Shown: in pieces, positions 1 to 24,829 of the stretch
How the letters are laid out: each line of letters starts with the position of its first letter
Numbering within the stretch: the first letter of the stretch is position 1
Source: a virus
DNA length: 24,829 bases
IMG/VR virus record: IMGVR_UViG_3300020471_000789
Location: 1-24,829 of that record
Reading direction: 5' to 3' (one strand)
Position numbers and translations under genes: made by a program
The notes under the pieces: generated by a model
Databases searched by the model: none
What the model was told of the DNA's origin: nothing
Seen by the model: only the letters and a program-made list of their open reading frames with translations

Positions 1-41
1 GGCGTGTATTTTTTTCCCACAAATTGTACGATTAAATCTTT

Positions 42-494
42 ATGGTTCGAGGACGCAAAAAATTACCGAGTGAAATCTCGCGTCTGCGTGGACAAGCTAA
101 GAAAAACCCGCAGAATGTTAATCATAATGAGCCACAGCCAACGCAAAAGAAAACGCGGCGGCCTACATGGATAAAGGATAAACACGCAAAAGAGGCGTAC
201 ACGTATTACGTTAACCTTTTAGACGAATTAGGCGTTGTAACAGTGGCCGAGCGCGTGGCAATGGAGCAGTTAGCCGTAGCATATGCAAATTGGCGACGGT
301 GCCAGGAGGCCAGCGACCGCGAAGGAATCGTGGTAGATGGCAAGCGTAACGCTAACGATATAGCGGCGCGGGATTGGTACGACCGCCTGTTAAAAATATT
401 AGTAGAGTTTGGCCTCACCCCTTCAAGCCGTGCGCGAATAGTTGTAAATAAACCCTCCGAAGCTATACAAGCCATTAACCCACGCCAGCGATGA
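42..494 (+). CDS. terS: Terminase small subunit, P27 family
   Basis: This 150-aa protein is the probable DNA-recognition subunit of the packaging motor, which binds phage DNA and hands it to the large subunit. It shows the layout of the P27 family: a basic N-terminus (RGRKKLPSEISRLRG), a linker rich in Lys, Pro and Gln, then a helical body with a central stretch (VTVAERVAMEQLAVAYANW) and a C-terminal segment ending in GLTPSSRARI, a signature of this family. Its length is normal. It ends in an ATGA overlap with the large terminase, so the two are translationally coupled. No clear ribosome-binding site is seen before the ATG. The 41 bases upstream hold no other signal apart from a seven-T run. 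The family call is by recognition, without a profile search. Confidence 0.88.
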   Translation: MVRGRKKLPSEISRLRGQAKKNPQNVNHNEPQPTQKKTRRPTWIKDKHAKEAYTYYVNLLDELGVVTVAERVAMEQLAVAYANWRRCQEASDREGIVVDGKRNANDIAARDWYDRLLKILVEFGLTPSSRARIVVNKPSEAIQAINPRQR

Positions 495-2131
495 CCGACA
501 AAACAACTAAACGCTGGATATTCAACGAAGCCGACGAAAAGGCTGCTGCTAACGGTTATTTTATGGAGGAAGAACGCGGCGAACACGTTTGTAACTTTAT
601 AGAGTCGCAATTATGCCTATATGAAGGCGACTACGCCGGCAAGCCGATCCGTTTAATGGATTGGCAAGTGGAGATGTTTTACCGGCTATTCGGCTGGGTT
701 TCTCACAGTGAATTCTATGAGCGTACGCTCCGGCGTTTTAGAATCGCTAGCGTTTGGCTACCAAAGAAAAACGGTAAAAGTCCAACAGGGGCCGCTGTCG
801 GTTTGTACTTGATGGCCGCCGACGGTGAACCTGGCCAGCATATCTATAGCTGTGCCCGCGATATGAAGCAGGCGCGAATCGTACACAAAAACGCCTGCAT
901 GATGGTTGAGCAATCGCCGGCGCTTAGCCAGGTGTGCATGATTAACAATTCAACCGGCGTTATAAGTTACGAACCGAGCCATTCTAATTATCAAATCGTA
1001 GCCGGTTCTAATCATCAATCACTAGAGGGGTTAAACGGTTCTACTATTGTGGATGAAGTGCACGTTATAGACAGCCGAACGGCGCACGCGATAGAACATG
1101 CAGGCATTAGCCGTAGCGAGTGGATGCGTTTTGAAATATCAACCGCCGGAAATAACCTCTTAGGCTACGGCCGTAAACAATGGGAATATGGTGAAAAGGT
1201 AAACGCCGGCGAGATAGATGACGATGAGTTTTTTTTCTTAAAGTATGCTGCTGATTCTACGCTTACCGATGATGAGCTAATGAACCCAGACGTATGGAAA
1301 ACGGCTAACCCGTCAATGGGGACAATTATCAGTGAGGCAGAATTCAAGAAGTCGATGACCCGCGCACAGCGTAGCCTTACAGACTGGCAAAACTTCAAAA
1401 TGTACCGGCTCAACATTTGGTCAACGTCGTTCAGTCCCTGGCTTAAAAAATCGGACTGGGACAATTGCCGAGTAGTGTTTGATGAGGATGACTATTTAGG
1501 CCGAGAGTGCATCGGCGGATTAGATTTAAGCCGGACAAGAGATATGACTGCGTTTGTATTGGTATTTGATGAGGGCGATGGGAATTACGCCTGTTTGCCT
1601 TACTTCTTTTACCCAGAAAAGGCGGCAAAAGAAAATGACCACCTAGCCCCGTATTTACAATGGGCAGCAGATGGCTACGTGGATTTAATACCAGGCGACG
1701 TGATTGATTACAACGTTGTAGAAAATAGAATAGCGGAACTGGCCGAAAGGTTTATAATTACCGAGATAGTGTATGACCGTTTGTTCGCTGAAGATTTAAC
1801 GACAAGGTTAGAGAATCAGCTAGGTTGTTTACGGACAAACTTCCCCCAAACGATCATGCATTTTGCAGGGCCTACGGCCGAGCTGGAGCGATTAGTAATC
1901 AGCGGCAATCTGAGACACAACAATAACCCTATCCTGAATTGGCAGGCTCAGAACGTCACTATAAAAACCGATCCAAACAACAACAAACGGCCGATAAAAC
2001 CCAGTAGCGACAATCCGGCGAAGATTGACGGAATGGTTGCCCTGATTATGGCATTAGGGCGAAGCATTGCGGAAGCTGAGCCAATGCCTACGTTTGACTA
2101 TTACGATAACAACCCGATTGAGTTAATGTAA
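491..2131 (+). CDS. terL: Terminase large subunit
   Basis: This 546-aa protein is the ATPase and nuclease that drives DNA into the prohead and cuts it. The N-terminal ATPase shows a variant Walker A PKKNGKS at residues 91-97, a Walker B with the catalytic acid in TIVDEVH (about 185-191) and a coupling motif STAG (217-220). The C-terminal RNase H-like nuclease has its first acid in IGGLDLSRTRDMTAFV, a middle motif around YDRLFAED, and a last acid in AKIDGMVALIMALGRS near the end. Order and length fit the Terminase_1 / HK97-type large subunits. It starts inside the small subunit stop codon (ATGA), and the portal ATG follows its TAA directly. No lesion is visible. Confidence 0.96.
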   Translation: MTDKTTKRWIFNEADEKAAANGYFMEEERGEHVCNFIESQLCLYEGDYAGKPIRLMDWQVEMFYRLFGWVSHSEFYERTLRRFRIASVWLPKKNGKSPTGAAVGLYLMAADGEPGQHIYSCARDMKQARIVHKNACMMVEQSPALSQVCMINNSTGVISYEPSHSNYQIVAGSNHQSLEGLNGSTIVDEVHVIDSRTAHAIEHAGISRSEWMRFEISTAGNNLLGYGRKQWEYGEKVNAGEIDDDEFFFLKYAADSTLTDDELMNPDVWKTANPSMGTIISEAEFKKSMTRAQRSLTDWQNFKMYRLNIWSTSFSPWLKKSDWDNCRVVFDEDDYLGRECIGGLDLSRTRDMTAFVLVFDEGDGNYACLPYFFYPEKAAKENDHLAPYLQWAADGYVDLIPGDVIDYNVVENRIAELAERFIITEIVYDRLFAEDLTTRLENQLGCLRTNFPQTIMHFAGPTAELERLVISGNLRHNNNPILNWQAQNVTIKTDPNNNKRPIKPSSDNPAKIDGMVALIMALGRSIAEAEPMPTFDYYDNNPIELM

Positions 2132-3808
2132 ATGCACCAAACTTACATAATCAACCCTGGACAAGATGCACGAGCGATAGAAAATCCTAATATTCCGCTG
2201 AGTTCGCCGGAGATATGGAACGAAGTATTTGGCGACCAGACTACGAGCTCGGGAATTACGGTAAACCCGCAAAAGTCGCTAACGATTGGCGCAGTATTTC
2301 AAGCGGTAAACCTGATTAGCGGAGATGTTGCAAAGCTGCCGTTAAACGTCTACAGACGCCGGCCGGATTTAGGCGTTAAGGGTAGAGAAGTAGACGAAGT
2401 ACACCCAGCCCAGAAGCTGGTTAAATATCGGCCTAACGCGGAAATGAGTGCGTTTAAGTTCTGGCGTCGGTTAATGACTCATGCCCTAATCTGGTCTAAT
2501 GCCTACGCATTGATTGAACGCGACCCAATGGGCAACCCTATTGCATTATTTCCGCTGTTACCGGATCGAACAGCGCCAGCCAGAACAAAAGACGGCGTTT
2601 TATACTACACAAGCGAGATAGACGGCGACCTGCACGGCTTTGCAGCGTCTAATATTTTGCACATCGAACAAATTAGCATAAACGGCGAGTCAGACTGTCA
2701 AATGGTTTATAAAGCCCGTGAAGCATTTGCACTGGCGTTAGCAGCAGAACAGTTTGCGTCTAAATATTTTAGAAACGGCGGCCGTATTGGTGGAATTTTA
2801 GAAGTGCCGCCGGGCATGACTAAACAGGGAGCCGACAACCTAGAAAGCGGCTTTCGTAAAACCTACGATCAGCTAGATGCAGCGTTCAAGTCTGTCATTT
2901 TGCGCGATGGTGCTAAGTTTCACCAGGGACAATTTACCCCTGAACAAACGCAAATGTTAGGTGCTCGCCAAGAGCAGGTAAAAGAAATAGCTCGTTGGTT
3001 TAATATTCCACCGCATAAACTCGGTGACGATTCAAAAGCCAGCTACAACAGCCTAGAACAGGAAAACCGAGCCTATCTGAATGGCTGTCTGTCGCATTGG
3101 CTCAAAACTATTGAGGCAGAATGCTATTTGAAGTTATTAACGCCAGCCGAGCAGGAGCAGAACAGCCGGTTTATAGAGTTTAACGTTGCCGCGTTAGTAG
3201 CTGCAGACATTGCGACGCAATACGGCATATTCAGGACGGGCATTGAAGCCGGTATCTTGTCACCGGACGAAGTTAGGGCAATGCAAAACTTAAACCCTCG
3301 ACCTGACGGGCTCGGTTCTAAGTATTTGAGGCCGCTAAACATGGAATACGCGGATCAGGAGCCTGAAACGGAAGAAACACCGGCAGAACTGGAACCAGCC
3401 GAGCAAATAATCGACGAATCAGACGACGATTTAAGAGCAACGGCTAAAACGGTATTAGATGACGCCGTAGAACGATTCACAGCCTATCTTGTACGCAAAG
3501 TAAATCGAGAAGCAAAGCAAAAGACCGCCGGCCGTTTTGTTAATTGGTTAGAAGTAGGCTATGAAGACGAAATAAGCGGTTTGCATAAAGAAATAACGCC
3601 GGCGGCAATGGTTTACGCTGGATTAACGAATCGCAATGCAACGGAATTAATCGAATCCATCGGAAATCGTTTGTTCTTTGGTCTTGCCGGTGAAATAAGT
3701 GAAGTTCTAAACACGGCAGACGGTGAACAAATGCGAGCAGCACTAAATACCGTAACCAAATCATTTAAGACTAACGTAATCGCGTACTATAGCGAGGCAA
3801 TCAATTGA
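2132..3808 (+). CDS. Portal protein, HK97 family, with long C-terminal extension
   Basis: The portal forms the dodecameric ring at the special head vertex through which DNA enters and leaves, and to which the tail connects. Residues from about 40 to 400 match the HK97-type portal fold: AVFQAVNLISGDVAKLPLNV near the N-terminus, the WSNAYALIERD segment, the ARQEQVKEIARWFNIPPHKLG core motif, and the YLNGCLSHWLKTIEAE helix. At 558 aa it is longer than the roughly 400-450 aa usual for this family. An acidic Glu/Pro linker (about 405-430) leads into a helical C-terminal domain of about 125 residues. The extension could be an additional head domain fused to the portal; I do not recognise it. The gene abuts terL and overlaps the TTG start of the protease by four bases. 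Confidence 0.94.
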   Translation: MHQTYIINPGQDARAIENPNIPLSSPEIWNEVFGDQTTSSGITVNPQKSLTIGAVFQAVNLISGDVAKLPLNVYRRRPDLGVKGREVDEVHPAQKLVKYRPNAEMSAFKFWRRLMTHALIWSNAYALIERDPMGNPIALFPLLPDRTAPARTKDGVLYYTSEIDGDLHGFAASNILHIEQISINGESDCQMVYKAREAFALALAAEQFASKYFRNGGRIGGILEVPPGMTKQGADNLESGFRKTYDQLDAAFKSVILRDGAKFHQGQFTPEQTQMLGARQEQVKEIARWFNIPPHKLGDDSKASYNSLEQENRAYLNGCLSHWLKTIEAECYLKLLTPAEQEQNSRFIEFNVAALVAADIATQYGIFRTGIEAGILSPDEVRAMQNLNPRPDGLGSKYLRPLNMEYADQEPETEETPAELEPAEQIIDESDDDLRATAKTVLDDAVERFTAYLVRKVNREAKQKTAGRFVNWLEVGYEDEISGLHKEITPAAMVYAGLTNRNATELIESIGNRLFFGLAGEISEVLNTADGEQMRAALNTVTKSFKTNVIAYYSEAIN

Positions 3809-4434
3809 AAAAGCAATTTCCAAACCAGCGAGCGGTTACAGTAGAAACCCGCGACGACGGGACCAATGTAATCAGCGGATATGCAGCAGTTTACTACAGG
3901 GCAGATGATGCAGGCACTCAATACGAGCTGATGCCTGAGTACTTTGAACGCATTAAGCCTGGAGCGTTTGACCGGGCACTAGCTGAAGGCCAGGACGTTA
4001 GAGCGTTATTTAATCATGATCCTAATCACGTATTAGGCCGGTCAAAATCTGGAACGCTAAGAATGACCGCCGACAGCGTAGGGTTGCGGTATGAGGTAGA
4101 TATGCCAAACACACAAACAGCCCGAGATTTAGCCGAAAGCGTTAAACGCGGTGACGTTAGCGGCTCTAGTTTTGCTTTTAGCGTAACCAGCGAAGGCCAA
4201 GAGATAGAGCGAGCAAAAGACGGCAACACTTACCGAAACATTAAGGATGCCGATTTATACGATGTGTCGGTTGTAACTTATCCGGCCTATGAATCAGCTA
4301 CTAGCGGCATTAGAACCGCCGAAAATGTCGAAGAAGCACGGGCAGCGCTTGAACGCTGGGAAAGCGAGCAAAACAGCGAAATTGACGCTGTTAGGGTAAG
4401 GCTCCGTGAAATTAAGTTTGACCTGGAACGTTAA
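3805..4434 (+). CDS. Prohead maturation protease, HK97 family (peptidase S78)
   Basis: This 209-aa protease cleaves scaffold or capsid delta domains inside the prohead during maturation. The catalytic histidine lies in ALFNHDPNHVLGR (H71) and the nucleophilic serine in DVSGSSFAFSV (S121 or S122), the spacing expected for the U35/S78 family. The YDVSVVTYPAYESA motif that follows is also typical. The start codon is TTG, overlapping the portal stop as TTGA, with a GAGG ribosome-binding site seven bases upstream, so this start is well supported. The C-terminal 40 residues are charged and helical. It sits between portal and capsid genes, the standard order. After its stop there is a 155-base gap with a strong hairpin. 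Confidence 0.93.
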   Translation: MKKQFPNQRAVTVETRDDGTNVISGYAAVYYRADDAGTQYELMPEYFERIKPGAFDRALAEGQDVRALFNHDPNHVLGRSKSGTLRMTADSVGLRYEVDMPNTQTARDLAESVKRGDVSGSSFAFSVTSEGQEIERAKDGNTYRNIKDADLYDVSVVTYPAYESATSGIRTAENVEEARAALERWESEQNSEIDAVRVRLREIKFDLER

Positions 4435-4502
4435 ATAACCATAATAAACAACGTCGGTGAAACGCTCAGTATTAACCGGCACCATAAATAAAGTGAAACC
4501 GC

Positions 4503-4549
4503 AAAGGCTGTATCTTTATTGTCAAACAGGCAATATAGGTGCGGCCTTT
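4503..4549 (+). promoter_or_regulatory. Long RNA hairpin upstream of the major capsid gene
   Basis: The 5' arm (4503-4523) pairs with the 3' arm (4529-4549) over 20 of 21 positions, leaving a five-base AAACA loop and one U-U mismatch (4516/4536). Four of the pairs are G-U, at 4509, 4511, 4513 and 4522, always with U in the 5' arm. The fold is therefore good only as plus-strand RNA, which suggests function at the RNA level. It ends in CCUUUUC, only a weak U-tract, so it may be a partial terminator, a processing site or an mRNA stabiliser setting capsid expression apart from the protease. It lies 40 bases before the capsid ATG. The rest of the 4435-4589 gap shows no clear promoter. Confidence 0.7.
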
Positions 4550-4589
4550 TCTAATGCACCTATCCAACACTAAACGAAAAGGTGCGAAT

Positions 4590-5903
4590 ATGTCACTTGA
4601 TAAAATGCAAGATTTGCAGGAAGAACGTAACCGTTTAGCCTCGCAAATTCAAGAGCTCGGCGAACGCCAAGCCGATTGGTCCGCTGAAGACCGAGAAAAG
4701 TGGGACGTTCTGAACGCTGAATACGAGCGAGTTGACGAAGAACGAAACGCTACACAAGAAGCGCTAAACGTAGCCGCTAAACTTGATGCCCTAAAGGGTG
4801 CCGAAGAACGCGCAAACTACGAAGCAGAAAAAGCCGGAGACGGCCGAATCACTGAAGCTGTAAAGCGTGACGCTATGCGAGCCTGGGCATTGTTCCAATC
4901 TGGGGTTAACCTTAGCCCAGAACAACGCGAAGCAGCTCACCGTTGCGGCGTCGATCCTCGCCAAAGCTATTTCGAATATAACCTACGAAGCAACGCCCCG
5001 CGTTACTCGCATAACGGTTATGGAAAAGAGCTACGAGCGCAGGCCACTAGCCCAGCATCAGCCGGGGGGAATTTAATTCCTGAAGGCTTCGCAGATTCCC
5101 TAGAACAGGCCCTGCTACAATACGGCGGAATCCGTCGAGTTGCTAACGTTATGCGTACGGCTTCCGGTAATGATTTACCAATGCCAACCGTTAACGATAC
5201 GAGCAACAAAGGCGCGTTGCTGGCTGAAAATACTCAGGTTTCAGAGCAGGACGTAACCTACGGCAGTGTAACGCTTGGCGCCTATAAGCTCAGCTCGCGC
5301 CTTGTGAGAATCAGTTCGGAGCTAATGCAAGATGCGGCCTTCGATATGGGAAGCCAGCTAGGCTCACTTATCGGCGAACGTCTTGCACGCGGTGCATCAG
5401 ATTACTTTGTAACTGGTACCGGTTCTAGTGAACCACAGGGTGTAGTAACTGGTTCTAGCTTAGGCGTAACAGCCGCAAGCGCAACCGCTGTAACTTTCGA
5501 TGAAATCATCGACTTGATTAACAGCGTTGACCCAGCATATCAAGCCTCGGCATCTTTCGGCCTTGCAATGAATAACAGCACTAAAGCTGCTATCCGCAAG
5601 CTGAAAGATTCTAACGGTCAATACCTCTGGCAAGCTGGCCTAACGGCTAACGATCCCGACACTATCCTCGGCAAGCCTGTAGTTGTTTTGCAGGAAATGG
5701 CAGACATCGCAACAGGCGAGAAAACCATTATTGCCGGCGATATGTCGAAATTCGTTATTCGCGATGCTGGGCCAGTCCGATTGGCTCGAATGGATGAGCG
5801 CTACCGAGACTATGACCAGACCGGATTCGTAGCCTTTGCACGTGTTGATTCTATCGTGATTGACGCAGGCACTAACCCAATTAAACACCTGATTCAGGCG
5901 TAA
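4590..5903 (+). CDS. Major capsid protein, HK97 fold
   Basis: This 437-aa protein builds the icosahedral shell. The first 80-odd residues are a charged coiled coil (MQDLQEERNRLASQIQELGE onward), matching the delta/scaffold domain removed by the upstream protease. Then come a flexible region, the SAGGNLIPEGFADSL entry to the mature N-arm and E-loop, and the A- and P-domain motifs AYKLSSRLVRISSELMQDA, ERLARGASDYFVTGTGSSEPQGVV and the C-terminal DMSKFVIRDAGPVRL. I chose ATG 4590, which has an AAAAGGTG site five bases upstream. An in-frame GTG at 4539 would extend the ORF back into the 3' arm of the hairpin and has no ribosome-binding site. Confidence 0.96.
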   Translation: MSLDKMQDLQEERNRLASQIQELGERQADWSAEDREKWDVLNAEYERVDEERNATQEALNVAAKLDALKGAEERANYEAEKAGDGRITEAVKRDAMRAWALFQSGVNLSPEQREAAHRCGVDPRQSYFEYNLRSNAPRYSHNGYGKELRAQATSPASAGGNLIPEGFADSLEQALLQYGGIRRVANVMRTASGNDLPMPTVNDTSNKGALLAENTQVSEQDVTYGSVTLGAYKLSSRLVRISSELMQDAAFDMGSQLGSLIGERLARGASDYFVTGTGSSEPQGVVTGSSLGVTAASATAVTFDEIIDLINSVDPAYQASASFGLAMNNSTKAAIRKLKDSNGQYLWQAGLTANDPDTILGKPVVVLQEMADIATGEKTIIAGDMSKFVIRDAGPVRLARMDERYRDYDQTGFVAFARVDSIVIDAGTNPIKHLIQA

Positions 5904-5913
5904 GGGGTTAGAT

Positions 5914-6129
5914 ATGAAGGTTGAGCTGTTAGTAAGTCGAGCCGGCGTCGGTTTTACCCAGAATTGCGGTGACATAATCGACGTAGGCGAAGACGAAGCG
6001 CAGCGCCTCATTGATAGCAACCAGGCAAAAGCTGTTAGCGGTCGAAAGGCCGCTAGCAGCAAGCCTGTTATTGAGGCAGCTGTAAAAAAGAAGCCACGAG
6101 CGCGAAAGCGAAAATCAGTAGATGAATAA
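5914..6129 (+). CDS. Small conserved head-region protein
   Basis: This 71-aa protein has an N-terminal beta module (KVELLVSRAGVGFTQNCGD, then IIDVGEDEAQRLIDSNQA) and a C-terminal tail that is strongly basic (KKKPRARKRKSVDE). Small proteins of this pattern, with a KVxLLxSRAGxGFxQNxGD start, commonly sit between the major capsid and the head-tail connector in HK97-type phages. Their exact role is not settled; a head-completion or accessory part is likely. The ATG is preceded by AAGGGG, and the gene overlaps the connector gene by eight bases, so it belongs to the head operon. The basic tail could contact packaged DNA, which is my inference. Confidence 0.75.
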   Translation: MKVELLVSRAGVGFTQNCGDIIDVGEDEAQRLIDSNQAKAVSGRKAASSKPVIEAAVKKKPRARKRKSVDE

Positions 6130-6733
6130 CTACGCTATAAAGACAATCACAGCGGCGACAGATTACCCGATCGATAGCACCGAGGCGAAAGCCCACCTAG
6201 CTATTGACGATAGCACGTTTGATACGCAGATAGACGATTTTATAAAAGCCGCTACGGCTTATATTGAAAACCGTACTAGCCGTCAAATATGCACGGCAAC
6301 CTACGAGCTGATTTTTGATAAGTTTCACAGCGTTAACGGCAGGGTTTATTTGCCTAAAGGCCAGCTGCAAAGCGTAACCAGCGTTAAATACAAAGACGGC
6401 GACGGGGTAGAACAAACCCTGGCAAGTTCAGAGTATATCGTAAGCGATAGCCGAGAGCCGGCGTTTGTAGAGCCAGCATATTCCAAAAGCTGGCCGACAA
6501 CGCGGCTAGAGTCCGACGCCGTTAGGGTTCGCTACGTTTGCGGTTACGGCGACAGTGACTCAACGCCGGAGGCAATCAAACAGGCGGCATTGTTACTTGT
6601 TGCGCATATGTTCGAGCACCGTGAAGCAGTGGTATTTAATGCCAGCCCGCAAGAGGTGCCAATGGCTGTTGAATCCCTGATTAATCAGTATCGTTTAGGA
6701 GATGATTACACGTGGTACGATCAGGAACGCTAA
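6122..6733 (+). CDS. Head-tail connector protein, gp6-like / phiE125 gp8 family
   Basis: This 203-aa protein is the likely adaptor that attaches beneath the portal. The N-terminus has the connector signature: a two-helix start with EAKAHLAIDDSTFDTQIDDF and IKAATAYIENRTSRQI, then a beta-rich middle with KGQLQSVTSVKYKDGDG, the VRYVCGYGDSDSTPEAIKQA motif and a final helix ALLLVAHMFEHREAV. These features are shared by the HK97 gp6 and phiE125 gp8-type connectors. It overlaps the upstream small protein by eight bases and the downstream head-closure gene by 22. Length and motifs are normal. Confidence 0.9.
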   Translation: MNNYAIKTITAATDYPIDSTEAKAHLAIDDSTFDTQIDDFIKAATAYIENRTSRQICTATYELIFDKFHSVNGRVYLPKGQLQSVTSVKYKDGDGVEQTLASSEYIVSDSREPAFVEPAYSKSWPTTRLESDAVRVRYVCGYGDSDSTPEAIKQAALLLVAHMFEHREAVVFNASPQEVPMAVESLINQYRLGDDYTWYDQER

Positions 6734-7038
6734 GGCATCGGGTGCAATTGCAAAGCCGAGCGACAACAGTAGACGACGCCGGCCAGCATATAGGCACCTG
6801 GTCAACATATCGCACATGCTACGCGGAAGTTATTGACAAAGGCGGGGCGGAAAAGATACGCGGCCAGCAAGTAGACGCGACGGTTTCGCACGTAGTGCGA
6901 ATTAGGTATCCACAGGGCACGTTTCCAACGCCTGAAAACCGCGTCGTATACGATAGCCGGAATTTACACATCGAAAGCGTACAACGCCGAGACACGCACG
7001 AGCGCGAAGTTTGGTTGTATTGTCGGGAGGATGTGTAA
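6712..7038 (+). CDS. Head closure protein (SPP1 gp16-like head-tail adaptor)
   Basis: This 108-aa protein is the probable stopper that seals the connector after packaging. It has the classic small-barrel pattern of the family: SGTLRHRVQLQSRATTVDDA at the N-terminus with GQHIGTWSTYRTCYAEV, then GAEKIRGQQVDATVSHVVRI and RYPQGTFPTPENRVVYDSR. The start codon is GTG, with TTAGGAGA about eight bases upstream inside the connector gene, which supports this start. It ends one base into the ATG of the next gene. Order, size and motif all agree. Confidence 0.9.
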   Translation: MVRSGTLRHRVQLQSRATTVDDAGQHIGTWSTYRTCYAEVIDKGGAEKIRGQQVDATVSHVVRIRYPQGTFPTPENRVVYDSRNLHIESVQRRDTHEREVWLYCREDV

Positions 7039-7670
7039 TGTCGGCATGGAATGATTTCGTAGCAGCGCACGCCGGCCAAGGGTTAAGCATGAGCCAATTA
7101 AGCCTCATGTATAAAAACCCGAACTATAAGCCGCCGAAGCCGGCAAAAAAAACAAAAGGCGCTATAGATGTTGAGATTAAATTAGACGGCCAAAGTCTAA
7201 AGCGTTTGTGGCAAAAATTGTCAGAAATGCCGAGCAAATTAGAGCGTAAAGTTACGCGAAGCGTGATGGGAAAAGTTGCAACGGCCTATTTGAAAGAGGT
7301 AAGAAAGCTAACGCCACAATCTAAAAAGACCGGAACTTATAAAAAGTGGTGGCCGCCAGCAACGCCTAAAGATAACCTAAGAAAAAGTCTAACCAGGAAA
7401 CCATCAAGCAAATGGAAAACAGCGCAAGCCTATAGGAAAGCTGGCGTAATTGGAATTACGGCCGGACACGCTTACAGGCAAAATAAAGCTATAGGACCAC
7501 ACGCGCATTTAGTAAACAAAGGCCATACGAGGTTTCTTTGGGGGCGAGGTCCGTACGGCCGCGTTACCGGCACAGGCTATTTAGATAAAGGTAGAAAGGC
7601 CGGCGTAGCGTCAGCTAAGGTTGTGATGAAAAGAGAATTAGCAAAAGCGTTAAGGGAGGCCGTGAAATAA
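7038..7670 (+). CDS. HK97 gp10-like head-tail joining protein
   Basis: This 210-aa basic protein fits the HK97 gp10-like family, found between head closure and tail terminator genes. A Lys-rich N-terminal region (PPKPAKKTKGAIDVEI) precedes the family core, with LDGQSLKRLWQKLSEMPSKL and ERKVTRSVMGKVATAYLKEV, and the C-terminal LAKALREAVK helix. A segment with NKGHTRFLWGRGPYGRVTGT contains the familiar V-N-K-G-H-T motif. I placed the start at ATG 7038, where GGGAGG sits eight bases upstream and the codon overlaps the preceding stop by one base. An upstream in-frame start at 7011 has no better support. It ends in a TAATG junction with the next gene. Confidence 0.86.
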   Translation: MSAWNDFVAAHAGQGLSMSQLSLMYKNPNYKPPKPAKKTKGAIDVEIKLDGQSLKRLWQKLSEMPSKLERKVTRSVMGKVATAYLKEVRKLTPQSKKTGTYKKWWPPATPKDNLRKSLTRKPSSKWKTAQAYRKAGVIGITAGHAYRQNKAIGPHAHLVNKGHTRFLWGRGPYGRVTGTGYLDKGRKAGVASAKVVMKRELAKALREAVK

Positions 7671-8092
7671 TGAGCGCAGTATGTAGCAGCCTTAGAACCT
7701 ACCTTTTAACGATTACCGGCGTAACTGATTTAGTATCAACGCGGATCAGGCCAGATGCTTTATCTCAGAACGAAACGTTTCCGGCGGTCGTCCTAAGCGA
7801 AACACGCAGCGACCATATGCACACAATTAGTGCATCGGCTGGCTTTGTTGAATCGCTGGTAGAAGTAGCTTGCTTTAGTTCAACCCGATTACAGGCCGAA
7901 AGCGTAGCGGAAGCGGTACGCCAGGCGTTGCAGGGTTACACCGGAACCGCCGGTAGTGAAACAATTAAAAGCTGTATCCTAGAAAGCCGCGATAGCGGTT
8001 ATTTAGTACCCGCCGACGGTAGCGATGACGGTTTATATGTTACAGCCTTAGACTTTAGAATTGTATTTTCGGAATCAATCCCGACATTTTAA
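7670..8092 (+). CDS. Tail completion / terminator protein, DUF3168 family
   Basis: This 140-aa protein is the likely tail terminator or tail-completion factor that caps the tail tube and joins it to the head. It follows the DUF3168 layout: LRTYLLTITGVTDLVSTRI at the N-terminus, FPAVVLSETRSDHMHTI in the middle, then the beta strand VESLVEVACFSS before the helix QAESVAEAVRQALQGY, and a final YVTALDFRIVF strand. Its length is typical. It starts in a TAATG overlap with the gp10-like gene and is followed by a good AAGGAG site for the tail tube gene. Nothing odd is visible. Confidence 0.88.
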   Translation: MSAVCSSLRTYLLTITGVTDLVSTRIRPDALSQNETFPAVVLSETRSDHMHTISASAGFVESLVEVACFSSTRLQAESVAEAVRQALQGYTGTAGSETIKSCILESRDSGYLVPADGSDDGLYVTALDFRIVFSESIPTF

Positions 8093-8107
8093 GAAGGAGC
8101 TTTTACA

Positions 8108-8491
8108 GTGGCTTTACAAACTGGAAATGGTGTTACTATCGTGTTTGGCACCAGCGGATTTACCGCAAACTATACACGAATTGGCGGCACTGAGATGAGC
8201 CGCGAAAGCATCGAAACGACGCATTTGGGCACAACGGACTACAAGACCTTTGTACCTGATGACCTGATTGACGGCGGCGAGTTTAGCTGCGAATTTTACT
8301 GGGACCCAGCTTTTACTACGTTTCCGCCGATTAGCGGAGCGGCTGAAACTATCACAATTACTTACACCTCCGGCGAAACGCTCAGCGGCTCCGGTTTTCT
8401 GACAAGTAGCACAGGGCCAGATGCGGAAAACGGTTCTTTGTTGTCAGGTGAATTCAGCATTAAATGGGCAGGACAACCGACCTACGCATAA
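8108..8491 (+). CDS. Major tail tube protein
   Basis: This 127-aa protein matches a small siphophage tail tube subunit. Landmarks are GVTIVFGTSGFTANYTRIGG, the SIETTHLGTTDYKTF motif shared by many tube proteins, DDLIDGGEFSCEFYWDP, and the C-terminal LLSGEFSIKWAGQP strand. The start codon is GTG 8108, with AAGAAGGAGC seven bases upstream, the clearest ribosome-binding site of the tail region and consistent with a highly made virion protein. It lies between the tail terminator and the tail chaperones, the standard position. Confidence 0.9.
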   Translation: MALQTGNGVTIVFGTSGFTANYTRIGGTEMSRESIETTHLGTTDYKTFVPDDLIDGGEFSCEFYWDPAFTTFPPISGAAETITITYTSGETLSGSGFLTSSTGPDAENGSLLSGEFSIKWAGQPTYA

Positions 8492-8510
8492 AACCTAGAA
8501 AGGGGATAAA

Positions 8511-8768
8511 ATGAAAGTATCATTCGAGCCACACCCAAACGAATCAGTTAACGACGTTCAAAAGATTCTTATAGACGGTGTGCATGTTGGATATTGTGGC
8601 ACGGAATCAGGACGGCCGGTATGTTTTATACAGGCCGTATCCTGTGACGTTTCAGAATTAGTTAAAAAGGCGGTGGCGGAAAACGTAGGCGAAGCGTCGA
8701 GCGTTAACCAACCGCCCGAATCGGTTGAGATTGAAGGGGTAGACGATGACCATAGCGACGAAGAATGA
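8511..8768 (+). CDS. Small acidic hypothetical protein before tail chaperones
   Basis: This 85-aa protein is not recognised. It has an N-terminal beta module with two Cys (VHVGYCGTESGRPVCFIQAV), a helix around SELVKKAVAENVG, and a very acidic C-terminus ending in DDDHSDEE. AAAGGGG lies ahead of its ATG, and its end overlaps the chaperone gene by 23 bases. Its place between tail tube and chaperone genes points to a tail-morphogenesis role, which is inference from position only. Confidence 0.65.
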   Translation: MKVSFEPHPNESVNDVQKILIDGVHVGYCGTESGRPVCFIQAVSCDVSELVKKAVAENVGEASSVNQPPESVEIEGVDDDHSDEE

Positions 8769-9126
8769 TCTATTTTCTAGAGCCGGTAGACGGTTTAGAA
8801 CTGTTGAAATTGCTGATTTGACGTTTCGTATTAAATCATTAAGCGAGGCGGAAAAGAGCAGATTTGAAAGAGCAGTTGTAAACAAGAAAACCGGACAAGT
8901 TAACATAGATGCCAGGCGTCGATTAATCATCACTATGTTGGTTGATGATAAGGGTGAACCGCTGTTGACGTTAGCCGATATGGAGGCGTTAGGCGAATTA
9001 GACGGGGCAGTTATTGCCGCTTTGTTTGATGCTTGCAGTGATTTTGCCGGTTTCGGAGACAATGAAATTGAGGAACTGGAAAAAAACTGCGAAACGATAG
9101 CCGACGCCGTTTCGCCTACAAGCTAG
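8746..9126 (+). CDS. Tail assembly chaperone, short (G-like) form
   Basis: This 126-aa protein is the zero-frame product of a lambda G/T-type gene pair; such chaperones bind the tape measure protein while the tail tube assembles around it. Sequence marks are FRTVEIADLTFRIKSLSEAE near the N-terminus, the RRLIITMLVDDKGEPLL strand-turn, and a helical C-terminus with GAVIAALFDACSDFAGF. The slippery heptamer A AAA AAC lies in zero frame at 9081-9087, twelve codons before the TAG stop. The ATG has a GAAGGGG site inside the preceding gene. Position directly before the tape measure supports the role. Confidence 0.85.
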   Translation: MTIATKNDLFSRAGRRFRTVEIADLTFRIKSLSEAEKSRFERAVVNKKTGQVNIDARRRLIITMLVDDKGEPLLTLADMEALGELDGAVIAALFDACSDFAGFGDNEIEELEKNCETIADAVSPTS

Positions 9127-9404
9127 GTTTGGCTTTGGGCGTTTGGAACGTTCCCCAAATGCTCGAAGATATGCCAGCGGAAACGTTTGACGAGTGGATC
9201 GCGTTTTATCACGTGGAACCATTCGGCGAAGACTGGCTACAAACTAGCTATCTTTGCTCAATAGTGTTAAACCTGTTAGCAAAGAATAAAAGCGACCTGT
9301 TGGAACTAGATGCGTTTGTGCCAGAATTCAAACGCAAAAAGAAAAAACAGGTCATAGATGACCAGTATATTAACGCGATGAGGTACGGTAAAAAGAATGG
9401 CTAG
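8746..9404 (+). CDS. Tail assembly chaperone, frameshifted long (GT-like) form
   Basis: A minus-one shift at 9081-9087 joins codons 1-114 of the short form (8746-9087) to the minus-one frame read from 9087 to 9404, giving about 219 aa. The minus-one frame is open from 9072, upstream of the slip, through 9404. The region just after the slip contains FAYKLGLALGVWNVPQML and AEWI/EPFGE-like residues (here FDEWIAFYHVEPFGEDW), typical of tail assembly T proteins. The first part of this motif lies before any usable start codon in that frame, so only frameshifting would make the whole domain. A TTG at 9129 has no ribosome-binding site. The end overlaps the tape measure start by eight bases. Coordinates span the whole joined product. 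Confidence 0.85.
9081..9115 (+). promoter_or_regulatory. Programmed minus-one frameshift signal with hairpin
   Basis: The slippery heptamer A AAA AAC (9081-9087) is in the correct phase of the chaperone ORF. It is followed at once by a perfect eight-base-pair stem, GCGAAACG (9089-9096) with CGTTTCGC (9108-9115), closing an 11-base loop. Loop bases AGCC (9099-9102) could pair with GGCT at 9131-9134 to make a pseudoknot, which is only a possibility. The one-base spacer is shorter than the five to nine usual for stimulatory structures, so the active fold may open its lower pairs. Confidence 0.8.
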
Positions 9405-10794
9405 CATTGGATCAATCGCGGCAACCTTTGTGGCTAAAACTGCACCGTTTGAGGCTGGAGTCCGACGTGCGCGCGGCTCGATGGATTCATTCGGTAAAAA
9501 GGTTATCGGCACTGCTGCAAAGATTGGAGCGGCGTTAGGCGGTTTGCAGTTCTTTAAGACTGGAATAGGATTAGCTAGCCAACTTCAGCAGGATACCATA
9601 GCTATTAAATCCTTCACCGGATCGGTTGAAAGCGCTAACGCATTAATTCAACAAATTAGAGATTTTGCAGCCAGTACACCATTTCAATTAAATGACCTTA
9701 TAGCTGCGTCTAAACAGCTTTTAGCGTTTGGCGTTAGTGCCGATAAGGTACGCGGAACGTTGCACGTACTCGGCAACCTGGCGGCTGCATCAGGCGCTAA
9801 CATCGGCGACCTAGCCCAGATATTCGGCAAGATTAAAAGCCAGGGCAAAGTAATGGGAGAAACGCTAAATCAGCTAGCTGAGCGTGGAATCCCTGTTATC
9901 AGCGCATTAGCTGCACATTTCAAAGTTCCTGAAGAAGCCATTCGGGATATGGTTAGCAAGGGAAAAGTTTCGTTTCAAGACTTTGAGGCGGCTATGACTT
10001 CGTTAGGCGGGGAAGGCGGCAAGTTTGGAAACCTTATGGCCGAGCAAGCCGACACGCTAGCGGGTAAGTGGTCTACGTTCAAAGATAAGGTAAACGATTT
10101 AGCTATTACGTTTGGCGAAGCGTTACTACCAGCAATGACGAATTTATTAAACCTCGGATTTGTAATGATTGATTGGGTGCAAGGTTTAGACATGCAAACT
10201 GTCAAGCTAACAGCTTCGATCCTTGCAGGCGTTGCGGCGTTTGCGTTGGTCATTAAATGGGGCGTAAAGCTAGTTAAATTCATAAGAAGTGCAATAAAAA
10301 TATATAGAACTTTCGCAGCGGCACAAGCTGTAGCGTTAGCGTTTAGCGGTGTCGGTATTCCGGTATTGTTAGCGGCTGGAGCAGCGGCCACAGCAGCAGT
10401 ATTTGGAATTAATATGTTTTTCGATAACATTGAAGAAAAAGCAGATGGCGCTGTTGCAAAAACTGAAGCGCTAGCGAACAGCACCGACAACGTAGCAGCG
10501 GCAGCGGCTCAAACTGAAACAATTGGCGACGTAGCCGAAGAAAACACAGAGAAGCTAAAGCAGGAAACAAAGCAGGTAGAGAAGCTATCTAAAGCGCTCG
10601 GCATTATCGCAAACCGGGAAGGCGTAGGCGTTGCTATACGCGGAACGGTAGAAGCAGCGCAGGCAAGAACAGACGCAATTAAAGCGCTGCAGAAACACCA
10701 GTTGGCACAGCTAAAGGCGCAAGAAGAAGCCAACCAGCATTTGGCGAATATTGAAAACAACACAGGCAACCAGCCGGCAATAGTAGGAATCTAA
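9397..10794 (+). CDS. Tail tape measure protein
   Basis: This 465-aa protein sets tail length and is probably ejected ahead of the DNA. The N-terminal 230 residues hold the conserved tape measure domain: FVAKTAPFEAGVRRARGSMD, GGLQFFKTGIGLASQLQQDT, IRDFAASTPFQLNDLIAASK, IGDLAQIFGKIKSQGKVMGE, then LNQLAERGIPVISALA. Two hydrophobic stretches follow (about 268-288 and 310-341), and the C-terminus is an Ala/Glu/Gln-rich coiled coil. It is short for a tape measure; at the usual 1.5 angstrom per residue it predicts a tail near 70 nm. It overlaps the chaperone long form by eight bases and the next gene by one (TAATG). Confidence 0.92.
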   Translation: MASIGSIAATFVAKTAPFEAGVRRARGSMDSFGKKVIGTAAKIGAALGGLQFFKTGIGLASQLQQDTIAIKSFTGSVESANALIQQIRDFAASTPFQLNDLIAASKQLLAFGVSADKVRGTLHVLGNLAAASGANIGDLAQIFGKIKSQGKVMGETLNQLAERGIPVISALAAHFKVPEEAIRDMVSKGKVSFQDFEAAMTSLGGEGGKFGNLMAEQADTLAGKWSTFKDKVNDLAITFGEALLPAMTNLLNLGFVMIDWVQGLDMQTVKLTASILAGVAAFALVIKWGVKLVKFIRSAIKIYRTFAAAQAVALAFSGVGIPVLLAAGAAATAAVFGINMFFDNIEEKADGAVAKTEALANSTDNVAAAAAQTETIGDVAEENTEKLKQETKQVEKLSKALGIIANREGVGVAIRGTVEAAQARTDAIKALQKHQLAQLKAQEEANQHLANIENNTGNQPAIVGI

Positions 10795-11912
10795 TGGCAG
10801 TTACAAGCGTAAAGATTTTACATAACGGATGGACGGCATCCGGTACTACTGGGAGTGGGGTCACGTTTAACGTGGTTTACCAGGTTGAAGTAGATGACCG
10901 GAACGACGGTCCGCTGATTGTCGGGAACGCCGATGACGGAACTAACAGAATTCCAATTCCTGGCGAGTCCTATAATATAGGCAATGACCGTGACGCATTT
11001 GCTTTTGTAAAATCAGTTAATCCAACCCCTGTTGCTGAGCTTGTTTGGAATGTTAGCGTAACATTCGGGCCGAGAGAACCAGGAGACAGTAAAGACGGGC
11101 CAGACGGTCAAGAGCCGAGCGGCTTAGATTCGGAAGGGCAGCCTACAGAAGAACCGCTCGATGAGATGGTTAGAATTTCAGTAGCGGCAGTTAATACCAG
11201 TAGAGCAGCAAAATCAGGCGCCTATATAGGGCAGGGAACCGAATTTGTAAACGGGCAATTTGAATTTGACCATATTGAAATTGCGGGGAATAAGCCTCCG
11301 ATACCTAATCCACCATTTACACAGCCAGATGGTAAGGGAGGCATTTTAGACAATACCCCGATTACAAATTCAGTTTTTACTCCGTTTGAGCCACCTCCGG
11401 AAATCGATTACACGCGGATTCGTGTTAATATTCGGATGAATCTGAGACTGGCGCCGGTGTTCTGGCTAAAATTTGTAAATTCCGTGAATACTAAGAATTT
11501 AAATATATTCGACGCATTCGGAGATTTTGTTGCGTTTGCAAATCCCTTTTGCTGCAGGGTAATTTCAATTAGTTACAACCCAGCGATTAAAAACGGCAAG
11601 CTGTTTTACGCAACGGAAATTGAGCTGTTGATAGATAATTTGTTTACCTGGCGGCTGGATATCCTCGACAGAGGCTATTGCGAAACAAGCAATAAAAACG
11701 TCAGCGAAGGCGCTACAACTAAGAACAACATAGTTGACGGACGAGGCCTACCGATTGCTGAGCCGGTTCTTTTAGACGGTCACGGAAATCAGTTAAAATT
11801 AGAAGCAGCAAGCGCAGTCTATCTGCGTTATGCTGTTTACCCCGAGTTTGATTTTAACGGCTTGAACTGGGGGATTAACCAGCCGCAAGCGTTACAGGAA
11901 AGGCTTAACTAA
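10794..11912 (+). CDS. Putative distal tail structural protein
   Basis: I do not recognise a named family for this 372-aa protein. It starts with a beta-rich region (TSVKILHNGWTASGTTGSGV, then VVYQVEVDDRNDG), followed by an acidic Pro/Gly/Asp linker around residues 95-125, then a second beta domain with RVNIRMNLRLAPVFWLKFVN. The C-terminus contains LDILDRGYCE, then GRGLPIAEPVLLDGHGNQL, and ends with VYPEFDFNGLNWG. That C-terminal pattern (ILDxGY, EPxLLDGxG, YxxYxxxDF) resembles a conserved tail protein I associate with Planctomycetes phages and prophages. Position right after the tape measure suggests a distal tail or hub role. TAATG junctions on both sides show tight coupling. Confidence 0.65.
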   Translation: MAVTSVKILHNGWTASGTTGSGVTFNVVYQVEVDDRNDGPLIVGNADDGTNRIPIPGESYNIGNDRDAFAFVKSVNPTPVAELVWNVSVTFGPREPGDSKDGPDGQEPSGLDSEGQPTEEPLDEMVRISVAAVNTSRAAKSGAYIGQGTEFVNGQFEFDHIEIAGNKPPIPNPPFTQPDGKGGILDNTPITNSVFTPFEPPPEIDYTRIRVNIRMNLRLAPVFWLKFVNSVNTKNLNIFDAFGDFVAFANPFCCRVISISYNPAIKNGKLFYATEIELLIDNLFTWRLDILDRGYCETSNKNVSEGATTKNNIVDGRGLPIAEPVLLDGHGNQLKLEAASAVYLRYAVYPEFDFNGLNWGINQPQALQERLN

Positions 11913-12727
11913 TGGCAGATGTAATATGGACAAACGGAAATAGTGACGGAGACTGGGCAAATACAGCCAACTGGCTCGGCGGTGCAATTCCGACAGCCGG
12001 TGACAACGTGTACTTCACGAGCGAATACACTGGCGACGTTACAACGAATCTAGATAGAACCGCCGACGGTACGCTCGGCAATTTAATTATTGAGGAAGGC
12101 TACACCGGCAAGATTGGAACTAAAGCCGGTTATCTGCAATTGATATGTAGCGGCGTAACGTTTGACGGATCGGGCTTATGCTTTATCGACGTTAACACCT
12201 CGGCTATAGATATAACGGTTACAGGGACCGCTAGAGCGTCCACAGGGCAACAGGGCTTATACTTGAAAGGCTCGGCCATAGACGAATTAAACGTAACAGG
12301 TGGAACGGTAGGCATAGCAGCCAGAGCCGGAGAAACCGCAACCGTAGCTAACATTAATGTTAACGGCGGAACTGTAAACGCTGGAGCAGGTGCAACACTT
12401 ACAACGCTCACAGGCTACGGCGGTAACATGAATAGTAAAGCTGGACTAACTACGGTTAATCTAATCGGCGGGAATGCAAAAGTAGAAGGCAATATTACAA
12501 CCGCTAATTTGGAAGCCGGCACGCTAACTTATAACGGCACCGGAACAATTACAACCTGTAACGCGCAAGGCGGCACGATTGATTGTTTTAGGACTGCACT
12601 AGCTCGGACCATTACAACGCTAAACCTGAAGCCCAACGGCGGTATTGTCTACGATCCTGACGTGGTAACTGTCAGCACATTAACAAGCAACGGCAACCCT
12701 ATTAATATAAGTTCAAGCAATGCCTAG
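11912..12727 (+). CDS. Beta-solenoid-like tail fibre or adhesin protein
   Basis: This 271-aa protein opens with the motif VIWTNGNSDGDWANTANWLG, then GAIPTAGDNVYF, known from many autotransporter- and adhesin-like beta-solenoid proteins. The rest is a string of short Gly/Thr/Asn/Val strands, for example LNVTGGTVGIAA, ANINVNGGTVNAG and TVNLIGGNAKVEGNI, that look like turns of a right-handed beta helix. There is no catalytic motif. Together with its place among distal tail genes this suggests a receptor-binding fibre or spike. Codons are ACA/ACG/GGC rich, reflecting its Thr and Gly content. It overlaps the next gene by eight bases. Confidence 0.7.
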   Translation: MADVIWTNGNSDGDWANTANWLGGAIPTAGDNVYFTSEYTGDVTTNLDRTADGTLGNLIIEEGYTGKIGTKAGYLQLICSGVTFDGSGLCFIDVNTSAIDITVTGTARASTGQQGLYLKGSAIDELNVTGGTVGIAARAGETATVANINVNGGTVNAGAGATLTTLTGYGGNMNSKAGLTTVNLIGGNAKVEGNITTANLEAGTLTYNGTGTITTCNAQGGTIDCFRTALARTITTLNLKPNGGIVYDPDVVTVSTLTSNGNPINISSSNA

Positions 12728-13334
12728 AGGGTTCATGTTGACGGCCGAAGCCGTCCAAAAGATTAAAGCCGATCACGAAAGCCTCCGGCTAAGAGTGCGC
12801 GAGCTTGAAGCTAAAGCAGGTAGAGCACAAAGCCAGGTAGCAATTGAAAATATAATTTATGTAAAAATTACAGAGATGGTGACACCGGCAAGCGATGGAG
12901 TTCTGGGCACTGGTAAAGCAGTAGTGCAGGAGTTTAATGTCGATAATAAAACCGTAGGCAATCAAACAAAGGTTGAAAGTTACGGAGCTGAAAAAACAGA
13001 TAGGTCAATAGATGTTTACAATGAATCCCAGATTCCCGTTATGGTTGATTCTATAGTTTTATGTTTTAGGGATTTTAAAAGCGGGTTGTTTATATTAGAG
13101 CCAATACAAACCGCAATTGCTAAAAGTAACGGAATCAGCGGAAGAAGTGGAACAACAGCCGGCAGCGGGACAGCTAGTATTTACTACTTAGACGGTTCTA
13201 CGCTAACAGATACTAGCCATGATCTAACAGTGTATAACATCGCAGACGCAACGATTGCTTCGGGTGCATGGATTACTATTAAACGTAACGCGAACGGCAG
13301 TTATTGGTATGTAGATATGGAAGCCTGTGGCTAA
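12720..13334 (+). CDS. Putative tail fibre or virion protein with N-terminal coiled coil
   Basis: This 204-aa protein begins with a predicted coiled coil (LTAEAVQKIKADHESLRLRV, then RELEAKAGRAQS) of about 35 residues, which could trimerise it. A beta-rich middle follows, with IIYVKITEMVTPASDGVLG and VDSIVLCFRDFKSGLFI, then a Gly/Ser/Thr linker (SGRSGTTAGSGTAS) and a short C-terminal beta part with WITIKRNANGSYWYVDM. The pattern of coil plus beta repeats suggests a fibre or fibre-tip component. It overlaps the upstream gene by eight bases and ends one base into the next ATG. Confidence 0.65.
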   Translation: MPRGFMLTAEAVQKIKADHESLRLRVRELEAKAGRAQSQVAIENIIYVKITEMVTPASDGVLGTGKAVVQEFNVDNKTVGNQTKVESYGAEKTDRSIDVYNESQIPVMVDSIVLCFRDFKSGLFILEPIQTAIAKSNGISGRSGTTAGSGTASIYYLDGSTLTDTSHDLTVYNIADATIASGAWITIKRNANGSYWYVDMEACG

Positions 13335-14659
13335 TGTCCATATCAAAGAGAAGCCCAGACTGCAATGAGTGCGATTGCTGCGAAATTTACAGCACTACGT
13401 TCTGTGAGATTTTGGGGATACCTGAAGTATTCTTGGGGTATCTGGGTGAGGAATGGGACGATGAAACCCCCACAGGTAATTCCTGGAGCGTACGAAATAC
13501 AACTTCCGATTGTTTTGTCATTAATTGCCCATCTGACGAGGGCAAAGTCTGGGCAGAGGGTGTATTCAATGATAACTTTCCGGGTCGTCGCGCATTGTTT
13601 AAGCAGCAGCTGCCAGACAAATACTCAGCGTTCTTTGATTTAGAGTTAACGTACGACCCAGATATTACTAGTAGTACCTACAACGTAGGAATTGAGTTAG
13701 TAGCTGATTATGTCGACGATGACAACTGGCACGGCGTTAGAATTCATATTGATGGCGAACACTCGACCGGCACGGCAGTCGTCTTCGAGTTAATGAAAAT
13801 GAATTCCGGATCATTAGAGCTGGATGAAATAGACTATATAACCCTGCCGTCTGCCGTGTTTACATGGAGAGAACGAATAGAGTTTGCTGTCGATACCTGC
13901 GACGCTGGCGATCCGTTTATATTCTTATCCACCAGCGAATTTAGCCTGCCGCTGCTTATAGATGCTCATGGCGGTAATCAGTTAGCTATGGCTGTTATGG
14001 GTAGCACTACTGCAGGCAGCGAAACTTTTGATTGTGACGGCGTTACTAAGTCAATTTCTAAACATGTTCGAGTATACGATATCGACATTAAACGAAATGC
14101 CGACGACTTAGCCGGCTGTGAAGAAATAAACTTGATTTGCTGTAAGTGTGGAATACCCCTTGAATTAGAAGTAAACTTTAGCGGGTGGGCTGATTCTGAT
14201 TGTGATGTGTGCGATGACGATTTGAACGGTACTTATTCTCTAGGTTATATAGGCCAGGTTAGTATTGACGACGAGCTATGCTGTAAATGGAGCTATAGCT
14301 GGCCGGCTTATTCAGCTCCGTCATGCACGGTTCCTAGTGTCATATCTGGGGCACCATACGAGGATACAATGACTTTAAAAAAGCTAGATTTGACCTTGTG
14401 TCCTGGTGGAGTTTGGCAGGTAAATTTACACGTTATCGCGGGATTTTCAGGCGGTCTCATTGGTGGTACTTGTACTTATTCGTGGAATTACGATGAAGAA
14501 ATTGACAGTTTATCAGAATGTAGTTTTGAAGGAACAGAAACTTTTACATATGATAGTGGTCTCGGATGTTTAGCAGGATCACCAGGGGGCACAGATATAT
14601 ATGCTCAATTTTCACATTGGTGCAATACAACGGGAACAGTAACTGTATCAAATGGTTGA
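13334..14659 (+). CDS. Cysteine-rich virion protein
   Basis: This 441-aa protein has 23 Cys, over five percent, arranged in clusters such as CNECDCCE at the N-terminus, ICCKCG near residue 275 and SDCDVCDDDLNGTYSL just after. Residues from about 45 to 270 look like a concanavalin-like jelly roll (SAFFDLELTYDP, then VADYVDDDNWHGVRIHID). The C-terminal half has a repeat-like Cys-bounded beta module that resembles domains I associate with Planctomycetes phage virions. Disulfides or metal sites would make a tough tip or fibre, but this is inference. I chose ATG 13334 because it overlaps the preceding TAA by one base. An in-frame extension to 13304 has no better signal. Confidence 0.72.
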   Translation: MSISKRSPDCNECDCCEIYSTTFCEILGIPEVFLGYLGEEWDDETPTGNSWSVRNTTSDCFVINCPSDEGKVWAEGVFNDNFPGRRALFKQQLPDKYSAFFDLELTYDPDITSSTYNVGIELVADYVDDDNWHGVRIHIDGEHSTGTAVVFELMKMNSGSLELDEIDYITLPSAVFTWRERIEFAVDTCDAGDPFIFLSTSEFSLPLLIDAHGGNQLAMAVMGSTTAGSETFDCDGVTKSISKHVRVYDIDIKRNADDLAGCEEINLICCKCGIPLELEVNFSGWADSDCDVCDDDLNGTYSLGYIGQVSIDDELCCKWSYSWPAYSAPSCTVPSVISGAPYEDTMTLKKLDLTLCPGGVWQVNLHVIAGFSGGLIGGTCTYSWNYDEEIDSLSECSFEGTETFTYDSGLGCLAGSPGGTDIYAQFSHWCNTTGTVTVSNG

Positions 14660-15644
14660 TTGTATATTTAAGCAAGCCGACAACGGCTATCAATGCCAGA
14701 ATTGCGGCGTGATTAAACGTAAAGCCACACGCAGAAATTGCGGGCTTAAAAAAGGGCTGGGAGATACTGTTGCTAGGGTGACGAAAGCAGCAGGCGTTAA
14801 ACCCTGCGGTGGATGCAACAAGCGGCGAGCGAAGCTAAACAACCTAAAGCCAACGCCAGCGTATAGAGATGCTCGCCTAGTTTACACGGCAGATTTAGTA
14901 GCGGACGCAATGACCCTAGCCGAACAGGTGCCACATTATATAGATGGCATTTGCGGAGTTCCGCGGTCTGGTATGATTCCTGCAAGCGTTATTGCGACAC
15001 ACTTACATTTGCCACTGTTTACGTTGAATAATGGCTATATAACCGAAGTAGGCAAAGGCCAGCGGCTTAGAGCCAGTGAGTCAAAGTCTATTTTGATAGT
15101 AGATGACACCGTAATGAACGGTAACACGTTGAAGCGGCTTGAGTCGTTTAAGTGTTCTACGGCTGCCGTATACGTAAACCCCCATGCAAAACGCAAGCCG
15201 GAGCTATTTTCTAAAGAGCTGGAACCGCCACACCTTTTAGAGTGGAACCTATTTAATAGCGGGTACCTGGCACGCATGGCGTTTGATATGGATGGCGTAA
15301 TTTGTCACGATCAGCCACCTGAGCAGTGGTACACGGTACCGGCTAGGCTTAGATATTTGCCAAGAAAAGAGCCGATAACCATAATTACGGCGAGGCTTGA
15401 AAAAGATAGGCAGTTAACGCTAGACTGGCTGGCTGGCCATGATGTAAAGGTTACCGAGCTAATTATGTTTGATGGATCAGCTAGCGACAGAGCGAAGCAG
15501 GGAGTAATCAGCAACTATAAAGCCAAAGCGTTTGCAGCCACTGGAAAAGATTGGTTTGTAGAGAGCTGCCAGCAGCAGGCACAAGAAATAGCAGAACTAA
15601 CCGGCGCGTGGGTTATTTGTACCGAAAACGGAAGGGTCTACTAA
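14652..15644 (+). CDS. Zinc-finger / phosphoribosyltransferase / HAD fusion protein
   Basis: This 330-aa protein combines three parts. Residues 15-55 hold CQNC, a further Cys at 30 and CGGC, a likely zinc site. Residues 75-205 form a type I PRTase-like domain: GVPRSGM (102-108) as the pyrophosphate loop and ILIVDDTVMNGNTL (147-160) as the PRPP-binding loop. Residues 207-330 form a HAD-like domain: FDMDGVICHD with the nucleophile Asp and acid/base Asp (212, 214), ITIITAR with the motif II Thr, and a C-terminal VESCQQQAQEIAEL. The likely role is transfer or release of phosphoribose on a base or nucleotide, then dephosphorylation, but no substrate can be read. Active-site residues look intact. 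It overlaps the Cys-rich gene by eight bases and ends one base into the next ATG, so it travels with late genes. Confidence 0.82.
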   Translation: MVDCIFKQADNGYQCQNCGVIKRKATRRNCGLKKGLGDTVARVTKAAGVKPCGGCNKRRAKLNNLKPTPAYRDARLVYTADLVADAMTLAEQVPHYIDGICGVPRSGMIPASVIATHLHLPLFTLNNGYITEVGKGQRLRASESKSILIVDDTVMNGNTLKRLESFKCSTAAVYVNPHAKRKPELFSKELEPPHLLEWNLFNSGYLARMAFDMDGVICHDQPPEQWYTVPARLRYLPRKEPITIITARLEKDRQLTLDWLAGHDVKVTELIMFDGSASDRAKQGVISNYKAKAFAATGKDWFVESCQQQAQEIAELTGAWVICTENGRVY

Positions 15645-15880
15645 TGGTAGGACGAAAAAAACGATACAGGCAAAGCGACGGCTCCTATATCTACACCCAT
15701 GGCGAGATGGAGCCGATGACAAAAAAAGCTAGCCGGCAAGACTACAAACTAGATAAAATTGAAGCTAAAACAGAGAAAGCAAAAGCAGTTGCAACCAAAC
15801 GAAAGTGGACGGCTTTACTGTTATTGCTGGGGCTGTTGGCAGTTGGGGCAGTTAGTTTGAAAGGATGTTTGCCAATATGA
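15644..15880 (+). CDS. Tail-anchored membrane protein, possible lysis accessory
   Basis: This 78-aa protein has a charged N-terminal half (VGRKKRYRQSDGSYIYTHGE, then a Lys/Glu/Ala helix around KLDKIEAKTEKAKAVATKRK) and one C-terminal hydrophobic helix (WTALLLLLGLLAVGAVSL) ending in KGCLPI. It would sit in the inner membrane with the charged part on one side. I chose ATG 15644, which overlaps the preceding stop by one base; a longer reading from 15551 would run back through the fusion enzyme. Its place before the holin-like gene and the ATGA overlap with it suggest a lysis accessory function, by position only. Confidence 0.68.
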   Translation: MVGRKKRYRQSDGSYIYTHGEMEPMTKKASRQDYKLDKIEAKTEKAKAVATKRKWTALLLLLGLLAVGAVSLKGCLPI

Positions 15881-16062
15881 AAAAGTGGTATCAGTCAAAA
15901 ACAATCTGGGTAAACGTGCTGGCATTTATTGTTAGCTCATTAACAGCATTAACAAACGGCGAATGGGTGGCAGAGAATCCTGAAGTTGCGGCCATAGTTG
16001 GTGGCGTAGTCGCAGCAATTAATATTGTGCTGCGAAAGATTACAGACAAGGAAATCGGCTAA
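15877..16062 (+). CDS. Holin-like two-span membrane protein
   Basis: This 61-aa protein has two hydrophobic helices, WVNVLAFIVSSLTAL and VAAIVGGVVAAINIVL, separated by a short polar turn (TNGEWVAENPE). The charged ends are MKKWYQSKT and RKITDKEIG. The size and layout match small phage holin-like proteins with a KWYQSKTIWVN start, which I recognise as a common pattern. Holins open the inner membrane at the set time of lysis. I chose ATG 15877, which makes an ATGA overlap with the upstream stop, with AAGGATG nine bases upstream; an earlier in-frame ATG at 15865 lies directly on the ribosome-binding site and is less likely. Confidence 0.72.
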   Translation: MKKWYQSKTIWVNVLAFIVSSLTALTNGEWVAENPEVAAIVGGVVAAINIVLRKITDKEIG

Positions 16063-16749
16063 ATGTCAACAACCACAACATTTACAGTCTCTGCGAGTGC
16101 GGATGATGGGCGGGCGATGAAGTCTACTAGCTCTGCGTCTACTCCTACCTCTGGCTGGCTGACTCCTACCAACACCGGATCTTCCGTGACATTCGGGGTT
16201 CAAGAAGATTGGGATAACTGGCCGAATTACGTCGACCATTTTATAGGGTATCTCAGATTCCAGAATATAACGATTGAACAGGGAGCTACAATTTCATCTG
16301 CCTACTTAAAACCGTATCAAAGCAGTTATGCATCCCGGACATTATCTGTAAAGGGATTCGATAAAGATAATGTCTCTGCTCCTACGGCTGGCAGTGATTT
16401 AGCGGCAAGCAATTTCACGACTGCTGGCATAACCAACTTTGCGACTGGAACAGGTTCGGGACAAAAGACAAGTCCTGACATAAAAGACATCGTTCAGGAA
16501 ATCGTAGATCGCGCGGGTTGGTCAAGTGGCAATTCAATGATGCTCGCATTGTGGATTGAAGTATCGTATCCATCCACAACATTAATCAATCTAAGATCAT
16601 ACGACTATTCAAGCGGGAGTGAAGCGGCTGAGTTGGTCATTGAATACGAATCAAGTGGTGGAGGCGGTGGCAGCATATCTGGTATCGCTCACAAAATAGG
16701 ATCAAAAATCGCTAATCCAGTAGCTTATAAAATACCGAATAAGGAATAA
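16063..16749 (+). CDS. DNRLRE-like virion or host-interaction protein
   Basis: This 228-aa protein has a beta-sandwich pattern like DNRLRE-type domains found in secreted and phage surface proteins: a Ser/Thr-rich start, then FIGYLRFQNITIEQGATI, SSAYLKPYQSSYASRTLSVK and GFDKDNVSAPTAGSDLAA, and a C-terminal AAELVIEYESS strand. A GGGGG linker follows and a short tail with HKIGSKIANPVAYKI. It directly abuts the holin-like gene. The coding sequence is richer in TCT, CCT and ACT than its neighbours in the first 100 codons, which hints at a later acquisition. Its exact role is unknown; a virion decoration or receptor-binding part is likely. Confidence 0.62.
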   Translation: MSTTTTFTVSASADDGRAMKSTSSASTPTSGWLTPTNTGSSVTFGVQEDWDNWPNYVDHFIGYLRFQNITIEQGATISSAYLKPYQSSYASRTLSVKGFDKDNVSAPTAGSDLAASNFTTAGITNFATGTGSGQKTSPDIKDIVQEIVDRAGWSSGNSMMLALWIEVSYPSTTLINLRSYDYSSGSEAAELVIEYESSGGGGGSISGIAHKIGSKIANPVAYKIPNKE

Positions 16750-16754
16750 AAATA

Positions 16755-17066
16755 ATGTATACGTACGATAAAGTATTTACAGCACAAACTGCCAATGGTT
16801 CCACCAGCTCGTTAAACTGGGATGGTCGAACAGGGCAGGTCATAGCCTCCGGCACTTGGGATAGTGCAACACTACAGCTAGAGGTTAGCCCAGACGATGG
16901 AACCACATGGATCAGCATTGGCGACGAAGGCAAGTTGTCCGACGATGGAGCATTTAATTTCAATCTGAATCCGTGCAACGTACGTTTAACGGTTGCAAGT
17001 GCCGGAGCGTCAACCAGCCTGAATGCCTGGATAACATCCGAAGAATACGGTAGCGCAAAAATATAG
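16755..17066 (+). CDS. Small virion-like beta protein
   Basis: This 103-aa protein is a single beta-sandwich-like unit: WDGRTGQVIASGTWDSATLQ, LEVSPDDGTTWISIGDEGKL, then GAFNFNLNPCNVRLTVASAG and STSLNAWI. Small proteins of this type, with the VSPDxGTTW and NFNLNPCxxRL motifs, are common in phages as probable virion or decoration components. There is no signal peptide or membrane helix. AAGGAATAAA precedes the ATG. It sits between two lysis-type membrane genes, so this cluster mixes lysis and virion functions. Confidence 0.65.
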   Translation: MYTYDKVFTAQTANGSTSSLNWDGRTGQVIASGTWDSATLQLEVSPDDGTTWISIGDEGKLSDDGAFNFNLNPCNVRLTVASAGASTSLNAWITSEEYGSAKI

Positions 17067-17084
17067 TCGATCCTCCGAAGGGAA

Positions 17085-17117
17085 GCCGGCGGCGTGGGTT
17101 TCGATCCGCCCGCCGGC
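17085..17117 (+). repeat. GC-rich inverted repeat ahead of the XhlA-like gene
   Basis: GCCGGCGG (17085-17092) is exactly complementary to CCGCCGGC (17110-17117), with a 17-base loop. No T-run follows, so it is not a standard terminator. It lies in the 60 bases between the small virion gene and ATG 17127, and it may affect mRNA stability or translation of the XhlA-like gene. TCGATCC occurs at 17067 and again at 17101 within the loop. Confidence 0.55.
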
Positions 17118-17126
17118 GTCTTAAAT

Positions 17127-17360
17127 ATGCAAGAAGACATAACCGAAATCAAGCTACTGCTGGAACGTCTCACAGCGCGTCTAGAGCCTATTTGCAAGCT
17201 ACACGAGGGAAACGGCAAGCCACCGCTAGGAACGCGTCAGGCGTTGGCTGAAGACCGCATAGCCAAGATTGAAGATTCTAATAAATGGTTAGCCCGTAGC
17301 ACGGTTACAGCGTTAGCTGGAGCGGTTGGTTCTCTAGTCTGGCATTTGCTGACAAAATAA
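17127..17360 (+). CDS. XhlA-like lysis accessory protein
   Basis: From ATG 17127 this is a 77-aa protein with an N-terminal amphipathic helix (MQEDITEIKLLLERLTARLE), a polar middle, a second helix (AEDRIAKIEDSNKWLARSTV) and a C-terminal hydrophobic stretch (VTALAGAVGSLVWHLLTK). This is the layout of XhlA-like membrane proteins, which act with holins in cell lysis. An in-frame GTG at 17094 would add 11 residues but lies inside the GC-rich hairpin and adds nothing conserved, so ATG 17127 is preferred with moderate certainty. Ribosome-binding support is weak for both. A 100-base AT-rich gap follows. Confidence 0.62.
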   Translation: MQEDITEIKLLLERLTARLEPICKLHEGNGKPPLGTRQALAEDRIAKIEDSNKWLARSTVTALAGAVGSLVWHLLTK

Positions 17361-17460
17361 TTTCAGATTCTATTGCATGCAACCGATATAAAAATGTAGT
17401 ATTCTAATGTTTTAATAGTTGATTTAATGTTTTGTTTTTTTAAGGGGGGGGAAACAGGGA
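17361..17460 (+). other. AT-rich gap separating lysis genes from DNA-metabolism genes
   Basis: The 100 bases between the XhlA-like gene and the 17461 gene are AT-rich and hold a T-run followed by a run of eight G (about 17433-17451), the last part giving a strong ribosome-binding site. Candidate promoter boxes such as GATATA and TATTCT are present, but none has a good partner at proper spacing. It is the most likely place for an early promoter by position. No terminator hairpin is visible. Confidence 0.4.
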
Positions 17461-18048
17461 ATGTTTCAAATGGAATCTGGCCGTGCTGAAATCATAACAG
17501 TGCCAAAAGCAGTGCGAGGCCGTATTAATTCTAAGGCAAAGCAGCTGGCAGAGTTTGGCCAGCGTACAAAGGGATTTAAGGGGAGAAGCTACACGGCAGA
17601 AGATGTAGCGCTGCACTTGATCGGGCAATGGGCATTTAGTCGATGGTGTGTAAATAATCGCATTTATCACCAGTGGTGCTATTCTGACAGTCCCAACGAT
17701 TTCACGTGCGAAGGGTCGACAACCGGGCAGCTGTTTGGCGTCTGCTGTGTGCCATTCGAGGCCGGCTGGAATTTCAATGAAGCCACTGACGGAATCAGGA
17801 TCAGCAGGTACCGTTGGTTGCACGAGGAATGCGTTACGTTCTATCTGTGCATGAGGTTCGACGGCTCGAAGGTCCATTTCTACGGAGCGAGTGAATGGAC
17901 AGATTTTGCCGACGCAAACATCTTTGCAATGCGTCCAACAGTTTATGAAGTGCCGGTTGACGAATTAGCCTGGACAACGGACCAGCTGCTTGAAGTATTA
18001 AGGGATACAGACGAACAGCAAACAATTTTGGAAAGTGTATTTGAATAG
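17461..18048 (+). CDS. Hypothetical protein, first gene of the DNA-metabolism block
   Basis: I do not recognise this 195-aa protein with confidence. It has a basic N-terminus (VPKAVRGRINSKAKQLAEFG), then YTAEDVALHLIGQWAFSRWC, a Cys/Trp-rich middle with PNDFTCEGSTTGQLFG and VCCVPFEAGWNF, a strand pair FYLCMRFDGSKVHFYGASEW, and MRPTVYEVPVDEL toward the C-terminus. The order of a G-x-x-AF helix, a DF near a Gly, and a final YxVPxxEL strand is reminiscent of PD-(D/E)XK-like phage proteins, but the expected acidic and Lys catalytic residues are not clearly in place. Any nuclease would therefore be degenerate or misread. The ATG follows a strong G-rich ribosome-binding site. The csrA gene starts eight bases after its stop. 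Confidence 0.7.
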   Translation: MFQMESGRAEIITVPKAVRGRINSKAKQLAEFGQRTKGFKGRSYTAEDVALHLIGQWAFSRWCVNNRIYHQWCYSDSPNDFTCEGSTTGQLFGVCCVPFEAGWNFNEATDGIRISRYRWLHEECVTFYLCMRFDGSKVHFYGASEWTDFADANIFAMRPTVYEVPVDELAWTTDQLLEVLRDTDEQQTILESVFE

Positions 18049-18056
18049 GGGATATT

Positions 18057-18236
18057 ATGGGATTAGTTTTAAGACGAAAAAAGGGGGAAACAATACGAAT
18101 CAACGATGATTGTGTAATCGTTTTCCATCATGTAAATAACTCGCGTGCCAAGGTTGAAATCAAGGCGCCTGAATCTGTGAAAATTTTAAGAGGGGAAATA
18201 GAAAATGGGAAATCCGTTCAAGAAGCCAAAAGCTAG
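18057..18236 (+). CDS. csrA: Carbon storage regulator CsrA homologue
   Basis: This 59-aa protein is a CsrA-type RNA-binding regulator that would block or alter translation and stability of mRNAs carrying GGA motifs. It aligns end to end with bacterial CsrA: GLVLRRKKGETIRINDD for the first strands, VNNSRAKVEIKAPESVKILR for strands 4 and 5 and the A-P-x-x-V turn. With one extra residue at the N-terminus, L5, R7 and R45 match Leu4, Arg6 and Arg44 of E. coli CsrA, the known RNA contacts. AGGGGA lies four bases before the ATG. The 3' end overlaps the Sak4-like gene by 32 bases, so both should be translated together. It is short and easily missed. Whether it acts on host or phage RNA is open. Confidence 0.9.
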   Translation: MGLVLRRKKGETIRINDDCVIVFHHVNNSRAKVEIKAPESVKILRGEIENGKSVQEAKS

Positions 18237-19089
18237 AGGTAGCCAGCGTGCTAAAATCATTCTTTCGGGCAAAGCCGGGGTTGGTAAAACTGTGTTTGCA
18301 ATGCAGTTTCCAGCCGTGGCATTTATAGACGTTGAAGGCAGTGCCGAGCGTGAATGGTACGCCGACCAACTGAAAGCCAATGGGGCTAGTTACTTTGGAC
18401 GTGATGATGGCAGCCAGGACATAGCCGAAGTAATCAAGCTGATTAAATGGCTGGCAACCAACAAGCACGGTTTCAAAACTGTAGTAATTGATTCATTCAG
18501 CAAGATGTACAGCGTCGAAGCTGCACGCTGTGCAAAGCTGAAGCGCAACGGAAAAGAGATCGGAACGGACTTTGGTGCGGATCGGCGTGAAGCTAACAAG
18601 CAGGTCAGAATTCTGTTTGAATGGCTTGATAAGCTGGATATGAACGCTGTTCTCATTTGCCACAGCAAGCAGGATTTCGGCTCAGAAACTAACGAAACCA
18701 CATTTGACGGCATGAACCTGATGGATCATGAACTTGATTTGTGGCTGGAATGCCTATTGCGCGGCACTGATAAACGCGAGATCCGTGTTAGAAAGCAGCG
18801 TTTGCAGGGATTCAAGCTAAATGAGCGGTTTCCGTTGGATTTTGAGACATTTGCCAAAAAGTATGGGGAAAAGCACCTAAACGCTAGCGTTGAAGCCGTA
18901 GAAGTAGCCTCAGAAGAGCGGGTGGCCATTCTAAGAGGTTTAATCAAAGAAGCTGGCATCGGACAGGTAACTGTTGATAAGTGGCTACAGAAGGCCAAAG
19001 TGCAGCAATTGGAGGAGTTGCCGCATGATTTGGTTAACAAGTCTATTGAATATTGTGAGGGGCGATTAAATGCGACGGGTGCGAGTTAG
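18205..19089 (+). CDS. Sak4-like RecA-fold ATPase (phage single-strand annealing/recombination protein)
   Basis: This 294-aa protein is a phage P-loop ATPase of the AAA_24 / Sak4 type, related to the RecA/Rad51 core and used in phage recombination. The Walker A motif is SGKAGVGKT (21-29), Walker B is TVVIDS (92-97), and VLICHSKQD (149-157) matches the sensor strand with a His. Residues up to about 225 are the ATPase core. The C-terminal 70 residues form a small helical domain (ERVAILRGLIKEAGIGQVTV). The ATG has AGAGGGGA nine bases upstream, inside csrA. An SSB-like gene follows two genes on, and Sak4 proteins are known to work with a cognate SSB. The next gene overlaps the end by 20 bases. 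Confidence 0.86.
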   Translation: MGNPFKKPKARGSQRAKIILSGKAGVGKTVFAMQFPAVAFIDVEGSAEREWYADQLKANGASYFGRDDGSQDIAEVIKLIKWLATNKHGFKTVVIDSFSKMYSVEAARCAKLKRNGKEIGTDFGADRREANKQVRILFEWLDKLDMNAVLICHSKQDFGSETNETTFDGMNLMDHELDLWLECLLRGTDKREIRVRKQRLQGFKLNERFPLDFETFAKKYGEKHLNASVEAVEVASEERVAILRGLIKEAGIGQVTVDKWLQKAKVQQLEELPHDLVNKSIEYCEGRLNATGAS

Positions 19090-19267
19090 TAGGAAAGTAT
19101 TGGATGCGTGCATTGCGTTTGAATGTATCACTGATTTACCACGATACTTTGACGGCATGACTTTGAAGCAAATCCAATCATGGATTAAAACCAATCATGG
19201 TGTACGTATAGGTTTAGTTACTTTGAAAAATATATGCATTTATAGGAGAGTTAAGTATGCAGTTTGA
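19070..19267 (+). CDS. Small basic hypothetical protein between Sak4 and SSB genes
   Basis: This 65-aa protein is not recognised. It is basic and contains a likely helix-turn-helix pattern in its second half (FDGMTLKQIQSWIKTNHGVR, then IGLVTLKNICIYRRV), which would suit DNA or RNA binding. Its ATG lies inside the end of the Sak4-like gene (20-base overlap), and its stop lies 11 bases inside the SSB-like gene. The strict overlap with both neighbours supports it being a real gene. Function is unknown; a regulatory or recombination accessory role is possible by context. Confidence 0.6.
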   Translation: MRRVRVSRKVLDACIAFECITDLPRYFDGMTLKQIQSWIKTNHGVRIGLVTLKNICIYRRVKYAV

Positions 19268-19685
19268 TCCGAATACTGTTAAAGATGCCAGCTGGCTAGT
19301 GCCAGAGGGCGAATATGATTTTGAGATTGTCCATGCTGAAGATTCGGTAAGCAAATTCGGTGTGGAACAGATGTTTTTTAAGTTTAGGGTATTCCTGGCC
19401 GATGGAGAGACAGCTTTGATTCATCAGTACATTGGGGGAAAACACCTATATAAGCTGAAGCATTTATGCAATTCGATAGGCTGTATTCAGTTCTGGAATG
19501 ATGGCGATTGCGATCCAGGCGACATGCTCAACAAGTCTGGGAGGGGGTTTCTAGGGACATATGACAAAAACGATGGAACCAAACGCAACACGTTCCAGCG
19601 TTTTCTAAAGCCGAAAGAAGACAGCAAGAAAAAGCTAGAGGATGACATAAAGAATGTCGAAGGCGAGGACGATATACCATTTTAG
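19257..19685 (+). CDS. DUF669-like single-stranded DNA-binding protein candidate
   Basis: This 142-aa protein looks like the DUF669-type partner often found beside Sak4-like ATPases. Features are VPEGEYDFEIVHAEDSVSKF near the N-terminus, FFKFRVFLADGETALIHQYI, then KLKHLCNSIGCIQFWNDGDC and GRGFLGTYDKNDGTKRNTFQ, consistent with an OB-like beta fold. After a Lys/Glu/Asp-rich linker it ends in GEDDIPF, almost identical to the C-terminal peptide by which bacterial SSB recruits its partners. It would coat single-stranded DNA and attract host replication and repair enzymes. TAGGAGAG precedes the ATG. A terminator follows its stop. Confidence 0.83.
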   Translation: MQFDPNTVKDASWLVPEGEYDFEIVHAEDSVSKFGVEQMFFKFRVFLADGETALIHQYIGGKHLYKLKHLCNSIGCIQFWNDGDCDPGDMLNKSGRGFLGTYDKNDGTKRNTFQRFLKPKEDSKKKLEDDIKNVEGEDDIPF

Positions 19686-19688
19686 GGA

Positions 19689-19715
19689 GCAGCCATAAAA
19701 CTTTCGGGTGGCTGC
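19689..19715 (+). repeat. First hairpin after the SSB-like gene
   Basis: GCAGCCA (19689-19695) is complementary to TGGCTGC (19709-19715), enclosing a 13-base loop. It begins four bases after the SSB-like stop and lies just upstream of the terminator hairpin. GCAAC (19714-19718) could instead pair with GTTGC (19732-19736) in the terminator stem, so the two hairpins could be alternatives to a third fold. This is weak, at five base pairs. Confidence 0.5.
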
Positions 19716-19728
19716 AACCGTCTGGGTT

Positions 19729-19764
19729 ATAGTTGCCAGTGGGGACATTGGCAGCTATTTTTTT
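19729..19764 (+). terminator. Rho-independent terminator after the SSB-like gene
   Basis: ATAGTTGCCA (19729-19738) pairs with TGGCAGCTAT (19749-19758) over ten base pairs including one G-U, around a ten-base loop. It is followed directly by a run of seven T (19758-19764). This is a canonical plus-strand terminator. The loop contains GGGGA, a core of CsrA binding sites, though this may be chance. The next ORF begins at the base after the T-run. Confidence 0.83.
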
Positions 19765-19887
19765 ATGAATAAACAACTCGAAATTGGAATCGTGGTAGCG
19801 ATTGGCATAGTGATGCCAGGGCTATTAACGGGGGGTGTTTTAACAGTTTATATGATTTGTAGATATTTGTATTTAAGGGGGAAGTAA
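19765..19887 (+). CDS. Tiny single-span membrane protein
   Basis: This ORF codes for 40 residues: a short polar start (MNKQLEIG), a hydrophobic segment of about 24 residues (IVVAIGIVMPGLLTGGVL, TVYMI) and a basic end (CRYLYLRGK), as in small inner-membrane peptides. It ends in a TAATG overlap with the next gene. Its ATG is the first triplet after the terminator's U-tract and has no Shine-Dalgarno site, so it can be expressed only when transcription reads through or starts nearby. It may be real, or merely carry the ribosome-binding site (AAGGGGGAAG) of the next gene. Confidence 0.45.
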   Translation: MNKQLEIGIVVAIGIVMPGLLTGGVLTVYMICRYLYLRGK

Positions 19888-20321
19888 TGGGTAATTTAGC
19901 TGAGCATTTAATGGAATTAGCGGCAGATTGGAATGCTGCATTTCTTATCGCAGAACAGGACATAAATGAAACACACAGATCAGCAGTGAACGTTTTTTTT
20001 GAGTGGCCAAATGGTGAAATTATTGAGACAGAGGTTTATTCATGGGTTGGCGGTTCTATATTCCAACACTCTAAGTTTTTTCCAGATAATCCGACAGGGA
20101 ATGACATAGAAGCCGGTTATTTAAGCGTCGACGGCGCAATTAAGGGCTGGCTTCAAACGTATGAATTTGTAGGTAAATTTGAACACCAGTGGCATATATA
20201 TCAAATGTGCAGAGACTCATATTTTGCGCATCAATGGAAGGGGTTGAGTCAAGCAATTTCCTATTTTAGTCAAATGGTTTATGATGATCCTGCACTGCTG
20301 GAGCTGTTGTCTGATGATTAG
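19887..20321 (+). CDS. Hypothetical protein ahead of the replication gene
   Basis: This 144-aa protein is not recognised. It is acidic and rich in aromatic residues, with AEHLMELAADWNAAFLIAEQ at the N-terminus, a beta section HRSAVNVFFEWPNGEIIETE, a middle with IFQHSKFFPDNPTGNDIE, and helices in the last third (YFAHQWKGLSQAISYFSQMV). No membrane segment, signal peptide or catalytic motif is visible. AAGGGGGAAG gives a strong ribosome-binding site, and the gene overlaps the replication gene by eight bases, so it probably belongs to the replication unit. Confidence 0.68.
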   Translation: MGNLAEHLMELAADWNAAFLIAEQDINETHRSAVNVFFEWPNGEIIETEVYSWVGGSIFQHSKFFPDNPTGNDIEAGYLSVDGAIKGWLQTYEFVGKFEHQWHIYQMCRDSYFAHQWKGLSQAISYFSQMVYDDPALLELLSDD

Positions 20322-21141
20322 TGGATATATTAAAGTTCATCGTCGATTGCTCGAATCAGAAGTATTTGAAGACCCGAGGCTATTCAAAACGTGGATGTGG
20401 ATTCTATGCAAAGCAAACTTTAAGCCGGTTGTTTTGAACAACGGAAAAGCACTAAACACAGGGCAATTTGCTATGTCATATGGCCGAGCTGCAAGGCATT
20501 TAGACTGCAGTGTAAACACGGTCAGGCGGCATTTTAAGCGTCTAAAAGCCATGCAAATGATTGACACGCAAAGCGGCGCGCAGTTTACCGTCGTAAGTGT
20601 CTGCAATTACAGGACTTACCAACACAGTGATGGAAATGGTGGCGCGCCGACGGATACGCAAACGGATACGCACACGGATACGCAGACGGATACGGAGACG
20701 GCACACAGAATAAGAAATATAAGAAAACAAAAAAATAATAATAAGGGGATTGGTTTTTTTACGGGGATGGAACCAGCCAGACAAGCACAGTTAGAAAAGT
20801 GGTATCAGTACCGTCAGCAGATGGGTGGCTACACACAACAGCAGCTAGAGGAATTTGCTAAAACCGTGCAACATCTGGATTCTAAACAGCTAGAATTAAA
20901 AGTGAGCCGAGCAATCGCTAACGGCTGGAAATCGTTGGTTCACATGGACGTTGAGCCAGTGCCTAAAGCAGCTCCGGCAAAACGTACAACCGAAGCAGAT
21001 GTGATGGCTGGTGAGATATACAGCATTGAGCAGAAGATCAGCAAATTGCAAAAGCACGGTGATCCTGAAACCATTGCCGGATTAAGGTCAAAACTAAAGG
21101 AATTGAAAAGTGCTCAGAGCAAAATACATCAAACAGGGTGA
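20314..21141 (+). CDS. Winged-helix replication protein (primosomal/initiator type)
   Basis: This 275-aa protein resembles phage replisome organisers of the DnaD/initiator type that bind the origin and help load helicase. Residues 1-105 match the common N-terminal domain: SGYIKVHRRLLESEVFEDPR, FKTWMWILCKANFKP, GQFAMSYGRAARHLDCSVNT and VRRHFKRLKAMQMIDTQ, with the recognition helix near 65-80. A low-complexity Thr/Asp/Gln linker (113-129) and an Asn/Lys segment follow. The C-terminal 120 residues are helical (GYTQQQLEEFAKTVQHL) and end in a coiled coil. ATG 20314 overlaps the previous stop by eight bases; an in-frame start at 20281 gives a Cys-rich extension unlike the family. It is the only replication gene visible. 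Confidence 0.75.
   Translation: MISGYIKVHRRLLESEVFEDPRLFKTWMWILCKANFKPVVLNNGKALNTGQFAMSYGRAARHLDCSVNTVRRHFKRLKAMQMIDTQSGAQFTVVSVCNYRTYQHSDGNGGAPTDTQTDTHTDTQTDTETAHRIRNIRKQKNNNKGIGFFTGMEPARQAQLEKWYQYRQQMGGYTQQQLEEFAKTVQHLDSKQLELKVSRAIANGWKSLVHMDVEPVPKAAPAKRTTEADVMAGEIYSIEQKISKLQKHGDPETIAGLRSKLKELKSAQSKIHQTG
20650..20697 (+). repeat. Four 12-base tandem repeats within the replication gene
   Basis: The unit ACGGATACGCAR occurs four times head to tail with few changes (the last unit reads ACGGATACGGAG). It encodes TDTQ/TDTH/TDTQ/TDTE in frame and forms the linker between the winged-helix domain and the helical C-terminus. Its 12-base length keeps the frame if the copy number changes. Confidence 0.9.
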
Positions 21142-21364
21142 AAACAAACGGTGTAAAGTAATCACGAACAATGTTGATATTCTAGCGCAACTCGACCAAC
21201 AACTAGGAAAAGCAGGTTTTAAACAGGTTGGTATAATTGCACATCTTATATCATTCATTACAGCCGGCAGGAGGCCAAGACGTGCTAATTCTAAAGCCAC
21301 AAAAGTTGGTGATTCTAACGCCGCCAGGGACACAGGCAAGCAGGATTCACAATTGTTTGGGTGA
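21110..21364 (+). CDS. Small hypothetical protein overlapping two genes
   Basis: This 84-aa ORF starts at GTG 21110, with AAAGGA eight bases upstream, overlaps the replication gene by 32 bases and the sulfotransferase-like gene by 83. Its first 55 residues (KRCKVITNNVDILAQLDQQL, GKAGFKQVGIIAHL) look like a small alpha/beta unit, whereas the last 28 are of low quality and lie over the start of the next gene. Without it 140 bases would be non-coding in an otherwise packed region, which supports it. The function is unknown. Confidence 0.45.
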   Translation: MLRAKYIKQGENKRCKVITNNVDILAQLDQQLGKAGFKQVGIIAHLISFITAGRRPRRANSKATKVGDSNAARDTGKQDSQLFG

Positions 21365-21875
21365 CCGTAAAGGTGCAATGGTATTGATGGCTTCTGGCCA
21401 GACACACTGGACACACCTACACAGCACAAAAATCCCAGATGACTACCTGCACTATCAAAGAGCTGTGATTGTACGTAATCCGTTTACCAGAGCTCTGCAA
21501 ATGTATGATGATTATTGTGAATTATGGGAATCTAATAACAAAAAGCCTATTAGCTTTTACGAATGGATCAGCAACCTAAAAACGCAGGACTGGGAGATAC
21601 AAACAACCATCCACGAATGGGTCAGCGACCAGGTGCCAGCTGAGCCGATTAAGTTTGAACAAGCAGCTAGAGACCTAAAAGAAAGCTTTGGAATACGTAT
21701 AAAGTCACCGTTTAAGGATTACATCAACTGGAAGAAGCGTTGGTGGCCGATTGGGTCAACTGCTATCTGTGAATTCAGGCAGCACGTCATCAAGGATATT
21801 GATCCCTTCGGTTACACGACTAAAGCCATTACCTGGCTGGAAGCCAAAGCTATTGCAGGAATTTTCGACGTATGA
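21282..21875 (+). CDS. Sulfotransferase-like protein
   Basis: This 197-aa protein has the marks of a PAPS-dependent sulfotransferase fold. A first strand (LVILTPPGTQASR, residues 9-21) gives the 5'-phosphosulfate loop after a beta strand, and VIVRNPFTRALQMYDDY (63-79) matches the 3'-phosphate loop with Arg and a following helix. The C-terminal part contains YINWKKRWWPIGST. The start is GTG 21282, with a perfect AGGAGG seven bases upstream; an earlier in-frame TTG at 21237 lacks such a site. At 197 aa it is short for the family, so an acceptor-binding part may be reduced. The target is unknown. It overlaps the PAPS-reductase-like gene by four bases (ATGA). Confidence 0.68.
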   Translation: MLILKPQKLVILTPPGTQASRIHNCLGDRKGAMVLMASGQTHWTHLHSTKIPDDYLHYQRAVIVRNPFTRALQMYDDYCELWESNNKKPISFYEWISNLKTQDWEIQTTIHEWVSDQVPAEPIKFEQAARDLKESFGIRIKSPFKDYINWKKRWWPIGSTAICEFRQHVIKDIDPFGYTTKAITWLEAKAIAGIFDV

Positions 21876-22696
21876 AAGAAATACACATATTGAGTTTAGG
21901 AGCAGGCGTTCAATCAACTGCATTGTATTTGATGGATCTAGATGGCGATCTAGATGTCAAATTTGATTATGCAATTTTTGCCGATCCAGGCGATGAACCA
22001 GAAGCAGTTTACAAGCATTTAGAATGGCTGCAAACATTGGGTGGTGCTGAATTGCTAGTCAGATCAAACGGTTGTCTAGGTGATGATCTTATGGATAAAA
22101 CTAAGGATAGGGTTTCATCCATTCCTGTTTTCACATTCAATGAGTCTGCAAACAGTGTTGGAATGGTGCAACGACAATGCACAAACGACTACAAAATTAA
22201 AGTGGTGGAACAAACGATTAGGCGTGACATTCTAGGTTTAAAGCCGAGGCAACGAGTGCCTAAAGATGTAAAAATCTGGCAATATGTCGGATTTAGTATG
22301 GATGAGCCTGGTAGAGCAGCAAGAGCGCGCGGCAGATTTAACCAACGTGGCTGGACGGATGTCAGTTTTCCGTTGATAGAAGATGGAATGACCAGACAAG
22401 ACTGCATCAATTATTTAGAGCAAAGAGTGCCACACAATGTGCCGAGGTCAGCATGTGTTTATTGCCCCTATAAATCAAATCGTGAATGGCTTGCATTGAA
22501 ACGCGCTGGTGGTGCAGATTGGCAACGTGCATTGGCTATTGATAAAGCATTGAGGACTAAAGGCACACCATTGAATAAGAGGTTAAATTATCCAGCGTAT
22601 TTGCACCGTTCGTGCAAGCCGTTGGAAGAATGCAAACTTGATGAAGACCAAATGAATTTGTTTGACATGGAATGTGAAGGCGGCTGTGGATTATGA
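21872..22696 (+). CDS. PAPS-reductase-like PP-loop protein
   Basis: This 274-aa protein is an adenine-nucleotide alpha-hydrolase (PP-loop) family member related to PAPS reductase, a type seen in many phages. The PP-loop is ILSLGAGVQSTALYL (6-20). It is followed by FDYAIFADPGDEPEAVYKHL, the RQCTNDYKIKVVEQ motif (101-114), QYVGFSMDEPGRA, FPLIEDGMTRQDCINYL, the SACVYCPYKSNREW motif (193-206), and a C-terminal ECEGGCG. The paired Cys at 195/198 and 268/272 suggest a metal or iron-sulfur site. The reaction is not known for the phage family: sulfate reduction, base thiolation or DNA/RNA modification are all possible. It is translationally coupled to the sulfotransferase-like gene by ATGA, and to RusA by a four-base overlap. 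Confidence 0.82.
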   Translation: MKEIHILSLGAGVQSTALYLMDLDGDLDVKFDYAIFADPGDEPEAVYKHLEWLQTLGGAELLVRSNGCLGDDLMDKTKDRVSSIPVFTFNESANSVGMVQRQCTNDYKIKVVEQTIRRDILGLKPRQRVPKDVKIWQYVGFSMDEPGRAARARGRFNQRGWTDVSFPLIEDGMTRQDCINYLEQRVPHNVPRSACVYCPYKSNREWLALKRAGGADWQRALAIDKALRTKGTPLNKRLNYPAYLHRSCKPLEECKLDEDQMNLFDMECEGGCGL

Positions 22697-23034
22697 ATTT
22701 CATATTGCCATATCCGCCAACTGTAAACACCTACTGGCGAAAGTTTAACAACCGGATGGTTATTTCACCTAAAGGCCGGCAATACAGAAAAGATGTAGTA
22801 CAGCAACTGCAAGGGTGTGAAACACTCACAGGCCGGCTGAAGCTAACAGTTATTGCAACTATGCCGGATAGACGCCGAAGGGATTTGGACAACATCCTCA
22901 AAAGCCTATTGGATGCCATGGATCATGCAGGGGTATTTGAAGACGACGAGCAGATAGACGAATTGCACGTATTCCGCAACGGCGTTGAAAAGCCGGGAAA
23001 CGTTGCAATCTCACTTCAGGAAATAGAGCGTTGA
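22693..23034 (+). CDS. rusA: RusA-type Holliday junction resolvase
   Basis: This 113-aa protein cuts four-way junctions made by recombination and replication. It has the classic RusA signs: LPYPPTVNTYWRK at the N-terminus, then GRQYRKDVV, the basic strand MPDRRRRDLDNILKSLLDAM with the catalytic Asp pair D64 and D66, and the third acid in VFEDDEQIDEL (D84, D85). Length is close to the roughly 120 aa of the family, and the catalytic residues are all present. It starts four bases inside the PAPS-reductase-like gene and ends in a TTGA overlap with the next ORF. Likely partners are the Sak4-like and SSB-like proteins upstream. Confidence 0.94.
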   Translation: MNFILPYPPTVNTYWRKFNNRMVISPKGRQYRKDVVQQLQGCETLTGRLKLTVIATMPDRRRRDLDNILKSLLDAMDHAGVFEDDEQIDELHVFRNGVEKPGNVAISLQEIER

Positions 23035-23426
23035 TAGATTTAACTAGGTTGAATTACAGGATTAGAAATTGCGTATTGAGCCAACACGGCACCGATCATT
23101 TGGCAGATTGTAATCAATGCGGAATGAAACCCAAACGTATGTGGAGCCACTCAGGTGCTGTGATCGGGTGTGAATGTAGTGTGCTGACAAATGCAAACGG
23201 TGCTGGTTGGGGTACGCTGGAGCATAGCTGGCAAATTCTACAAGGCGCGTGCACCGAAGCCGACGAACTAAGAACAAACCTGGCAAAAGCACATGAGGAC
23301 CACAATTTATACCGTGCAGAAATGCGTGCTAGGCTGGAAGCCTCGAAAGATGGCGTATTAAGTGCCGAACAAATTAAAAAGATGTTAGACATAACCTACA
23401 AGATTAATCAAAGATCAGTTTCGTAG
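23031..23426 (+). CDS. Hypothetical protein with possible zinc site
   Basis: This 131-aa protein is not recognised. Its N-terminal half has Cys pairs, CNQC (27-30) and CEC (47-49), with His residues nearby, a possible zinc-binding site. The C-terminal half is a long helix with ACTEADELRTNLAKAHEDHN and YRAEMRARLEASKDG. The start codon is TTG, overlapping the RusA stop as TTGA; no other start is as well placed. Its end overlaps the convergent phosphoesterase gene on the other strand by 19 bases. A regulatory or DNA-binding role is possible, but not shown. Confidence 0.62.
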   Translation: MIDLTRLNYRIRNCVLSQHGTDHLADCNQCGMKPKRMWSHSGAVIGCECSVLTNANGAGWGTLEHSWQILQGACTEADELRTNLAKAHEDHNLYRAEMRARLEASKDGVLSAEQIKKMLDITYKINQRSVS

Positions 23427-24265
23427 ATTTTTCGGTACCAGTTGCGGTTTCTAAAGTACCATTCAACCCAGTAACCACCCAGCGGTCTTGCACCCATGGC
23501 TCTTTCATTAGCCCAGCCGGCTGCACCGTCTCTAAATTCATCTTTGTACGTGCCGGTTCTGATAAAGTCTATTTTGCGTTGTTTAACTTTATTCCTAGTG
23601 TCGATGTAAGCCTGCACGTGCGGAAAGGTTTCTTTGCGGTGAATGTGGCCGGCTATGTACATATCAGCTCGGCATTGCGTCATGTACTTTTGAAATGCGT
23701 TGGTTTGACGACCCCAAGAAGCACTGCCACCATATCCATGGTGCGAATAGATCGTAGTCTGTGATTTGTTTCTCTGGTATTCAAGTCGAACCTTGCAAAA
23801 GTTACCATATCCACCAGAAACCGTGATTGCACCAGAGGATCGCATCATATGAGCGAACCTATCAATTAGATCAACCTCATGGCGTTTTAGTACGCTGGTT
23901 TCATGGTTGCCAGGGCAGACGAGCGCTAAGTGCTGGCCGTATGGCTTAAACCATTCAACGGCCTCATGCACAATGAGATCAAGATAAGGGCCACCAGCGG
24001 AGGGCATGTGCTCAGGCCGAATAGATTTTGAGGCGCGTGGATCGCCAGCACCTTCCATTGCGCAAAACAGATCGCCAAAGATACAAATAAACGCATTACG
24101 TTTAACAGCTTGATCCAGATGACGTTTCAACAAATCCCTGTCACATTTGGGATTGTCAAAGTGCAAGTCTGACAACGCTAACATTGGCACATGCTGACTA
24201 ACAGATTTGATTTGTGCATCAATGATTTGCACGTTGCCAGATTTGCGGGTGATTGTGTACTTCAT
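23408..24265 (-). CDS. Calcineurin-like metallophosphoesterase
   Basis: This 285-aa protein has all motifs of the dinuclear metallophosphoesterase fold: SDLHFDNP (D33, H35), GDLF (64-67), GNHET (119-123), YSHHG (H175 and H176) and GHIH (206-209). It should hydrolyse phosphoester bonds, with nucleotides, cyclic nucleotides or nucleic acids as possible substrates; SbcD/Mre11 nucleases share the fold, but nothing shows a nuclease-specific domain. The C-terminal 70 residues are rich in Arg, Trp and Tyr. It is the only clear minus-strand gene and has its own promoter-like TATAAT upstream. It overlaps the plus-strand gene at 23426 tail to tail, with no terminator between them. Confidence 0.91.
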   Translation of the reverse strand: MKYTITRKSGNVQIIDAQIKSVSQHVPMLALSDLHFDNPKCDRDLLKRHLDQAVKRNAFICIFGDLFCAMEGAGDPRASKSIRPEHMPSAGGPYLDLIVHEAVEWFKPYGQHLALVCPGNHETSVLKRHEVDLIDRFAHMMRSSGAITVSGGYGNFCKVRLEYQRNKSQTTIYSHHGYGGSASWGRQTNAFQKYMTQCRADMYIAGHIHRKETFPHVQAYIDTRNKVKQRKIDFIRTGTYKDEFRDGAAGWANERAMGARPLGGYWVEWYFRNRNWYRKIYETDL

Positions 24266-24306
24266 TCTTTCATTGTAAGTAGCCTAACGGTTACGCCGAT
24301 AGTTTA

Positions 24307-24312
24307 ATTATA
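24307..24312 (-). promoter_or_regulatory. Probable minus-10 box of the phosphoesterase promoter
   Basis: On the minus strand this hexamer is TATAAT, a perfect minus-10 box, about 42 bases before the phosphoesterase ATG. The minus-35 region has no good match to TTGACA at 16-18 bases. The surrounding DNA, 24300-24317, is AT-rich. The gene is otherwise isolated on its strand and needs its own promoter, which supports the call. Confidence 0.5.
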
Positions 24313-24385
24313 ATTAGCGTTCCCCCTTGAAAGCGTCTGTCGGTCATTCCAAATAATCCCCACAGCCGGCAGGCGCGTTTTTTTA

Positions 24386-24404
24386 TTCAGTTTGCTATAC
24401 TGAA
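24386..24404 (+). promoter_or_regulatory. Extended minus-10 promoter inside an inverted repeat
   Basis: TGCTATACT (24393-24401) is a good extended minus-10 element for rightward transcription, with a T7 tract (24378-24384) just upstream. It lies inside the inverted repeat TTCAGT/ACTGAA (24386-24391 and 24399-24404, seven-base spacer), a plausible operator for a repressor. There is no good minus-35 box, as expected for some extended minus-10 promoters. It would drive the 56-aa ORF at 24454 and the HNH/terminase genes. Bases 24266-24453 otherwise hold no gene. Confidence 0.55.
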
Positions 24405-24453
24405 ACGCCGATACTCAAGGGCAAGCAAATACTATCTATCTAAGGGGATTCAA

Positions 24454-24624
24454 ATGTTTGGAAGATTAATCGCAATAGTTAAAAGGTTGTCACCAGGTGC
24501 AGTAACTTATCTAGAAGGCTGTAGTGATGATGACATCATGGAGCTGCTGCTACTGGCTGGTCAGCATGGCATTGATGAAGCAATTGAAGCCATTGAAGCA
24601 CATAATGCAGGTATGATGCTCTGA
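24454..24624 (+). CDS. Small acidic hypothetical protein
   Basis: This 56-aa protein has a strong ribosome-binding site (AAGGGGA, five bases before ATG) and a promoter about 50 bases upstream. It is made of a short basic amphipathic start (MFGRLIAIVKRLSPGAVTYL) followed by an acidic helical part (SDDDIMELLLLAGQHGIDEA) with a short IEAIEA repeat. No named family is recognised. Good signals ahead of it make it a convincing gene despite its size. It may be a small regulator or host-takeover protein, which is speculation. Confidence 0.68.
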   Translation: MFGRLIAIVKRLSPGAVTYLEGCSDDDIMELLLLAGQHGIDEAIEAIEAHNAGMML

Positions 24625-24654
24625 CCATGTGCAGCGTACACGTTAGGGGTTGCT

Positions 24655-24829
24655 ATGGGATTGTGTGCCTACTGTATGCGGCGTAAGTGTAGCTGTACTA
24701 CAACGCGACGCATAAAGAAAACCTGGAGCACCCCAGAGGGTACCCCCCTAGACCATGAGCAAAGACGGGGTAACTCTAACGCTAGGGGTTATAATCGCAG
24801 GTGGCGTAAGGCTAGGCTGACATGGCTAA
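24655..24829 (+). CDS. Probable HNH endonuclease, N-terminal part (cut by window edge)
   Basis: The ORF begins at ATG 24655, with AGGGG eight bases upstream, and is open to the last base (58 codons plus one base). A Cys cluster, CAYCMRRKCSC, stands at the N-terminus. The segment ARGYNRRWRKARLTWL matches the highly conserved entry to phage HNH nucleases that lie just upstream of the terminase genes and help packaging. The HNH core itself would be beyond the window, so the call rests on the entry motif and on context. If the window ends were joined, the frame would run into a TAA at positions 33-35, seven bases ahead of the terS ATG, and the product would lack an HNH core. Confidence 0.55.
   Translation, partial: MGLCAYCMRRKCSCTTTRRIKKTWSTPEGTPLDHEQRRGNSNARGYNRRWRKARLTWL

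Follow-up and report, generated by a model that had tools for sequence, protein, structure and literature searches.

CsrA homologues are frequent in phages and plasmids, where they are usually proposed to act on the host. A 59-residue CsrA-like protein encoded among the recombination genes of a tailed phage raises the alternative question of whether a phage CsrA may control the genes of the phage itself.

The csrA gene and its operon

The window, that is the whole stretch of DNA analysed, is a 24,829-base IMG/VR record of a tailed phage, with genes for terminase, portal, protease, capsid and tape-measure proteins, and for Sak4, a DnaD-like loader and RusA. Its TerL has matches of 34–37% in Bacillota, Phycisphaerales and others. 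No Sak4 relative was found in 392 genomes from the phylum of the Phycisphaerales match, or in 398 from that of a Bacillota match, and these searches show little because they had no positive control. The features on which the argument depends are the following.

17451–17467 (+), hairpin GAAACA-GGGAA-UGUUUC enclosing the gene 17461 start codon; candidate CsrA site, with counterparts in contigs L240, L241 and L244
17461–18048 (+), first operon gene, 195 aa, matching no family; precedes csrA in every contig that carries csrA
18047–18052 (+), AGGGGA, ribosome-binding site of csrA read from the sequence; kept in both relatives (L043, L044)
18057–18236 (+), csrA, 59 aa, MGLVLRRKKGETIRINDDCVIVFHHVNNSRAKVEIKAPESVKILRGEIENGKSVQEAKS; PF02599 and PDB CsrA/RsmE matches, intact in relatives
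18205–19089 (+), sak4, Sak4-like ATPase (phrog_124, 8.7e-20; Pfam AAA_24, 4e-19); its first 32 bases overlap the csrA end
19257–19685 (+), probable single-strand-binding protein gene; weak matches to DUF669 and SSB; lies farther downstream within the module
19728–19765 (+), intrinsic terminator with a GGGA tetraloop, its stem covarying in two relatives; probably closes the operon

The csrA product matches the Pfam family CsrA (PF02599) over residues 3–50 with an E value of 4.5e-14 and 52.6 bits, about twice the curated cut-off of 27 bits, and it also matches PHROG profiles of CsrA-like and transcriptional regulators, as well as solved CsrA/RsmE chains in the PDB. A model of the monomer has a pLDDT of 67.5, a low confidence that might be expected when a single chain of a domain-swapped dimer is modelled; even so, the 15 PDB entries that match it best consist entirely of CsrA-type chains, and for 14 of these the probability is 1.00. 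Two relatives have unbroken copies of the gene: the closer (L043, contig IMGVR_UViG_3300030104_003310) has 95% of CsrA residues in common with the window, and the farther (L044, contig IMGVR_UViG_3300039036_000021) 64%. Measured between the window and these two relatives, dN/dS is 0.10–0.24 over the whole gene and, outside the sak4 overlap, 0.03 at a dS of 0.26 (L043) and 0.16 at a dS of 1.57 (L044). The profile and structure matches together with these substitution patterns identify csrA as a real gene, with purifying selection that holds to a dS of 1.7. What a first-pass annotation had read from this DNA, namely a CsrA-matching gene of 59 aa that shares exactly 32 bases with the Sak4-like gene, is confirmed. 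The same annotation placed csrA at the head of the operon; it is the second gene, because 17461–18048 precedes it. A pattern scan found no near bacterial relative of the window CsrA, INPHARED gave no match to it at E 0.01, and plasmids yielded only weak matches, to ordinary CsrAs.

Regarding its neighbour, the sak4 product fits the Sak4 profile, and its Walker A motif, GKAGVGKT, is invariant in three relatives. Further viral contigs were obtained by searching with a Sak4 alignment, and the csrA-sak4 order, proposed earlier as something to look for in related phages, recurs as an overlap in seven viral contigs besides the window (eight with it), down to ~50% Sak4 identity. The overlap measures 20–35 bases across the csrA-containing contigs, and csrA always lies between the homologue of gene 17461 and sak4, although in L044 an inserted methyltransferase-like gene (5311–5826, VVLFDPPYSPRQV) separates it from the first gene. 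In most lineages the csrA start lies within 1–9 bases of the stop codon of the first gene, and the sak4 start falls within csrA. The gene is present in G001, G002 and G007–G011 and missing from G003, G005 and G006; the contig G004, a fragment, starts at Sak4.

The slot of csrA holds another small ORF in the csrA-less L238 (3883–4092) and L239 (3883–4113), of 69–76 aa (MSDLNTILNNLD...) and overlapping the Sak4 start by ~100 bases or more. It is empty in G003, a contig with 97% TerL identity to the window. Absence from close relatives had been named in advance as evidence against the gene; this contig does lack csrA, but its whole early module has also diverged. Because relatives with and without csrA exist, comparison of the contigs makes it an optional but maintained gene in one slot of the module.

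The slot after the terminator holds an ORF of no recognised type in the window (19887–20321), another such ORF in L044 (from ~7575 onwards) and, in L043 (from ~7686 onwards), the apparent start of a C5 DNA methyltransferase (MLKVGELFAGIGGIGLGLEMTGG). Moreover, the window carries a PAPS-reductase-like gene at 21872–22696 (phrog_424, 2.4e-32), and phage JC1 likewise has csrA and a PAPS reductase (PMC9144972). A metallophosphoesterase gene, possibly for a DNA repair exonuclease, lies at 23408–24265 (-), on the strand opposite to the rest of the genome.

RNA-contact residues and the VHRE motif

The three residues singled out earlier as retained, L5, R7 and R45, are indeed there, as the counterparts of E. 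coli L4, R6 and R44, and the contact residues found in the window protein comprise R45, L5, L3, R7, K8, V41, I43 and I48. The equivalents of E. coli L2, L4, R6, V40, V42, R44, E46 and I47, which rank highest in the alanine scan of the E. coli protein as far as it is quoted in PMC6692469, are all identical or conservative. To call the RNA-binding residues intact, as the first-pass annotation did, nevertheless needs a qualifier, because the canonical motif V-H-R-E/D at positions 42–45 reads ILRG in the window, with H43 and E45 replaced, and in RsmQ, a homologue from a plasmid, H43A lowers binding (PMC9928087).

This change is common to the group. The CsrAs of the Sak4-linked relatives have ILRG, ILRN or IVRG in place of VHRE, and in all seven Sak4-linked sequences H43 has become L or V and E45 has become G or N, whereas 24 of 26 comparison CsrA sequences retain H43. 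The arginine essential for RNA binding, R44, is kept. In a tree of 33 CsrAs the Sak4-linked set groups together, but a single origin is unproven because the branches are long. Judged by their sequences, these proteins are a divergent type of CsrA. Since the contacts are kept but H43 and E45 are replaced, they likely bind RNA, with a strength or preference that may differ; the loss of H43 in particular may have changed either affinity or preference.

A candidate target at the start of the operon

The first-pass annotation had looked for targets in the motif GGGGA, at ribosome-binding sites and in the terminator loop at 19739–19748. The motif is there, yet the window shows no enrichment of it (19 occurrences against 23 expected from dinucleotide shuffles), it does not fit the CsrA core A-N-GGA, and at ribosome-binding sites it is the usual AGGGG-type Shine-Dalgarno of this phage. 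Given the lack of enrichment and the Shine-Dalgarno use, it was rejected as a CsrA signal. The region after the SSB-like gene (19684–19766) contains a hairpin, a conserved CCGTCTGGG and a terminator whose loop is conserved and whose stem covaries. The terminator loop was rejected as a CsrA site, being a GNRA tetraloop in an element that occurs in exact form in this clade only; a stable tetraloop explains it. A wider search for the terminator pattern returned, besides relatives, unrelated matches only, and Rfam gave no match within 17000–24829.

A different candidate surrounds the first start codon of the operon. This hairpin, whose loop contains GGA, is found at position -10 of the first gene not only in the window but also in L043 and L044; its sequence is the same in the window and L044, and L043 keeps the pairing through G-U and carries GCA where ACA was invariant in SELEX. 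In L240 and L241, a diverged lineage that carries csrA and whose first gene has only ~31% protein identity with that of the window, the same position is occupied by a hairpin with a different stem, GCAAACA-CGGA-UGUUUGC. Its ACAcGGAUGU is one base off ACARGGAUGU, the core of the E. coli CsrA SELEX consensus RUACARGGAUGU (PMC7652899). The L244 hairpin reads GCAAAC-GGGAU-GUUUGC. Elsewhere in the loci that were retrieved, ~1% of start codons have a comparable hairpin (10 of ~994, the family's own hits excluded), a count made after the motif had been noticed. The hairpin was not found in three csrA-less relatives, nor in the csrA-containing pair L242/L243, and the presence or absence of hairpin and csrA cannot be separated from exchange of the early module as a whole. 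Additional hairpins of the CsrA type where csrA and sak4 begin were discarded: those of the window have stems of only 4 bp, and L240 and L242 have none.

We tentatively propose, with confidence that falls somewhat short of even, that the product is a CsrA-family translational regulator of the phage, co-produced with the recombination genes, and that it represses its own operon through the hairpin at 17451–17467. A CsrA dimer would bind the candidate hairpin and hide either the start codon of gene 17461 or the adjacent upstream ribosome-binding site. Translation of the first gene would be repressed, translational coupling would damp csrA and sak4 too, and the recombination module might in this way be limited or timed; effects on host mRNAs may add to this self-control. 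The csrA gene of E. coli is known to repress itself (PMC7652899). The earlier suggestion that the protein times phage translation becomes plausible through this candidate hairpin, but not through the sites cited for it. A related reading, possible although less likely than not, is that of a CsrA subfamily confined to phages and altered in its RNA preference, which would serve as an autogenous translational switch of the recombination operon, co-evolving with its target hairpin, and not as a host reprogrammer.

Action directed at the host is a serious alternative, even if it seems less than probable. The protein would then act on host mRNAs or antagonist sRNAs (motility, quorum sensing, metabolism, defence), with no role in phage gene expression, and the hairpin would be an unrelated start-codon structure. 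Host reprogramming of this kind is possible by analogy with Bci of AUS531phi, which lowers motility and alters quorum-sensing expression and infection (PMC7546807); RsmQ likewise has a host-wide action (PMC9928087), and csrA is optional in the module, as cargo would be. Such a role, however, leaves unexplained the fixed place of the gene between gene 17461 and sak4, its overlap with sak4, and a hairpin found mainly with csrA.

It is unlikely that the altered protein works by interference, pairing with the host CsrA or competing for its RNA and so weakening the host system. The replacement of H43 and E45 throughout the Sak4-linked set and the reduced binding of RsmQ H43A would suit such a role, but R44 and the other top contacts of the alanine scan, as quoted, are kept, and mixed dimers are described as not demonstrated (PMC7366521). 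Recent capture of a host gene with no function, which the variable presence of csrA among relatives might suggest, is very improbable and largely refuted by the purifying selection described above. The frame and arrangement maintained in eight contigs and the empty pattern scan for a near bacterial relative also speak against it.

Self-repression through the hairpin remains our preferred, if tentative, reading, and the group offers a compact test of whether a phage CsrA controls phage genes: the operon is short, a single hairpin is predicted, csrA is present in some natural relatives and missing from others, and the RNA-binding motif has changed naturally.

Comparison with known CsrA systems

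Phage-borne csrA is already known, in about 1% of phages, and two cases have been tested. Sobrero and Valverde reported 30 phages with csrA, 1.2% of those searched (PMC7366521), and 91 INPHARED records match an E. coli-like CsrA. Bci has effects on infection, quorum sensing and motility (PMC7546807), and knock-down of PTXU04 gp28 gives smaller plaques (PMC11879866); JC1 gp47 is possibly a virion component (PMC9144972).

Compared with the CsrA/RsmA/RsmE family (PF02599), the window protein matches over the whole conserved core, but it has an extra residue after Met1, ILRG for VHRE and no C-terminal extension, and the end of its gene is common to sak4. Bci, F116 p24, PTXU04 gp28, VvAW1 gp26 and JC1 gp47 are, like it, phage CsrA homologues. 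Several phage csrA genes adjoin or neighbour recombination genes, as in AUS531phi, F116 and VvAW1, and that of VvAW1 even overlaps an exonuclease gene. In contrast to the window protein, however, the phage CsrAs compared here retain H43, no Sak4 partner was found for the known ones in the regions examined, and those of AUS531phi and F116 are 123 aa forms. RsmQ of plasmid pQBR103 is also a CsrA homologue on a mobile element, but one of another type, with a canonical VHRE/D and a host-wide effect (PMC9928087). What the sequences add to these systems is a recurrent csrA-sak4 overlap, a divergent type of CsrA, and a candidate hairpin around the first start codon of the operon.
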